In this document: piece after piece, positions 1-64,000 of the stretch
How the letters are laid out: each line of letters starts with the position of its first letter
Numbering within the stretch: position 1 is the stretch's first letter
Assembly: GCA_017983495.1 (NCBI GenBank)
Contig: JAGOBH010000002.1
Coordinates: forward strand, 1 to 64,000
Direction of reading: 5' to 3'
Length of the DNA: 64,000 nucleotides
Source: Pyrinomonadaceae bacterium
GTDB lineage: Bacteria; Acidobacteriota; Blastocatellia; Pyrinomonadales; Pyrinomonadaceae
Translations under genes and position numbers: made by a program
The notes under the pieces: model-generated
Databases searched by the model: none
What the model was told of the DNA's origin: nothing
Seen by the model: the letters and a program-made list of their open reading frames with translations, nothing else

Positions 1-155
<155 letters not shown>

Positions 156-170
156 GAATTAGTCATTAGT

Positions 171-222
171 CCTTCGTCCTTTGTCATTTGCAAAGGACGA
201 AGGGCAAGTGACAAAGGACGAA
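171..222 (+). repeat. Word-repeat hairpin in the tuf-rpsJ gap
   Basis: A perfect 13-bp stem is formed by 171-183 and 191-203 with a 7-base loop. The right-arm word CAAAGGACGAA (191-201) occurs again at 212-222, so the left arm can pair with either copy. The second copy contains AGGA at 215-218, which is the only good Shine-Dalgarno for rpsJ (ATG at 226). The same word recurs in the rplW-rplB gap. Confidence 0.85.
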
Positions 223-225
223 TAA

Positions 226-546
226 ATGTTAAACGAAAAAATTCGCATCAAGTTGAAAGCTTACGATCACCGTGTACTGGATCAGTCCACACAGGAGATC
301 GTCGATACAGCGAAAAGAACGGGAGCACGGATCGCAGGCCCGATCCCCCTACCGACCATCAAGAATAAATGGACGGTATTGCGTTCGCCCCACGTCGACA
401 AAAAGTCACGTGAGCAGTTCGAGATCAGAACCCACAAGCGATTGATGGACATTCTGGATCCGACAGCTGAAACGGTTGATGCGCTGATGAAATTGGATCT
501 GCCGGCCGGTGTTGATGTAGAGATCAAGGCTTTTGGTAAAAATTAG
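226..546 (+). CDS. rpsJ: 30S ribosomal protein S10
   Basis: The 106-residue product matches S10 in length and sequence: it starts [16 protein letters not shown] and contains GPIPLPT and [10 protein letters not shown]10 sits in the 30S head and in many bacteria also binds NusB in antitermination. The ATG at 226 is preceded by AGGA at 215-218, which lies inside a repeat arm. It is the first S10-operon gene after tuf and is followed by rplC after a 91-base gap filled with short GTCT/GACT-type words. Confidence 0.98.
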
Positions 547-637
547 TCGAGGAAGTCTAGAGAGTCTGGAAAGTCGGGGAAGTTAGATCCTTTCAAGACT
601 TACGAGACTTCCGAAACTGACCGGACTTACTAAGATT
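547..637 (+). repeat. Word-repeat spacer between rpsJ and rplC
   Basis: The gap is made of repeated words of the type GAAGTCT, AGAGTCTGG and AAGTCGGGG in the first half, and their imperfect complements (AAGACTTACGAGACTTCC, GGACTTAC) in the second half. It can fold as a long imperfect hairpin. No good Shine-Dalgarno is visible before rplC. Confidence 0.6.
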
Positions 638-1276
638 ATGATAAGCGGAATTATTGGTAGAAAAATGGGGATGACGCAGCTCTTTGCGGAAGACGGAACG
701 GTAACACCGGTCACCGTCATTAAAGCAGGGCCTTGCGTTGTCGTCCAAACAAAGAGTGCGGCGGGCCGCGACGGCTACAACGCCGTGCAGCTCGGCCTGG
801 TCGAGGAAAAGCCGATCCGTCTGAAAAACGTGACTAAGCCGCTCCGCGGACACTTCGAGAAAACGGGCGGCGGTCTTCCGCCGACGCGTGTACTGAGGGA
901 ACTCCGTCTGACGGGCGAACCGGAAGCTACTATCGGTGACCAGATCAAGGTTGACGTCTTTGCTGACGGCGATCTGATCGAAGTTGTCGGCAAGTCGAAG
1001 GGACGCGGTTTCGCGGGTACCATCAAACGGCACAACTTTAAGCGTGGTCCTGAGTCGCACGGTTCGATGAACGTTCGTGCACCGGGTTCGATCGGCCAGT
1101 CGGCTTATCCGTCACGTGTTATCAAGGGAACGCGTTCGTCGGGACACATGGGCGATGCCCGCGTGACCATCAAGGGACTGACCGTTGCCAAAGTAGATAT
1201 TGAGAACAACCTGCTGATGGTTCGCGGTGCTGTACCGGGACCGAATGGTGGATTGGTCATTGTAAAGAAGTCATAA
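638..1276 (+). CDS. rplC: 50S ribosomal protein L3
   Basis: The 212-residue product has the L3 start ([15 protein letters not shown]) and the hallmark central loop [15 protein letters not shown] followed by GPESHGS and RAPGSIG, the loop that reaches toward the peptidyl transferase centre. L3 is one of the two early nucleating proteins of 50S assembly. It is second in the S10 cluster. The ATG at 638 is supported by protein alignment from memory rather than by a strong ribosome binding site. Confidence 0.98.
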
Positions 1277-1363
1277 GGTCGATCGGGTCTATCGCGTCTC
1301 TCGAGTCTGTATGACTCGACAGACTCACAAGACCTGGACAGACTCGAACGGAGTGAGAATATT
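1277..1363 (+). repeat. Word-repeat spacer with hairpin between rplC and rplD
   Basis: The gap is built of GTCT/GACT words. A perfect 8-bp stem joins GAGTCTGT (1303-1310) and ACAGACTC (1319-1326), with an 8-base loop. A further copy, CAGACTCG, follows. The GGAG near 1350 serves as Shine-Dalgarno for rplD. Confidence 0.7.
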
Positions 1364-2212
1364 ATGCCTACCGTAAAGGTTCGCAATTTGAAGAATAAAG
1401 AGGTCGGGGAAGTAAAGCTTTCTGATGCCGTGTTCGGCGTCGAATTGAACGAAGCTTTGATCCACTCGGCTGTGATGAACTATCAGGCCAACGGCCGACA
1501 AGGAACGTCCGCGACGAAAACTCGCGGTAACGTCTCGGGTTCGGGCCGCAAGCTCTGGAAGCAGAAGGGAACGGGCCGTGCGCGTATCGCGTCGCTTCGT
1601 TCGCCCCTGTGGAAAGGCGGCGGTAACGTTCACGGACCGCAGCCACGCGACTGGTCATATCAGATGCCCAAGAAAATGCGTCGCGGTGCATTGCGTTCGG
1701 CTCTGTCAGAGCGTTTGCGTGAAGGCAACCTGATCGTCATCGACGAATTTGGCATCGCTAACCCCAAGACGAGTGAGTTTTTGGGTGTGATGGACACGCT
1801 CGGCCTGGTCGAGAACAAAAAGCGTGCGAAAACGCTGATCATCGACTCGCTGGATAACGCGAACCTGATCCTTTCGTCGCGTAACGTTCAGAAGACCAAG
1901 GTTACGAACAGCTTCGGACTGAACATCTACGACATCATCTATCACGAAAAGCTTTTGATCTCGAAAGCAGCGGTCGAAGAGCTCAGTGCTCTGCTCGATC
2001 CGAAACGTGAGAGCAAGGCAGCCGAAGAGGCCGTCGAAGTTGTCGAGGTAGTTGCGGAAGAAAAGCCGAAAGCCAAGAAGGAAGCCAAGCCGAAAGCTGA
2101 AAAGGCACCGAAAGCTGAAAAAGCTGCGAAGGATGAAGCAGCCGTTGAGGAAACTCCGGTAGTCGAGGCTCCGGCAGCAGAAACCACAGAGGAGGCGACT
2201 GAAAATGAGTAG
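1364..2212 (+). CDS. rplD: 50S ribosomal protein L4 with long acidic/lysine-rich tail
   Basis: Residues 1 to about 205 are a normal L4 (motifs [29 protein letters not shown], here only partly quoted as [14 protein letters not shown], and [12 protein letters not shown]). L4 binds 23S rRNA and its loop lines the exit tunnel; in enterobacteria it also represses the S10 operon. The product is 282 residues against about 205 usual. The extra C-terminal part is low-complexity Glu/Ala/Lys/Pro/Val, predicted disordered, like the tails of L22 and S17 in this window. The stop overlaps the start of rplW by 8 bases, so the two are probably translationally coupled. Confidence 0.97.
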
Positions 2213-2534
2213 CTTGGGAGTTTGGGACATCTTAAAGTCGCCGGTCGTTACCGAAAAGAGCGTAATTCTTAAGGAAGAATCGACCGATGAGGATAGCGGA
2301 CGTAAACAGGGACAGGTTTTGACCTTCCGTGTAGACAAGAAGGCGAATAAGACCGCCATCAAAGCCGCGATCGAAGAGATCTTCAACGTCAAGGTTGCAT
2401 CGGTTCGCACCGTGCAGTACGACGGCAAGGTCAAGAAGCGCGGCCGCATCGAAGGCCGCCGTGCAGGATTCAAAAAGGCCTACGTAACGCTCAGAAAGGG
2501 CGAGCCGATGGTCGATTACGCAGAAGCAATTTAG
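2205..2534 (+). CDS. rplW: 50S ribosomal protein L23
   Basis: The 109-residue product has the L23 pattern: [13 protein letters not shown] at the start, then [20 protein letters not shown] and VASVRTV. L23 lies at the tunnel exit and is the docking site for trigger factor and SRP. A short insert (about residues 24-36, [10 protein letters not shown]) lies before the KaNK motif. It overlaps the end of rplD by 8 bases. Confidence 0.97.
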
Positions 2535-2540
2535 TCAATG

Positions 2541-2590
2541 GTCCTTAATCCTTTGTCCTTTGCTAAGGACGAAGGACAAATGACAAAGGA
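2541..2590 (+). repeat. Word-repeat hairpin in the rplW-rplB gap
   Basis: TCCTTTGTC (2549-2557) pairs perfectly with GACAAAGGA (2582-2590). TTGTCCTT (2553-2560) can alternatively pair with AAGGACAA (2572-2579). The word matches the one in the tuf-rpsJ gap. AGGA at 2587-2590 is the Shine-Dalgarno for rplB and lies in a stem arm. Confidence 0.8.
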
Positions 2591-2599
2591 CGAGTAATT

Positions 2600-3430
2600 A
2601 TGGGAATCAAGAGATTAAAACCGACATCGCCGGCGAGACGTTATCAAACGTACTTGACCCGAGATGAGTTGACGAAGGGGGCAGTACCCGAGAAATCACT
2701 GCTCGAGCCGAAGAAGAAAATTTCAGGGCATAACAGCGACGGCCGTATAACGGTTCGCCGCCGCGGCGGAGGCCATAAGCGTCATTACCGCATTATCGAT
2801 TTCAAACGCGATAAGGCAGGTATTCCGGGAAAGGTCGCTCAGCTCGAATACGATCCGAACCGTTCGGCTCACATCGCTCTGATCAATTACCTTGACGGTG
2901 AAAAGCGTTACATCATCGCACCGGTCGGCTTGACCGTCGGAACGATGATCCTCAGCGGCGAAGAGGCAGATATCTTGCCGGGAAACGCCCTGCCGATCAA
3001 GAACATTCCGCTCGGTACGTCGGTGCACAACATCGAGATGCGTCCCGGTAAAGGCGGACAGATGGTTCGTTCGGCCGGCGGCTTTGCTCAGATCGTCGCT
3101 AAAGAAGGCGATTTCGCACAGCTCCGTATGCCGTCTGGCGAAGTTCGTAAGGTTCCGGTCGTCTGTATGGCAACCGTCGGACAGGTCGGAAACACCGAGC
3201 ACGAAAACGTCAGCTTGGGTAAAGCCGGCCGCTCGCGTTGGAAAGGACGCCGTCCGAAGGTTCGTGGTGTGGCCATGAACCCGGTCGATCACCCGCATGG
3301 TGGTGGTGAAGGTAAAACGTCAGGTGGACGTAACCCGGTAACCCCGTGGGGACAGCCGACACGCGGATACAAGACGCGACGCAATAAACGCACGACCAAT
3401 ATGATCGTGAAGGATAGAAGAAGGAAATAG
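2600..3430 (+). CDS. rplB: 50S ribosomal protein L2
   Basis: The 276-residue product matches L2: it begins [16 protein letters not shown], has [17 protein letters not shown], and ends with [21 protein letters not shown], the conserved region near the peptidyl transferase centre. L2 helps join the subunits and is required for peptide bond formation. ATG at 2600 follows AGGA with 9 bases spacing. Confidence 0.98.
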
Positions 3431-3431
3431 G

Positions 3432-3498
3432 GTTTTGAGTTCCAGCTTTTGCTGGGCTCAGGCTGAACAGAGAGCCAGCTAAAGCTGGTACTCAAAAC
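3432..3498 (+). repeat. Near-perfect 67-base hairpin between rplB and rpsS
   Basis: GTTTTGAGT (3432-3440) pairs with ACTCAAAAC (3490-3498). CCAGCTTT (3442-3449) pairs with AAAGCTGG (3481-3488). GCTGG (3451-3455) pairs with CCAGC (3475-3479), and CTC (3457-3459) with GAG (3472-3474). Only single mismatches separate the blocks. There is no T-run after it, so it does not look like a terminator, and it lies inside an operon. Confidence 0.9.
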
Positions 3499-3508
3499 AT
3501 AGAAAGTT

Positions 3509-3799
3509 ATGCCACGTTCATTAAAGAAAGGACCGTTTATCGATCTTAGCGTTCAGAAGACGCTCCGCCGGATCTTAGAAGGCGGCCCGAAACCGCCGGC
3601 GATCAAGACCTGGTCACGCCGATCGACGATCACGCCCGACATGGTCGGACTGACCTTCGGCGTTCACAACGGCAAGCGTCACATTCCGGTATTTGTTACC
3701 GAGAATATGGTCGGCCACAAGCTTGGTGAGTTTTCTCCGACGCGTATGTTCAAAGGACACCCGGGGACGAAAGCCGAAAAGATGGCGAAACGTAGATAG
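3509..3799 (+). CDS. rpsS: 30S ribosomal protein S19
   Basis: The 96-residue product has the S19 start ([18 protein letters not shown]) and the motif [27 protein letters not shown]19 lies in the 30S head near the A site and contacts S13. Length is normal. It follows rplB after the 67-base hairpin and precedes rplV after a 52-base gap with another hairpin. Confidence 0.98.
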
Positions 3800-3806
3800 T
3801 AGATCG

Positions 3807-3840
3807 TCAGATGTCACGCCCATGGCGTCAGGCACCTGAC
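3807..3840 (+). repeat. Hairpin in the rpsS-rplV gap
   Basis: GTCAG (3807-3811) pairs with CTGAC (3836-3840), and ACGCC (3816-3820) pairs with GGCGT (3824-3828) around a CAT loop. It is a compact cruciform-type sequence with no T-run. It belongs to the series of hairpins that fill gaps in this operon. Confidence 0.7.
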
Positions 3841-3851
3841 AACCAAAGAAT

Positions 3852-4619
3852 ATGGAAGCGATAGCAAAATTAAAACACCTGAAGGGCTCACCGCGAAAGG
3901 CCAGACTCGTGATCGACCTGATCCGTGGCCAGAACGTATCGAACGCCTTGTCCATTTTGAAATTTACGGACAAGCGAGCAGCCCTGCCGATCGCGAAATG
4001 CCTTAATTCGGCGATCGCGAACGCCACATACCTGGCAGAGCAGCAGAATATAGCAATCGACCCGGATGATCTCTGGGTGAATCTTTGCTATGTCGATATG
4101 GGGCCGACGAAGAATCGCCGCCGTATGCGTCCTGCACCGCAGGGCCGTGCTTACCGCGAGCAACGTCATTATTGCCACATCACGATCCAGGTCACGAGCG
4201 AAGAAAAGGCTAAGACCGAGAAACAACTGCTTGCTGAGGCCGCAAGGTCGAAGAAGCCGATGGGCAAGAAACTGGCCGCTAAGGCAGCCGGAAAGGATGC
4301 CAAGCCGGATGCGAAGGAAACCAAGAAAGCTAAGACCGAAGAGGTTGTAGAGGTTGTCGAGCCGGTGGTTGAAGAGGTAGTCGAGACGACGCCGGTCGAG
4401 ACGACGCCGGTCGAGACCGTCGAAGCAGTCGAGACCGCAGCATCTGAGGCGGTCGAAGAGCCGACACCGGCGGAAGTTGTCGAAGAGGCCGAGGCCAAGA
4501 GCGACGCGGACGTTTCGGCGGCAAAGGAAGCATTGACACATACGACAGCCGAAGAGAATGCGACCAAACCGGTTGATGAGGTCATGGAAAAGACGAACGA
4601 GGACCTCGAACGACAATAG
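3852..4619 (+). CDS. rplV: 50S ribosomal protein L22 with long C-terminal extension
   Basis: Residues 1 to about 115 are L22: KLKHLKGSPRKARLVIDLIRG at the start (quoted in part: GSPRKARLVIDLIRG) and MGPTKNRRRMRPAPQGRAYR, the hairpin loop that lines the exit tunnel. The product is 255 residues against about 110 usual. From about residue 125 the chain becomes low-complexity, first Lys/Ala-rich and then rich in Val, Glu, Thr and Ala, with repeats such as VETTPVETTPVETVE. The function of the tail is not known. It is followed 10 bases later by rpsC. Confidence 0.97.
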   Translation: MEAIAKLKHLKGSPRKARLVIDLIRGQNVSNALSILKFTDKRAALPIAKCLNSAIANATYLAEQQNIAIDPDDLWVNLCYVDMGPTKNRRRMRPAPQGRAYREQRHYCHITIQVTSEEKAKTEKQLLAEAARSKKPMGKKLAAKAAGKDAKPDAKETKKAKTEEVVEVVEPVVEEVVETTPVETTPVETVEAVETAASEAVEEPTPAEVVEEAEAKSDADVSAAKEALTHTTAEENATKPVDEVMEKTNEDLERQ

Positions 4620-4629
4620 GTAGATATTT

Positions 4630-5364
4630 ATGGGACAGAAAGTTCATCCATACGGCTTTAGAGTCGGATATAACAAAGATTGGCACTCGCACTGGTTTGC
4701 GAAACAGGATTTTGCGGAATACCTGGCTGAGGATCTCAAGCTCAAGCGTGACCTCAAGAAACGCTTCAGCGGCGGCGGAGTTTCGCACATCGATATCGAA
4801 CGTGCAGCAGCCCGACTGAAGATCATCATCTACACCTCGCGTCCGGGTATCATCATCGGCCGAAAGGGTGCCGAGATCGAGAGCCTTCGTGAAGAGTTGT
4901 CGAGAAAGACCGGCCGCGAAGTGCTGGTATCGATCCAGGAGATCCGCCACCCTGAACTGAACGCTCAGCTTCAGGCAGAAAAGATAACCCAGCAGCTCGA
5001 AAAGCGTATCGCTTTCCGCCGTGCGATGAAAAAGACGATGGAAGAGTCGCAGCGTTTCGGAGCACAGGGCATCAAGGTAATGATCGCCGGCCGTTTGAAC
5101 GGAGCTGAAATCGCACGTACCGAATGGTCGCTCCAGGGACGCCTGCCGCTGCACACGCTGCGTGCGGACATCGACTACGGATTTGCCGAAGCGTTGACCA
5201 CATTTGGCATCATCGGCGTTAAGGTTTGGATCTATCGTGGTGAGATCCTCGATCCGAATGCCTCGATGGCACGCGGAACGACGACGGACCCGATGAACGA
5301 AGTAAAGGTCGAACGCGGAGCACGCCGTAACGACCGCGGCCCGCGACGGGACGATAGACGTTAG
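4630..5364 (+). CDS. rpsC: 30S ribosomal protein S3
   Basis: The 244-residue product begins [19 protein letters not shown] and contains the KH-domain motif [18 protein letters not shown]3 sits at the mRNA entry channel and, with S4 and S5, forms the ribosomal helicase. The C-terminus is a short Arg/Asp-rich tail ([13 protein letters not shown]) beyond the conserved part, common in this type of S3. It is followed by a 149-base gap with a long inverted repeat. Confidence 0.98.
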
Positions 5365-5504
5365 TGGTCAGTTGTCGGTGGTCAGTGGTCAGTGAATGAC
5401 CATGCCGACGATTGTTGCACGAACGAAGATTTGACATAGATTATGGGGTGGCGGTTCGCCGTGGAAACTGTTTTCAGACCACTGACCACTGACCACCGAC
5501 CACT
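5363..5504 (+). repeat. Long inverted repeat in the rpsC-rplP gap
   Basis: A perfect 20-bp pairing joins 5374-5393 and 5481-5500. Both arms are built of the word GGTCAGT (or its complement ACTGACC). An outer 7-bp block (5363-5369 with 5498-5504) can pair as an alternative register. The 87-base loop contains a small stem GGCGGTTCGCC. The left arm begins inside the rpsC stop codon. No terminator T-run follows. Confidence 0.9.
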
Positions 5505-5513
5505 GGAGAAGTT

Positions 5514-5942
5514 ATGTTACAGCCGAAAAAGGTCAAGCACCGAAGAGTAATGAAGGGCCGCATGCGTGGTAAGGCTACCCGCGGCGAGCAGATCAGTTTT
5601 GGTGACTTTGGACTTAAAGCACTTGAAGCCGGTTGGATCACCGACCGACAGATCGAAGCAGCTCGTATCGCGATGACACGTCACGTCAAACGCGGAGGCA
5701 AGATCTGGATCCGGATGTTCCCCGATAAGCCGATCACCAAGAAACCGGCCGAAACCCGTATGGGTAGCGGTAAGGGTGCACCCGACCACTGGGTTGCTGT
5801 GATCAAGCCCGGACGTGTGATGTATGAGATCCAGGGTGTCGACGAAGCGTTGGCACGCGAGGCGTTTCGCCTGGCAGCTCAGAAATTGCCGATCAAAACA
5901 AAATTTGTGAGCCGTGCCGATCTCGAAGGAGGCATAGTTTAG
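5514..5942 (+). CDS. rplP: 50S ribosomal protein L16
   Basis: The 142-residue product begins [18 protein letters not shown] and has [24 protein letters not shown] in part, then [18 protein letters not shown]16 helps position the A-site tRNA. The ATG at 5514 follows GGAGAAG at the end of the inverted repeat. rpmC starts only 4 bases after its stop. Confidence 0.98.
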
Positions 5943-5946
5943 GACC

Positions 5947-6156
5947 ATGAAACGAAAAGAACAAATGGAGCAGCTGTCAGAGATGACCGCTGACGAACTT
6001 AAAGAGCAGGCTGACGCGTTAAAGGAATCACTTTTTCGCTTGAAGTTTCGCAAAACACTCGGTGTCGGTGAGGTCGTGAACGACATTCGCCGCGAGAAAA
6101 AGACGCTGGCGCGAGTCTATACATTACTCGGCGAGAAGGAATCAGCGGCTAAATAA
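5947..6156 (+). CDS. rpmC: 50S ribosomal protein L29
   Basis: The 69-residue helical product has the L29 pattern: LSEMTADELKEQADALKESLFRLKF (quoted in part: ELKEQADALKESLFRLKF) and DIRREKKTLARVYTLL. L29 lies next to L23 at the tunnel exit. It sits directly between rplP and rpsQ as in the classical spc-proximal order. Confidence 0.96.
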   Translation: MKRKEQMEQLSEMTADELKEQADALKESLFRLKFRKTLGVGEVVNDIRREKKTLARVYTLLGEKESAAK

Positions 6157-6181
6157 GCTGGCAAGAGCTTGAGAAAATAAA

Positions 6182-6766
6182 ATGCCAAAGAAGAAGAACG
6201 AAGAGATAGAAGAAACCACGGTCGAGACGACCGAGACGGCTGCAGCCGAAGAAACTGTGGAAACCGCGGCGGCTGAAGAAGCGGCTCCGGTCGCAGAAGA
6301 AACGGTCGAGGCGGCAGTTGAGGCAACCGCAGACGAAGCAGTAGCCGAGGTTGCTGCAGAAGCTGAGGCACCGGTCGAAGCGGCAGCAGAAGTCGTTGAG
6401 GAAGCCGCGGCTCCGGTCGTAGAGGAAAAGCCGGCGAAAGCCAAAAAGGCCGCTGCCCCAAAGGCTGCTCCGAAAGCTGCGAAGACAGAGACCGCAGAGG
6501 CGACACCGGCGAAGAAATCCGGCAAGCGTGCTGAAAAGGTCGGCATCGTTTCTTCGGACAAGATGATGAAGACGGTGACCGTTCGCGTCGACCGCCTGGT
6601 CAAGCATCCGATCTATCGCAAGTACGTCAAGAAGCGTAAGAAATTCATGGCACACGATGAAACGGGTGCCAAGATCGGCGACAAGGTGAGGATCATCGAG
6701 ACCCGCCCGCTATCAGCACGAAAGCGCTGGCGTGTGGTCGAGATCATTCAGAAAGCACAGTCGTAG
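6182..6766 (+). CDS. rpsQ: 30S ribosomal protein S17 with long N-terminal extension
   Basis: The true S17 domain occupies the last 85 or so residues: [32 protein letters not shown] and [21 protein letters not shown] are typical. S17 binds 16S rRNA early in 30S assembly. The product is 194 residues against about 85. The first 110 residues are almost only Glu, Ala, Val, Thr and Pro, ending in a Lys/Ala-rich stretch. The extension is open from the ATG at 6182 with no better internal start and good fit to the gap after rpmC. It is probably disordered and acidic, which is odd for an rRNA-binding protein. Confidence 0.96.
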
Positions 6767-6780
6767 AGTTTTGAGTTTGA

Positions 6781-6827
6781 AAGGTCGGCTGAGCCGGGCG
6801 GTCATCGCCGGATAAGCTCGCCGACTT
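6781..6827 (+). repeat. Hairpin in the rpsQ-rplN gap
   Basis: GTCGGC (6784-6789) pairs with GCCGAC (6820-6825), AGC with GCT inside it, and a smaller GC-rich stem sits in the middle. It lies within an operon and has no T-run. CGGAG downstream is the Shine-Dalgarno of rplN. Confidence 0.65.
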
Positions 6828-6845
6828 AGAACGGAGTATAAAGTT

Positions 6846-7214
6846 ATGATTCAGATGCAGACCTCGTTAACGGTCGCAGATAATTCGGGAGCAAAGCGGG
6901 TCGTTATGATCATGCCGGTCGGTGGTTCGACCAGCAAGATCGCACGTCTCGGTGACACGATCAAAGTGACCGTGAAAGAAGCTTCGCCGGATGGCACCGC
7001 CAAAAAGGGTAAGGTTTACAACGCGGTAATCGTCCGCACGCGTAAGGAAGTTCGCCGTAAGGACGGAACTTACATTCGCTTTGACGAAAATGCAGCGGTA
7101 CTCATTAAGGACGACGGTTCGCCGATCGGAACACGCGTCTTTGGACCGGTTGCCCGCGAGTTGCGTGAAAGAAATTTCATGAAGATCGTCAGCCTCGCAC
7201 CGGAGGTTATATAA
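6846..7214 (+). CDS. rplN: 50S ribosomal protein L14
   Basis: The 122-residue product has the L14 hallmark start [18 protein letters not shown] and then [28 protein letters not shown] in part and [27 protein letters not shown] in part. L14 forms an intersubunit bridge. Length is normal; rplX follows after 4 bases. Confidence 0.98.
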
Positions 7215-7218
7215 CAAG

Positions 7219-7647
7219 ATGAAAACGGTAAAAGTAGGTACAGTACGGAGCAAGATCAAACGCGGCGATCAGGTCGTGTTCATCGCCGGCAAAGAGTACA
7301 ACCGATACGACAGTGCGGGAAACCGTCAACCGTATCGTGGTAAGGTGCTCGAGGTCGATCCCCGCAACGGTAAGGTAAAGGTCGAGGGTGCGATGATCGT
7401 CAAACGTCACCGCAAACCAGTTCCTCAGCTTAACCGCGAAGGCGGCATCAAGGAGCAGGAAGCTTGGGTTAGCATTTCCAACGTCGCGTTGATCGACCCG
7501 GAATCAGGCAAGCCGACCCGCGTTAAACTCGAAGTTCGTGACGGTAAGAAAGTTCGTGTCGCCAAAAGCGGCAAGGTGATTGCCGAAGCCGGTTCGTACA
7601 AACGCGAAGCTAAGAAAACAATCGAAGGCGACGAAGCCGCAGAATAA
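7219..7647 (+). CDS. rplX: 50S ribosomal protein L24
   Basis: The 142-residue product has the KOW motif near the start ([17 protein letters not shown] with [18 protein letters not shown]) and [16 protein letters not shown]24 starts 50S assembly. It is longer than the usual 75-105 residues: there is a small insert in the KOW loop and about 30 residues extra at the C-terminus, ending in acidic residues. Confidence 0.96.
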
Positions 7648-7656
7648 TTTAACAAT

Positions 7657-7690
7657 GTTTGGAAACGCTGCTTTAGAGCGATACCCAAAC
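7657..7690 (+). repeat. Hairpin in the rplX-rplE gap
   Basis: GTTTGG (7657-7662) pairs with CCAAAC (7685-7690) and CGCT (7666-7669) with AGCG (7677-7680). It is followed by AGGAGAGG, the strong Shine-Dalgarno of rplE. Confidence 0.65.
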
Positions 7691-7712
7691 GATAAATCAG
7701 GAGAGGTCGAGA

Positions 7713-8252
7713 ATGGCCAGGTTAAAAGAAAAATATAAAAGCGAGATCGCACCGGCGTTAGCCAAAGAATTCGAGATAACGAATCCGATGGCGATCCCCA
7801 AGATCGAAAAGATCGTTGTCAATATGGGCCTCGGCGAGGCAAGTGCCAATGCCAAGATCCTTGACGTTGCTACCGAGGAACTTAAGGTCGTCAGCGGCCA
7901 GAAGCCCGTCATCACCAAGGCTAAAAAGTCCATTGCGGCTTTCAAGCTCCGTCAGGGAATGGCGATCGGTACGATGGTCACACTTCGCGGCGATCGTATG
8001 TACGAATTTCTCGATCGTCTGATCTCGGTGGCTCTGCCCCGCGTTCGTGACTTTCGCGGTATCTCGGGTAAGGCGTTCGACGGCCGAGGCAACTACACGC
8101 TCGGTATTCGCGAACAGCTGATCTTCCCGGAGATCGATTTTAACAAGGTCGATAAGACCCGTGGTATGAACATCTCGATCGTTACGACCGCTGTCAATGA
8201 CGATCAGGCTCGTTCGTTGCTGAAAGCAATGGGAATGCCCTTTAGACAATAG
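7713..8252 (+). CDS. rplE: 50S ribosomal protein L5
   Basis: The 179-residue product matches L5: [36 protein letters not shown] in part, [14 protein letters not shown] and [18 protein letters not shown]5 binds 5S rRNA and contacts P-site tRNA. Length is normal, with a strong AGGAGAGG ribosome binding site. Confidence 0.98.
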
Positions 8253-8265
8253 GTTTAATAAGATA

Positions 8266-8571
8266 ATGGCAAAGATAAGCAAAGTAGTCATGAATAACCG
8301 GCGTAAGGATACGGTCAAGCTGTGGGCAGCTCGCCGTGCTGAAGCGAAGAAGATCATCAATGATCCGAAATCGACGCCCGAAGCGGTAGACGCTGCGGTC
8401 GTAAAACTTCAGAAAATGCCGCGTAACGCCAGCCCGATCCGTGTTCGCAACCGCTGTTCGCAGTCGGGACGCTCACGCGGATTCCTCAGGAAGTTTGGTG
8501 TATCGCGTATTGCCCTTCGCGAATTGGCCCTCGAAGGCCAGATCCCGGGCGTGACGAAATCGAGTTGGTAA
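8266..8571 (+). CDS. rpsN: 30S ribosomal protein S14, zinc-free long form
   Basis: The 101-residue product has KLQKMPRNASPIRVRNRC and GRSRGFLRKFGVSRIALRELA, which define S14. It lacks the CxxC...CxxC zinc ribbon of the short form, so it is the long C-minus type. S14 sits in the 30S head. It follows rplE by 13 bases. Confidence 0.97.
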   Translation: MAKISKVVMNNRRKDTVKLWAARRAEAKKIINDPKSTPEAVDAAVVKLQKMPRNASPIRVRNRCSQSGRSRGFLRKFGVSRIALRELALEGQIPGVTKSSW

Positions 8572-8662
8572 TATTTTCAAGAGTTACGCTTTAGACGGTC
8601 TTAGCAGTGGGCTTTGATGCAGTAGGGCGGAAATTCAATAGAGATAGACGGAGTAAATAGTA

Positions 8663-9055
8663 ATGACAGATCCAATAGCCGATATGCTAACGCGGATTCG
8701 CAACGCGATCGCTGCGAATCACACACGTGTTGATATTCCGGGCTCAAAGCTTAAGCTTGAAGTTGCACGCATCCTCAAGGAAGAGGGCTATATCAATAGC
8801 TTTACGACCAAGGGCGAAGGCGTTAAGTACGTCATCCGCGTGTTCCTTCGCTACGACGCTAAAGGCGTTTCGTCGATCACGCATTTGTCGCGTGTTTCGC
8901 GTCCGGGCCGCCGTGTATATGTTGGTTCAGCCGACATTCCGCGTGTTTTGGGCGGATACGGCATCAACATCGTTTCGACATCAAAAGGATTGATGAGCGG
9001 AAAGCAGGCACGTCGCGACAAGGTCGGCGGCGAGATTTTGGCAGAAGTTTATTAA
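8663..9055 (+). CDS. rpsH: 30S ribosomal protein S8
   Basis: The 130-residue product begins TDPIADMLTRIRNAI and ends with VSRPGRRVYVG, GYGINIVSTSKGLMSGKQAR and GGEILAEVY. These are the S8 signatures. S8 binds the central domain of 16S rRNA and represses the spc operon in E. coli. It is preceded by a 91-base gap without a clear hairpin, with GGAG as ribosome binding site. Confidence 0.98.
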   Translation: MTDPIADMLTRIRNAIAANHTRVDIPGSKLKLEVARILKEEGYINSFTTKGEGVKYVIRVFLRYDAKGVSSITHLSRVSRPGRRVYVGSADIPRVLGGYGINIVSTSKGLMSGKQARRDKVGGEILAEVY

Positions 9056-9120
9056 GGGAATAAGGATGAAGGCGAGGCGACGGCTGATGGCCGCACTCGT
9101 TACCCAATCCGATCAAGAAT

Positions 9121-9681
9121 ATGTCTCGAGTAGGAAAAAAACCGATCACGATCCCGACGGGCGTGAGCGTAACGATCAATGATTCGCAGTTGGAGGTCAA
9201 GGGCCCGAAAGGAACCCTGACGACCCCGGTTCCGGCAGGAGTATCTTTCAAACAGGAAGATGGCACTCTGACGGCAGAACGTGCGAGCAACGACCAGGCG
9301 GCGTTTCACGGTCTGGCACGGGCACTTGCGAATAATGCCATCGTTGGCGTGACCGAGGGCTTTACGAAGGAAATGGATATCGTCGGCGTTGGATACAAAG
9401 CCGAGATCCAGGGCAAGAAGATCAACTTCTCGCTGGGCTATTCGCATCCGATCGAGTATGCATTGCCCGACGGCATCGACGCCAAGGCCGAAAGGGTCGG
9501 TGCCAAAACGTCGATCACACAATATCAGACGACCATTACGCTGAGCGGAATCGACAAGCAGCTTCTCGGCCAGGTCGCCGCGGAACTCAATCGTTTGAGA
9601 AAGCCCGATGCTTACAAGGGCAAAGGCGTCCGTTACGCTGATAAGTTTTACAAATTGAAGCCTGGTAAGACAGGTAAATAG
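9121..9681 (+). CDS. rplF: 50S ribosomal protein L6
   Basis: The 186-residue product begins [18 protein letters not shown] and has [26 protein letters not shown] in part and [19 protein letters not shown] in part. L6 lies near the factor-binding site. Length is normal. ATG at 9121 follows a weak AAGAAT. Confidence 0.98.
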
Positions 9682-9686
9682 TAAAC

Positions 9687-9729
9687 CGCGGATCGTGAGC
9701 GGCAGGAAAGTCCGGCTCATAGTTCGCAA
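9687..9729 (+). repeat. Imperfect hairpin in the rplF-rplR gap
   Basis: GTGAGC and GCTCAT pair (with one G-T) inside an outer GCG/CGC block, giving an imperfect stem of about 13 positions. It is one of the weaker members of the gap-hairpin series. Confidence 0.5.
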
Positions 9730-9741
9730 TAGACTAAAAAT

Positions 9742-10149
9742 ATGGCACAGAAAAGCAGAGCAGACATCCGCGATGGTGTTCACAGCCGCATTCGTAAGAA
9801 AGTTAGTGGAACGGCAGAAAGGCCGAGGCTCGCAGTATTCCGCAGTTTGAATCACATCTACGCTCAGGTGATCGATGACAGATCGGGCAAGACGCTCGCA
9901 ACTGCATCGACAACTGAGAAAGCGTTGGGTACTTCGACCGGCGGTAACGTCGAGGCAGCAAAGATCGTCGGAAAAACGATCGCCGAACGGGCACAGAAAG
10001 CCGGTATCTCGACCGTCGTTTACGACCGTGGCGGATACGTCTATCATGGCCGGGTCAAGGCCCTCATTGATGCTACCCGTGAAGCGGGACTGAACAAGCA
10101 CGAAGCAGCCGTAAAGGAATCACAAGAAAACAGCAATGACGAAGAATAA
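9742..10149 (+). CDS. rplR: 50S ribosomal protein L18
   Basis: The 135-residue product has the L18 pattern: [47 protein letters not shown] and FDRGGY-like [16 protein letters not shown]18 brings 5S rRNA to the 50S subunit. The C-terminus is a short acidic extension ([10 protein letters not shown]) that overlaps the start of rpsE by 14 bases. Confidence 0.97.
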
Positions 10150-10645
10150 ACAGAAAATTTCTCCGGGCGGACTCATCCTGAAGGACCAGTTGATCTCGAT
10201 CAACCGTGTGACCAAGGTCGTTAAAGGCGGTAAGAACATGTCGTTCGCGGCACTGGTCGTCGTCGGTGACGAAGCCGGACACGTCGGTTTCGGTACCGGA
10301 AAGGCTAAAGAAGTTCCGAACGCGATCAAAAAGGCTGTTGAGTCAGCAAAAAATAATCTGATCCGTGTACCGCTTATCGACGGCACACTGCCGCACGAAA
10401 TGATCGGCGAATACGGTGCAGGACGCGTTCTGCTCAAGCCGGCAAAAGAAGGTACGGGCGTAATCGCCGGTGGTGCCGTTCGTGCGGTGCTGCAGAGCCT
10501 TGGGGTCCACAATGTGCGCACCAAGATCCTCGGATCAAATAACGCACACAACGTGATCCGTGCGACATTCAACGGACTCCTTCGCATGAAGGACCCGATC
10601 GAGGTTGCACGTCTTCGCGGAAAGCAGGTTGAGGAATTGGTCTAA
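10136..10645 (+). CDS. rpsE: 30S ribosomal protein S5
   Basis: The 169-residue product has [40 protein letters not shown] in part, and [18 protein letters not shown], the S5 double-stranded RNA-binding and fold-2 motifs. S5 contributes to decoding accuracy. The start at ATG 10136 overlaps rplR, suggesting coupling. Confidence 0.98.
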
Positions 10646-10736
10646 AGTTGCAGATTGTTGGCGTCATCGGGGTGTGCGGAGTTTCCGCGTCATCTGAGAA
10701 CGCTGACACGAAGCAAACTTCGGGAACTATTGAGTT

Positions 10737-10940
10737 ATGGCAAAGAAAGCAGAAATCAAAGAGGGCGGAACGATCAAGATCCAGTATTACCGGAGCATGA
10801 TCGGCTATGCCAAGAAACAGAAAGAGATCGTCAAGAGCCTTGGTATCACTAAGCTCAACCAGACGGTCGAACGAATTGATTCGGCGGGAACCCGCGGCAT
10901 CGTTGCCAAGGTTCCGCATTTGTTGCGGATCGTTGAATAA
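10737..10940 (+). CDS. rpmD: 50S ribosomal protein L30
   Basis: The 67-residue product has IKIQYYRSMIGYAKKQKEIVKSLG and LNQTVERIDSAGTRGIVAKVPHLLRIVE in part, typical L30. It sits between rpsE and rplO as in the spc operon. A few residues (MAKKAEIKEGG) precede the conserved part. Confidence 0.96.
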   Translation: MAKKAEIKEGGTIKIQYYRSMIGYAKKQKEIVKSLGITKLNQTVERIDSAGTRGIVAKVPHLLRIVE

Positions 10941-10945
10941 AGATT

Positions 10946-11030
10946 AGTAAATCGTCTATCGTCTAATCGTAAATAGAGAGATCAAAACCGATCCGCCGCT
11001 ATTTACGATTTACGATTTTCGATTAACGAG
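10946..11030 (+). repeat. Word-repeat inverted repeat in the rpmD-rplO gap
   Basis: AATCGTAAATAG (10965-10976) and CTATTTACGATT (10999-11010) pair perfectly over 12 bp. Further copies of the word AATCGT/ACGATT extend both arms imperfectly. The rplO ribosome binding site GAGGA follows directly. Confidence 0.85.
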
Positions 11031-11039
11031 GAAAAGCAG

Positions 11040-11513
11040 ATGGCATTAACATTAAATAATTTACATCCGGCAAAGGGGTCGACCCATAAGAAGAAGCGCG
11101 TTGGACGCGGACCGGGCTCGGGCCTTGGCAAAACTGCTGGTAAAGGGCACAAAGGCCAGAAATCGCGTTCGGGTTACAGCAGCAAGCGCGGATTTGAAGG
11201 TGGCCAGATGCCGCTTCAGCGTCGTCTGCCGAAGCGTGGTTTCACCAACATCTTTAAGAAAGAGTGGCTTGAGATCAGCCTTGCCAAGATCGAAGAGAAC
11301 TTTAAGGCAGGCGATGCGATCACGCCGGAGATGCTGCACGAACGCGGATTGATCAAAAAGGCCAAGCACGATCTGGTTATCCTCGGTACCGGCGAAGTGA
11401 GCAAAGCGTTCACCATCTCGGCCCACCGATTTACCAAAACGGCTAAAGCCAAGATCGAAGCTGCCGGCGGAACGGCTGTCGAGATCAAGAAAGTTGCCGA
11501 AGCCGCTGCTTAG
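11040..11513 (+). CDS. rplO: 50S ribosomal protein L15
   Basis: The 157-residue product begins [20 protein letters not shown] and has [20 protein letters not shown] in part and [19 protein letters not shown]15 is a late 50S assembly protein. It is followed by secY as in most spc operons. Confidence 0.98.
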
Positions 11514-11577
11514 TTTGCCCTTTGTCGGCCGCAGCCAGTACGATGGCGTAAGGCAATAACGACAGATCGAGGAGTTT

Positions 11578-12996
11578 ATGGAGAAGTTTTTTGGTGCCGT
11601 TCAAAACATGTTCAAGATCCCGGAGTTGCGCAGGCGCATACTCTTTACTCTGGGACTCCTGGCTGTTTATCGTTTTGGTGCTCACGTTCAGGCACCTGGG
11701 ATCAACAAGGTCCGTCTAGAGCAGGTGTGGGGCGAAGTAGCGGGAACGCTACTTGGCGTTCTCGACCTGTTTTCGGGCGGTAATTTCCGTACGATCTCGG
11801 TCTTTGCTCTCGGTGTTACGCCCTACATTACTGCGTCGATCATTATGCAGTTGATGCCGGTGCTTTCGCCTGCGATGAAAAAGATCCAGGAAGAGGGCGA
11901 GGTCGGACGCCAGAAAATGAACCAGTGGACGCGGTATTTGACCGTCGTACTATGTGCGGTTCAGACGTTTTTTGTCGCGACGTGGCTCAACCGCAACGGC
12001 ATTATTGCAGACACGTGGTGGGCGACATCGATGGTCGTTATTACACTGACGACCGGAACGATCTTTGTTATGTGGCTCGGTGAACAGATCACCGAACGTG
12101 GTGTCGGAAACGGTATTTCGCTGCTTATCTTTGCAGGTATCGTCATCGGACTACCGGGCGGGATCGTTCAGATCAGCGACCGTGTCAGTGCGGGCGATGC
12201 AATGCAGACACTTGGAGTTATCTTCCTGGTGGTCGTCCTTGTCGCCCTGATCGCACTTATAGTCTATGTCGAATCGGCAAGACGTAATATTGCTATCAGT
12301 TATGCCAGCCGACGTGTTGGTAACCAGACGGTTCGCGGACAAGAGACGAGCCTTCCGCTGAAGATCAACATGGGCGGCGTTATTCCGGTCATCTTCGCTT
12401 CGTCGGTGCTGGCGATGCCGCAGACATTGTTTTCGGCTTTTCCGCCCGACCCGAACGACCCGAACTCGACCTGGAGTTCGGTGTACGCATTCATGCAGCA
12501 GTTTCATGGCGGGGATCCGTACTACGAACTGTTTTTCTTGTCGATGATCGTCCTGTTTACGTTCTTTTACATCACGATCGTTTTCAATACGGACGAAGTC
12601 GCGGATAACCTTCGGAAGCACGGCGGATTCATCGCGGGTATTCGTCCGGGTGCACCGACAGCAGATTACCTGAACGGCATCCTGACGCGTTTAACGACGG
12701 TCGGTGCTCTATACCTTGCTTTCGTGGCGTTTGCACCACAGTTACTGCTTAGCGGCTTCAAGGTCGCACGATTGCCGTTCATCGGCACGGCAGTTGATAA
12801 TTTCCTGTCGGCGACTCCGGGACTCAGCTGGATACCGACAGGTTTGGGATATCAGTTTTATTTCGGCGGCACCAGTTTGCTGATCCTCGTCGGTGTGGCG
12901 ATGGATACGGTATCGCAGATCGAGGCACAACTCGTAATGAGAAATTACGAGGGATTCCTCGGAGCCGGCTCGCGACTTCGCGGTAGGCGATCATAG
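11578..12996 (+). CDS. secY: Protein translocase subunit SecY
   Basis: The 472-residue product is the channel subunit of the SecYEG translocon in the inner membrane. It shows the family motifs FALGVTPYITASIIMQL, GIRPGAPTADYLNGIL-type RPG loop, GGTSLLILVGVAMDT and the C-terminal RNYEGFLG. About ten hydrophobic segments are visible. It lies between rplO and adk, the usual place. GAGG just before the ATG at 11578 is the ribosome binding site. Confidence 0.98.
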   Translation: MEKFFGAVQNMFKIPELRRRILFTLGLLAVYRFGAHVQAPGINKVRLEQVWGEVAGTLLGVLDLFSGGNFRTISVFALGVTPYITASIIMQLMPVLSPAMKKIQEEGEVGRQKMNQWTRYLTVVLCAVQTFFVATWLNRNGIIADTWWATSMVVITLTTGTIFVMWLGEQITERGVGNGISLLIFAGIVIGLPGGIVQISDRVSAGDAMQTLGVIFLVVVLVALIALIVYVESARRNIAISYASRRVGNQTVRGQETSLPLKINMGGVIPVIFASSVLAMPQTLFSAFPPDPNDPNSTWSSVYAFMQQFHGGDPYYELFFLSMIVLFTFFYITIVFNTDEVADNLRKHGGFIAGIRPGAPTADYLNGILTRLTTVGALYLAFVAFAPQLLLSGFKVARLPFIGTAVDNFLSATPGLSWIPTGLGYQFYFGGTSLLILVGVAMDTVSQIEAQLVMRNYEGFLGAGSRLRGRRS

Positions 12997-13000
12997 GAAT

Positions 13001-13077
13001 TTAAGCCACAGAGGGCACAGAGAACGCTGAGAAAGGAATAGATCCTTCTCCGTGAACTCTGTGTTCTTTGTGGCTAA
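13001..13077 (+). repeat. Inverted repeat of the TTAGCCAC family, secY-adk gap
   Basis: The left arm starts AGCCACAGAGGGCACAGAG (13004) and the right arm ends CTCTGTGTTCTTTGTGGCT (to about 13074). The arms pair with few mismatches. The word CACAGAG is repeated. The outer end TTAGCCAC is shared with the repeat before accC. AAGG at the right end provides the adk ribosome binding site. Confidence 0.85.
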
Positions 13078-13085
13078 AGGATTTG

Positions 13086-13730
13086 ATGGATAAGATCATT
13101 GTTTTGATTGGGGCTCCGGGAGCCGGGAAGGGAACGCAGGCGAGGCTTCTGCAGGAGCGACTTGGAATACCGCAGATCTCGACAGGCGATATGTTTCGCG
13201 AAATGAAATCGCTGGATACGCCGCTGGCCCGAGAGGTGCAGGAGATAATGGCGTCGGGGAAACTGATATCTGACGATATCACCTACCGCATAGTTCGCGA
13301 ACGAACGTCAAAGCCGGACACGGCAGGTACATACGTACTTGATGGTTATCCGAGAACGGCGGTTCAGGCTCAGCAGCTTGAGGAACTTGCGGCCGAGCAG
13401 GGTAAAGTGATCGCTGCGATCGAGGTCGACCTGCCTCGCGAGGAACTTTTCAAAAGGCTGACCGGAAGACGTAGCTGTCCGGTTTGCGGTGAGATATACA
13501 ATATCTACTCTCAGCCGCCCAAGACCGAAGGTTTTTGTAATATGCATCCGGATGCGAAATTGCTCCATCGTTCGGATGACAATGAAGAAAGCGTGGTGAC
13601 GCGGCTTGACACGTATCAGGCGAATACGCAACCGCTGCTCTCATATTACGAGCAGTCGGGTAGGCTGAAGAAGGTTGACGGTACCGGTGAGGTGGAAGAT
13701 ATTTACACCGAGCTTACAAGCCTTATCTAA
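13086..13730 (+). CDS. adk: Adenylate kinase
   Basis: This enzyme interconverts ATP + AMP and 2 ADP in the cytoplasm. The 214-residue product has the P-loop GAPGAGKGTQ at residues 8-17, the AMP-binding DGYPRT, and the LID domain with Cys (SCPVCGEIYN ... CNMHPDA), so a zinc-type LID is likely (residues Cys, Cys, Cys, His or Asp). I start at ATG 13086 (MDKIIVLIGAPG) rather than the upstream non-ATG codon because AAGGA lies at the right distance and the P-loop is then near the N-terminus as in the family. Confidence 0.97.
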   Translation: MDKIIVLIGAPGAGKGTQARLLQERLGIPQISTGDMFREMKSLDTPLAREVQEIMASGKLISDDITYRIVRERTSKPDTAGTYVLDGYPRTAVQAQQLEELAAEQGKVIAAIEVDLPREELFKRLTGRRSCPVCGEIYNIYSQPPKTEGFCNMHPDAKLLHRSDDNEESVVTRLDTYQANTQPLLSYYEQSGRLKKVDGTGEVEDIYTELTSLI

Positions 13731-13792
13731 GTTTTGAGATGAGTTACGGCGATACCTTCGGAAATGTCTGGCGGTATTTGTCCGGTAGAAAG

Positions 13793-14578
13793 ATGATAAT
13801 TGCGAAATCAGCAAAAGATCTGGATAAGATGCGGGCCGTTGGCGAACTGATCGCCGAGGTCCGCGAAGCCCTGCGCGGAATGGTCGCGCCGGGCGTATCT
13901 ACGATGGAGCTGAATGACGCTGCCGAGAAAATGATGCGGGACGCCGGTGCGATACCGACATTTATCGGATACCACGGTTTCCCGTACGCGATCTGTGCTT
14001 CGGTCAACGACGAGATCGTTCACGGATTTTCGAAAACGACGCCGCTGAATGAGGGCGACATCGTATCTTTGGATATGGCCGCGACCTATCACGGTTTTGT
14101 CGGAGATTGTGCAATGACCTGTCCCGTGGGTGAGATCACGGACGAATTGAAGCAACTCATACGCGTGACGGAAGAGTGTCTGCAGTTTGGTATCGAGGCT
14201 TCACGCCCGAATAACCGGATCGGTGATATCGGTTGGGCGGTGCAGCAGCACGCTGAAAAATTCGGGTACGGCATCGTCCGCGATTACACGGGTCACGGCA
14301 TCGGCCGTGCGATGCACGAAGCGCCGCAGATCCCGAATTATGGTCGGCCTGGCACGAAGGAAAAGATCCGTGTTGGATATTGTTTTGCGATCGAGCCGAT
14401 GTTAAATCTTGGCACGCACGAAACACGTACTTTAAGTGATAAATGGACGGTCGTTACGCTTGACGGAAAACCGTCTGCACACGCGGAGCATACACTCGCA
14501 GTGACGGCGGATGGGCCTGAGATACTCACGCTGACGAAAGAACAGAAAAGGTTGCTGACAGCAAAGGCGACGGCGTGA
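13793..14578 (+). CDS. map: Methionine aminopeptidase, type I
   Basis: The product removes the initiator methionine from nascent proteins. It has the pita-bread metal ligands in order: SLDMA (first Asp), GDCAMT (second Asp), TGHGIGRAMHE (His), FAIEPM (Glu) and AEHTLAV (Glu). I choose ATG 13793 (MIIAKSAKDLDKMR), which fits the family start; an upstream ATG at 13739 would add 18 residues. With this start it has 261 residues, without the N-terminal zinc finger of type Ic. It lies between adk and infA, the common order. Confidence 0.96.
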   Translation: MIIAKSAKDLDKMRAVGELIAEVREALRGMVAPGVSTMELNDAAEKMMRDAGAIPTFIGYHGFPYAICASVNDEIVHGFSKTTPLNEGDIVSLDMAATYHGFVGDCAMTCPVGEITDELKQLIRVTEECLQFGIEASRPNNRIGDIGWAVQQHAEKFGYGIVRDYTGHGIGRAMHEAPQIPNYGRPGTKEKIRVGYCFAIEPMLNLGTHETRTLSDKWTVVTLDGKPSAHAEHTLAVTADGPEILTLTKEQKRLLTAKATA

Positions 14579-14650
14579 CTTGAAAAGAGTGTGCAAAACG
14601 GTTAACATTAACGGTTTGTCCAACTAGATACAGAGTTGGCTTTAGAGTGT

Positions 14651-14872
14651 ATGTCTAAAGAGGAAGCGATCGAGGTCACGGCGACAGTGCTTGAAACCTT
14701 GCCGAACGCGATGTTCAAGGTTTCGATCGAAGGGAATCAGCACGAAGTACTGGCCCATATCTCGGGGAAAATGAGGAAGAATTTTATTCGTATCCTCCCC
14801 GGCGACAAAGTTTTAGTTGAACTTTCGCCGTATGACCTGAATCGCGGACGTATAACATATCGCTATAAGTAG
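14651..14872 (+). CDS. infA: Translation initiation factor IF-1
   Basis: The 73-residue OB-fold product ([20 protein letters not shown] start, then [21 protein letters not shown] in part, and [14 protein letters not shown]) is IF-1, which binds the 30S A site during initiation. The ATG at 14651 fits the family; the longer frame opening at a TTG 15 bases upstream adds residues not seen in IF-1. It precedes rpmJ and rpsM as usual. Confidence 0.97.
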
Positions 14873-14887
14873 CGTTGAGGAAAAGTA

Positions 14888-15001
14888 ATGAAAGTCAGAC
14901 CTTCAGTTAAAAAGATCTGTGATAAGTGCAAGATCATTCATCGTAAGGGCGTAGTTCGGGTCATTTGCGACAATCCGAAGCATAAACAGCGTCAGGGATA
15001 G
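14888..15001 (+). CDS. rpmJ: 50S ribosomal protein L36
   Basis: This 37-residue frame runs from ATG 14888 to TAG 14999-15001. The product reads [20 protein letters not shown] and goes on to [13 protein letters not shown]. It has the zinc ligands Cys11, Cys14, Cys27 and His32 of the zinc-binding L36 type. GAGGAAAAG just upstream is the ribosome binding site. It sits between infA and rpsM as in most bacteria. Confidence 0.97.
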
Positions 15002-15019
15002 TTTTTTTAGGGAGATATT

Positions 15020-15403
15020 ATGGCTCGCGTAGCAGGAGTTGATTTACCGCCCAATAAACGGGCTCAGATTGGAATGACCTACATCTATGGTGTGGGCAAA
15101 TCTCGCGCAACCGAGATTCTCGATAAGGCCGGCATCAGCATCGATGCACGGATCAAGGATCTCAGTGAGGACGAATTAAACAAGATCCGCACGATCCTCG
15201 ACACCGATGGCGATATTGAGGGCGATCTCAGAAAGCGTGTCCAGATGGACATCAAGCGTCTGATGGATATCGGCTGCTATCGCGGCCTGCGTCATCGCCG
15301 CAGTCTGCCGGTTCGCGGCCAGCGTACATCGACAAATGCCCGCACCCGTAAAGGTCCGCGTAAAGCAGCTGTCGCGAAGAAGAAGGCACCAGGAAAGAAA
15401 TAG
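15020..15403 (+). CDS. rpsM: 30S ribosomal protein S13
   Basis: The 127-residue product has [57 protein letters not shown] in part. S13 lies in the 30S head and contacts the P-site tRNA and 50S. GGGAGAT before ATG 15020 is the ribosome binding site. Confidence 0.98.
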
Positions 15404-15407
15404 TCGA

Positions 15408-15449
15408 CAGTGGGCAGCTTGCGGTGATCATAAAAGTCACCTGCCACTG
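15408..15449 (+). repeat. Hairpin in the rpsM-rpsK gap
   Basis: CAGTG and CACTG, GCA and TGC, and GGTGA (15423-15427) and TCACC (15437-15441) pair in nested order. The words CAGTGG and TGACCAC resemble those of the rpsC-rplP repeat. It ends before the ribosome binding region of rpsK. Confidence 0.75.
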
Positions 15450-15473
15450 ACCACGAGACATTGACCACTGATT

Positions 15474-15869
15474 ATGGCAAAAGCACCAGCAAAGAAGACT
15501 TACAAAAAGAAAGAGAAAAAGAATATCCCATACGGGATCGTTCATATCTCGGCGTCGTTCAATAACACGCTGATCTCGATCACCGACGCCAACGGAAATT
15601 TGGTCGCACAATGTTCATCGGGAGCACGCGGTTTCCGCGGTTCGCGAAAGGGCACACCGTTTGCCGCACAGCAGGCTGCTTCAGAGGTCGCACGGAAGGC
15701 GGCCGAAGCAGGAATGCGTGAGGTCGAAGTTCGGGTCAAGGGGCCGGGCGGCGGCCGTGAATCGGCGATCCGTGCTGTTGCTCAGGCCGGGATCCGCGTA
15801 ACCGCGATCCGCGACGTGACGCCCATCCCGCACAACGGATGCCGTCCGCCGAAGCGCAGACGCGTCTGA
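15474..15869 (+). CDS. rpsK: 30S ribosomal protein S11
   Basis: The 131-residue product has [57 protein letters not shown] and [18 protein letters not shown], all S11 signatures. S11 shapes the platform and the Shine-Dalgarno cleft. Length is normal. Confidence 0.98.
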
Positions 15870-15880
15870 TCGTTTTTGGA

Positions 15881-16044
15881 TCTTAGTTTTGGATGCTGGG
15901 TTATCCAGTTTCCAGTAGTTTTTGATTTATCGAAAGGATGAAGGAAGGTTAGGAGCCTTTCGTAAACTTTTCCGATTAGCAGCGGTTTTGGCCGATGCAT
16001 GCAGGTTTTGGGTGAATCCAAAATCCCAGATGCGAGACCCAAGA
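15881..16044 (+). repeat. Nested inverted repeat in the rpsK-rpsD gap
   Basis: The outer arms share the words GATCTT, TTTTGGAT and CTGGG with their complements near 16002-16044. An inner perfect 7-bp stem pairs CGAAAGG (15931-15937) with CCTTTCG (15956-15962). It fills most of a 191-base gap; CGGAGG just before rpsD is its ribosome binding site. Confidence 0.6.
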
Positions 16045-16060
16045 TCGCCGGAGGCAAATT

Positions 16061-16693
16061 ATGGCTAGATATAGAGATGCGGTGTGCCGTCTGTGCCGTC
16101 GCGAAGGTGGAAAGTTATTCTTAAAGGGCGACCGTTGTTACAAACCGTCGTGTGCAATTGAAAAGCGCGGAACCAATCCTCCTGGACAGCATGGTGCCGC
16201 TCGTCGCAAGATGCTCCAGGGCTACGGCGAGCAGCTTCGCGAAAAGCAGAAAGTAAAGCGTATATACTTCGTTCTCGAAAAGCAGTTTCGAAACTATTTT
16301 GAAAAGGCTCTTCGCCAGAAGGGTGTTACGGGCGAAAACCTTCTGTTCATGCTCGAACGTCGCCTCGACAACGTGGTCTACCGCTCGGGTTTTTCGACAT
16401 CGCGTCGTCAGGCTCGTCAGCTGGTCAATCATGGCCACATCACCGTTAACGGCAAGAAAGTTGATATCCCTTCGTTTCAGGTCAAGGCCGGCGATGTCGT
16501 GATGGTCAAAGACAGAAGCCAGAAAAACACGCACGTCGAGGGTGCATGGCAGACGGCCGTGGGCCGCGGACGTCCGCAGTGGCTTAGTGCAGGTGCGGTT
16601 GAATTCAGCGTTTCGGTTTCTGGTTCGCCGCGGCGTGAGGATGTCGACGCAAACATCAACGAACAGTTAATCGTCGAACTTTACAGCAAGTAG
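16061..16693 (+). CDS. rpsD: 30S ribosomal protein S4
   Basis: The 210-residue product has a zinc-type N-terminus ([18 protein letters not shown] then SC, four Cys at about residues 9, 12, 26 and 31), then [18 protein letters not shown] and the S4 RNA-binding domain [29 protein letters not shown] in part. S4 nucleates 30S assembly and represses the alpha operon in E. coli. Confidence 0.98.
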
Positions 16694-16701
16694 CATTTAC
16701 A

Positions 16702-16765
16702 GTTTTGGGTTTTCGGTTCCTTTACTTAGGCCAAGCGGTCTGACGCGGAACCGAAGACCCGAAAC
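16702..16765 (+). repeat. Inverted repeat in the rpsD-rpoA gap
   Basis: The 19-base arms 16702-16720 and 16747-16765 pair at all positions except two G-T/A-C type differences. They are built of the word TTTGGGT/TTCGGTT. The right arm ends 18 bases before the rpoA ATG. Confidence 0.85.
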
Positions 16766-16783
16766 TTGAAACTTTTTAAATAT

Positions 16784-17797
16784 ATGACACAGAGTAATTG
16801 GACAGATTTCCAAATGCCGAGCCGTTTGAATGTTGAGACGGAAACACTTACGGAACGTTACGGTAAATTCTACGCAGCTCCATTCGAGCGTGGATTCGGC
16901 ACAACGATCGGCAACTCGATCCGCCGTGCTCTCTTGTCTTCGATCGAAGGAGCAGCGATCACCGCCGTCAAGATCGAGGGTGTGGAGCATGAATTCTCAT
17001 CGATCAAAGGCGTTGTCGAAGATGCGACCGACGTCATCCTGAATCTCAAGCAGGTTCCGGTAAAACTTCACGGAGCAGGACCGAAAACGCTGACGATCAG
17101 CAAGAAAGGTGCCGGTGAAGTGACCAGCGAAGATATCGAAGCAGACGGCGACGTTGAGATCCTCGACAAGACGATCCACATCGCGACCGTTAGCAACGGC
17201 GGTTCGATCAATATCGAAATGAGACTCAAGTCGGGCCGTGGATACGTTTCGGCTGAGGTCAATAATGACGAAGATCTCTCGGTCGGTTATATTCCGATCG
17301 ATTCGGTCCATACGCCGATCAAGAAAGTTAATTACACCGTCGACCAGACGCGTCAGGGTTCGAACACCGAGTTTGACCGTTTGACGATCGAGGTTTGGTC
17401 GGATGGTTCGGTCAAGCCGGAAGATTCGATCGGCCTGGCAGCCAAGCTGGTCAAAGACCACATGGCTATCTTCATCAACTTTGAAGAAGAGGAAGAAGAG
17501 TACAAATACGAAGACATTGCCCGTCCGCCGCTCATGCGCAACGACCTGCTTGATAAGTCGGTCGACGAGCTCGAGTTGTCGGTCCGTTCGTATAACTGCC
17601 TTAAAAATGCAGATATCCGGTCGATCCGCGACCTGATCCGCCGCAGCGAAAAAGACATGCTTGGCACCAAGAATTTTGGCAAGAAATCGCTGACCGAGAT
17701 CAAGGATATGCTTCACGGCATGGGACTCGATTTTGGAATGGATTTTGACGAACAGGGCAACCCGATACCGGGCTCAGGCGGGAGAGATTTGGATTAG
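16784..17797 (+). CDS. rpoA: DNA-directed RNA polymerase alpha subunit
   Basis: The product (337 residues from ATG 16784; a TTG at 16766 would add six) has the N-terminal assembly domain ([29 protein letters not shown] in part) and the C-terminal domain ([33 protein letters not shown]), which binds UP elements and activators. Alpha dimer formation starts RNA polymerase assembly. It lies in the classical place between rpsD and rplQ. The stretch EEEEEEY between the domains is an acidic linker. Confidence 0.98.
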
Positions 17798-17809
17798 TAT
17801 TTAATTAGT

Positions 17810-17899
17810 TCCATATCTCAAGTCCCGAGCACCAGGCGAGCTTACTTGAGATAAGGAACATGGGGCCTGGGACTTTTGGGACTTGGGACTCTGGGACTT
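17810..17899 (+). repeat. Word-repeat hairpin in the rpoA-rplQ gap
   Basis: ATCTCAAGT (17815-17823) pairs with ACTTGAGAT (17844-17852). CCAGGC (17832-17837) can pair with GCCTGG (17865-17870). The word GGGACTT/C occurs four times (17869, 17878, 17885, 17893) and its complement AAGTCCC lies at 17820-17826. Several competing folds are thus possible just upstream of rplQ. Confidence 0.8.
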
Positions 17900-17905
17900 A
17901 AAGAA

Positions 17906-18409
17906 ATGAGACACTTAAAAGCACATCGTAAATTAGGCCGTACGACCGAACATCGTATGTCGCTCCTTCGTAACCTGGCGACCTCGCTGATCAACGCGGA
18001 CAAAGAGCACATTGTGACGACCGTTCCTAAGGCAAAGGAGCTTCGCCCGTTCATCGAAAAGGCGATCACGCTTGCCCGCAAGGCACAGGATCTGACCGGT
18101 GACGATGCCGTGCTTCGCGGAGTTCATCTTCGCCGTCAGGCGTCGGCGTTCTTTCACGCTGGAAACAGCACCTTCAAAGCGGAGCAGAGCCGTTTTCGCG
18201 GTAAAAAGGGTGAGGCGAAAGAGCCGATCGAACGTACAGCCGGCGTCAAAGCGGTCCAGCGGCTTTTCAATGAGCTCGGGGTGCGCTATAAAGACCGTAA
18301 TGGTGGTTACACGCGTATCATCAAACTCGGCCGCCGCGTAGGTGACAATGCCGAGATGGCTGTCATCGAGTTGGTCGATTGTCCGCGCGAATTAGCCGCT
18401 AAAGGATAA
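17906..18409 (+). CDS. rplQ: 50S ribosomal protein L17
   Basis: The 167-residue product begins [20 protein letters not shown] and has [29 protein letters not shown]-like ([13 protein letters not shown]) and [24 protein letters not shown] in part. It is longer than the 120 or so residues of L17 from many bacteria, with an insert around residues 60-105. I choose ATG 17906 because L17 begins MRH; the frame upstream is made of the word repeat. It closes the alpha operon. Confidence 0.97.
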
Positions 18410-18429
18410 TTCACTGGAGGCTTGCCAAG

Positions 18430-18969
18430 ATGACCGATAATCTAGCTTCGGCTAAGGCTGAGGACGATATTGTGGCTGAAAAAAAAGGCGGAAAGGCTCA
18501 AAATGTTTCGGATCCATCGTTCAATATGGACGAGTTGCAGGCTTTGGCCGCACTTGTCAACGAGCATGGATTCACGGATTTCGAGTTTGAAAACGAAAAT
18601 ATCCGCGTACGCCTGAGTAAGATGGTGGCGGCTCCGGCTGCTCATTCAGCTCCGGTTGCCTCTGTCGCGGCACCTGTCGCTCCGGTGGCCGATGCGGCTC
18701 CGGCCGCAGCACTGGTCGATGAGGATGCGGGCCTGCACAAGATCACTTCGCCGATCGTCGGAACATTTTATCGTTCACCGGGCCCTGACAAAGACTCATA
18801 TGTTTCCGAAGGCAGCAAGGTTGGCCCGGAAACGACGGTGTGTATCGTCGAGGCAATGAAGTTGATGAACGAGATCCAGGCCGAAGTTTCGGGCGAGGTC
18901 GTCAAGATATATGTCGAGAACGGGCAACCGGTCGAATACGGGCAGGCATTGTTTGGAATAAGGAAATAA
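18430..18969 (+). CDS. accB: Acetyl-CoA carboxylase biotin carboxyl carrier protein
   Basis: The 179-residue product carries biotin for the first step of fatty acid synthesis. It has the biotinylation motif EAMKLMNEI (the Lys is modified) in a C-terminal biotinyl domain ([16 protein letters not shown] start). The N-terminal region (residues 25-60) is helical and an Ala/Pro-rich linker (about 70-100) joins the two. It is followed by accC. The strong GGAGG at 18417 is the ribosome binding site. Confidence 0.96.
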
Positions 18970-18973
18970 GAAA

Positions 18974-19054
18974 GTTAGCCACTAATTACACGAATATCAC
19001 GAATTGCCGGGAGATCTTTTTATTCGTGACATTTATGTAATTTGTGGCTAAAAC
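18974..19054 (+). repeat. Long inverted repeat of the TTAGCCAC family, accB-accC gap
   Basis: Arms of about 32 bases (18973-19004 and 19022-19053) pair at nearly all positions, with a 17-base loop. The outer end reads TTAGCCAC and the inner end ATCACGAAT. The words ATTACACGAAT and ATATCACGAAT repeat. The outer end is shared with the repeat in the secY-adk gap. Confidence 0.9.
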
Positions 19055-19064
19055 TTTTCTGTTT

Positions 19065-20408
19065 ATGCGTGAGATCAAGAAGATATTGATCGCCAATCGC
19101 GGCGAGATAGCATGCCGGATCATCTGGACGTGTAAGGAAATGGGCATCAAGACAGTTGCCGTCCATTCCGAAGCTGACCGGGATGCTCTGCATGTTCGTT
19201 TTGCTGACGAAGCGATCTGCATCGGGCCGGCGGCGTCCGCCGAAAGTTATCTCAACATACCGGCGATCATCAGTGCCGCTGAGATCACCAACGTCGACGC
19301 GATCCACCCCGGATATGGCTTTTTGGCCGAATCCGCGACCTTTGCCAAGATCTGCGAAGACTGCAACATCAAATTTATCGGCCCGCGGCCCGACGTGATC
19401 GCGATGATGGGTGACAAGGTCGAGGCCCGGCGCACGATGATGGCAGCCGGGGTGCCGATCCTGCCTGGCAGTCCGGATCCGATCGAATCTACCGAAGAGG
19501 CTCGCAAGATCGCTCTCGAGATCGGTTTTCCGCTGATCATTAAGGCAGCTGCCGGCGGCGGCGGACGCGGTATGCGCATCGTTCGCGAAGAGAGCGAATT
19601 GCACGGCAGCCTCGAACTCGCTCAGACCGAAGCTCTGAACGCGTTCAAGAACGGTGCAGTTTATATTGAGAGATATATTGAACGCCCGCGTCACATTGAG
19701 ATCCAGGTGCTGGCTGACGAGCATGGAAATGTGATCCATCTCGGCGAACGCGAGTGCACGATCCAGCGTCGGCATCAGAAACTGCTTGAAGAAGCTCCGT
19801 CTCCGGCTATTTCCCGGGAATTACGTGATCAGATGGGAGCCGTCGCCGTTAAGGCGTGTCAAGAGATCGGTTATTCGAGTGCGGGCACGTTTGAATTTTT
19901 GCTCGACGAGGACGGCAGTTTCTATTTCATGGAGATGAATACGCGTATTCAGGTCGAGCATCCCGTGACCGAGATGGTCACTCTTGCCGATATCGTACGC
20001 AATCAGATCCGCATTGCCACCGGCGAAGAGGTCGGCTATACGCAGGACGAGGTCCAGATCGTCGGCCACTCGATCGAGTGCCGTATTAACGCGGAGGATC
20101 CGGTCAAGTTTACGCCGAGTCCGGGAAAGATCACGGCATTCAACATTCCCGGCGGCCCCGGCGTTCGAGTCGATACGGCCGTGTATCCAGGGTATGTCGT
20201 GCCGCCTTACTACGATTCGATGATCGCCAAACTGATCGTCCATGCGCGGACACGCGAACTGGCGATAGCACGTATGCAGAGAGCATTGGAAATGATGGTC
20301 GTCGAGGGAATCAAGACGACGATACCGCTCCATCAGGCGATAATGGCGGACGAAAAGTTTCGCAAGGGCGAATTTTCAACGAAGTTCATGGAGGAGTTCA
20401 AGTACTAA
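19065..20408 (+). CDS. accC: Acetyl-CoA carboxylase biotin carboxylase subunit
   Basis: The product (447 residues from ATG 19065) carboxylates the biotin of AccB using ATP and bicarbonate. Motifs: [14 protein letters not shown] at the start, GYGFLAE, the glycine-rich [29 protein letters not shown] and [17 protein letters not shown] at 19044 lies inside the repeat arm and is less likely as start. It sits directly after accB, the classical accBC pair. Confidence 0.97.
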
Positions 20409-20557
20409 CGGTGCGTTGCCGTTAAAGCTTGGGCATGTTAGATTTATTAGAACGATTAGAAATAGTTGTTAGGGAAATAAAACTAAATTTTCGCGGTTAC
20501 CGCTTTTAATTAGCGGAGTTACTGCGAGCAAAAGGAGAGGCTGATACAGCAAGACAT

Positions 20558-20827
20558 ATGTCGACAGTTAAAGAAGTAAAAGAACAAATTGTAGGTGACT
20601 ACAAGACGCATGCATCGGACACGGGTTCGTCGCATGTGCAGATCGCGTTGCTTTCGCAGCGTATTACCGAGCTTACCGCTCATTTCAAGATCCACAAGAA
20701 GGACAACAATTCGCGACGCGGCTTGCTGATATTGGTCTCGCGACGCAGAAAGTTGCTTGATTATCTCAAACGCCGCGACATCGAGGCGTACCACGATATC
20801 ATCAAGAAACTTGGATTACGTCGGTAA
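20558..20827 (+). CDS. rpsO: 30S ribosomal protein S15
   Basis: The 89-residue product has the S15 motifs [38 protein letters not shown] and [16 protein letters not shown]15 binds 16S rRNA and in E. coli represses its own mRNA. It is followed by pnp, the well-known rpsO-pnp pair. The upstream gap (20409-20557) has a small GCGGTTACCGCT type stem and GGAGAGG as ribosome binding site. Confidence 0.97.
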
Positions 20828-20853
20828 TAGTTGTAAGTCGGGTGTGTACGGCG

Positions 20854-20990
20854 AGTCGAGAGAGCGTTTGTCCTCTCGATACAATGGACGCACCTGGCTA
20901 AGGATCGGGCCGCTTCGGGTCCAAACAGACATTAGGTCTTCGCGAAGAATTTGACGGTGGTTGCTGAACGTGACAGCACTCTACGCCACC
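20854..20990 (+). promoter_or_regulatory. Structured RNA leader between rpsO and pnp
   Basis: Several stems follow one another: TCGAGAG (20856-20862) with CTCTCGA (20873-20879); the palindrome TCTTCGCGAAGA (20937-20948); and GGTGG-TGCTG (20956-20966) with CAGCA (20974-20978) and CCACC (20986-20990). A rho-independent hairpin follows before pnp. In E. coli the rpsO-pnp gap holds an RNase III site through which PNPase controls its own mRNA; a similar role here is an inference. Confidence 0.55.
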
Positions 20991-21028
20991 GGACAAAACG
21001 AAGGCCAACGATAAAACCAGTAGTTGTT

Positions 21029-21077
21029 CAAAGACGAAAGGGCTTCACGGCACAGTTCCTTTCGTCTTTGTTTTTTT
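21029..21077 (+). terminator. Intrinsic terminator or attenuator before pnp
   Basis: A perfect 13-bp stem (21029-21041 with 21058-21070, 16-base loop) is followed by seven T (21071-21077). The pnp ribosome binding site GAGGAA starts at the very next base (21078) and the ATG is at 21090. Reading into pnp must pass this structure, so it may act as an attenuator. Confidence 0.85.
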
Positions 21078-21089
21078 GAGGAATAGATA

Positions 21090-23216
21090 ATGACAAGTAA
21101 AAAATATTTGAACGAATCGATCAAGCTCGGTACCCGGGATCTGATCGTCGAAACTGGCAAGGTAGCCAAGCAGGCCGATGGTTCGGTCGTGATTCGTTAT
21201 GGCGATACGATGCTGCTCGTTGCAGCGGTATCGGCTCGTACAGCCAGAGAAGGGCTGGACTTTTTTCCGCTCACGGTCGAATACCGTGAAAACTCTTTTG
21301 CCGCCGGCCGCATTCCGGGAAACTATTTCCGTCGCGAAGGCCGACCGAGCGAAAAGGAAATTTTGACATGCCGCATGATCGACCGTCCAGTGCGACCGCT
21401 TTTCGCCGACGGTTATCGATTTGAAACGCAGATCGTCGCTTCGGTCATTTCGGCTGATGATGAAAATGATCCGGATGTGATCGCCATTACAGGTGCGTCG
21501 TGTGCGTTGTATCTGTCGGACATACCGTTCAATAACCCGATCGCGGGCGTACGTATCGGTTTGATCGACGGCAAGTACATTATTAATCCGACGTACGACG
21601 AACGACGTGAGTCGGAACTCAATCTGATCGTTGCCGGTACGGAAGAAGCGATCTGCATGGTCGAATGCGAGGCCGAAGAGGTCGATGAAAAGATCATGGT
21701 CGAGGCACTGATGCTGGCTCACCGTGAGATCAATCGCCTTTGCTTGTGGCAGAAAGAACTGGGCAAGGCCCTGAACATCGCCAAGCGTGAATTTAGCGTT
21801 CCGGAACTCGATGAGCATATCGTTGCTGATGTTGAAAAGACCTGGACGGACAAACTCCGTAAAGCTCTTGATTCGACCGGACGAGAAAAGATCGAGGTCT
21901 ATGCCGGGCTCGATGCACTCAAGAAAGAGGTTGTTGAAAGCTATCCTGAGGACGATCCGGGTGCACGTGCTACCGCGGGTAAGGCATTTGGCAAGCTCAA
22001 GGAAAAGATCTTCAGAGAGGACATGCTGCTGAACAAGCGTCGCCCTGATGGACGACGATTCTCAGAGATCCGCCCTATCAACTGCGAAGTTGGTTGGCTG
22101 CCGCGTGTCCACGGATCGGCCCTTTTCACCCGCGGTGAAACCCAGGCGATCGTGACCACGACGCTTGGCACAAAGATGGACGGCCAGTTCATGGACGATC
22201 TCGAAAAGGGGACTATCGACCGTCGATTCATGCTGCACTATAATTTCCCGCCCTATTCGGTCGGTGAAACCGGTAGATTTGGCAGTACTTCGCGACGTGA
22301 AACGGGACACGGCAATCTTGCCCGACGTGCGATCATGTCGGTCCTGCCGGACGATGCTGATTTTCCGTACACGATCCGGATCGTTTCGGACATTACCGAA
22401 TCAAACGGATCTTCGTCAATGGCGTCGGTATGCGGCGGTATCTTGAGCCTGATGGACGCCGGTGTTCCGATCAAGAAGCCGGTCGCAGGTGTTGCGATGG
22501 GCCTCGTTATGGAAGGCAATCGTTACGCGATCCTTTCGGATATTGCCGGAGCCGAAGATCATTACGGCGACATGGACTTCAAGGTCACCGGTACCGAGGA
22601 CGGAATTACCGCTCTGCAGATGGACATCAAGATCGGCGGTATTAATGCCATGATCTTGCAGGAAGCTCTGGAGCAGGCCAAAAAGGGCCGTATGCATATT
22701 TTGGAGATCATGGCCCAGGCCCTCGCTGAGCCGCGTGAAGAGCTGTCGGAGTTTGCACCGCGTATCATCACGCTGATGATCAACCCGGACAAGATCCGCG
22801 ACGTTATCGGACCGGGCGGCAAGATGATCCGTTCGATCACCGAAGAAACCGGTGCGAAGATCGACATCTCGGACGATGGTACGATCCTGATCGCAACGTC
22901 TGATGGCGAAGCTGCACAGCTCGCGATCGCCCGCATCAAGGCTCTGACGGCAGAAGCTGAGATCGGCGAGACCTACATGGGTACGGTTTCACGCATAGTC
23001 GATTTTGGTGCGTTTGTCGAGATCATGCCGGGGCTTGACGGCCTGCTGCATATCTCTGAGATATCAGATCGCCGCGTGCGCGACGTTCGTGATGAACTTA
23101 AGGAAGGCCAGCAGATCATGGTCAAATGTATCGGGAAGGAAGGCAATAAGATCAAGCTGTCGCGAAAAGCGATCCTTGCCGCTGAAAAAACCGAGGACGC
23201 TCCTGAAGAGGAATAG
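21090..23216 (+). CDS. pnp: Polyribonucleotide nucleotidyltransferase (PNPase)
   Basis: PNPase degrades RNA from the 3' end by phosphorolysis in the cytoplasm. The 708-residue product has two RNase PH domains (residues about 10-230 and 310-560), KH domain with VIGPGGKMIRSI, and a C-terminal S1 domain (TYMGTVSRIVDFGAFVEIMPG in part, then GLLHISEI). The second core has FPPYSVGETGRFGSTSRRE in part and the SSMASVCGG loop. It is transcribed after rpsO and closed by a strong terminator. Confidence 0.98.
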   Translation: MTSKKYLNESIKLGTRDLIVETGKVAKQADGSVVIRYGDTMLLVAAVSARTAREGLDFFPLTVEYRENSFAAGRIPGNYFRREGRPSEKEILTCRMIDRPVRPLFADGYRFETQIVASVISADDENDPDVIAITGASCALYLSDIPFNNPIAGVRIGLIDGKYIINPTYDERRESELNLIVAGTEEAICMVECEAEEVDEKIMVEALMLAHREINRLCLWQKELGKALNIAKREFSVPELDEHIVADVEKTWTDKLRKALDSTGREKIEVYAGLDALKKEVVESYPEDDPGARATAGKAFGKLKEKIFREDMLLNKRRPDGRRFSEIRPINCEVGWLPRVHGSALFTRGETQAIVTTTLGTKMDGQFMDDLEKGTIDRRFMLHYNFPPYSVGETGRFGSTSRRETGHGNLARRAIMSVLPDDADFPYTIRIVSDITESNGSSSMASVCGGILSLMDAGVPIKKPVAGVAMGLVMEGNRYAILSDIAGAEDHYGDMDFKVTGTEDGITALQMDIKIGGINAMILQEALEQAKKGRMHILEIMAQALAEPREELSEFAPRIITLMINPDKIRDVIGPGGKMIRSITEETGAKIDISDDGTILIATSDGEAAQLAIARIKALTAEAEIGETYMGTVSRIVDFGAFVEIMPGLDGLLHISEISDRRVRDVRDELKEGQQIMVKCIGKEGNKIKLSRKAILAAEKTEDAPEEE

Positions 23217-23246
23217 TCTTAAACTCCCGAATTTGGGAAGTCTGGG

Positions 23247-23282
23247 CCGGTTATCACTATCTTGTGATAACCGGTTTTTTAT
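23247..23282 (+). terminator. Intrinsic terminator after pnp
   Basis: CCGGTTATCAC (23247-23257) and GTGATAACCGG (23264-23274) form a perfect 11-bp stem with a 6-base loop, followed by TTTTTTA. It ends the rpsO-pnp unit. Confidence 0.95.
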
Positions 23283-23546
23283 TTTTGAACCGGAAGATTA
23301 ACCCAAACAAAAAAAGAAAAAAATGGAAATGTGACCGTATTGAGCCTGTTTTCCTGTTGAATTAACAGAAATACTGGGCTTTTTGGTGCCGGTAATGGAA
23401 AATTAACGACAATATACGTGCATTTGCCTGCCGTTTTTGGTATATTTTCCGGACTGCCCCAAAAAATCAATTCACACTGAGAGTGCCAACCGATCTGTGA
23501 AAGTGTATTTCGTACGCTACAGGTATCGTTTGTTTAGGTTACAAAG
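23283..23546. other. Gap between pnp terminator and the PEP-CTERM gene
   Basis: This AT-rich stretch of 264 bases holds no convincing gene on either strand. It has A-runs and T-rich stretches, a TATATT at 23441-23446 that could be a -10 element, but no well-spaced -35. It should contain the promoter of the next gene. Confidence 0.4.
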
Positions 23547-24185
23547 ATGAAGAATATCAATCTCAGAGTTGTGATGTCGGCCTTGTGTCTGATGTCGCTG
23601 ACGGCGTCATTCGTAAGGGTTGAGGCTGGGCCGGTAAGGTTTGACCAAGTCGTTCAGATCATCAATCCCAATCCAGCGAAAGCCGACTCCAGCAGCTTTA
23701 CGCGGATCCGTATCGCTAACTACTATGACGGAATCTTGGTAGGGGACGACGATGACGACAAAAAGAAAGCACCGTCACCGCAGGATCGCCGGGTGATCAC
23801 CGAAACCCGAACGGACATTGTTAACGACGACGTGTGTGACTGCGTTGAGGATGAAAAGATAAGCAAGTTCCCCAAGTGGGCATTGCTAGGACTGGCAGCG
23901 ATCCCGGTCGCGTTGATCCTGATCAAACGTAAAAAGGATACGCCGACGCCGACGCCGACAACAATTACTCCGACGTCAGAGACACCGACGCCCACGCCGC
24001 CGCCACCGCCGCCACCACCGACAGTCACACCCACGCCGACGGTAACACCGACGCCGACACCACCTGAACCGGTTCCGGAACCGATCACGATCTTGCTCTT
24101 CGGTACGGGATTGGCATCTATCGGCCTGGCAGCTCGCCGACGATTAGGCAAGAAGGGCAAAGGCGAGGAAAAAGAAGAGAAGTAG
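23547..24185 (+). CDS. PEP-CTERM sorting domain protein with Thr-Pro linker
   Basis: The 212-residue product has a signal peptide (residues 1-28), then an acidic stretch GDDDDDKKK, a hydrophobic segment near residues 111-130 (WALLGLAAIPVALILI followed by KRKK), a long linker of Thr and Pro with eight consecutive Pro, and a C-terminal VPEPITILLFGTGLASIGL followed by AARRR. The last part is a PEP-CTERM signal: PEP motif, transmembrane helix, Arg cluster. Such proteins are cut by an exosortase and exported to the surface or matrix. The internal hydrophobic segment is unusual. Function of the mature part is unknown. Confidence 0.85.
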   Translation: MKNINLRVVMSALCLMSLTASFVRVEAGPVRFDQVVQIINPNPAKADSSSFTRIRIANYYDGILVGDDDDDKKKAPSPQDRRVITETRTDIVNDDVCDCVEDEKISKFPKWALLGLAAIPVALILIKRKKDTPTPTPTTITPTSETPTPTPPPPPPPPTVTPTPTVTPTPTPPEPVPEPITILLFGTGLASIGLAARRRLGKKGKGEEKEEK

Positions 24186-24305
24186 ATCGACCGACTACGG
24201 TGCCGTAGCTGACGATGGGGGCGGCACTTATTCGGTAATGGGCGGCTGACGGCGTATTGTGAAGGGTTAATTGAATGCCCTTGCCGTCTATCAGAGGAAA
24301 TGAAA

Positions 24306-25256
24306 ATGCGTGCAATTAGATTTAACTTTTTGATGATCGTGGGACTTGTCCTTACGTTTGGTGTTTCGTCGGCCATGGCAATGGGTGATGATAGCGGAAA
24401 AAAGCGTCCGAAGGACATGGGAACCCTGAGCATCCGTACAACGGAAGAGGCATATCCGGTCCGCATCAACGGCGTCGAACGGGGAATGACTGGCGTCGGC
24501 AAAGGTGCCGAGTACTTTCTTACGCCCGGTTTTCATACGGTTGAAGTGATGGGGCCGAATGGAAAGGTCTGGAAACAGCAGATCGAGATCCGCCGAGGCC
24601 AAAAAAACTGCGTCTGCTTGAAGATCGTGCGGGAGACTATCTCACGTCCGTGCCCGTACAATTTCGCACTCGACGGGCCTGGACGCATCAACGAAGGCGA
24701 TCTGGTCACCTATGCCGCTATCAACTCGGGAACGACTCCGATCCCGATCAAATATGCGTGGACGGTTGCAAATGGCGTAGTTAAGAGTGGATTGGGAACA
24801 CCGACGATCACGGTCGATTCGACCGGAATGGGCGGGAAGACGATCAATGCAGTACTCGATGTCAATGACGATGTATATGACAACAAATGCCGCCAAGTGA
24901 TCGCGGTCCCGACCGATGTGATCCCGCCGAACATCGTTGTGCCGAAGGCATTTATTTGTGACGAATTCGAATCGCGTTCGGCGGATGATGACAAGGCCCG
25001 TTTCGATAACTGTGCCATCCAGGTTCAGAATATGCCGGAAGGACAGCTTCACATTTTCATTTATCCGGGTACTGATCGCGTTAGTACGACCCGTAACACC
25101 TATGAACGGCTGTCCAAGCGAATGCTCGACTACATGGTCAAGGACCTGCGTGTCGATCCAAAACGCATTACTTTGATAAAGGCTTCGAACCGCGCTAAGA
25201 CGACCTATCAAATGTGGATAGTCCCGGCCGGAGCCGAATTGCCGAAGATGCAATAG
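24306..25256 (+). CDS. Secreted protein with PEGA-like, PKD-like and OmpA-like regions
   Basis: The product (316 residues) begins with a signal peptide ending near SSAMAMG. Residues about 40-105 look like a PEGA-type carbohydrate- or wall-anchoring repeat (LSIRTTEEAYPVRINGVERG). A PKD-like Ig fold follows (EGDLVTYAAINSG ... YAWTVANG). The last 100 residues resemble a degenerate OmpA C-terminal domain: FDNCAIQVQN, LHIFIYPG, DYMVKDLRVDPKRITLI. I start at ATG 24306, 7 bases after AGAGG; an ATG at 24300 is too close to it. Domain names are by recall of patterns. Confidence 0.7.
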   Translation: MRAIRFNFLMIVGLVLTFGVSSAMAMGDDSGKKRPKDMGTLSIRTTEEAYPVRINGVERGMTGVGKGAEYFLTPGFHTVEVMGPNGKVWKQQIEIRRGQKNCVCLKIVRETISRPCPYNFALDGPGRINEGDLVTYAAINSGTTPIPIKYAWTVANGVVKSGLGTPTITVDSTGMGGKTINAVLDVNDDVYDNKCRQVIAVPTDVIPPNIVVPKAFICDEFESRSADDDKARFDNCAIQVQNMPEGQLHIFIYPGTDRVSTTRNTYERLSKRMLDYMVKDLRVDPKRITLIKASNRAKTTYQMWIVPAGAELPKMQ

Positions 25257-25283
25257 CTCTATGGTGAGGGAACTAGAATCAAG

Positions 25284-25310
25284 GACGAGTCTTCGGGCTC
25301 GTCTTTTTTT
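25284..25310 (+). terminator. Intrinsic terminator with UUCG tetraloop
   Basis: GACGAGTC (25284-25291) pairs with GGCTCGTC (25296-25303) around a C(TTCG)G loop, followed by TTTTTTT. It ends the 24306 gene. Confidence 0.95.
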
Positions 25311-25508
25311 AGTTTACAGAACCGTGAGAATATTCGACCGCGATGTGTAAAAATCCACGTTACCGTAACTGTTTATTGTCATTCGGTCTTGAAAAAGCTA
25401 CGGATGCTGAGCCAACGCAGCGGCATATGGTTTGCGATATAGAAATGTAGGTTGGGATACTCACCTCTTTAAAACGGCAAGGTCTGGACTCGAACGGAGG
25501 GCAAAGGC

Positions 25509-26678
25509 ATGCGAACGATACTTAGTGGCCTCGGATTAGTCTTGGTTTTGGTCGGAGCAGTAGCCGCACAGGTCAATGCTCCATCGGTTTTTACCTACAC
25601 GTTTGGGCAGGGCAACGGAGAGGGTAAAAGTGCAGCATCCAAATTGGAAAACCAGATCGGCATCGGCTTGTTGAATCAGTTTCCTTGTGTAGATCAGATG
25701 GATTTTGATTCTGCTGTTTCAATCCTGGATCTTGAAAGAAAGCGCCAACTGCTTACTGGTGAGCCTAACGACGATCTTCTGCAGAATATAGCATCATCGA
25801 TCGGGGCGACGTATTTGATCGTGATAAAAACGATACCGATGGGCGACGGTAAGACTTTCATTTCGATCAAGGTATTAGACACCAGGACCGGAAGGGCGGT
25901 CGCCAACCGGGTCGGCGATCCGGCCAGCGGCAACGCTTTGCTCGATGTTGTCAATTCACTTACGAACCAGATATTGCAGGACCTTGCCAGTCTGTTGAAG
26001 GGGCGGTGTACGCCGCGTTGGTCTGGAACGATCACCCTTGAATATAAGTACGAAACCAAAGAAGAAAAGACCGAAACATTCCCGGGCGGAGACAAGAGCA
26101 AGAACACGCGAAGCTATATTTCGTTATGGCGAACAGAGAATTTTATACACGCGATGTTGAATTCCCGCGAGGGTGAGGACCCTAATAGAGCAAAAGCAGT
26201 GGTTGTGCACCGATTTACGCATCGGGATGAACATATTGTCAACGAAAATGAAGCTGCGTGGTGCCGGCCAAAGGCAGGAAATTCGTTTTGGAAAAGGCTG
26301 AGCAACAGGCAATCCGATATCGGTGACGAACAGGGGGAAGCTAGGTCGAACGAAACGGTTTGGGTCAATATTGATAAAACCAATGGAACATTTACGATCT
26401 CAGTCAAGTATCCCGCGGTCACTACCACGTCCCACAGAGAGATCACGGCTACCGGAATAGCGTGCTTTGATGCCAAGCCTTCTTCCGCAATTTCAAATGG
26501 CGAAGGGAGCCCTGAAAGCGGGGCATATACGATAGAAGGGATCGAAAAGATCAGTGGGGAGATCGATCCCAAAAATCCGGACGTACTTGTTGGACACAAG
26601 ACCACCGGAGATAAGACGAGCGGAATTCATACAGTCACATGGAATCTGAGGCTACTGAAACCGAAGTCTTCGAGATAG
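25509..26678 (+). CDS. Secreted protein of unknown function, TolB/CsgG-like N-terminus
   Basis: The 389-residue product has a signal peptide (residues 1-20, cleaved near VAAQ). Residues about 30-160 have the alternating pattern of the CsgG/TolB N-terminal fold: FDSAVSILDLERKRQLL, then LLQNIASSIGATYLIVIKTI and ISIKVLDTRTGRAVANRV. The rest (160-389) is unknown with a Ser/Thr-rich end. It likely acts in the periplasm. CGGAGG precedes ATG 25509. The family call is tentative. Confidence 0.65.
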   Translation: MRTILSGLGLVLVLVGAVAAQVNAPSVFTYTFGQGNGEGKSAASKLENQIGIGLLNQFPCVDQMDFDSAVSILDLERKRQLLTGEPNDDLLQNIASSIGATYLIVIKTIPMGDGKTFISIKVLDTRTGRAVANRVGDPASGNALLDVVNSLTNQILQDLASLLKGRCTPRWSGTITLEYKYETKEEKTETFPGGDKSKNTRSYISLWRTENFIHAMLNSREGEDPNRAKAVVVHRFTHRDEHIVNENEAAWCRPKAGNSFWKRLSNRQSDIGDEQGEARSNETVWVNIDKTNGTFTISVKYPAVTTTSHREITATGIACFDAKPSSAISNGEGSPESGAYTIEGIEKISGEIDPKNPDVLVGHKTTGDKTSGIHTVTWNLRLLKPKSSR

Positions 26679-26733
26679 GGCGCGTATGGCATTAGCAAAG
26701 GCCTAAAGTCTCAGGCGTTTCAGTTCGAGCGAC

Positions 26734-26769
26734 AAACCGTCTGCCATGGAAATCTCCCATGCGGTTTTT
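26734..26769 (+). terminator. Likely intrinsic terminator before glyS
   Basis: AAACCG (26734-26739) pairs with CGGTTT (26762-26767), and CATGG (26745-26749) with CCATG (26757-26761), leaving a 5-base bulge; TTTTT follows. It probably ends the 25509 transcript, or acts in the leader of glyS. Confidence 0.6.
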
Positions 26770-26824
26770 GCTGTACGTGCGGCAGGTTGTAAAATCAAAT
26801 CTTCACAAGATTTTCGCAACAAAT

Positions 26825-28213
26825 ATGGCTGCACCAAACATCGAAACCATCGTCTCGCTCTCCAAGCGCCGCGGATTTGTGTATCCCGCCTCCGACATCT
26901 ACGGCGGGCTTGGCTCGTCGTGGGATTACGGGCCACTTGGGGTCGAACTCGCGAATAACATCAAACAGAGTTGGTGGCGTTGGGCCGTTTACGAACGGGA
27001 CGATGTCGAGGGAGTCGATTCGTCGATCATTCAGAACCGCAGCGTGTGGAAATACAGCGGTCACGAAGACACTTTCAGCGATCCGCTTGTCGATTGCCGC
27101 GACTGCAAGACGCGGCTGCGGGAAGACAAGCTTGATCGCAACGATGTAGGCAAGCCCGTCTGCTCGAACTGCGGTTCGACAAACCTGACGGAATCGCGTG
27201 CTTTCAATCTGATGTTCAAGACAACGGTCGGGGCCGCGTCGGATGACGACGATCCGATGGCCCTTGCATACCTGAGGCCTGAAACGGCGCAAGGCATTTT
27301 TATCAATTTCAAAAATGTGCTCGATACATCACGACGTAAGTTGCCGTTCGGCATTGCACAGATCGGTAAGGCATTTCGCAATGAAGTTACTCCAGGAAAC
27401 TTCATTTTCCGCACCCGCGAGTTTGAGCAAATGGAGATCGAGTATTTTTGCCGCCCCGAGGATGCGCCCCGAATTCATCAGGAATGGATCGACGCGTACG
27501 ATGAGTGGCTGGATTCTCTCGGTATTTCCCGCGAGAATATCGTTCATTACGAACAGACGAAAAAGGAACTCGCTCACTACAGCGATCGAACGGTCGATTT
27601 TCTTTACCGCTTTTTCCCTGAGCGTGAAGATGAGGAAAAGCAGTTCGACGAGTTGCTGGGCATCGCTAACCGAACGGATTACGACCTTCGCGTTCATTCT
27701 AAAAAGCCAGAAGATGCGGACGGCAAACGCATAAATCCGGATTCGACCGAGGATCTTTCGTATTTCGATCCGCAGACGAATGAGCGGTTTTATCCCTACT
27801 GCATCGAGCCTTCGATTGGCGTAAACCGGACACTGCTCGCCGTTTTGATGGACGCTTACACTGAGAGAACGAACGACAAAGGCGAGGTCCGTGTCATTCT
27901 AAAGCTCAAGCCGTCGCTCGCCCCGATAAAGGTCGCGGTGCTACCGCTCGCGAAAAACAATGAGGGCATCGTCACGCTTGCCAAGCAACTAAAACGACAC
28001 CTGCAGCCATCGATGCGTGCTGTTTACGACGACACAGGCGGCATTGGAAAGCTTTACGCAAGACAGGATGAGGTTGGTACGCCGTTCTGCGTGACGGTCG
28101 ATCACGAGTCGCTTGAGGACAATGCTGTTACCGTACGCGACCGTGATACGTGGGAGCAGGAACGAGTTAGCATTGCCGAGTTAAGGGAATATCTGCTAAA
28201 ACGGCTTCATTAA
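26825..28213 (+). CDS. glyS: Glycine--tRNA ligase, single-chain type
   Basis: The 462-residue product charges tRNA-Gly. It is the dimeric alpha2 type, not the alpha2-beta2 type. Motifs: SLSKRRGFVYPASDIYGG and WDYGPLGVEL at the start, a Cys pair zinc ribbon (CRDC ... CSNC), class II motif 2 (FRNEVTPGNFIFRTREFEQME in part) and PYCIEPSIGVNR (motif 3). The C-terminal anticodon-binding domain starts at about residue 370. I choose ATG 26825 by the family start; an ORF opens 66 bases earlier. Its stop is directly followed by the ATG of the next gene. Confidence 0.97.
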   Translation: MAAPNIETIVSLSKRRGFVYPASDIYGGLGSSWDYGPLGVELANNIKQSWWRWAVYERDDVEGVDSSIIQNRSVWKYSGHEDTFSDPLVDCRDCKTRLREDKLDRNDVGKPVCSNCGSTNLTESRAFNLMFKTTVGAASDDDDPMALAYLRPETAQGIFINFKNVLDTSRRKLPFGIAQIGKAFRNEVTPGNFIFRTREFEQMEIEYFCRPEDAPRIHQEWIDAYDEWLDSLGISRENIVHYEQTKKELAHYSDRTVDFLYRFFPEREDEEKQFDELLGIANRTDYDLRVHSKKPEDADGKRINPDSTEDLSYFDPQTNERFYPYCIEPSIGVNRTLLAVLMDAYTERTNDKGEVRVILKLKPSLAPIKVAVLPLAKNNEGIVTLAKQLKRHLQPSMRAVYDDTGGIGKLYARQDEVGTPFCVTVDHESLEDNAVTVRDRDTWEQERVSIAELREYLLKRLH

Positions 28214-29329
28214 ATGAAAGTCGACGGACTGTTCGATTCAAAACTCTTGCGATTTGGCGTCTCATTGGCGGCGGTGCTCTTAGCGACTGTTGGGTTGATG
28301 ACCATGGCCGGTCACGTCAACCTGATCACTGTTTCGCTCACTTTATTGCTCGTTGTTCTAACCACCGCAACGTTCTTTGGTCGTAACCCTGCATTGCTCG
28401 CTTCGTTTGTCGCGATGCTTTGTTTCAACTATTACTTCATCCCACCAGTCGGCACATGGCACATATCGGAATCGCAGAACCTGGTGGCATGGGCGGCGTT
28501 TACGTTGACGGCGATCATTGCGGGTGAACTTTCGGCCTATGCCAGACGACGGGCCCGTGAGGCTGAACGACTTTACGAAGAGCTCCAAAGGGCCTTCCAA
28601 GACGCAACCGAGGCGGCGGCACTCAAGCAAAGCGAGAAATTGAAATCGGCACTGCTTGATGCTGTTACTCATGATCTGAGGACACCTTTGACCTCGATCA
28701 AGGCCTCCGTAACCACGCTTCTCGACAGTGAAGGCGGGCACCGGACGATCGAACTCAGCAGCGAAGGCCGAGCCGAATTTCTGGACATCATTAACGAAGA
28801 GACGGACCGTCTGAACGGGTTTATCGAGAGCATGGTGCAGCTTGCTCGTGTTGAGGCCGGAGCGTCAGGGACGCCGGTTGCGTTTGCAAATGTTGAGGAG
28901 ATCATTACCATTGCACTGGAGCGTGCAGAAATGATCGCAGCCGGTCACCATCTGACGGTCAATGTAGAAAAAGAACTGCCGATGATTCGGGTCAACGCAC
29001 GGGCGATCGCCGAGGTCGTCTATAATTTGATCGAGAATGCGGCGAAGTATTCGCAGCCTGAAACGACGATCACTATAACTGCCGTCCAGCAAGGCAATAG
29101 CGTGCTTGTGTCGGTCGCGGACGAAGGAATAGGTATCCCGCCGGAGATGAGGGAAAAGGTCCTGGAAAAATTCGTTCGACTTGACAGTGGGCACTCGGAC
29201 GGACTTGGACTTGGCCTGGCGATCGCACGCGGTATTGTCGAAGCTCAGAACGGTAAGATCAAGATCGACTCGGGTGAGAATGAAATTGGGACAAAGGTGA
29301 CGTTGTGGCTGCCGATCGGAGAAGAATGA
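28214..29329 (+). CDS. Sensor histidine kinase, equivalent to the C-terminal half of KdpD
   Basis: The 371-residue product has four hydrophobic segments at residues about 10-105 (DUF4118 type, GRNPALLASFVAMLCFNYYF), a coiled linker, then HisKA with the phospho-acceptor His153 in VTHDLRTPLTSI, and a HATPase domain with NLIENAAKYS, DEGIGIPPEMREKVLEKF in part and GLGLGLAIARGIV. This is the layout of the last half of KdpD. It lacks the N-terminal KdpD/Usp domains, which lie in a separate gene at 38043. The ATG follows the glyS stop directly. The kdpE start overlaps its stop by 4 bases. Confidence 0.88.
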   Translation: MKVDGLFDSKLLRFGVSLAAVLLATVGLMTMAGHVNLITVSLTLLLVVLTTATFFGRNPALLASFVAMLCFNYYFIPPVGTWHISESQNLVAWAAFTLTAIIAGELSAYARRRAREAERLYEELQRAFQDATEAAALKQSEKLKSALLDAVTHDLRTPLTSIKASVTTLLDSEGGHRTIELSSEGRAEFLDIINEETDRLNGFIESMVQLARVEAGASGTPVAFANVEEIITIALERAEMIAAGHHLTVNVEKELPMIRVNARAIAEVVYNLIENAAKYSQPETTITITAVQQGNSVLVSVADEGIGIPPEMREKVLEKFVRLDSGHSDGLGLGLAIARGIVEAQNGKIKIDSGENEIGTKVTLWLPIGEE

Positions 29330-30021
29330 GCGAACCCAAGAAAGTACTAGTCGTGGATGATGAATCACAGATCACTCGGGTCTTGCGGCACAGCCTTGCC
29401 GCACACCGCTACGATGTCCGTACCGCCGCGGATGGCCTGTCTGCACTTGAGACATTTCGAGATTGGCACCCGGACCTGATAATAACGGATCTTCAGATGC
29501 CGGAGATGGACGGGATCGAACTCTGTCGCGAAATCAGAAAACTCTCAACACTGCCGATCATTGTTCTCTCGGTCAAAGGGGAAGAGAGGACGAAAGTTGC
29601 CGCTCTCGACGCCGGTGCAGACGACTATGTCTTAAAGCCGTTTGGGATCGACGAACTCTTGGCACGTGTGCGGGCCGCACTTCGTCGAACGCCCGAGCAG
29701 CCGGCGGAAAAAACGTCAAAATATGAAGACGGCGATTTTATGATCGACCCTTCGACCCGTGAGGTGGTGGTAAAAGGCGAGTCGGTACATCTGACGCCAA
29801 AGGAGTTTGACCTTCTGATATTCCTCTTTCAGAACCGAAATAGGGTGGTCACGCATCGGGCGATCCTTACGGCTGTATGGGGCGGCAATTTTACCGAGCA
29901 AACTGAATATCTGCGGGTTTTCGTTGGGCAGCTTCGCAAAAAGGTGGAAAAAGATCCATCACAGCCGCGCTATCTGCGCACGGAACCTTGGGTTGGATAC
30001 CGATTCGATCCCTTCGGCTAA
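29326..30021 (+). CDS. kdpE: Response regulator, KdpE-type
   Basis: The 231-residue product has a receiver domain with DD at residues 11-12, phospho-acceptor Asp55 ([12 protein letters not shown]) and KPF, then an OmpR/PhoB winged-helix domain ([26 protein letters not shown] in part, and [25 protein letters not shown] in part). KdpE activates kdp transcription under low potassium. ATGA overlap with the kinase gene suggests one operon. I start at ATG 29326. Its stop overlaps the end of a convergent permease gene by 4 bases. Confidence 0.9.
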
Positions 30022-31940
30022 CCGCCAACGTGGACGCTCGGCCGCAATTCGGGATCGGGCTCTGCCTGTCTCAGTATCTCTCGGGTCACCGGAGCGGTAT
30101 CGCCTTCGCCGAATAGAATGTATCGGATCATGTACTTGATCGGGTTCCCCTCGCTCCAACCAAAATAAACGTGCGGTGTCTTGGCGGTCATGTCACGTAA
30201 TTTCAATAGCAAACCTGCGATCGCATTGGGCACCGCAGGTGCGTGCGTCCTGAGGATCCGGAATCCGGCTATATCTACCCCGCTAACGTATAATTTGCCG
30301 GTAAACTCCGATGCATCGCCGATCTCGATCTCGTAAAACAATATTGGATCGCTCGCCGGAATGTGGTTATCGACGCGTTTTTCGTGTTCCTTAAACCGAT
30401 ATTCAGTTTGGTCGCCAGACTCGCGGCGGTTTGCCACAATACGGATCTCTCCCCCGGCCATGTCCTCGATAAACTGAAGAGCGGTGGAATCAAATTCGAT
30501 CTTTTGAATGCGCAGTTCGGTGGTTCGCAACACTCGCGAGACAAACGACGCGACCACGATAGCCAAAATGAAAAGCGAAGCGATCTTAATGCCATCGGGA
30601 CGCTCGACGATATTGGTGATGGTCGTGTAGGCAAAAACTAGAGCGATAAAGAGATAGATCCACTTAATGCCTTGTTTACGGACCCAGGCCGAGATGGTAA
30701 CCGCGATAGCCGCAGATGTCATCAGCACCAAAACGCCTGTCGCATATGCTCCGCCCTGAGCCTCGACATTTGCCTCGAAGATAACTGTGATCGCAAAGCA
30801 GATGACGGCGAAAATTATCACCAACGGCCGCGTGGCGCGTGCCCAGTTTGGGGCCATGCCGTATCGAGGCAGATATCGGGGCACGATATTTAGCAAGCCG
30901 GCCATTGCCGAGGCTCCGGCAAACCACAAGATCAGGATCGTACTGATGTCGTAGGCAGTGCCGAAGATCTCGCCGAGATACTCGTGAGCGAGGAAGGCAA
31001 GGGCACGGCCCGATGCTTTGCCGCCGTGTTCAAACTCGTGCGGCGGTATCAAGACGCTCGTGATGAAACTGCTGCAAATGAGAAAAAAGCTCATTATCAA
31101 CGCAGCGGTACGGAGCAGCTTTTTCGTCTTTTCGATGCGGTTCGGATTATCGATCAGCGGCATTACGGCAACGCCGGTCTCAAAGCCGGAGAGGCCGAGA
31201 GCAAGTTTTGGAAACACCAGCAACGACAATCCGATGATCATCAGTATGCTCTGTGGTGCGCCCGTTCGCGTCGTGAAGAGTGCGTTTTTCCAATTCTCCA
31301 GCGTCGACGGATCAATATAAATGTGGTACATTCCGGAGACTATCACCACCAGATTCAGAGCTAGATAGGCAATGACCAAAACGACGGCAATACCGATCGC
31401 TTCCTTAAATCCCTTTAGAAACACTGCCGCAAGCACCGTGATCATCAGCAACGTGAAAATTATAGGATGATCGAGGGCGGGAATATTCGCTTCCACGAAC
31501 GGATTATGGATCACATGCTGCGATGCGTCGGCGGCCGAAAGTGTAATGGTGATGACAAAGTCCGTGGCGACAAAACCAAGCAAAGCGAGGACGAAGAGCT
31601 TGCTTTTCCAACGCGAGAGCAAGGACTCGAGCATCGAGATCGATCCCTGTCCACGCGGGCTTTCGGTCGCTACCCGATTGTAGATAGGCAATGCTCCAAA
31701 CAGCGTCAGCATTACCAGGATAAGCGTCGCGATCGGTGACAGGACGCCTGCGGCAGCGAATGCGATGCCGGGTTGATAACCCAGAGTGGAGAAATAATCG
31801 ACACCCGTCAGACACATCACTTGCCACCAGGCGTGTTTTGGGTGATGTGCCTTCGCCGTAAATGCAGCGTCCGGTTGCCGGGCACCCTGCATTAGCCAAT
31901 TTCTAAACCCGCCCTTCGAACTGCCATTGATCGAACTCAT
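30018..31940 (-). CDS. APC-superfamily permease with C-terminal soluble domain
   Basis: The 640-residue product has about 12 hydrophobic segments over residues 30-465 and a soluble C-terminal part of some 170 residues. It starts near [16 protein letters not shown], which fits the first helix of APC permeases. The substrate is not known from sequence. Its place between kdpE and the kdp operon, and its length with a soluble tail, fit a potassium or amino acid transporter; B. subtilis KimA has a similar layout, but I see no strong resemblance. It lacks a clear Shine-Dalgarno; a hairpin lies upstream. Confidence 0.75.
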
Positions 31941-31952
31941 AAAACATAATTA

Positions 31953-31981
31953 AGGCACGGCCACCCGAAATGACCGCGCCT
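31953..31981 (-). promoter_or_regulatory. Leader hairpin upstream of the APC permease
   Basis: On the minus strand AGGCGCGGTCA pairs with TGGCCGTGCCT (11 positions, all paired counting two G-T) around a 7-base loop. It ends 12 bases before the ATG at 31940. There is no Shine-Dalgarno between hairpin and ATG. No known riboswitch was recognised. Confidence 0.6.
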
Positions 31982-32038
31982 CGTTTGCTCAGATGCTGAA
32001 TACTCCACACAGAACACTCATAGCTTATCTCCGTCTAT

Positions 32039-32071
32039 GTAAAGATTCCGTAAAGAAGTCGTAAAAAAATC
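32039..32071. promoter_or_regulatory. Tandem 11-bp direct repeats, candidate KdpE operator
   Basis: Three copies with an exact 11-bp period: GTAAAGATTCC (32039), GTAAAGAAGTC (32050) and GTAAAAAAATC (32061). Two more copies with the same period lie inverted at 32111-32131 (ATAAAAAGTTC then GTAAAGATT on the minus strand). OmpR-family regulators bind tandem sites of about 10-11 bp, so this fits KdpE acting on both divergent genes. The assignment is an inference. Confidence 0.6.
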
Positions 32072-32208
32072 ATAATGGAAGATCCGAACACCGGCGAAAC
32101 AGCAGGCGCAAATCTTTACGAACTTTTTATGCAAGCCTTACTCATTTCTTAGCGCGCCGAGAGTAATCTCAGAACTGTCAGGCCCCAAAGAGCCTCACGG
32201 AGGACACG

Positions 32209-32508
32209 ATGAATAGCGATGAAAAAGTTAACACGAGCAGGATCGAGGCTTCGGCCAGAGAGAATAGCCGTTCAGCATATCGACTGAGGCGCTCAATTTT
32301 GAGCCCGTTATTGTGTTCGGTGCTAGCGACAATGGGCTTATTCGGAGGCATTTCAGCACTGTTCAGCGGCCTTATTTGTGTGATCCTCCATGCCCTCGTG
32401 AACAATGACACCGCGTTTGACAGTGTCGGTACAGTATTACTCATATCAGCGATACCGATGATCCTCATTGGTTCAATATTCTTAGACGAGATCGAGAAAA
32501 GTAAATGA
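32209..32508 (+). CDS. Small membrane protein at the start of the kdp operon
   Basis: The 99-residue product has a basic N-terminus and two hydrophobic segments, about residues 30-62 (SPLLCSVLATMGLFGG ...) and 72-93 (VGTVLLISAIPMILIG). The family is not recognised. GGAGG at 32199 is the ribosome binding site. It overlaps the next gene by 4 bases (ATGA), and the KdpE-like repeats lie about 140 bases upstream, so it is probably the first gene of the kdp transcript. Confidence 0.7.
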   Translation: MNSDEKVNTSRIEASARENSRSAYRLRRSILSPLLCSVLATMGLFGGISALFSGLICVILHALVNNDTAFDSVGTVLLISAIPMILIGSIFLDEIEKSK

Positions 32509-33206
32509 ATAGGCCAATAGTTTGCGTGGCGATCCTGCTTGGATCTGCAATTTTTGTCAGCGCTCAACAGACGATATTTAACGTTCCAACGACCGATGTC
32601 CTCGGTCGTGGACAGGTTTATGTGGAGTTCGATGCGGCATTTAAGGTGGATAAGACCAATCAGTACGGACGGTTTTCGAGCTTTGTGCCGAGGGTCGTCG
32701 TCGGTCTTGGCGGCAATGTCGAAGTTGGGTTGAATGTGTCAGGCAATATACAGCCGGGAAGCGATTCGACAGTTCTCGTTCCAAGTGTCAAATGGAAGTT
32801 TTTCGAAAACAAGAAAAAGGATACGGCGTTGATCGCCGGGACGAATATTTATATTCCTATACGAAATCGAAGCTACACCGCCGGAACCTACTCGTACCTT
32901 GCGGTCAGCAAAACGATCAATAAGACGCGATTAACCGCCGGCGGATATGTAGCTAGCAAGAATGTTCTTGCACCGACGGCGGTTCGGACCGGGGGACTAT
33001 TTGGAGTTGAACAATCGATAAATAGTAAATTCTCAATTGCTGCGGATTGGATCAGCGGCAGGCATGCGGCGGGGTATTTCACTCCGGGCGTCATTTATAA
33101 GCCGCATCCCAAAGTTACGACCTATTTTTCATACTCGATCGGAAATGACCAGGCAGCAAAGGGAAACCACTATTTCCTTTTTGAACTTGGCTACAACTTT
33201 AACTGA
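32505..33206 (+). CDS. Outer membrane beta-barrel protein in the kdp operon
   Basis: The 233-residue product has a signal peptide (residues 1-20, cleaved near VSAQ) and then alternating strands typical of an outer-membrane barrel (VYVEFDAAFKV, VVVGLGGNVEVGLNVSG, TTYFSYSIGND, FLFELGYNFN). The last residue is Asn preceded by Phe, near the usual aromatic end signal. The family was not recognised. Its place before kdpF suggests a porin that lets potassium through the outer membrane; this is inference. Confidence 0.7.
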   Translation: MNRPIVCVAILLGSAIFVSAQQTIFNVPTTDVLGRGQVYVEFDAAFKVDKTNQYGRFSSFVPRVVVGLGGNVEVGLNVSGNIQPGSDSTVLVPSVKWKFFENKKKDTALIAGTNIYIPIRNRSYTAGTYSYLAVSKTINKTRLTAGGYVASKNVLAPTAVRTGGLFGVEQSINSKFSIAADWISGRHAAGYFTPGVIYKPHPKVTTYFSYSIGNDQAAKGNHYFLFELGYNFN

Positions 33207-33219
33207 GAGGTAACAGGCA

Positions 33220-33324
33220 ATGCTTGATCTTATTTTTATCGGTGTGATCGTTGGGTTTTATATTATCGCGATCATTTATATCGCAGGTTGCGGAAGGTTA
33301 CGCAAAGGAGCGAAAAGCGAATGA
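33220..33324 (+). CDS. Very small membrane protein before kdpF
   Basis: This 34-residue frame (ATG 33220, TGA 33322-33324) encodes one hydrophobic helix (LDLIFIGVIVGFYIIAIIYI) and a basic tail GCGRLRKGAKSE. Its stop overlaps the ATG of kdpF (ATGA). It is too short for most gene finders. Function unknown; position suggests a Kdp subunit. Confidence 0.6.
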   Translation: MLDLIFIGVIVGFYIIAIIYIAGCGRLRKGAKSE

Positions 33325-33410
33325 GTTGGGAATCTGTGTTGGCGTCGGCGTGTGCCGCCGCCCTAATGATCTATTTGGTTTACGCGCTATTACGCCCTGA
33401 AAGATTTTAA
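33321..33410 (+). CDS. kdpF: Potassium-transporting ATPase subunit KdpF
   Basis: The 29-residue single-helix product ends in LVYALLRPERF, the hallmark of KdpF (YLVYALLRPE). KdpF stabilises the KdpABC complex in the inner membrane. Its TAA shares one base with the kdpA ATG, so translation is probably coupled. It starts with ATG 33321, overlapping the small ORF before it. Confidence 0.9.
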   Translation: MSWESVLASACAAALMIYLVYALLRPERF

Positions 33411-35218
33411 TGGCTATGACAATCAACGGAGTATTACAAATTATTGCGTTTATCGTCGCGATCGCACTGCTCACAAAACCGATGGGGATGTTTCTCGTGC
33501 AGGTATACGACGGCGGCAAGACCTTTCTCGACTTTGCCATTAAACCGGTTGAGAAGATGATCTATCGGTTGACCCGGGTGGATCCGGCTATAGAGATGAA
33601 CTGGAAGAAATACGGCATCGCTATGTTGTTGTTCAGTCTCGTGTCGACGCTTGTTCTTTATGCGCTGCAGCGGTTTCAGTACTCTTTACCGCTCAATCCG
33701 CAGGAGATGTCGGGTCTCTCGGAGCATTTGTCCTTCAATACGGCGGTTTCGTTTGTGACCAATACAAACTGGCAATCGTACGGCGGCGAATCAACGATGA
33801 GCTATCTGACGCAAGTGGCGGGATTGGGGGTGCAGAACTTTAAGTCCGCAGCCGTCGGCATGGCCCTGGCCGCGGCATTTATCCGCGGCATTTCGCGTTT
33901 TGAGACCGATAAGCTCGGTAACTTTTGGGTCGACCTGACACGGGGAACGCTATATGTGCTGCTGCCATTCTCATTCGTTGCGGCTATTTTCTTTGTCTCC
34001 CAGGGCGTTGTCCAAAATTTCAAGCCGTATGACACGGCACAGATGATCGATGTGAGAACCATCCAGGTAGAAAAGAAGGACGCTGACGGCACGGTTGTAA
34101 AAGATGAAAAAGGCGAGAGCGTAAAGCAAGACCTTATCGTAGATGCACAGACGATCGCCCAAGGACCGGTCGCGTCGCAACTTGCGATAAAGATGCTCGG
34201 CACTAATGGCGGCGGATTTTTTAACGCCAATTCGGCACATCCTTATGAAAATCCGACTCCGTTCTCGAATTTTGTACAGATGCTGCTCATCTTTCTGATT
34301 CCCGCGGGCTTTACATACATGCTTGGCAGAATGGTCAGATCGCAGGGACATGGGTGGGCCGTATTTGGAGCGATGGCGTTACTGTTCATAGTCGGTGTTA
34401 CGACGTTGTATTGGGCCGAGTCGCGGGGAAATCCACTGTATCCGACGACTGTCGATCAACAGGTTGTCGGCGGCAATTTTGAGGGAAAGGAAGTGCGGTT
34501 CGGGGTCGCGAACTCGGCACTGTTTGCGACCGTTACGACCGACGCCTCGTGCGGCGCCGTCAACTCAATGCATGACAGCTTTACGCCGATCGGCGGACTT
34601 GTGCCGCTCGTGAATATCATGCTCGGCGAGGTCATCTTTGGCGGCGTCGGCGCGGGAATGTACGGAATTCTGGTCATGATCATCCTTACGGTCTTTATCG
34701 CCGGCCTTATGGTCGGTCGCACACCGGAATATCTCGGTAAAAAGATCGAGGCTTACGATATTCAAATGGGAATGCTTTATCTACTGATCTTTCCGCTGAT
34801 AATACTCGGATTGGCCGCGATCTCGGCAGTTGCGACAGAATTTGGTCTGACATCGCTTAACAATGCAGGAGCGCATGGGTTGTCCGAGATCATCTACGCG
34901 TTTACCTCGGGAACGGGCAACAACGGTTCGGCGTTCGCAGGCCTGAACGCAAACACGCTCTGGTATAACACGACGCTTGGTGTGGCGATGTTGATCGGAA
35001 GGTTCTTTATGATCATTCCGATGCTGGCGATCGCCGGAAACCTGGCGGGCAAGAAGTTGATACCGCCGAGTTTGGGGACGTTTCCGGTCAACACGGTGCT
35101 CTTTAGCGTGTTGCTTGTGAGCATTGTGATAATCGTCGGGGCACTGACGTTCTTTCCGGCGCTGAGCTTGTCGCCGATACTCGAGCATTTCCAGATGGTT
35201 AACGGGCAAACCTTTTAG
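33410..35218 (+). CDS. kdpA: Potassium-transporting ATPase subunit KdpA
   Basis: The 602-residue product forms the potassium pore of the KdpFABC pump. It shows the family motifs [19 protein letters not shown] in part (selectivity filter region), [25 protein letters not shown] in part and [12 protein letters not shown]. About ten hydrophobic segments are seen. Length is close to the usual 560-600. It is followed by a repeat-filled gap before kdpB. Confidence 0.97.
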
Positions 35219-35291
35219 TTCGTGGTTCGTTGTTGGTTGTTCGTCGCAAAAATTGCAGACGGCAACCAACCACGAATTACGAACTACGAAC
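35217..35291 (+). repeat. Word-repeat inverted repeat in the kdpA-kdpB gap
   Basis: GTTGGTTG (35232-35239) pairs with CAACCAAC (35263-35270). The flanking words (AGTTCGTGGTTCG to the left, CACGAATTACGAACTACG to the right) extend the pairing imperfectly to the edges. The left edge starts within the kdpA stop codon. It is the same type of element as in the ribosomal gaps. Confidence 0.85.
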
Positions 35292-35298
35292 AAAAATA

Positions 35299-37347
35299 AT
35301 GAAAAACGCAATTTCAATTTGGGATAAGAACATAATCCAGCAGGCGGTCGCGGGTTCGATCACGAAACTCGATCCGCGGAAAATGCTGAAGAATCCGGTG
35401 ATGTTTGTGGTTGAGGCCGGAGCGACGTTTCTGACGCTGCGGATGATCGCGAATCTTATTTCGCCAACCGCCGACAGCGCTTTCGGTTTTGAGTTGCAGA
35501 TAACGCTGTGGCTTTGGTTCACGGTATTGTTTGCAAACTTTGCCGAGGCAATGGCCGAAGGACGAGGCAAGGCACAGGCGGATACGCTTCGGAAATCGAG
35601 GACCGAAACGACAGCAACATTGATCGAGGCGGATGGTACGCAGCGTTCGGTCGCCGCACCGGATCTGAGGAAAGGCGACATCGTTTATGTCGTCGCGGGT
35701 GAATTCATTCCAGGTGACGGCGAGATCGTCGAAGGCGTGGCATCGGTTGACGAATCGGCCATCACGGGCGAATCAGCACCGGTGATCCGCGAATCGGGCG
35801 GTGACCGTTCGGCAGTTACGGGCGGAACACGAGTGCTGTCGGACTGGATCAAGGTGAAGATCACGTCGAATCCGGGTGAGACATTCATCGATCGGATGAT
35901 CGCTCTGGTCGAAGGTGCCGCTCGGCAAAAGACACCAAATGAGATCGCACTAAATATTCTGCTTGCGGGTCTAACGATCGTCTTTCTGCTTGCCGTTGTG
36001 ACGTTGCAGCCGTTTGCGATCTACTCGAACGCTCCGCAAACGATCTTTGTATTGATCTCATTATTGGTCTGCCTTATCCCAACGACGATAGGCGGGTTGC
36101 TCTCAGCGATCGGCATTGCCGGTATGGATCGCCTTATTCAGCATAATGTTTTGGCCATGAGCGGCCGCGCGGTCGAAGCGGCCGGCGATGTGAATACGCT
36201 ATTGCTCGACAAAACCGGCACGATAACGCTCGGCAATCGGCAGGCGAGCGAGTTCATTCCGCTGAAGGGCATCAATGCCGAGGATTTTGCCGACGCGGCA
36301 CAGCTTTCGTCGCTGGCTGACGAAACTCCGGAGGGACGTTCGATCATCGTTTATGCGAAGGAAAAGTACGGCCTTCGGGGAAGGGAAATACACGAACTTG
36401 GAGAAGGTCGGGCCGAATTTATCGCGTTCACGGCACAAACGCGAATGTCGGGGGTCAATTTTGACGGGCGTCAGATCCGCAAAGGTGCGGTTGATGCGAT
36501 CGAGAAATACATATTAAGTGGTGGTCAGCAGTCGCCTGCCGAACTTCGCGAGGTCGTCGAACGCATCGCACGTGCGGGCGGGACGCCTCTTGTTGTAGCC
36601 GACAATCACAAGCCGCTTGGCGTCATTTATCTTAAAGACATCGTAAAAGGGGGCATGCGCGAGCGTTTCAATCAGCTTCGTCAGATGGGAATTAAGACCG
36701 TAATGATAACCGGAGACAATCCTCTGACGGCGGCTTCGATCGCGAACGAAGCGGGAGTTGACGATTTTCTTGCCGAGGCAACACCTGAAGATAAAATGGC
36801 GCTTATCAAACGCGAACAGGCCGAGGGCAAACTCGTCGCAATGACCGGCGACGGAACAAATGACGCTCCTGCGCTTGCTCAAGCCGACGTCGGCGTGGCG
36901 ATGAATACGGGAACGCAGGCTGCTAAAGAGGCCGGAAACATGGTAGACCTCGACAGCGACCCGACCAAACTGATCGAGGTCGTCGAGATCGGCAAGCAGT
37001 TGCTGATGACACGCGGAGCATTGACCACATTTTCGATCGCGAACGATGTTGCCAAATACTTCGCGATCATTCCGGCGATGTTTGCGGCGACCTTTCCGGT
37101 GCTAGACGCACTTAATATTATGGGCCTTAAGACGCCTCAATCCGCGATTCTCTCGGCGGTCATATTCAACGCTCTGGTGATAGTTGTGTTGATTCCGTTG
37201 GCACTAAAGGGTGTCAAGTATCGGCCGATGTCGGCTTCGAAACTGCTCCAAAGGAATATCCTGATCTATGGCCTTGGCGGGATCGTGGCACCGTTTATTG
37301 GAATCAAATTGATCGACCTATTGATCACGACGTTAGGGTTAGCGTAA
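35299..37347 (+). CDS. kdpB: Potassium-transporting ATPase ATP-binding subunit KdpB
   Basis: This P-type ATPase hydrolyses ATP for potassium uptake. The 682-residue product has [14 protein letters not shown], the phosphorylation site [24 protein letters not shown], and [21 protein letters not shown] in part. I choose ATG 35299 ([16 protein letters not shown]), past the word repeat; the ORF opens 69 bases earlier inside the repeat. No strong ribosome binding site is seen. Confidence 0.97.
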
Positions 37348-37366
37348 GGCGGAACTCAATATCTAT

Positions 37367-37930
37367 ATGAAAGACCTAATTACATCAGTATTAATGATCT
37401 TGATCTTTACCGTTTCACTGGGCATCTTTTATCCGCTCGCGGTTTGGGGTGTCGGGCAGGTTTTGTTCCCCTTTCAGGCGAATGGCTCGTTGATCGAGAA
37501 AGACGGCAAGGTCGTCGGCTCGGAATTGATCGGGCAGTCGTTCACATCGCCGGGGTATTTTCACTCGCGTCCGTCGGCGGCCGGCAATGGATATGACGCG
37601 TCGTCTTCCGGCGGTTCGAATCTCGGTCCGACGAGCCAAATGCTGATCGAGCGCATCTCGGCGGACACAAGAACCCTTGCCCATGAGAATCCGGGTGTGA
37701 ATATCCCCGCCGATTTGGTCACGATGAGCGGATCCGGTCTCGATCCGCATATTTCTCCGGCGTCGGCAGAATTTCAGATTCAGCGTGTCGCCAAAGCACG
37801 TGGAATGACGACAGCACAGGTCGGCGATCTTGTAAAAAGGTTTACGCGAGGGCGCGACTTTGGATTTTGGGGCGAACCGCGCGTGAACGTGCTTTTGTTG
37901 AACCTAGCTCTTGATCGTAAAGAGTTTTGA
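37367..37930 (+). CDS. kdpC: Potassium-transporting ATPase subunit KdpC
   Basis: The 187-residue product has one N-terminal transmembrane helix and the KdpC motifs [23 protein letters not shown] in part, [18 protein letters not shown] and [15 protein letters not shown]. KdpC stabilises the KdpAB complex. It follows kdpB by 19 bases. GGAGGAACG lies in the gap after it. Confidence 0.96.
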
Positions 37931-37950
37931 CATAGGAGGAACGAATTAAA

Positions 37951-38024
37951 GATGAATTCGGATGAATGCAGATAGGAAGCTAAACCAAATATAGTAAATC
38001 TGCATCCGTTTGCGTTGATCAGCG
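37951..38024 (+). repeat. GATGAATGCAGAT-family inverted repeat after kdpC
   Basis: ATGCAGAT (37966-37973) pairs with ATCTGCAT (37998-38005). The arms contain the words GGATGAATGCAGAT and CTGCATCCGTTTGCG. The same word family (CAGATGAACGCAGATGAACGC) is found inside mutS2 at 48204-48236. Confidence 0.75.
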
Positions 38025-38042
38025 GTAGAATTGATCCAGAAT

Positions 38043-39227
38043 ATGTTTGTCGACACCGAAATTACGGAAATGCCGCACCACGAAGGTGATCGTCCGTCGC
38101 CGGAATTGCTGCTCGAGATGCTTCGCGAGAACGACCGGGCGAAGTTGCGTGTTTACATTGGTGCCGCGGCAGGTGTCGGAAAGACATATAAGATGCTCGA
38201 AGACGCTCATCAGTTGAAAGAGCAGGGCATTGACGTAGTCGTGGCAGTGGTCGAAACCCATGGCCGGGCCGAGACGGAGGATCAGATCAAGGATCTTGAG
38301 ATAATTCCGCCCAAACATATCGAATATCGCGGCAACACGTTCGACGAAATGGATCTTGCCGCCGTGATCGCTCGAAAGCCGGCCGTCGCGATCGTCGACG
38401 AACTGGCCCACACCAACATCGAAGGCTCAAAGAACGAAAAGCGGTATCAAGACGTGATCGAATTGCTCGAACACGGTATATCGATCATTACTGCGGTAAA
38501 TATTCAGCATATCGAATCGCTGAATGACGTGGTGACGAGTGCCACGGGTATTCAGGTGCGAGAGACGGTGCCGGATAGCTTTTTTAAGAATGCCGACGAG
38601 GTGATCGATGTTGACATTTCGATCGACACGCTGCGGACCCGTCTGCGCCAAGGAAAGATATACTCGGTCGAAAAGATCGAACAGGCGCTGAATAATTTTT
38701 TTCGAAAGGGAAATCTTGCGACGTTGCGTGAACTTGCACTACGACAGGTTGCCCAACAGCAGGCGATCCAGGACGAGGAATATCGTGAGCGCGAAGGGCT
38801 CCGACACGCTGTCATCCCTGAGAAAGTGATGGTCTGTATGGCATCCCGTGGAAGCGCAAAGAAGGTGCTCAGGACAGGTGCCCGGATCGCCGGACGGCTC
38901 GCAAATGAAGATTGGGCGGCGGTTTATGTCGAGACGCCTGATGAGGAACCGGGCCGGATACCTCCAGAAACATATGCCGCATTGCAGGAAAATATAAGGT
39001 TTGCGAAAGAGCTTGGGGCTAAGGTAGTTTGCCTGAAAGCCAGAAATGTCGCTGACGCATTGCTCGGTTACGCTCGCCACAACGGCATTACCCACGTCAT
39101 CTTCGGCCAATCCGCCCGCACTCGCTGGGAGATCTTTTGGCGGGGATCTATCATTAACCGCTTTCTTGCTGAGGTCAGGGATGCCGCCGTTCACGTGATC
39201 CCGATCAAAAAGGAAGGCGAAGGCTGA
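38043..39227 (+). CDS. kdpD: KdpD N-terminal half: KdpD sensor and Usp domains without kinase
   Basis: The 394-residue product has the KdpD domain with Walker A GAAAGVGKT at residues 40-48, then the motif ELAHTNIEGSKNEKRYQDV and IQHIESLND, and a Usp domain from about residue 260 ([24 protein letters not shown] ...). There is no transmembrane segment and no histidine kinase domain. In E. coli these domains are the N-terminal half of one 894-residue KdpD. Here the kinase half is encoded by a different gene at 28214. Start by ATG 38043; a TTG at 38031 is less likely. Confidence 0.9.
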   Translation: MFVDTEITEMPHHEGDRPSPELLLEMLRENDRAKLRVYIGAAAGVGKTYKMLEDAHQLKEQGIDVVVAVVETHGRAETEDQIKDLEIIPPKHIEYRGNTFDEMDLAAVIARKPAVAIVDELAHTNIEGSKNEKRYQDVIELLEHGISIITAVNIQHIESLNDVVTSATGIQVRETVPDSFFKNADEVIDVDISIDTLRTRLRQGKIYSVEKIEQALNNFFRKGNLATLRELALRQVAQQQAIQDEEYREREGLRHAVIPEKVMVCMASRGSAKKVLRTGARIAGRLANEDWAAVYVETPDEEPGRIPPETYAALQENIRFAKELGAKVVCLKARNVADALLGYARHNGITHVIFGQSARTRWEIFWRGSIINRFLAEVRDAAVHVIPIKKEGEG

Positions 39228-39289
39228 CTCCGCAACTAGAATAACTTAACATTTAAGTACTAATTGCAGGCGTGATACATTTGTGTGTT

Positions 39290-39661
39290 ATGTATTTCGT
39301 GGCTGCAATTGGTATTTTGACGATCGGATTGAGCATCGTAATGATCGTGAACCCGCAGTCGTTTTCACGTGGAATTTTACGGTTTTCCGAGAAGCCGCAT
39401 TTTCATGTTGCCGAGATCGCAACACGGCTGCTGTTTGGGGCTGTCTTTTTGTATTTCGCCAGTGAGACGATGCTTCCGACATTGATAAAGATCCTTGGCG
39501 GCGGATTGCTTGCGGTCGGTCTTTTTTTGATCGTGATCGGACCAAAACGCCATACGGAATTTGCCGAGAGGTCGGCGACTTTTACGGGAGTATTTCGCCC
39601 CGCCGGATTGTTCTCACTCGTGTTCGGCGTTTTTCTGATCTATATCTCATTCAACAGTTAA
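39290..39661 (+). CDS. Small membrane protein of unknown function
   Basis: The 123-residue product has about four hydrophobic segments (residues 2-20, 40-60, 65-85 and 105-122). The family was not recognised. ATG 39290 is chosen; a GTG at 39272 is possible and no good ribosome binding site is seen for either. It lies between kdpD and cca, all plus strand. Confidence 0.6.
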   Translation: MYFVAAIGILTIGLSIVMIVNPQSFSRGILRFSEKPHFHVAEIATRLLFGAVFLYFASETMLPTLIKILGGGLLAVGLFLIVIGPKRHTEFAERSATFTGVFRPAGLFSLVFGVFLIYISFNS

Positions 39662-39671
39662 CGTGGTTCGC

Positions 39672-41069
39672 ATGAGCCTAAGTATGAACAACGTACCGCA
39701 AAAAGTAGCCGAACTTGCTCTTGCTGTCCGCGAAATCGGCGGTCGGGCAATGCTCGTCGGTGGATGCGTCCGTGACGAGATCATGGGCATCGCTCACAAG
39801 GACTGGGACGTTGAGGTTTATGGCATCGAACCGGGAAAGCTTCGCGAGATTCTAGATACGATCGGCGAGGTAAATGTTGTCGGCGAGGCGTTTGCGGTTT
39901 ATAAGATCGGGAATGACCTGGACGTCTCGATACCGCGACGCGAGCGAAAGGTGTCGGGCGGCCATCGCGGGTTCGTGGTTGAAGGCGACCCGGAGATGTC
40001 GTTTGATGAAGCGTGTTCGCGACGGGATTTTACTGTCAATTCGATCCTCAAAGATATACTCACGGACGAGATCATTGATCCGTTCGGCGGGCAGGTCGAT
40101 ATTAAGCGCAAGGTGTTGCGAATGGTGTCGAGAGACACGTTTGCCGAGGACAGCCTTCGGGTACTCAGGGCGGCACAGTTTGCGGCACGGTTCGAATTTG
40201 AGATCGACGCCGAAACCGTCGCGGTTTGTCAGACGATAGATGTAACTGATCTACCGAAAGAGCGGATCCGGGGTGAACTTGAAAAGCTGTTGCTCAAGCC
40301 GCTTCGTCCTTCGATCGGTTTGAAGTGGCTATACGATCTCGGCGTCGTTCGGCAACTTTTCCCCGAAATGCAGTCGCTGGTAGGTGTCCCGCAGGAGCCT
40401 GACTGGCATCCGGAAGGTGATGTTGATGTCCACACACTGATGGTCGTCGACGAGGCCCGCAAGCTTATCGATGAGCTTGATCATCCGCGTCAGTTTACGG
40501 TAATGCTCGGAGCCCTCGCACACGACTTCGGCAAACCGCCGACGACCGAGTTCGTTGACGGACGCATTCGTTCGCGCGGCCACGACGAAGCAGGTGTCGA
40601 GCCGACGCTGTCGTTTCTCGACACGCTCGGCATACACACTCTTGATGGGTTTGACCTTCGTAAACAGATCGTCGAACTCGTCCGATATCACCTCAAACCC
40701 GGCGAATATTACAAGGCCAAATCGCCGGTCGGCGACGGAGCGTTCCGGCGGCTTGCCCGTAAGGTCGAGCCGGACCTGCTTTATCGAGTGGCGAAAGCCG
40801 ACAGTCTTGGGCGAAATCCGGAATGGCTGCCGAAAGAAAAGTGGTTCGGTTCCGAAGCTCAGGAGTGGTTTATTGAAAAGGTCCGGGAACTGTCAATCGA
40901 AAAGAAAGCTCCCGAACCATTGCTGATGGGCCGTCACCTGATCGAACTCGGACTATCGCCTTCGCCGCGGTTTCGTCAGATACTCGACGCCGTTTATGAA
41001 CTGCAGTTGGACAGTAAGATCGCGACGCTCGATGATGCATTACTCGAGGCGAAAAAGATGATCGCCTAA
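39672..41069 (+). CDS. cca: CCA tRNA nucleotidyltransferase / poly(A) polymerase family with HD domain
   Basis: The product (465 residues from ATG 39672) adds or repairs the CCA end of tRNA. It has the nucleotidyltransferase motif LVGGCVRDEIMG, then KDWDVEVYG, RRDFTVNSI and the RNA-binding head, followed by an HD phosphohydrolase domain with HTLMVVDEAR and LGALAHDFGKP. The HD domain is typical of the Cca type that also repairs tRNA ends. Poly(A) polymerase is a related alternative. It is convergent with rpoD. Confidence 0.85.
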   Translation: MSLSMNNVPQKVAELALAVREIGGRAMLVGGCVRDEIMGIAHKDWDVEVYGIEPGKLREILDTIGEVNVVGEAFAVYKIGNDLDVSIPRRERKVSGGHRGFVVEGDPEMSFDEACSRRDFTVNSILKDILTDEIIDPFGGQVDIKRKVLRMVSRDTFAEDSLRVLRAAQFAARFEFEIDAETVAVCQTIDVTDLPKERIRGELEKLLLKPLRPSIGLKWLYDLGVVRQLFPEMQSLVGVPQEPDWHPEGDVDVHTLMVVDEARKLIDELDHPRQFTVMLGALAHDFGKPPTTEFVDGRIRSRGHDEAGVEPTLSFLDTLGIHTLDGFDLRKQIVELVRYHLKPGEYYKAKSPVGDGAFRRLARKVEPDLLYRVAKADSLGRNPEWLPKEKWFGSEAQEWFIEKVRELSIEKKAPEPLLMGRHLIELGLSPSPRFRQILDAVYELQLDSKIATLDDALLEAKKMIA

Positions 41070-41141
41070 GCTGAAGAGCCCCGACGCTTTGCAGTTAATC
41101 CGCGCCCACTTCCTTTATCCTGGTCACAAATGAACACAATG

Positions 41142-41180
41142 AAAAAGAGGGATCGAACAAACGTCCATCCCCCTTTTCTC
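41142..41180. terminator. Bidirectional terminator between cca and rpoD
   Basis: AAAAGAGGGAT (41143-41153) and ATCCCCCTTTT (41167-41177) pair with one A-C mismatch, with a 13-base loop. A-run on the left and T-run on the right make it usable on both strands. It lies between two convergent genes. Confidence 0.85.
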
Positions 41181-41195
41181 TTACTATTGTGATAA

Positions 41196-42926
<1,731 letters not shown>

Positions 42927-43046
42927 AAATCGTATCTAAACTTTGATTAGATCGCCGCCAAAGTGGTTGTTCGCGATCTACTATGTAAACGCCGAAAGCG
43001 TGGGAATGGTTTCATTCACCCGGCGGGTTTAAAAAACGAAATTATA

Positions 43047-44894
43047 TCACATTTGCACGGTTCGATGCTGCAGTTCTCGCCGTATTTTTTCTAGTTCCAG
43101 TTGTTCGTACGTCAGCTGATTAAAAAGTTCGGCGTCCCCCGCCTGCTCCGCGACGGCGGCATCGCGGCTGATCTCGAGTATCCGATTGGCGATCGCCATC
43201 TCACGGAGAGCAAAAACGCAGTTCTCAGCATCGGTCAGAACATTGTCGATCGGGTCGTCTTTTTCGCGTCTGGGCGAGCCCTTGAGGAGCTCGTGAGCAG
43301 TGTCGACCGAGCTTTCGTCGTCGCCGATGTGCTCGAGGATCGTTTCCTGCGTGATGTCCTGTTTTGCGTTATGGATCGCGACAAATGCCGCGTACAATTC
43401 ACCGGTCGCGAGATCTTCATAATCGCTTGGTTCCAACTGTGTAATGATCAAATCACGCAATGCCCGGTCAAAAACGAGAAGTTCGAGCAGATGGCGTTCG
43501 GCGACGGTCGCCTTTGCTCGCGACGTGCGGGAAACACGTTGGGCAAGCGAGCGTGTGTCGTGGGCGGTGGTCTTGAGCGAAGTCCAAAGTTCGCGTCGGA
43601 GCCCGGCGTCCTCGATCTGAAAATACGTCATTGCCTGATCAAAGCTCTCACGCCGCTGGATGTTATTCGGGATCGCAGAGATCACCGGCAGAAAATCCTC
43701 GATCGCCTCCGCTTTTTGCTTGGCATTGCTGAGTTTACGGTCCTGAACCGACGCTTCGAGGGCGAAACGGAGAAACGGCGTCGCCTTTCCTCGGCTCTCG
43801 TTGTATTTGTCGACGCCATTTTCGCGAATGTAATCGTCAGGATCTTTGCCATCAGGGAGAACGAGAACCTTGATATCAAATTCCTGCGGCAATAGATGCT
43901 CAATCGCACGCCTGGCGGCTTTGATGCCGGCCGAATCGCCGTCGTAATTGATCACGACCTTCTTGGCAAAGCGGCTGAGCAGCTTGGATTGCTCAGGGGT
44001 GAATGCCGTCCCGAGACTGGCGGCGACGTTGGTGATGCCGAACTGATAAAGGGCGATCAGATCGAGATAGCCTTCGACAAGGATAGCGAATTTCTTTTTG
44101 CGGACGTCTTCTTTTGCCTGAAACAGGCCGTAAAGATGTTGCCCTTTGGTATAAGCGGCGGTCTCGGGTGAATTGAGATATTTGGGCTGATCGTCGCCCA
44201 TTGCACGAGCCCCGAACGCGATGGGTTTGCCGTTAACGTCGAGCACGGGGAACATTATCCGGCCGCGAAACTTGTCGAAAACTCTTTCCTTTTCTTCATT
44301 TACGGACACAAGGCCGGATTGTTCGATGAGCTTGTCGTCAGCACCCTTTTCCCGCAAAAGCTCCAAAAGTGAGTCCCATGTGTCGGGCGAAAATCCGATG
44401 TGAAATGCCTTTTGCGTCTCTTCGGAAATGCCGCGTTTCTCGAGGTATTCGCGGGCAGCCTTTGCCTTGGCGTTCTTTGCCTGTAATTCAGCTTCCCAAA
44501 AATCGAGAGCGATCTGATTCAGGTCGATGATCTGATCGGCAAGCTGCTTTTTCTCTTCACGCTGTTTTTTGCCGCGTTCGTAGCTTTCGTCATCGACAGG
44601 CTCGGGCAGCATTACGCCCGAGATCTCAGCAACACGCTTGACCGCTTCGGGGAAATTCAAGCCCTCGATATCCATCAAAAAGTTGTAAACGCTGCCGCCT
44701 TTGCCGCAACCGAAACACTTGTAAAAGCCCTTTGAGGGATTGACGGAGAACGAAGGCGTTTTCTCCAGATGAAACGGACAGCACGCCATCCAATTCGCCC
44801 CTTTCTTTTTCAGATCCTGAGCGTACGGCTGTATTATCCGCACCAGATCGGCACGGTTTTTCAGATCGTCGATGAAATATTGGGGGTAGAGCAT
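43047..44894 (-). CDS. dnaG: DNA primase
   Basis: The 615-residue product makes RNA primers at the replication fork. It begins LYPQYFIDDLKNRADLV, has the zinc finger CCPFHLEKTPSFSVNPSKGF in part with CFGCGKGG, the Toprim core (EGYLDLIALYQFGI and NYDGDSAGIKAARRAIEHL in part) and a C-terminal helicase-binding domain. A second, decayed copy of its 5' end lies upstream at 45706-45732. Confidence 0.97.
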   Translation of the reverse strand: MLYPQYFIDDLKNRADLVRIIQPYAQDLKKKGANWMACCPFHLEKTPSFSVNPSKGFYKCFGCGKGGSVYNFLMDIEGLNFPEAVKRVAEISGVMLPEPVDDESYERGKKQREEKKQLADQIIDLNQIALDFWEAELQAKNAKAKAAREYLEKRGISEETQKAFHIGFSPDTWDSLLELLREKGADDKLIEQSGLVSVNEEKERVFDKFRGRIMFPVLDVNGKPIAFGARAMGDDQPKYLNSPETAAYTKGQHLYGLFQAKEDVRKKKFAILVEGYLDLIALYQFGITNVAASLGTAFTPEQSKLLSRFAKKVVINYDGDSAGIKAARRAIEHLLPQEFDIKVLVLPDGKDPDDYIRENGVDKYNESRGKATPFLRFALEASVQDRKLSNAKQKAEAIEDFLPVISAIPNNIQRRESFDQAMTYFQIEDAGLRRELWTSLKTTAHDTRSLAQRVSRTSRAKATVAERHLLELLVFDRALRDLIITQLEPSDYEDLATGELYAAFVAIHNAKQDITQETILEHIGDDESSVDTAHELLKGSPRREKDDPIDNVLTDAENCVFALREMAIANRILEISRDAAVAEQAGDAELFNQLTYEQLELEKIRRELQHRTVQM

Positions 44895-44904
44895 TTCAGG
44901 CGAA

Positions 44905-45666
44905 TTAGTCCCTGTCTTTGCGGAGCTCCCGGGCAGAGCGAATTATGCTCGGCGACAGGTAAATCGCGAATTCGGTAAATTGGTTCGAGTCTACAATATT
45001 TTTATTAGCATAAAGGAACTTGACCTTTTTTTCATTAAAGTTTGCATCTCGCATATAGCCCCTGATCCCGGCCGTCAGCAGTCGATGGCGACTCGGCTTT
45101 CCGCGAATGACAAGGTACGTGCTCAGATTTGGGTTCGCGTCAAGAACTTGAGACAGCAGATCCCAATCGAGAACCGAGATACAACATGCAGCACAGCCAA
45201 CTCCGACGAAATGCCTTTTCCCTTTGTCTACATACATTTCGAAAAGATCGGAATCGAACACGATCGGGCTGGTCACATTTGACAGTTTTAGAGACAAGGT
45301 ATGACTAACCAAAGTTCTTTTCGAGCCGACCGGCCCGGACCAAAATTCAACTCGCATCTGCCCTTGAGGCTTCGTAACGGCGACGGTTAATTTGTCCGGC
45401 AGCTTTCGCCGGAAGACATAACTTTGCAGATATTTCGCGTGTTTCGCATTCTCTATTGGGTTCGGCCCCGGGATCAATACAACTTCGCCGATCGACGGCG
45501 TTGGATCGTATGCAACGTGATGCGAAAACCCGTCAAGTCGAGCAAGCAGATCTTCGCAATTGAATTTCTCGACCGCGTCGAACAAGGTCATCTCTTGTCC
45601 GAGCGAGGGAATGGCCGTGGCAAGGCCAAGAACGAGAAAAAATACGAAATGTTGGAATAAATTCAT
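44905..45666 (-). CDS. Secreted protein of unknown function between mutS2 cluster and dnaG
   Basis: The product (253 residues from ATG 45666) has a signal peptide (FFLVLGLATAIPSLGQ). Mature part has CAACC-like VGCAACCISVLDWD and a basic end. The family is not recognised. An ORF extends upstream but that part encodes a copy of the dnaG start. The base composition is more AT-rich than the neighbours, which hints at recent acquisition. It sits 10 bases upstream of the dnaG start. Confidence 0.65.
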   Translation of the reverse strand: MNLFQHFVFFLVLGLATAIPSLGQEMTLFDAVEKFNCEDLLARLDGFSHHVAYDPTPSIGEVVLIPGPNPIENAKHAKYLQSYVFRRKLPDKLTVAVTKPQGQMRVEFWSGPVGSKRTLVSHTLSLKLSNVTSPIVFDSDLFEMYVDKGKRHFVGVGCAACCISVLDWDLLSQVLDANPNLSTYLVIRGKPSRHRLLTAGIRGYMRDANFNEKKVKFLYANKNIVDSNQFTEFAIYLSPSIIRSARELRKDRD

Positions 45667-45705
45667 AGCTTTTGGTCCGGGATCACCGCGGCAGTTTCTT
45701 AGATA

Positions 45706-45732
45706 ATCAATGAAATATTGGGGGTAGAGCAT
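45706..45732 (-). repeat. Duplicated 5' end of dnaG
   Basis: Bases 45710-45732 match 44872-44894, the first codons of dnaG, over at least 23 bases without mismatch, and weaker similarity continues into the next few codons. Read on the minus strand it encodes MLYPQYFIDYLRN, next to MLYPQYFIDDLKN of DnaG. It lies 1 base after the stop of the 45734 gene. Confidence 0.9.
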
Positions 45733-45733
45733 G

Positions 45734-46696
45734 TCAGAAAAACACGTCACTCAGTTTTGTTTGTGCCTTCATTCCAATCTTAACGATTTTGCATGGGATA
45801 ATGTCGCCCTGACCTCGTTCCTGGTTAAAACATTCTTCGTCGCCCTCATTCTCACCAAAATCTCGTCGCAGTCTGCCTAAGGAATATTTTGGAAATACTT
45901 TGGTAACTTCCACCCATTCGCCTAAGTCACCAACGAATAAATTCATTCCTTTTTTAAGACCATGATTATGGCCATGACTTAATGTGACGCTGACGAAAAT
46001 TTCTTTGTAGTTTACACTCCCGTCGTCAAATTTGTTTACGTGAGTTAATTTTCGACCAACCTTCAAAATTCGTGTCTTTATTGGAGTTCGAATCAGATGA
46101 GCATATTTTCTTGGGAATACCGGTAGTCCAGAGAAAACAACTTCCGATTTATTTTTCTTTTCCCAATAGTAGGCCCAGTCTTCCAAATTTGGACTTAGAC
46201 CGGCGGCTCTTTCGGCAAAATCGCTAAGCCTTTTTTGGGGTACTAAATAGTGCGAATTACCGAACCGGACCTTAACAAATGTTTCTTTAAGGGGTTTTCT
46301 GTACTTCGGGTGAGGCGCGCGTTCGGAAAAAAGAGTAACGGTGTCATTCGTGCTTAGTGAGTGTCCGAAATCCAAAACGGCTAGCGTGTGGTAGATGTAA
46401 GTGTTAACGAATCCGTTCGCCAAACTCCACGTAAGCTCGTCGGTTCCGAGCATAGTTCCTTTTCTGTATGTCCCTTCCCATTCATCGATTGGTTCAATAC
46501 TTTTGAGCGACGAATACCGAGCCTTTGCCAGAGCAATCTCGTTTAAAGTGTAGCGGCTAAGATCGAAGCGAGACATGTAATCATCAATTCCTAAAACCTC
46601 TTTTCGCCAATTGCTCTCGGGATCGATCGTTTGCCCAAGCGCAGCGAAAGACTGGAGAGAAAGTAGGACTAAAATAAGAACGAATATTTTCATCAT
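45734..46696 (-). CDS. Secreted protein of unknown function, coupled to mutS2
   Basis: The 320-residue product has a signal peptide (residues 1-22, cleaved near ALGQ). It contains HGHNHGLKKGMNLFVG and otherwise no recognised motif. The ATG overlaps the mutS2 stop by 4 bases. The gene is more AT-rich than its neighbours. Its stop lies 1 base before the relic of the dnaG start, so dnaG probably once followed it directly. Confidence 0.7.
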   Translation of the reverse strand: MMKIFVLILVLLSLQSFAALGQTIDPESNWRKEVLGIDDYMSRFDLSRYTLNEIALAKARYSSLKSIEPIDEWEGTYRKGTMLGTDELTWSLANGFVNTYIYHTLAVLDFGHSLSTNDTVTLFSERAPHPKYRKPLKETFVKVRFGNSHYLVPQKRLSDFAERAAGLSPNLEDWAYYWEKKNKSEVVFSGLPVFPRKYAHLIRTPIKTRILKVGRKLTHVNKFDDGSVNYKEIFVSVTLSHGHNHGLKKGMNLFVGDLGEWVEVTKVFPKYSLGRLRRDFGENEGDEECFNQERGQGDIIPCKIVKIGMKAQTKLSDVFF

Positions 46697-49182
46697 TGCT
46701 TCAACTCCGCAATGGTAGAGCCGTGGCCGCCTTGTTCGGACGAAGCGAAGCCGAACTTTTGGACGTGCGGGTGGCCTTTTAGAAAGTGATGGACATAGTT
46801 TTTTAGTGCACCGGTGCCAAAGCCGTGGATGATGCGGACACGGGGCAGCGATGACATATAGGCTTCGTCAAGGAAACGGTCGATCTCGTACTCGGCGTCG
46901 GCGGTGGTCTTCCCGATAAGGTTGAGTTCGGCCGGGGCATCGCCGCCGTCGATATTTATGTGTTGGTCTCTGGCCTTTGCTTTTTTGTCTTTGGGAAGGT
47001 CGGTCGCAAGTTGAAGATCTACTAGTTTTTCTCTTAACCGCAGGTTGCCGACGAGGACCTCGGCGACGTGTTTGTCCATCTTTTCGATGGTGCCGACGTT
47101 GCCAAATGAGGTGATGACTCGTGAACCGATTGCCAAGATTGCGGATTGCGGATTGCGGATCGCGGATTCATCCGGATGACTAGCGGCCACTGGCGACCGG
47201 CCACTTTTTGTTCCGACTTTTGCCATCACGGCTCGGTTCAATTCGGCTTTGCGGGTCATGCGTTCTTTGTCGAGGCGGTTTTTCAGGGATTTATCCTCGA
47301 TGGTCTGCATGAATGCTTTTGACTGGCGGTCAAACTCGTCAATCGCCTTTGCCAGTTCACCCTCGAACTCCTTTTGCCGTGCCTTTTCCTTCTTCACTGC
47401 CTCGATCTCGAGTCCGGCGTATTTCATCGCGACCGCGTCACGCTCTTCTTCAAGAGCAATGCGGAGGTCGGTCGCGAGACGCGATTCGGTCTGCAGTTTT
47501 TTCAGATAGTTTTCAGCGTCCTGCGCGGAAATGTCGAGATGCTTGCGAGCATTGGCGATCACGTCGTCCGCGATGCCAAAGCGATGAGCAATCTCGATGC
47601 CGCTTGACGCTCCGGCCAGCCCGAGCAGCAGTTTATATGTCGGCTGGAGCGTTTTTTCGTTAAATTCGACCGAGGCATTGATGACGGACTCGTCGTTTGC
47701 CGCGTACATTTTGAGCCCGCGATAGTGTGTCGAAGCGATGACCTGAGCACCGTGTTTTCGAAAATGATCAACGATGGCGACGCCCAGAGCCGAGCCCTCT
47801 TCGGGGTCGGTGCCGGTACCGGCTTCGTCAAGCAGCACGAGCGACGGCGGCACACACTCGCGGATCATCGACGCGATATTCGACATGTGCGACGAAAATG
47901 TCGATAGATTCGCCGATAACGACTGATGGTCGCCGATGTCGGCCAAAACCGAACGATAGAACGGAACCCTCGCCGAACTTGCCGGCACGGGAAGCCCAGA
48001 GATCGCCATCAGGCTCAGCAAGCCGGCAGTCTTAAGAACCACAGTTTTTCCGCCCGCGTTTGCTCCGGAAATGATCATGACCGAGCGGTCGCGGGTCAGG
48101 GTGAAGCTTGAAGGGACGATGTCGGATTGCGGATCGCGGATCGCGGATTGCGGATTTGTGGTTGACGCAACATTTTCTCCGCTACGCGTTTCCGCCTTTT
48201 TTGATCGGCGTTCATCTGCGTTCATCTGCGGTTGATTTTGCCTTAGCGACTCCTCGAGCAAAGGGTGGCGGGCGTCGATGAGGTCGAGGGTTTCGTTGTC
48301 GGTTATCTCGGGGACCACCGCTCGGAATTTGCGTGCAAATTCGACCTTGGTCTTGACCATGTCGAGTTCCGCAACCGCGTCGACCGACATCTCGACGGCC
48401 GGCAGTTGTTCGCGGAGCGATTCGGTCAGGGCAAACAGAATGCGGGCGATCTCACGTTCCTCTTTGCCTTTAAGATTCTGGAGTTCGTTGTTAGCCTCGA
48501 TCGCGTCGAGCGGTTCGACAAAAACCGTCGAGCCCGAAGACGAAAAACCGTGTGCCACGCCGCTTACCTTGCCGCGAAAATCCGTCTTGACCGGTATTAC
48601 GAACCGATCGTTCCTTATCGTGACGATCTCGTCCTGAATAGCATTACCAGCCGCACGCATAGCCGATTCGAGCGATTTGGTCAGGCGGCCTTTTTGAGCA
48701 CTGATCTCACGCCGGATCTTGCCCAGTTCGGGCGAAGCCGAATCGCTGATCTCGCCGCCCGGCAGCAGCTTTTTGCCGATATTATCGATCACGCTGAGCA
48801 AGGTCGGGGGAATGTGCTCGACCATTTGCCATAGGGTCGATGCAAATTCTTTTTCCGGCTGAATTGCCGAGCGGGCGAACAATGCCTGGCTGCAAACACG
48901 CGAGATCTCGAGCATCAGTTCGGGCTCGAGTGCGGCATTGCGTATCTTCAGTATTGTCACGGCATCGGTCGGGTCGCCGAGGCCGCTGAACGACCATGTG
49001 ACCTGCTTTTCCTCGTTGAGAGCGATGGTTTCGGTAACGGCGGCGAGAGCGGTGTCGAGATCGACTCGGCTGGAAAACGGCCGCAGTTCCATCATCCGCT
49101 CATACCCCATCGGCGTCTGCGCGTTGGTCGCGGCGAGGCTAAGCAGCCGTTCAAATTCTAATGTTTCGAGTGAAAAACTCAT
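46693..49182 (-). CDS. mutS2: MutS2 family protein with in-frame repeat insertions
   Basis: MutS2 acts in recombination control and ribosome rescue in different bacteria. The 829-residue product has the MutS core (LEFERLLSLAAT at the start), Walker A GANAGGKT (about residue 375), Walker B LVLLDEAGTGTDP, a long coiled coil (about 520-640) and a C-terminal Smr domain (ELNLIGKTTADAEYEIDRFL and IIHGFGTGAL). It is longer than the usual 780 or so. Two stretches, about residues 315-354 and 660-682, are encoded by word repeats and lack counterparts in typical MutS2. Confidence 0.93.
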   Translation of the reverse strand: MSFSLETLEFERLLSLAATNAQTPMGYERMMELRPFSSRVDLDTALAAVTETIALNEEKQVTWSFSGLGDPTDAVTILKIRNAALEPELMLEISRVCSQALFARSAIQPEKEFASTLWQMVEHIPPTLLSVIDNIGKKLLPGGEISDSASPELGKIRREISAQKGRLTKSLESAMRAAGNAIQDEIVTIRNDRFVIPVKTDFRGKVSGVAHGFSSSGSTVFVEPLDAIEANNELQNLKGKEEREIARILFALTESLREQLPAVEMSVDAVAELDMVKTKVEFARKFRAVVPEITDNETLDLIDARHPLLEESLRQNQPQMNADERRSKKAETRSGENVASTTNPQSAIRDPQSDIVPSSFTLTRDRSVMIISGANAGGKTVVLKTAGLLSLMAISGLPVPASSARVPFYRSVLADIGDHQSLSANLSTFSSHMSNIASMIRECVPPSLVLLDEAGTGTDPEEGSALGVAIVDHFRKHGAQVIASTHYRGLKMYAANDESVINASVEFNEKTLQPTYKLLLGLAGASSGIEIAHRFGIADDVIANARKHLDISAQDAENYLKKLQTESRLATDLRIALEEERDAVAMKYAGLEIEAVKKEKARQKEFEGELAKAIDEFDRQSKAFMQTIEDKSLKNRLDKERMTRKAELNRAVMAKVGTKSGRSPVAASHPDESAIRNPQSAILAIGSRVITSFGNVGTIEKMDKHVAEVLVGNLRLREKLVDLQLATDLPKDKKAKARDQHINIDGGDAPAELNLIGKTTADAEYEIDRFLDEAYMSSLPRVRIIHGFGTGALKNYVHHFLKGHPHVQKFGFASSEQGGHGSTIAELKQ
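47138..47204 (-). repeat. Word repeats inside mutS2, copy 2
   Basis: The word GCGGATT/C is repeated four to five times at 47141-47170, and a second word GGCCACTGGCGACCGGCCAC lies at 47185-47204. Both are translated in the mutS2 frame as an Asn-Pro-Gln-Ser-Ala-Ile-Arg type repeat and a Ser-Pro-Val-Ala-Ala stretch. The frame is not disturbed. Confidence 0.85.
48123..48236 (-). repeat. Word repeats inside mutS2, copy 1
   Basis: The word GCGGATT/C occurs at 48123-48156, and GCGTTCATCT occurs twice at 48208-48228, followed by GCGG. They are translated in frame as NPQSAIRDPQSD and QNQPQMNADERRS within MutS2, just before Walker A. The second word is the one seen after kdpC. Confidence 0.88.
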
Positions 49183-49196
49183 CTGCTATTTTGGGC

Positions 49197-49279
49197 TGTC
49201 CCGTTGTCCCAACAAACTCCCGCATCCGATAAATACAGGGTTTTGACAACTTGTCCCGCTGTCCCAGCGATCTCCCACA
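49197..49279. repeat. Direct repeat of TGTCCC words between mutS2 and DUF427 gene
   Basis: The 28-base units at 49197-49224 and 49252-49279 match at about 22 positions (TGTCCCGTTGTCCCA and TGTCCCGCTGTCCCA at their start). It lies in the 120-base gap next to the mutS2 start. Confidence 0.75.
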
Positions 49280-49302
49280 AGTTACGAAAGGCCGTACTGG
49301 GC

Positions 49303-49584
49303 TTACGGCTTGATTTCCACACCTTTCCAAAAGGCGACGTAACCCTCGATGTTTTTGGCATCGGGCTTTGTTTCGGGGTAATACCACGCGGCGTCTTTGT
49401 TTGTTTCGCCCTTCACGACGATATCGTAATAGCTCGCTGTGCCTTTCCAACCACAGACAGTGTGCGTCTCGGACGGTTGGAAATAGATCTCGTTGATACT
49501 GCCGGCGGGGAAGTACTGGTTTCCTTCGACGACGACGGTTTCGTTGCTTTCGGCGAGAGTCTCGCCATTCCATGTTGCTTTCAT
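49303..49584 (-). CDS. DUF427 domain protein
   Basis: The 93-residue product starts MKATWNGETLAESNETVVVEG and has YFPAGSINEIYFQPSETHTVCGWKGTASYYDI in part, typical of the DUF427 family of small beta-tent fold proteins. Its biochemical role is not known. Length is usual for the family. Confidence 0.85.
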   Translation of the reverse strand: MKATWNGETLAESNETVVVEGNQYFPAGSINEIYFQPSETHTVCGWKGTASYYDIVVKGETNKDAAWYYPETKPDAKNIEGYVAFWKGVEIKP

Positions 49585-49642
49585 AAAGTCCTTTGAACCC
49601 CCAGTTGGAGGTCAAGCCCTTACTAACGTGCGGGCTTTTGCA

Positions 49643-50035
49643 CTAAGACATGAATCGCTCACGTATATCGGGTGTCGGCATCATACAAACGTCTTTGCGG
49701 CCAAAAAGGCGATAGCGGTATTTGGCGAACGTTTTGTACGCAAAGTCGCGAATTGCGGCCGGTACAATAATGAATACATAACCGAGCGACCAAATGCCGC
49801 CTAGGCCTCGTGCGACCCTCAGCCCGGCGGTCGAATGGAGAAACGCCTGATCGTCCTCGATCAAAATTATCGAATCAACATCGTCGCCTATCGCGTACTT
49901 TGCCCTCAGCTCCTGACCTATATCCGACTGCAGCGGTGCAAACTTAAAGCGTTTAGCGTGATCGAACCTGATAATAAAATTGACCGCACCATTGCAGAAG
50001 TTGCAGACGCCGTCGAAAAGTACTATCGAACCCAT
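49643..50035 (-). CDS. DCC-family thiol-disulfide oxidoreductase (DUF393)
   Basis: The 130-residue product has the N-terminal motif VLFDGVCNFCNGAVNFI with Cys-X-X-Cys, then FKFAPLQSDIGQ, and RDFAYKTFAKYRYRLFGRKDVC in part. DCC proteins (named for Asp-Cys-Cys) have a thioredoxin-like fold and are thought to act in redox. Length is typical. It is divergent from ada. Confidence 0.85.
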   Translation of the reverse strand: MGSIVLFDGVCNFCNGAVNFIIRFDHAKRFKFAPLQSDIGQELRAKYAIGDDVDSIILIEDDQAFLHSTAGLRVARGLGGIWSLGYVFIIVPAAIRDFAYKTFAKYRYRLFGRKDVCMMPTPDIRERFMS

Positions 50036-50098
50036 ATTAAAATTCTACAGCAATTTTCGGATAGATTTCATTTTAAAGTGCGAATAAACTCGTTACTG

Positions 50099-51136
50099 AT
50101 GAATACGGAATTATATTGGCAAGCGGTGAAGGCGAAGGACGCGAGGTTTAACGGTGCGTTTGTTTTTGCCGTACGGACGACCGGGATATTTTGTAAACCG
50201 TCATGTTCGGCTCGGTTGCCAAAACAGGAAAACGTGGAGTTTTTCGATGCTCCGGAGCTTGCCGAAAGCGGCGGATTTCGTGCCTGTCGGCGGTGCAAAC
50301 CGAAACAGGCAAACGCGGCGAATCCGCAGGTGGATGCGGTGCTCAGAGCGATCCGGTTGATAAATGACGACACCGAGTTGTCGCTCGATGAAGTGAGCAG
50401 TGAGGTCGGGATAAGTTCGTATCACTTTCAACGAACATTTAAGGCGATCATTGGGATCAGCCCGAAAAAGTATGCGGAGGCAAGGAGAATGGAGAAATTC
50501 AAGGACGAATTACGCGGCGGCAGCGACGTTGTGACCGCGATGTATGAAGCTGGTTACGGCTCGAGCAGCCGTTTGTACGAAAACGCGACCGACAATATGG
50601 GGATGACGCCGGCGGTCTATAAAAAGGGTGGGAAAGGTATGAATATTAACTACGTGATCACTGATTGTGAACTCGGAAAGCTACTCGTCGCGCGCACATC
50701 GCGAGGCATTTGCAGCGTGACATTTGGCGAAACGGACGGCGAACTTGCCGACGGTCTCAAAAGTGAGTTTCCGAACGCTGAGATCACGCGGGATGATCGC
50801 GATCTGGGTAACGCGGTCGACGCCATAATCAAATATCTAGCAGGCAAGAACAAGCGTTTGGTACTGCCGCTCGACCTTCAGGCGACGTCATTTCAGATGC
50901 AGGTCTGGGATCTGCTGCGAAAAATTCCGTATGGTGAAACGCGATCGTATGGTGACTTGGCGGCCGAGTTGGGCGACAGGAAAAAGGTGCGGGCTGTGGC
51001 TCGCGCATGTGCGACCAACCGAGTCGCTCTGTTGATCCCGTGCCACCGCGTTGTCGCGAGTGACGGAAAGCTCAGCGGTTATCGCTGGGGGATCGGCCGA
51101 AAGAAGACATTGCTCGAAAAGGAAAAAGCCGCTTAA
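50099..51136 (+). CDS. ada: Bifunctional Ada: DNA methylphosphotriester sensor, AraC activator and O6-methylguanine-DNA methyltransferase
   Basis: The 345-residue product has the N-terminal zinc domain with Cys32, Cys36, Cys63 and Cys66 (FCKPSCSAR and ACRRCKP), an AraC HTH region (residues about 85-175), and a C-terminal methyltransferase domain with the active-site PCHRVV (about residue 310). It repairs alkylation damage and activates its own gene when methylated. I start at ATG 50099; the longer frame opens in the divergent gene. It has about the E. coli Ada length (354). Confidence 0.95.
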   Translation: MNTELYWQAVKAKDARFNGAFVFAVRTTGIFCKPSCSARLPKQENVEFFDAPELAESGGFRACRRCKPKQANAANPQVDAVLRAIRLINDDTELSLDEVSSEVGISSYHFQRTFKAIIGISPKKYAEARRMEKFKDELRGGSDVVTAMYEAGYGSSSRLYENATDNMGMTPAVYKKGGKGMNINYVITDCELGKLLVARTSRGICSVTFGETDGELADGLKSEFPNAEITRDDRDLGNAVDAIIKYLAGKNKRLVLPLDLQATSFQMQVWDLLRKIPYGETRSYGDLAAELGDRKKVRAVARACATNRVALLIPCHRVVASDGKLSGYRWGIGRKKTLLEKEKAA

Positions 51137-51264
51137 GGCTCAAAACCTTGAACAATAAGAGTTTCAGAATTCGTGAACTTAGCTTTTGCGATCTGAAACT
51201 TTTTTATTATTCTCTCCGTATCGAAATATTTCACAGCGGTTCTATTTTCAGACTCAGAAAATTT

Positions 51265-52905
51265 ATGAGATCAAAGCTACTTTTGCTTTTCGCGGCGGCT
51301 ATTTGTCTGTTTTCGGGCATTGTCGCCAATGGCCAGAGTTATGCGATCACCAATGCAAGGATCGTCACGGTCTCGGGTGCGGCCATCGACAAAGGCACGG
51401 TCGTCATCCGGAACGGTCTGATCGAGGCGGTCGGTGCGGGCGTAAGTGCTCCGGCGGACGCACAGGTGTTCGACGCAACCGGATTGACGGTCTACCCGGG
51501 GTTTATTGACGCATTTACTAATCTTGGGATGCCGGCCGCACAGGCCAGACAGGCCGGGCCTCCGGGAGCGGCGGCTCCGACGGCTGCGGCACCGGTGTCG
51601 AATTCAAATTATCCGGCGGGCCTGCGTCCAGAAGATCAGGCGGTCAATGAACTCCGGGGCGGCGATGCCCAATTTGAGGCGAACCGGAACGCCGGGTTTA
51701 CGACCGCATTGGTAACGGGACGCGCGGGCATCTTCAATGGACAATCGGTCGTGATCAACCTCGCCGGTGAAACCGTGTCTTCGATGGTGGTCAAAACGCC
51801 TTTTGCACTGCATGTAACGTTCACGACTATCGGCGGGGGGCAATATCCGACGTCATTATTAGGAACGTTTTCTGCACTTCGGCAAATGTTTTACGACGCT
51901 CAGCGTCAGCAGGAGATCGAAAAGCAATATGCGGCTAATCCAATGGGCATAAAGCGGCCGGAGTCGGACAAGTCGCTTGAGGCGCTTTATCCGGCAATAA
52001 ACCGCCAAATGCCGGTCGTCTTTAATACAGCATCCGAGATCGAGATCATTCGAGCTCTCGACCTGATCAAAGAGCTTAAGCTGAACGGTATGATCGCCGG
52101 CGGGATTGAAGCTTGGAAGGTTGCTGACCGCCTTAAGGCCCAGAACGTGCCGGTTCTGCTATCGCTCAATCTGCCCAAAAGGACATCGAGTGCTTCGCCC
52201 GATGCAGATCCGGAGAGTATGGAAACGCTTCGCTTTCGAGCCGAGGCACCGAAGAACGCGGCCAAGCTTGCCGCCGCCGGCGTCAAATTTGCATTTCAGA
52301 CCGACAATATCCGGTCGCTCGGCGACTTTTTTGCAAACGCCGGGAAGGCGGTCGAAGGCGGCCTGAGCAAAGATGCGGCTATCCGTGCTATGACGCTTGG
52401 TTCGGCTGAACTTCTCGGTATCGACAAGCAGACCGGGTCGATCGAGGCAGGGAAGATCGCCAACATCGTTGTAGTCAAGGGTGACGTCTTTGGCAAGGAT
52501 CGTTACGTTTCGCATGTTTTTATTGACGGCCGATATTTCGAGCAGAAGGAGCAACCGAAACGCGAAACAACTCCGACATCGGGCGGCGGAACTCAGCCGG
52601 CGGTTGCTTCGATCAGCGGAACTTACTCGATTTCGATCGAGGTGCCGGGACAGGCATTGCCGGCAACGCTGACTTTTACGCAGCAAGGACCCACGCTCAA
52701 CGGAACGATGGTGTCCCAGCTTGGCTCGTCACAATTAAAAGGCGGAAAAGTGTCGCCTGAAGGGTTCAGTTTTGGGGCGTCGGTCGAATTTGGCGGAGCT
52801 ACGATCGATATCATCGTGAGCGGTAAGGTTGCGGGAAATCAAATAAGCGGCTCGGTAGATTCGCCGCAGGGAGCCGTTCCGTTTTCGGGCACGAAAAATC
52901 CGTAG
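51265..52905 (+). CDS. Secreted amidohydrolase-like protein lacking the metal motif
   Basis: The product (546 residues from ATG 51265) has a signal peptide ([20 protein letters not shown]) and the amidohydrolase start ([21 protein letters not shown]). The HxH metal-ligand motif is missing: the usual GxIDxHxH position reads [11 protein letters not shown]. It ends with the family-like [19 protein letters not shown]-terminal extra domain of about 100 residues follows a linker. It is the first of three tandem paralogues and may be a non-catalytic partner of the second. Confidence 0.85.
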
Positions 52906-52931
52906 TATTGACCCCCGATCAGAGGAAAAAA

Positions 52932-54335
52932 ATGATGAGAAAAAGTCTCGTAGTTCTAATATTGACCGCGATCTGCATGATCTCGCCGACGCTCGTTTTG
53001 GCTCAGTCCAAGACGGATGTCCTGATCAAGAATGCGACGGTTTTGACCGCCGCAAAGGGTACGCTTGAAAACACCGACATCCTGATCCAGAACGGCAAGA
53101 TCGCAAAGATCGGCAAGAATCTGGCAGCATCATCCGGGGCCCGCGTCATTGATGCGTCTGGTAAGTTTGTGACGCCCGGCATCATCGATGCCCACTCACA
53201 CTCAATGCTCGACGCGATCAACGAAGGTACCTATTCCGTAACGTCGATGACGCGGACCCGCGACCTGCTAAATCCGTCCGACATCTCGATATATCGAGCA
53301 CTTGCAGGCGGCGTCACCGCCGCACTTCTGTTGCACGGTTCGGCAAATTCGATCGGCGGTCAGAGCACCACCGTCAAATTCAAGTGGGGCCATCCGGTCG
53401 AAGATTACCCGATCGCAGACGCACCACTGGGGATCAAGTTCGCAATGGGTGAGAACGTTAAGCGTGCTACATCATTTGCTCAACCGGGAACGACGGTTCG
53501 CTATCCGAGAACGCGAATGGGCGTGGTTGAGACAATGCGCGACGCGTTCATGAGAGCCCGTGATTATAGACAGGCGTGGAACGATTTTAAGTCCGGCAAG
53601 ACCCGCGTGCAGCCGCGAAAAGACCTTGAGCTTGAGCCGCTCGTCGAGATCCTAGAAGGCAAACGCCTCATTCACGCTCACGGCTACCGCAGCGACGAAC
53701 ACCTTAACCTGCTTTTGCTCGCGGACGAGATGGGAATTAAGATAGGGACGCTCCAGCATGGACTTGAGGCATACAAGATCGCACCGGAGATTGCCAAACG
53801 CGGGACAGGGGTTTCTATCTTTGTCGACAGCTGGGGCTACAAACTCGAGGCGTACGATTCGATCCCTTATAACGCTCATATTCTCTGGAAGAACGGTGTC
53901 AATGTTTCGATCAATTCCGATTCAGACGAACGGATGAGACGCTTGAATCTGGACGCAGCGAAAGTTATGAAATATGGCGGCGTTCCTGAAGAGGACGCCC
54001 TCAAGATGATCACCCTTAATCCGGCGAAACAGCTTGGTATCGACAAACGGACAGGCTCGATCGAGATCGGAAAAGATGCCGATATCGCCATTTGGACGGC
54101 ACACCCGTTCAGTGTTTATTCGCGTGTCGAAACGACATTGGTCGAGGGCGAAATATTGTTCGACCGCAAGGTGGACGTGCAAAAGCGAGCGGAGTTGGCT
54201 AGGGAGCGGGAAGCTCTCGAAAAACTCGATGTTAACAAGGCTCCGGGAAGCGGGGGCACGTCGCCCCGCGTGCCGACCGAAAGACGCCGCGGTGACCGTG
54301 ATGATGCCGAGTACGTCGATGGGAGGGATCAATAA
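52932..54335 (+). CDS. Secreted amidohydrolase with intact metal motif
   Basis: The product (467 residues from ATG 52932, preceded by AGAGGA) has a signal peptide (LVVLILTAICMISPTLVLAQ) and the motif FVTPGIIDAHSHSMLDA with the two His of the first metal site. Further likely ligands are in LIHAHGYRSDEH, TLQHGLEAY and INSDSDERM. It ends GSIEIGKDADIAIWTAHPF. The family includes imidazolonepropionase-like and dipeptidase-type enzymes; the substrate is unknown. Its TAA overlaps the next ATG by 1 base. Confidence 0.9.
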   Translation: MMRKSLVVLILTAICMISPTLVLAQSKTDVLIKNATVLTAAKGTLENTDILIQNGKIAKIGKNLAASSGARVIDASGKFVTPGIIDAHSHSMLDAINEGTYSVTSMTRTRDLLNPSDISIYRALAGGVTAALLLHGSANSIGGQSTTVKFKWGHPVEDYPIADAPLGIKFAMGENVKRATSFAQPGTTVRYPRTRMGVVETMRDAFMRARDYRQAWNDFKSGKTRVQPRKDLELEPLVEILEGKRLIHAHGYRSDEHLNLLLLADEMGIKIGTLQHGLEAYKIAPEIAKRGTGVSIFVDSWGYKLEAYDSIPYNAHILWKNGVNVSINSDSDERMRRLNLDAAKVMKYGGVPEEDALKMITLNPAKQLGIDKRTGSIEIGKDADIAIWTAHPFSVYSRVETTLVEGEILFDRKVDVQKRAELAREREALEKLDVNKAPGSGGTSPRVPTERRRGDRDDAEYVDGRDQ

Positions 54336-55789
54336 TGATCAAATTACCCTTCACCGCAGAGACGCGGAGACGCAGAGACGAAATTATGCAGATATCAACG
54401 GTATTCGAGTTTACAGAACTACAGAGACACATGAAACACCTAGGTAAAGTTCTCTCGGCCTCTCTGCGTATCTGCGGTTCAGTCCTTTTATTCGCTCTAA
54501 TTGCCAATGCCCAGAATGACGGGTCGCAGCAGAACAGGACGGGTAAGGCCGGGACGTTTGCGATCGTCAACGCGCGGATCGTAACAGTTTCCGGCGCCAC
54601 GATCGAGAGCGGTAACGTCGTCATTCAAGACGGTAAGATCACCGCTGTCGGAGCGGGGGCGGCGGTTCCATCGGGCGCGGAGCGGATCGACGGCAAGGGC
54701 CTCACGGTCTTTCCGGGGATGATCGACGCAGGCACCAATATTGGACTGACCGAGATCGGGCAGGGAGTAAATGCGTCGGTCGATATTTCCGAGGTCGGCA
54801 CGATGAACGCCAACGCGAAAGCGATCAAGGCAATTCATCCCCACTCGGCGCATGTTAATGTGACCCGCGTAAACGGCATTACGACCGTAATGTCTTATCC
54901 GACCGGCGGTTTGATCGCGGGACAGGCTAGCTTGATAAACCTGAACGGGTCAACGCCGGATGAAATGGCCGTTATAAGCGAATTCGGACTCGTTATCAAT
55001 TTTCCACGCGTAGCGGGCGGCGGCGGTTTCGGTGGTGGAGGATTCGGCGGCGGCCCGGTTCTTGATTTTGCGGAACTTGTAAAACGTCGCGATGCGCAGA
55101 TCGAAGAATTGAAGAAGATATTTCGCAACGCCGAAAACTATCTTAGAGCGCGAGACGCATCGGCGAAGGACAGATCGCTGCCATTCGTTCCGACGGACCA
55201 GCGATTCGATGCAATGGCGGCGTACGTCCGCGGTGAGAAGCCGATCATTTTTACGGCCGAACGCGAACGCGATATTCGTGCGGCTGCGAAATTCGCCGGG
55301 GAAATGAAGGTCAAGGGCATCATTGTCGGCGGTCAGGAAGCATGGAAGGTCGCTGATGAATTAAAGAAGAACAATATTTCGGTCGTGTACACCAACATTT
55401 ACAGTCTGCCGGTCAGGGACGATGACGCGTACGATTATCTGTTCGAGGCACCGTCCAAGATGCAGGCGGCCGGCTTGAAATATTGTATTTCGACCGGTAA
55501 CACCGGGGCCGAGGTTCGCGATCTTCCCTATCACGCCGGGCTCGCGGCGGCCTACGGACTATCGAAAGAAGATGCTCTCAAGTCGGTGACATTATATGCC
55601 GCTGAGGTGCTCGGAGTCGCCGATAAAATGGGGTCGCTCGACGTCGGAAAGATCGCAAATGTGGTCGTCACCGACGGCGATATTCTCGATCCGCGAACGA
55701 ATGTCAAATATGTGTTCATAAACGGCAGAATGATACCGTTGACGAGCAGGCACACGGAATTATTTGATAGTTTTAAGAATAGAAAGTAG
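54335..55789 (+). CDS. Secreted amidohydrolase-like protein with repeat-encoded N-terminus
   Basis: The product has 484 residues if started at ATG 54335, which has the strong GGGAGGG at 54321-54327. The signal peptide starts only at about residue 33 (ATG 54431: MKHLGKVLSASLRICGSV ... LLFALIANAQ). The residues before and into it are encoded by a word-repeat element. The metal site is missing (PGMIDAGTNIGLTEIG). It ends GSLDVGKIANVVVTDGD. It is the third tandem paralogue, likely non-catalytic. Confidence 0.85.
   Translation: MIKLPFTAETRRRRDEIMQISTVFEFTELQRHMKHLGKVLSASLRICGSVLLFALIANAQNDGSQQNRTGKAGTFAIVNARIVTVSGATIESGNVVIQDGKITAVGAGAAVPSGAERIDGKGLTVFPGMIDAGTNIGLTEIGQGVNASVDISEVGTMNANAKAIKAIHPHSAHVNVTRVNGITTVMSYPTGGLIAGQASLINLNGSTPDEMAVISEFGLVINFPRVAGGGGFGGGGFGGGPVLDFAELVKRRDAQIEELKKIFRNAENYLRARDASAKDRSLPFVPTDQRFDAMAAYVRGEKPIIFTAERERDIRAAAKFAGEMKVKGIIVGGQEAWKVADELKKNNISVVYTNIYSLPVRDDDAYDYLFEAPSKMQAAGLKYCISTGNTGAEVRDLPYHAGLAAAYGLSKEDALKSVTLYAAEVLGVADKMGSLDVGKIANVVVTDGDILDPRTNVKYVFINGRMIPLTSRHTELFDSFKNRK
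54353..54479 (+). repeat. CCGCAGAGACG-family inverted repeat across an ORF start
   Basis: The left arm (54353-54380) and right arm (54456-54479) are imperfect complements, both built of the word GCAGAGACG or its complement. It leaves the reading frame from 54335 open. Its right arm encodes part of the signal peptide. The same word type is seen in the secY-adk repeat (CACAGAG). Confidence 0.8.
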
Positions 55790-55824
55790 GGCCCGCCGAA
55801 ATTTTGGCTTAGGTATGTCGCGGA

Positions 55825-55858
55825 CGGGAAAGCAAGGACACTAATCCTCGCTTTCCCG
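55825..55858. terminator. Hairpin between convergent genes
   Basis: CGGGAAAGC (55825-55833) pairs with GCTTTCCCG (55850-55858), with AGG (55835-55837) and CCT (55846-55848) inside. No long T-run follows on either strand. Its place between two convergent genes suggests a transcript end. Confidence 0.6.
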
Positions 55859-55901
55859 GTCGTTATACAACTAGTCGATCCAGGAAAGGTCCGGGCTCCG
55901 T

Positions 55902-57788
55902 TTACCGTTTTGCCGTTCTGGCACTAACAGTATTCGAGTAGGCCGAATCACCGGATGAGTTGGATGCTCTCACCCGATACCTATAGACCGTATTTGCCGC
56001 CAAACCAGTGTCACTGTATGACGTCGCTGTGCCGACGACTGAGGCGATCTGCGTAAATCTCGTGCAGGTCGATCCTTGGCATCGCTCGATCCTAACTTCG
56101 GTCTGGTTGGCAGAACCGTTCGTCCACGTCAAACCGATCGAACTCCTCGAAATGGCCCTAGCGCTGAAATTAGTTGGGGTTGCTGGCAAGGTCGGGGCGT
56201 TTACAATGATCGATACAATGCGGGGTAAACTAATGAGACCAAAATTATCGGAGACCACCAGCGATGCCGTGTATGTTCCGGGTGTCGAATACAGGTGCGT
56301 GATTTGAGCTCCGGTGCCAAAAGCTCCATCGCCGAAAGTCCAGTTCCACGATGTTATGGCGTTAGGACCGGTCGATCCGCTGCCGTCGAATGAAACCGAC
56401 AAAGGCGATGTTCCGGTGGTCGGATTTGCCGCAATTATGGCAACGGGTTCGATCGGGGTAAAGACGCCCGGCACGTCGAAACATGTGATCAGAGCGTCAT
56501 AGCCGCCGACGGCACAGACGTCGCCGCTCGGTAAAGCCCTTACCCACGTTGTCGCCATTCTAGAAAAACCTTCCCACAACAGCGTTCCACTCCGGCTGTA
56601 CCCTGCTGTGATTCCCTGAATAAAGCCGCCCGGAAGGTTGGGGCCGCCAGGGCCCGTAACAACCGTCGTGCCGTCGGCCAGCACGATCACGCTGCCGGGG
56701 ATCTCGTCCGTGTTCAAACCTCCGTCCCGAACCGCTTCCCAACGAACTGCTCCGTTGGTTGCGAAGGAGACCGTGTACCAATCGAGAAACCCTCTTGTAG
56801 CTTGTCCGGTTACAACAATGCTCCCGTCGGGTGCCTTTGCCATCAAAAGACCGGCAGAGCTGCTGCTGTCAGCCGGTTTTTTGTCCGTGCGCCACAGTCG
56901 GGCTCCGGTCGATTGGTCGTAGGCCACGACCGTCAGAAAATATGCCAACGCGGGCGTGCCTGCACCGGTGTAACCCTGGCCGCTTACATATACGCGGCCA
57001 TTATCAATGATCGCGTCATTGGCGGAGATTCCCTCAGGAGCTACCACTAACCATCGACTGATGCCCGTGGCAGTGTCGAATGCCTGAATTCGCCAGTTGC
57101 CTCCTGATGCTCCTGTCAGTATCAGATCTGCACCATCGGGACTGACAGTTGCTCCTGTGCCGAAAGTTGAGATGGTTGTCGACCATAATACATTTCCGGA
57201 GGGGCTATACTTCGACAGTATTGAGTTGATATTAAGATATGCGTTCCCCTGCGAATCAAGAGCCAGCCGTCCGAGTCCGAGGACTGTGCCTACGGAATCA
57301 ACACGCCAAAGCAATGTTCCGTCCGAAGCATAACGGACGATTGTCACACCGATTCGACGTCCGCTAGAGTCGATATTGGAACCTACTGCGACAAAATCGC
57401 CATTGGGAGCGGCTTCGATCCAGACTCCGACAAATGTTCCTGAAGACGGATTTACCACTCTCTGCCAGCGTAATAGGCCCGACGCCGTGTACGACGTAAC
57501 ACCCAATCCCCGTGCAAGGGCGGGGCCAGAAACGATGGCGACATTGCCTGATCTATCCACCGCTAACCTCGCGGCCTGTCCCGCACTTTCGTTGCCGGCG
57601 GAGAGGCCGCCGGCGCTCCACAACACAGGAAGTGTGATCACCGCAACGGCAGTGTCATCCACTGTCCCGTCCCGCCGATCGTTTGTTATGTTGCCGTCTT
57701 GAGCCAGAACCCCCGGAGTTAGAGCCACCAGTCCGTTCACCATTAGAGCGAGAAGCATGACCAATAATTTAGTTTTCCGGATATTCAT
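55902..57788 (-). CDS. Secreted beta-propeller protein with PKD and fibronectin type III domains
   Basis: The 628-residue product has a signal peptide (residues 1-29). Residues about 50-430 have repeated blades (LAVDRSGNVAIVSG, APNGDFVAVGSN, DSQGNAYLNINS, TGARLWRTDKK), a delta-60 or PQQ-type propeller. A PKD domain follows (TSPLSVSFDGSGSTGPNAITSWNWTFGDG in part), then one fibronectin III domain near the end (VYRYRVRASNSSGDSAYSN). It probably binds or displays something on the surface. No catalytic motif is seen. Confidence 0.85.
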   Translation of the reverse strand: MNIRKTKLLVMLLALMVNGLVALTPGVLAQDGNITNDRRDGTVDDTAVAVITLPVLWSAGGLSAGNESAGQAARLAVDRSGNVAIVSGPALARGLGVTSYTASGLLRWQRVVNPSSGTFVGVWIEAAPNGDFVAVGSNIDSSGRRIGVTIVRYASDGTLLWRVDSVGTVLGLGRLALDSQGNAYLNINSILSKYSPSGNVLWSTTISTFGTGATVSPDGADLILTGASGGNWRIQAFDTATGISRWLVVAPEGISANDAIIDNGRVYVSGQGYTGAGTPALAYFLTVVAYDQSTGARLWRTDKKPADSSSSAGLLMAKAPDGSIVVTGQATRGFLDWYTVSFATNGAVRWEAVRDGGLNTDEIPGSVIVLADGTTVVTGPGGPNLPGGFIQGITAGYSRSGTLLWEGFSRMATTWVRALPSGDVCAVGGYDALITCFDVPGVFTPIEPVAIIAANPTTGTSPLSVSFDGSGSTGPNAITSWNWTFGDGAFGTGAQITHLYSTPGTYTASLVVSDNFGLISLPRIVSIIVNAPTLPATPTNFSARAISRSSIGLTWTNGSANQTEVRIERCQGSTCTRFTQIASVVGTATSYSDTGLAANTVYRYRVRASNSSGDSAYSNTVSARTAKR

Positions 57789-58007
57789 AAGAAACCTCCT
57801 ATCGGTGGTTACGGCTTAAGATCGAATGCCGGTTCACCTATGACCACAGTCATGTTCGAAGCCGCAAAAAGACACTTTCAACACCTTTCCGATCTGCTCT
57901 TTAACCTTGTCTTTTTTGGTCGCTGGCAAACACTGTCCTAATAGTTATCAATCTGACACAAATAATGGATCAAGTATATGGGACATTTAATGTGATCTGT
58001 GTGACGA

Positions 58008-58679
58008 ATGTCACGGAAAATGAGTATGCACGAGCACCAACTGGCACAATTTCTGGAGGGTACAGCGGATGCCGCTTTTGCCGCGGATATGCAGGGTGAG
58101 ATCCGAACGTGGAACCGGGCGGCGGAGGAACTCTTCGGCTACCCCGATTCGACGGCGGTTGGATCGTCGTGTGCGGAAATTGTGGGCGGTTCGACCGCCG
58201 GTGGTGCGACGATCTGCTGCGAATTATGCGACGTCCTTGAGTGCGTGCGCAGCGGGAGAGGTGTGTCGAATTTTGACATGATGGTCAGAAACCGCTCTGG
58301 TCAGCATATTTGGGTGAATGTGTCGCTCCTTTTCTTAAGGGACGAAAAGACCGGGCGGCAGATGATCGTTCATTTAATGCGAGACATTAGTGTGAGAAAG
58401 AAAGCGGAAGACCTGACAAGCAAGATGTTGGAAATCGCGAAGGAGATCGTGAATGGTAGTGACGAATCAAACGGGTTGCCGCCGGTCTCACCGCTCACCG
58501 TGCAGGAAGCCAAAATCCTCAGGCTCCTCGCGGCAGGCAAGATCACTAAGGATGTCACCTCAGAACTCCATATCAGTGCAGCCACATTACGCAATCATGT
58601 CAGCAATATCAATCGCAAACTTCACACAAAAAGCCGCACCGAAGCAGTTGCCGCGGGGCTTACCAGGCGGTTGATTTAA
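58008..58679 (+). CDS. PAS-domain LuxR-type transcriptional regulator
   Basis: The 223-residue product has a PAS domain (residues about 10-130: GTADAAFAADMQGEIRTWNRAAEELFGY in part) and a C-terminal LuxR HTH (SPLTVQEAKILRLLAAGKITKDVTSELHIS in part, then HVSNINRKLHTKSRTEAV). The PAS domain has a Cys cluster CC-x2-C-x4-C at about residues 69-77, plus one Cys earlier, which might bind a metal or sense redox. ATG 58008 is used; ATG 58020 or 58026 are also possible. The partner signal is unknown. Confidence 0.88.
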   Translation: MSRKMSMHEHQLAQFLEGTADAAFAADMQGEIRTWNRAAEELFGYPDSTAVGSSCAEIVGGSTAGGATICCELCDVLECVRSGRGVSNFDMMVRNRSGQHIWVNVSLLFLRDEKTGRQMIVHLMRDISVRKKAEDLTSKMLEIAKEIVNGSDESNGLPPVSPLTVQEAKILRLLAAGKITKDVTSELHISAATLRNHVSNINRKLHTKSRTEAVAAGLTRRLI

Positions 58680-58697
58680 GTTCCGTGGTAGCTCAGT

Positions 58698-59147
58698 TTA
58701 TTTCTGCGGTATTTCCTCGCCTTCCTCAAAAAACTCGAGCGAAGCCGAATTTAGACAGTATCTTTGATAGGTCGGCGGTGGGCCGTCGGGGAAGACGTGG
58801 CCCTGGTGGCCGCCGCAGCGTGCACAGCGGATCTCGACGCGGCGCATGCCGTAGCTGTTGTCTTCTATATTGGCGAGATGGTCCTTATCAAACGGCCGAT
58901 AAAATGACGGCCAGCCCGTGCCCGACTCAAACTTGTGGCTGGAACTGAACAGCGGCAGTCCGCACAGGCGGCAGGCGTAAGTTCCGTCCATCTTATTGTC
59001 CAGCAGTGTCCCACAAAATGCGGGTTCGGTGCCGTGGTTTAGGAGAATGCTATATTCCTCTTGGTTAAGGTCCTGAGCTAAACGCTCTATCGCTTCGGCG
59101 GCAAGCGGCGTGATATCGAATCCGGAATCTGAGAGTTCTTTTTCCAT
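58698..59147 (-). CDS. msrB: Peptide-methionine (R)-S-oxide reductase MsrB
   Basis: The 149-residue product reduces methionine-R-sulfoxide. It has zinc ligands in two CxxC (CRLC and CARC), the motifs FESGTGWPSFYRPFD and RRVEIRCARCGGHQGHVFPDGP in part, and the catalytic Cys in RYCLNSASLEF. It lies just downstream of a decayed lpxD fragment on the same strand. Length is usual. Confidence 0.96.
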   Translation of the reverse strand: MEKELSDSGFDITPLAAEAIERLAQDLNQEEYSILLNHGTEPAFCGTLLDNKMDGTYACRLCGLPLFSSSHKFESGTGWPSFYRPFDKDHLANIEDNSYGMRRVEIRCARCGGHQGHVFPDGPPPTYQRYCLNSASLEFFEEGEEIPQK

Positions 59148-59149
59148 AA

Positions 59150-59320
59150 TTACTTCTTTTCGTCTCCAAAAACCTGTCTTTCCAATTTTCGCAGCCGCCC
59201 GGCCATATCGCCGAGTTTGCGGAATGCGGCGGTCGAGCGCAGCTGGTCGCCGTTCTCAACGGCAACACGCACGATATTATCGTGCACGGGTCGACGACGT
59301 GCAAGGTGGCAGATTGGCGG
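59150..59320 (-). pseudogene. 3' fragment of a second lpxD
   Basis: This minus-strand open stretch (stop TAA at 59150-59152) reads AVENGDQLRSTAAFRKLGDM then RLRKLERQ. The C-terminus of the intact LpxD at 60267 reads AFENRDWLRSTAAFRRLGEF then RIKRIEKH. About half the positions match. No start codon with a full gene precedes it. It ends 3 bases before the msrB ATG. It looks like a remnant of a duplicated or replaced lpxD. Confidence 0.65.
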
Positions 59321-59457
59321 TCATGGAAGTGGGGCTAAGAAAAAAATATTGACGGTATGAAAGTCTCAATGTTATAAAAATGATAGACCATCAGGTCATC
59401 TCTCAAAATCCAGAGAACTTAATTTAATATCCGTGGACTTCCGCGAAGGGGGTAAAT

Positions 59458-60213
59458 ATGAAATTAACTTTTGGCTTCGTCGTTGTTTTGTTTGTAGCAT
59501 TTTCCGTTTTGTCTCAGCAAGGTGTGGCTCAGGATGTGAGGCCTTCTGAGTTGGCATACAGACAGTGGCTTGAGCGTAGGGCGGTCGCGGGTAAAGCTGA
59601 ACTAAGTAATGGCCATTTGGGTATCGGTTTTTCTGTTGTTCGCTACAAGCAAGTAGGGGTTCTAGTCGACCTTTCGCTTGCGGCAGGACCAGATCTATCT
59701 GAACTTCCCGCGTTAGTTTTTAGTGTTCAACCCTTGAGTCTAGAAAGACCGCTGAACGGCAAACCTATTTTGACCGAGATTGGGAACAGCAGTTCAATTG
59801 CGTCACCCAAGCAATTGCTTTCAATAAAAAGTTCTTTGGGTATTTTTAGCCAGCCTGAATTGATTGCTAGGGTGCCAATGACCACATCCGCGGTACGAAT
59901 AGACGTTGCGGGTTTTGACTCGACAGGTAAGCTGTTCAGCGTTTATCTTCCAATTCGTGACACACCTATGACTGCGGTTTTGGCCAAAGCGACAAAATGT
60001 TCAAATACGAACAACCTAAACGATTGTCAGTGGTTTACCGGTTCGTGCGGACCCGGCGGAATGGACTGTCCTCAAGGTATGCTTTGCGTTTCATGCAACA
60101 GCAACTCTCCGTCATTGAACTGCGTTGCTTGTACGATGGGATGCGGTTCAGGGCAATCAGGTTCAAACTATACTTCAGATGTGGAGGCACCGCAGGGTTG
60201 TCCCGAAAGCTAG
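59458..60213 (+). CDS. Secreted Cys-rich protein of unknown function
   Basis: The 251-residue product has a signal peptide (residues 1-24, cleaved near GVAQ). Residues 25-175 have no recognised motif. The C-terminal 70 residues have ten Cys (KCSNTNNLNDCQWFTGSCG, then CPQGMLCVSC and CVACTMGCG), probably disulfides. GAAGGGGG is the ribosome binding site. It is more AT-rich than most neighbours. Confidence 0.75.
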   Translation: MKLTFGFVVVLFVAFSVLSQQGVAQDVRPSELAYRQWLERRAVAGKAELSNGHLGIGFSVVRYKQVGVLVDLSLAAGPDLSELPALVFSVQPLSLERPLNGKPILTEIGNSSSIASPKQLLSIKSSLGIFSQPELIARVPMTTSAVRIDVAGFDSTGKLFSVYLPIRDTPMTAVLAKATKCSNTNNLNDCQWFTGSCGPGGMDCPQGMLCVSCNSNSPSLNCVACTMGCGSGQSGSNYTSDVEAPQGCPES

Positions 60214-60240
60214 TTTCGTAACTTTGCGGTGTTATGGAAC

Positions 60241-60267
60241 AGGGCTGTCTGGCAAGCAGCCCTTTTT
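60241..60267 (+). terminator. Intrinsic terminator after the Cys-rich protein gene
   Basis: AGGGCTG (60241-60247) pairs with CAGCCCT (60257-60263), followed by TTTT. The stem ends at the 3' end of lpxD on the other strand. Confidence 0.85.
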
Positions 60268-61289
60268 CATTTTAATCCGAGGTGTTTTTCAATCCGTTTT
60301 ATTCTTTGCACGAATTCACCCAATCGTCGAAACGCTGCCGTCGAGCGCAGCCAGTCGCGATTTTCGAAAGCCGGGATACCTGACATCACTTTACCCGGCT
60401 CGACGTCATGAGATATGCCGGATTTTGCGGTGAAGACAGCGTCGTCGCCGATCTTCAGATGGCCGGCGATGCCGACCTGGCCGGTCAGGATCACGCGTTT
60501 GCCGATATGCGACGACCCGGCAAGGCCCGTTTGTGAACAGATCAGAGCGTCCTCGTCGACCGTGCAGGAGTGGCCGATCTGGACAAGGTTGTCGATCTTG
60601 GCACCGCGTTTGATCCGTGTTTCGCCGACCGAGGCACAATCGATGGCCGAATTTGCACCGATCTCGACGTCATCTTCGAGCACGACGCGGCCGGTCTGCG
60701 GTATCTTCAGCCACTGCTTATCGGGCGTACGGGCGTACCCGAAGCCGTCCGAGCCAATCGTCGTATTGTTGTGAACGATGCAGTTTCGCCCGATCTCGCA
60801 GTTTTCGCGGATTGAGCTGTTTGAATGAACCGTCGAACCTACGCCTATGGTCACACCATCGTAGATAGTCACATTGGGCATCAACCGGACACCGCTGGCG
60901 ATCACGCAATTTGCTCCAACGACGGCATTTGCGTGAATTTCGACATCGTTTGCCACCGTCGCCGACGGGTCGACCACCGCCGTGGCGTGTACGAACGGCC
61001 GTAATTCAGGCTCAGGGAAAAACAAACGCATCGCAAGTGTGTATGCGACATATGCGTCTTTTGCACGCAAAACTGCGATGTCGTCACGCCCGATTGCCAC
61101 GCCCTCGTTCAAAAATATAGCTGCGGCATGCGTGTCGGCGATCTGCGGGGTGTATTTTGGATTGGCGAGGAACGTAATGTCGCCCGGACCGGCGAGGTCG
61201 AGTCCGGCGGTCGAGGTTATCTCAAGTTCCGGTGAGCCCTGTTCGATCGTCGCGTGTGTTTGTTCGGCCAAATAGACAAGTTTCATCAA
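60267..61289 (-). CDS. lpxD: UDP-3-O-acylglucosamine N-acyltransferase LpxD
   Basis: LpxD adds the second acyl chain in lipid A synthesis. The 340-residue product starts KLVYLAEQTHATIEQGSPELEITS in part, has the N-terminal uridine-binding domain and then a left-handed beta helix of hexapeptide repeats (PNVTIYDGVTIGVGSTVHSNSS in part), with IVHNNTTIGSDGFGYAR and IGHSCTVDEDALICSQTGLAGSSHIG in part. The catalytic His is in IGHSC. It implies an LPS outer membrane. A decayed copy of its 3' end lies at 59150-59320. Confidence 0.96.
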   Translation of the reverse strand: MMKLVYLAEQTHATIEQGSPELEITSTAGLDLAGPGDITFLANPKYTPQIADTHAAAIFLNEGVAIGRDDIAVLRAKDAYVAYTLAMRLFFPEPELRPFVHATAVVDPSATVANDVEIHANAVVGANCVIASGVRLMPNVTIYDGVTIGVGSTVHSNSSIRENCEIGRNCIVHNNTTIGSDGFGYARTPDKQWLKIPQTGRVVLEDDVEIGANSAIDCASVGETRIKRGAKIDNLVQIGHSCTVDEDALICSQTGLAGSSHIGKRVILTGQVGIAGHLKIGDDAVFTAKSGISHDVEPGKVMSGIPAFENRDWLRSTAAFRRLGEFVQRIKRIEKHLGLK

Positions 61290-61422
61290 AAATTCCTTGA
61301 TACTTAGATTAACTATGTGTCACACTATTTTTGCAAACTAATTAGCCCACGCAAAGTCTTCAGTCTTTGTAATCCACTCTTCCGGATATTTCGTATTTTT
61401 TTGACAGGAGTAGTATCGCCTT

Positions 61423-62031
61423 ATGAACCAAACCTCAACCGAGCAATCCGGCATCAAACAGACCAAATCCTTTACCTCTCCGGAGCGTCGCGAAGTCGTT
61501 AAAAATGAGCTTCTCGACGGCCGGGTCGTCACCAAACCGGCCGCAAACCGCTGGCACAATATGATCTCGACCAATTTTGCCGTCGCAATAGGCAGCCGCA
61601 TTCACCGCAGCACCTGCGAACTGTACGCTAACGACATGCAGGTCCAGCTTGGTAAAAGCTCGATCTGCTTTCCGGATGTCATTGTTGTAAACGGCGAACC
61701 GGTTTTTAGTGACCAGAATTTCGAAGTTCTCCAAAACCCGACGGTTGTGATCGAGATATTTTCGAGTTTATCCAAATCCACCGATCGTACGCAGAAACTT
61801 GAGGGCTTTTTGGCGATCCCGAAGATCAAAGAATGCCTGCTCGTTAACGAGAACGAGATGCGGGTCGAGCATTATGCCCGGCAGAATGCCAAACAGTGGA
61901 TCTACCGGATCTACAACGAACGCGATGACGTCATCACTCTCGAATCGATCAACTGCAAGCTCTCGCTCGCTGAGGTCTATGCTCAAGTGAAGTTAAAAGA
62001 ATCAGAACTGAGTTCGAAAGCAGTAAACTAG
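61423..62031 (+). CDS. Uma2-family (DUF820) PD-(D/E)XK nuclease
   Basis: The 202-residue product has the Uma2 pattern: ELLDGRVVTKPAANRWHNMI near residue 30, then SICFPDVIVVNGEP (catalytic Asp) and NPTVVIEIFSSLSKSTDR (Glu-x-hydrophobic). Uma2 proteins are found in many copies in cyanobacteria and some other bacteria; their role is unknown. It is followed by a strong terminator and stands alone between lpxD and the DUF4440 gene. Confidence 0.9.
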   Translation: MNQTSTEQSGIKQTKSFTSPERREVVKNELLDGRVVTKPAANRWHNMISTNFAVAIGSRIHRSTCELYANDMQVQLGKSSICFPDVIVVNGEPVFSDQNFEVLQNPTVVIEIFSSLSKSTDRTQKLEGFLAIPKIKECLLVNENEMRVEHYARQNAKQWIYRIYNERDDVITLESINCKLSLAEVYAQVKLKESELSSKAVN

Positions 62032-62049
62032 ATATAGACTAATCAAGAT

Positions 62050-62084
62050 AAAAAGGCCTCGTCTCGGAAGAGCGAGGCCTTTTT
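62050..62084. terminator. Bidirectional terminator
   Basis: AAAAAGGCCTCG (62050-62061) pairs perfectly with CGAGGCCTTTTT (62073-62084), with an 11-base loop. It lies between the convergent Uma2 and DUF4440 genes. Confidence 0.95.
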
Positions 62085-62105
62085 CATTGCTGAATCAAGC
62101 AAATA

Positions 62106-62615
62106 CTATTTGAGCATCGTCGCCTGCTCCGATTTCACGAGCCATTTGCCGTCTTTTTTGACGAACGTATCGGTAACCCGTGCCTTGCCGCTCTGTCCAT
62201 TCTTGAGCGTAACGACCTGGATATATCGTACGACTGCAGTTTTTTCGTCGTGGCTGACCAGCTCGATATCTTCCATCTTCCAGGATTTGATCGTGGTTTC
62301 TTTTTTGATGTCGGCCAATGCCTGATTTTTGTTCTGCACCTTGCCGTCGACACCAGTCAGCTCGAAATCGTCGGTCGTGTTATTGGCAAGCATTGTGATG
62401 TCGCCATCAAAAGCCGCCTGTGTAAGGTCCTTTTCAAGCTTGACCAGCTCAAGCAAAACGGTCTCCTTATCGTCCTTTTTTTCAGGTGTGGGCGACGACT
62501 TGGCCGGTACCGAAGCGGTGTTCGACGGCGATTCGCCGCCCTGCTTTGTGCTCTCGCCGATGCCGCAAACGTACATCACCATTGCCAAAATTGCGAAGGC
62601 CGGTATTGATTTCAT
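62106..62615 (-). CDS. Exported DUF4440 (NTF2-like) protein
   Basis: The 169-residue product has an export signal (residues 1-20) that resembles but does not match a lipobox (MYVCG), then a Ser/Pro/Lys-rich linker, and an NTF2-like domain (LVKLEKDLTQAAFDGDITMLANNTTDDFELTG in part, TFVKKDGKWLVKSEQATML). DUF4440 proteins have a small cone fold; substrate unknown. It is divergent from no gene and lies upstream of priA 3' end. Confidence 0.78.
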   Translation of the reverse strand: MKSIPAFAILAMVMYVCGIGESTKQGGESPSNTASVPAKSSPTPEKKDDKETVLLELVKLEKDLTQAAFDGDITMLANNTTDDFELTGVDGKVQNKNQALADIKKETTIKSWKMEDIELVSHDEKTAVVRYIQVVTLKNGQSGKARVTDTFVKKDGKWLVKSEQATMLK

Positions 62616-62703
62616 TGGGTTATGTTTTCCATATGATTATTGGATTCGCCGATATCGAGATGATAAGTTAGCTAGCACTCGCAAGTCAATAAATAACTGA
62701 TAG

Positions 62704-64000
62704 CTACATCAAATTCACAGGGTCGATCTCAACGTTTATGGTTCGCAGATCGCAGCCATCGTGTTCGGCACCCGCCAGGGCGATATCGAGCGTTTCGCGA
62801 AGGTTGCGGCGGCTCGTGCCTTTCAGGATTATCTGGAGGCGAAATTCATTTTTCAAACGAAATAGTGACGCCGGTGCGGGGCCAAGTACGCGGGCCTGCC
62901 GTGAGGTGTTTGCTTCGTCGAGTGCCCGTCGAAGAATGTTTGCGTTCTTTGACGCATAGGCATGGTCGCGGTGCTTGATGAGCACGCTCGCGAGGACAAA
63001 GAATGGCGGATAACCGAGCCGCTGGCGGAACTTGATCTCTTCTTTGTAGAACGCGTCATAGTCCTGATCCTTGGCGTATCGCAGAGCGTAATGCTCGGGG
63101 TAATATGTCTGGATCAGCACCTTTCCAGCACGCTTTCCTCGTCCGGCACGGCCTGCGACCTGCGTAATGAGCTGAAACGTCCGCTCGGCACTGCGAAGAT
63201 CGGGCAGCCCCAAACCGATATCGACCGAAATCACTCCGACGAGGGTTACGTTGGGGAAATCGTGCCCTTTCGCGATCATCTGCGTGCCGACAAGCATGTC
63301 GAGGCCTCCGCCGGCGAATTTGAGCAGCACGTCTTCCATTTCGCCCTTGTGTGCCATCGTGTCGCGATCGACGCGTGCGATCCGCATGTTTGGGAACTTC
63401 TTGGTGAGCTGATCGGCAATGTTCTCGGTGCCTTCGCCGACGAAATATAGATATTCACTCTGGCAATGAGGGCAAACTTTCGGCGAGCGTTCGCGGTGAT
63501 TGCAGTAGTGACAGAGCAGTTTATTATCGCCGCGATGAAAGGTGAGTGTGATGTCGCAATTCGGACATTTGAGTGTCTCGCCGCAGGTACGGCACAGAAC
63601 GAACTGCGAAAATCCGCGGCGGTTGAGCAGGATGATGACCTGTTCGCCTTTCGCGTGCGTTTCGGTGATCGCGTCGAGCAATTCCGGTGACAATGCGACG
63701 TCTTTGCCGAAGCGCTTGAAAACGTCTCGCATATCGATCAACTCCGCTGTTGCCAGACCTCGACCGCCGATTCGGTCGGGCAGGCGAAGATATGTGTATT
63801 TGCCGGTCTGAGCGTTATAGAACGATTCCATCGCTGGCGTTGCCGAGCCGAGTACGACGACCGCTCCGGCAAGGTGAGCACGCATCACGCCGACGTCGCG
63901 GGCGTTGTAGAACGGCGATTCGTGCTGGCGGTACGACGGGTCGTGCTCTTCGTCAACGATGACAAGACCGATGTTCTCGAGCGGTGCAAAAACGGCACTG
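62704..64000 (-). CDS. priA: Primosomal protein N' (PriA helicase), C-terminal part (partial)
   Basis: The gene runs off the right edge; 432 codons are visible. PriA restarts stalled replication forks. The frame is open upstream of a Met at 63888 to the edge and contains VIVDEEHDPSYRQHES (DEAH-type motif II), so the start is outside. Next come GSATPAMES, a zinc-ribbon region with eight Cys (CRTCGETLKCPNCDI and CHYCNHRERSPKVCPHCQ), and helicase motif VI QVAGRAGRGKRAGKVLIQT in part. The end reads VEIDPVNLM. Confidence 0.97.
   Translation of the reverse strand, partial: SAVFAPLENIGLVIVDEEHDPSYRQHESPFYNARDVGVMRAHLAGAVVVLGSATPAMESFYNAQTGKYTYLRLPDRIGGRGLATAELIDMRDVFKRFGKDVALSPELLDAITETHAKGEQVIILLNRRGFSQFVLCRTCGETLKCPNCDITLTFHRGDNKLLCHYCNHRERSPKVCPHCQSEYLYFVGEGTENIADQLTKKFPNMRIARVDRDTMAHKGEMEDVLLKFAGGGLDMLVGTQMIAKGHDFPNVTLVGVISVDIGLGLPDLRSAERTFQLITQVAGRAGRGKRAGKVLIQTYYPEHYALRYAKDQDYDAFYKEEIKFRQRLGYPPFFVLASVLIKHRDHAYASKNANILRRALDEANTSRQARVLGPAPASLFRLKNEFRLQIILKGTSRRNLRETLDIALAGAEHDGCDLRTINVEIDPVNLM

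Follow-up and report, generated by a model that had tools for sequence, protein, structure and literature searches.

The window, that is, the whole 64-kb stretch of DNA analysed here, contains a kdp locus in which a 268-bp intergenic gap (31941-32208) separates divergent genes. On one side of the gap lies a permease gene on the minus strand; on the other, the plus strand carries sm99, a putative outer-membrane protein gene (OM), kdpA, kdpB, kdpC and the sensor half of kdpD. The features of the region are as follows.

28214-29329, plus strand: histidine kinase with DUF4118, HisKA and HATPase domains, corresponding to the C-terminal half of KdpD (Pfam/NCBIfam)
29305-30021, plus strand: KdpE-type response regulator of the OmpR family
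30018-31940, minus strand: APC-fold permease of 640 aa without a Pfam or NCBIfam match, a putative potassium importer
31952-31982, minus strand: terminator-like hairpin in the permease leader
32022-32076, minus strand: predicted permease-facing promoter of the KdpE type, with units ATTAT (32076-32072), TTTAC (32065-32061), TTTAC (32054-32050) and TTTAC (32043-32039) and the −10-like TAAGCT (32027-32022)
32115-32169, plus strand: predicted kdp-facing promoter of the KdpE type, with units TTTAC (32115-32119), TTTAT (32126-32130), CTTAC (32137-32141) and CTTAG (32148-32152) and the −10-like TAATCT (32164-32169)
32209-32508, plus strand: sm99, a small membrane protein, the first kdp-side gene, with GGAGG at 32199-32203
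32505-33206, plus strand: putative outer-membrane protein of 233 aa with a signal peptide-like start, overlapping sm99 by 4 bases
33410-35218, plus strand: kdpA
35296-37347, plus strand: kdpB
37367-37930, plus strand: kdpC
38031-39227, plus strand: N-terminal sensor half of KdpD (KdpD Pfam domain; best NCBIfam match KdpD_non_kinase, below its cut-off)

KdpD is split in the window: the sensor half forms the last kdp gene, and the kinase half is located beyond the permease together with the KdpE-type regulator. A single-chain KdpD is not encoded here, the sensor half (38031-39227) and the kinase half (28214-29329) being separate genes. The passages of PMC5716572 that deal with the kdp genes of Deinococcus radiodurans describe the same division, with the sensor half in the kdp operon and the kinase half plus the response regulator in a separate unit; the kdp region of that organism differs in having a 38-bp T-rich gap and no permease, and these passages do not describe a four-unit box of the kind reported below. 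An Rfam scan of 28-40 kb of the window gave no credible match.

The initial annotation had pointed to three tandem 11-bp repeats and an inverted pair in the divergent gap. The three repeats are real: GTAAAGATTCC, GTAAAGAAGTC and GTAAAAAAATC begin at 32039, 32050 and 32061, exactly 11 bp apart, and the gap also contains the inverted copy CTTTACGAACTTTTTATG. The 11-bp repeats and the inversion thus stood, but the tally of three plus two did not, as the gap holds four units plus four. ATTAT (32076-32072, minus strand) is the fourth, weaker unit of the permease-facing box, and the supposed pair belongs to a second complete box of the putative promoter, facing the kdp side. The design, (YTTAY-N6)x4 with an exact 11-bp step, occurs in two divergent copies 38 bp apart, and the whole feature, both −10-like hexamers included, spans 32022-32169. 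Both boxes match YTTAY x4 at 19 of 20 letters, and in a step scan they do so only at step 11, other steps giving at most 15. In 20,000 dinucleotide-shuffled versions of the 268-bp gap, a score of 19 was never reached, and the next best box score anywhere in the 64-kb window was 16. The 11-bp repeats are not a product of chance.

Downstream of the units, a second element is held at a fixed distance. Of 31 boxes from relatives, picked by their units alone, 29 have the hexamer TANNNT beginning 49 bp downstream of the first base of unit 1, and every other offset was found in at most two. The natural reading of this hexamer is that of a −10 element. A simple sigma-70 promoter scan returned one match, at neither promoter, as would be expected if regulator half-sites replaced the −35 element. 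The repeats are predicted to form two back-to-back promoters of one conserved design, very probably activated by KdpE. Genome-wide statements rest on pattern searches of the 4.0-Mb genome. A triple pattern with up to three mismatches matched only within the gap (31941-32208), and the box plus −10 pattern with up to two mismatches gave exactly two sites, both in the gap. A looser four-unit pattern without the −10 element was discarded as too permissive on its own, with 5 matches against 10 for the controls in the same genome at three mismatches.

The repeat, which the initial annotation had marked for comparison with relatives, does recur there: the box plus −10 pattern was found at 47 sites in 60 related genomes, compared with no matches of the reversed-pattern controls. 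Both boxes are retained in the same gap in three genomes (G031, G004 and G033) and are weakened in a fourth (G035). A KdpE orthologue, defined by an E value of at most 1e-60, was found in 32 of the 60 genomes; 30 of these carry the box, in comparison to 2 of the 28 genomes lacking the orthologue (Fisher p = 2e-12, an optimistic value, as the genomes are not phylogenetically independent). The two KdpE-negative genomes (G012 and G053) have matches with two mismatches each and no potassium gene nearby, and these matches look like chance occurrences. Two KdpE-bearing genomes (G042 and G035) possess variant boxes missed by the strict pattern. In another family of the phylum, related boxes were noticed at four loci (L273-L276), apparently with a different spacing to a −10-like element; some of them are located near KdpE and KdpD-sensor genes.

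It is conceivable that KdpE binds here but that the two boxes act as one looped or shared element, for example repressing one side, and not as independent activated promoters. The boxes are indeed divergent and only 38 bp apart, and KdpE is known to repress kdp in S. aureus (PMC5401905). However, every box has its own −10 element at the fixed offset, and most relatives show just one box, placed in front of a single transcription unit, so that we consider this arrangement improbable.

The regulator predicted to occupy the boxes is encoded at the same locus. It contains receiver (PF00072) and winged-helix (PF00486) domains, and its best NCBIfam match is KdpE; because its score lies below the equivalog cut-off (216 vs. 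325 bits), we refer to it as KdpE-type rather than KdpE proper. Its residues D62 (the phospho-acceptor), R204, R211 and T226 correspond to D52, R193, R200 and T215 of E. coli KdpE, which requires the last three to bind DNA. Because TTnAC-like half-sites spaced by 11 bp are common to OmpR-family regulators, the motif by itself does not identify KdpE. In E. coli, KdpE binds TTTATA-N5-TTTACA (PMC3264566), and comparison with the MG1655 kdpFABC promoter revealed the same TTTA-type half-sites, 11-bp step and orientation to the gene, both boxes of the window likewise reading TTTAY towards their genes. In E. coli, two half-sites lie at −72 to −50, whereas each box of the window has four, ending 11 bp before the −10 element; the boxes are nearer to the −10 element, and the activation geometry differs from that studied in E. 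coli. A further difference is that the window pairs two such promoters in divergent orientation, one of which would serve a permease. In M. smegmatis, a 22-bp KdpE site was defined by DNase I and gel-shift experiments and judged by the authors to be unlike other KdpE sites (PMC5401905). The reverse complement of this site, GGCCTTGATGGTTTCTTTACGG, agrees with the permease box of genome G033 at 17 of 22 positions (0 of 5,000 shuffles) and with the window's own permease box at 15 of 22 (5 of 5,000 shuffles), although the M. smegmatis site comprises about two units and belongs to a SigF promoter.

Another regulator of the OmpR/PhoB family, for example of the phosphate-responsive PhoB type, might bind the boxes instead, their proximity to kdpDE being incidental. 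In Pho-box promoters, the sites of PhoB, tandem 11-bp direct repeats replace the −35 element upstream of the −10 element. The boxes of the window resemble them in exactly this arrangement, but the Pho half-site is of the CTGTCAT type, and the boxes of the window show no apparent link to phosphate genes. The genome encodes four further full-length OmpR-type homologues (31-39% identity), a half-site spacing of 11 bp is general for the OmpR family, with a case of 7 + 4 bp given in PMC4832192, and E. coli Kdp is linked to phosphate limitation (PMC5458449). Against such a regulator, the box tracks the KdpE orthologue genome by genome (30 of 32 vs. 2 of 28), nearly all boxes adjoin a KdpE gene or precede a potassium importer, and the only two sites of the window's own genome sit in this gap. 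We regard the involvement of another regulator as very unlikely. Still weaker is the idea that chance or the base composition of an AT-rich gap produced the repeat: the units are rich in A+T, and the window has a G+C content of 52.6%, but this explanation is already refuted by the 20,000 shuffles, the restriction to step 11, the conservation across families and the 47 sites against no control matches. The proposal of the initial annotation that the half-sites serve KdpE for both divergent genes is supported by the comparative evidence, namely the half-site itself, the conserved residues, the co-occurrence and the targets.

The targets of KdpE-type boxes in relatives are diverse. The box precedes kdpABC units, homologues of KimA (E 1e-155 against the solved KimA of B. 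subtilis, with further loci), Kup (four loci matching PF02705 at E about 1e-190, and one more) and permeases of the window type. A second unassigned permease type, the roughly 800-aa AA_permease_2 protein, is encoded directly 3′ of the box at four loci (L085, L117, L224 and L225) and is a candidate for a further potassium importer; at one locus of this type, no KdpE match was found within the 9-kb stretch. KdpA was not matched in 14 of the KdpE-bearing genomes, a set that includes incomplete drafts, and the box is still present in 13 of these 14. It is missing from the permease orthologues that are flanked by glyS and the CCA-adding gene and have no kdpDE nearby (L064 and L070-L075). The presence of the box before importers and its absence at the kdpDE-less permeases indicate that the promoter goes with the regulator and with potassium import rather than with the permease as such.

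Two further proteins accompany these promoters. The first gene after the box often encodes a small membrane protein of about 95-110 aa, whichever importer follows (Kdp, Kup, KimA or the permeases); an sm99-like first gene was seen at six loci (L216, L217, L218, L221, L229 and L117) besides the window (32209-32508), and it could be a KdpF-like or regulatory subunit. The putative 233-aa outer-membrane protein is encoded under the box promoter in kdp as well as KimA clusters (in the window and at L220, L221 and L267). A search for its family returned no match, and structure prediction without an alignment gave a pLDDT of 32, a useless model; a potassium-responsive outer-membrane channel is one possible identity.

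The identity of the permease was examined separately. It had no match in Pfam or NCBIfam even at E 5, no sequence match among solved structures, the KimA chains included, and none to K_trans. Profile comparison by hhalign aligned it with KimA homologues over about 300 columns (probability 90.5%, E 1.3e-6) and gave a probability of 1.6% for Kup. For its AlphaFold2 model (pLDDT 86.7), KimA chains are the best full-length fold matches among the families listed in the fold search (Z 39-41), though at an rmsd of about 14 Å, and amino-acid transporters come close behind (Z about 36) with the membrane domain alone. D36 and Y43 are essential in KimA (PMC6994465); by spacing they correspond to D48 and Y55 of the permease, both invariant in 51 homologues. 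KimA and Kup genes share the box promoter with the permease in relatives but differ from it in sequence, as the permease matches neither KimA chains nor K_trans, and since the sequence tests failed, we do not class it as a KUP/KimA member.

Homologues of the permease adjoin kdp genes in Streptomyces. Furthermore, c-di-AMP riboswitches (RF00379) lie directly upstream of seven homologues (L112, at 5767-5941, G005, G009, G013, G024, G029 and G040). Riboswitches of this class are typical of potassium importers and would represent a second, independent potassium-linked control of the permease family. The same promoter before different potassium importers in relatives, backed by the riboswitches of the seven homologues and the full-length KimA-like predicted fold, suggests that the permease is probably a potassium importer.

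The permease leader may contain a further control element. The hairpin at 31952-31982 (minus strand) shows six covarying base pairs among 11 sequences and is also found before the permease homologues of L009-L015 and L018-L024. It occurs even at loci lacking the KdpE box and may act as an attenuator. In more distant permease homologues (L080, L101, L104, L105 and L112), hairpins resembling terminators likewise precede the start codon.

Overall, two divergent, activator-dependent KdpE promoters, one for the sm99-kdp unit and one for the permease, are the best explanation of the gap, and we hold this reading with high confidence. According to the proposed mechanism, each promoter would offer four 11-bp half-sites to two dimers of the adjacent KdpE-type regulator, with the downstream half-sites standing in for the −35 element and the TANNNT −10 element in fixed register. 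When potassium is low, KdpE would be phosphorylated by the split KdpD kinase; the phosphorylated regulator would fill the half-sites and recruit RNA polymerase, so that both sm99-OM-kdpABC-kdpD(sensor) and, in the opposite direction, the permease gene would be turned on. From the sequence comparisons we infer the binding of KdpE, activation rather than repression, the response to potassium and potassium as the substrate of the permease.

Targets of KdpE have been footprinted in few species (four by the count of PMC5401905), all at kdp genes, and these sites were described as mutually unlike. One motif with a fixed −10 register would unify them, and the box plus −10 motif predicts a regulon by sequence alone. 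It also offers a functional assignment for permeases now unannotated or labelled “amino acid permease,” namely the permease of the window and the AA_permease_2 type of G044, G037, G048 and L117. Judged against the open-access papers searched, what is new is the four-unit architecture with its −10 element in fixed register, the interchangeability of the transporters placed under it and the proposed importer role of the permease. In a broader sense, we favour with moderate confidence the view that the KdpDE system of this class of Acidobacteriota serves as a potassium-starvation module not tied to any one transporter, which would place one four-unit promoter on whichever importer is present (KdpABC, KimA, Kup or the two unrecognised permease types), and that the 640-aa permease belongs to a hitherto unrecognised potassium-importer family, common in cyanobacteria and actinobacteria as well.
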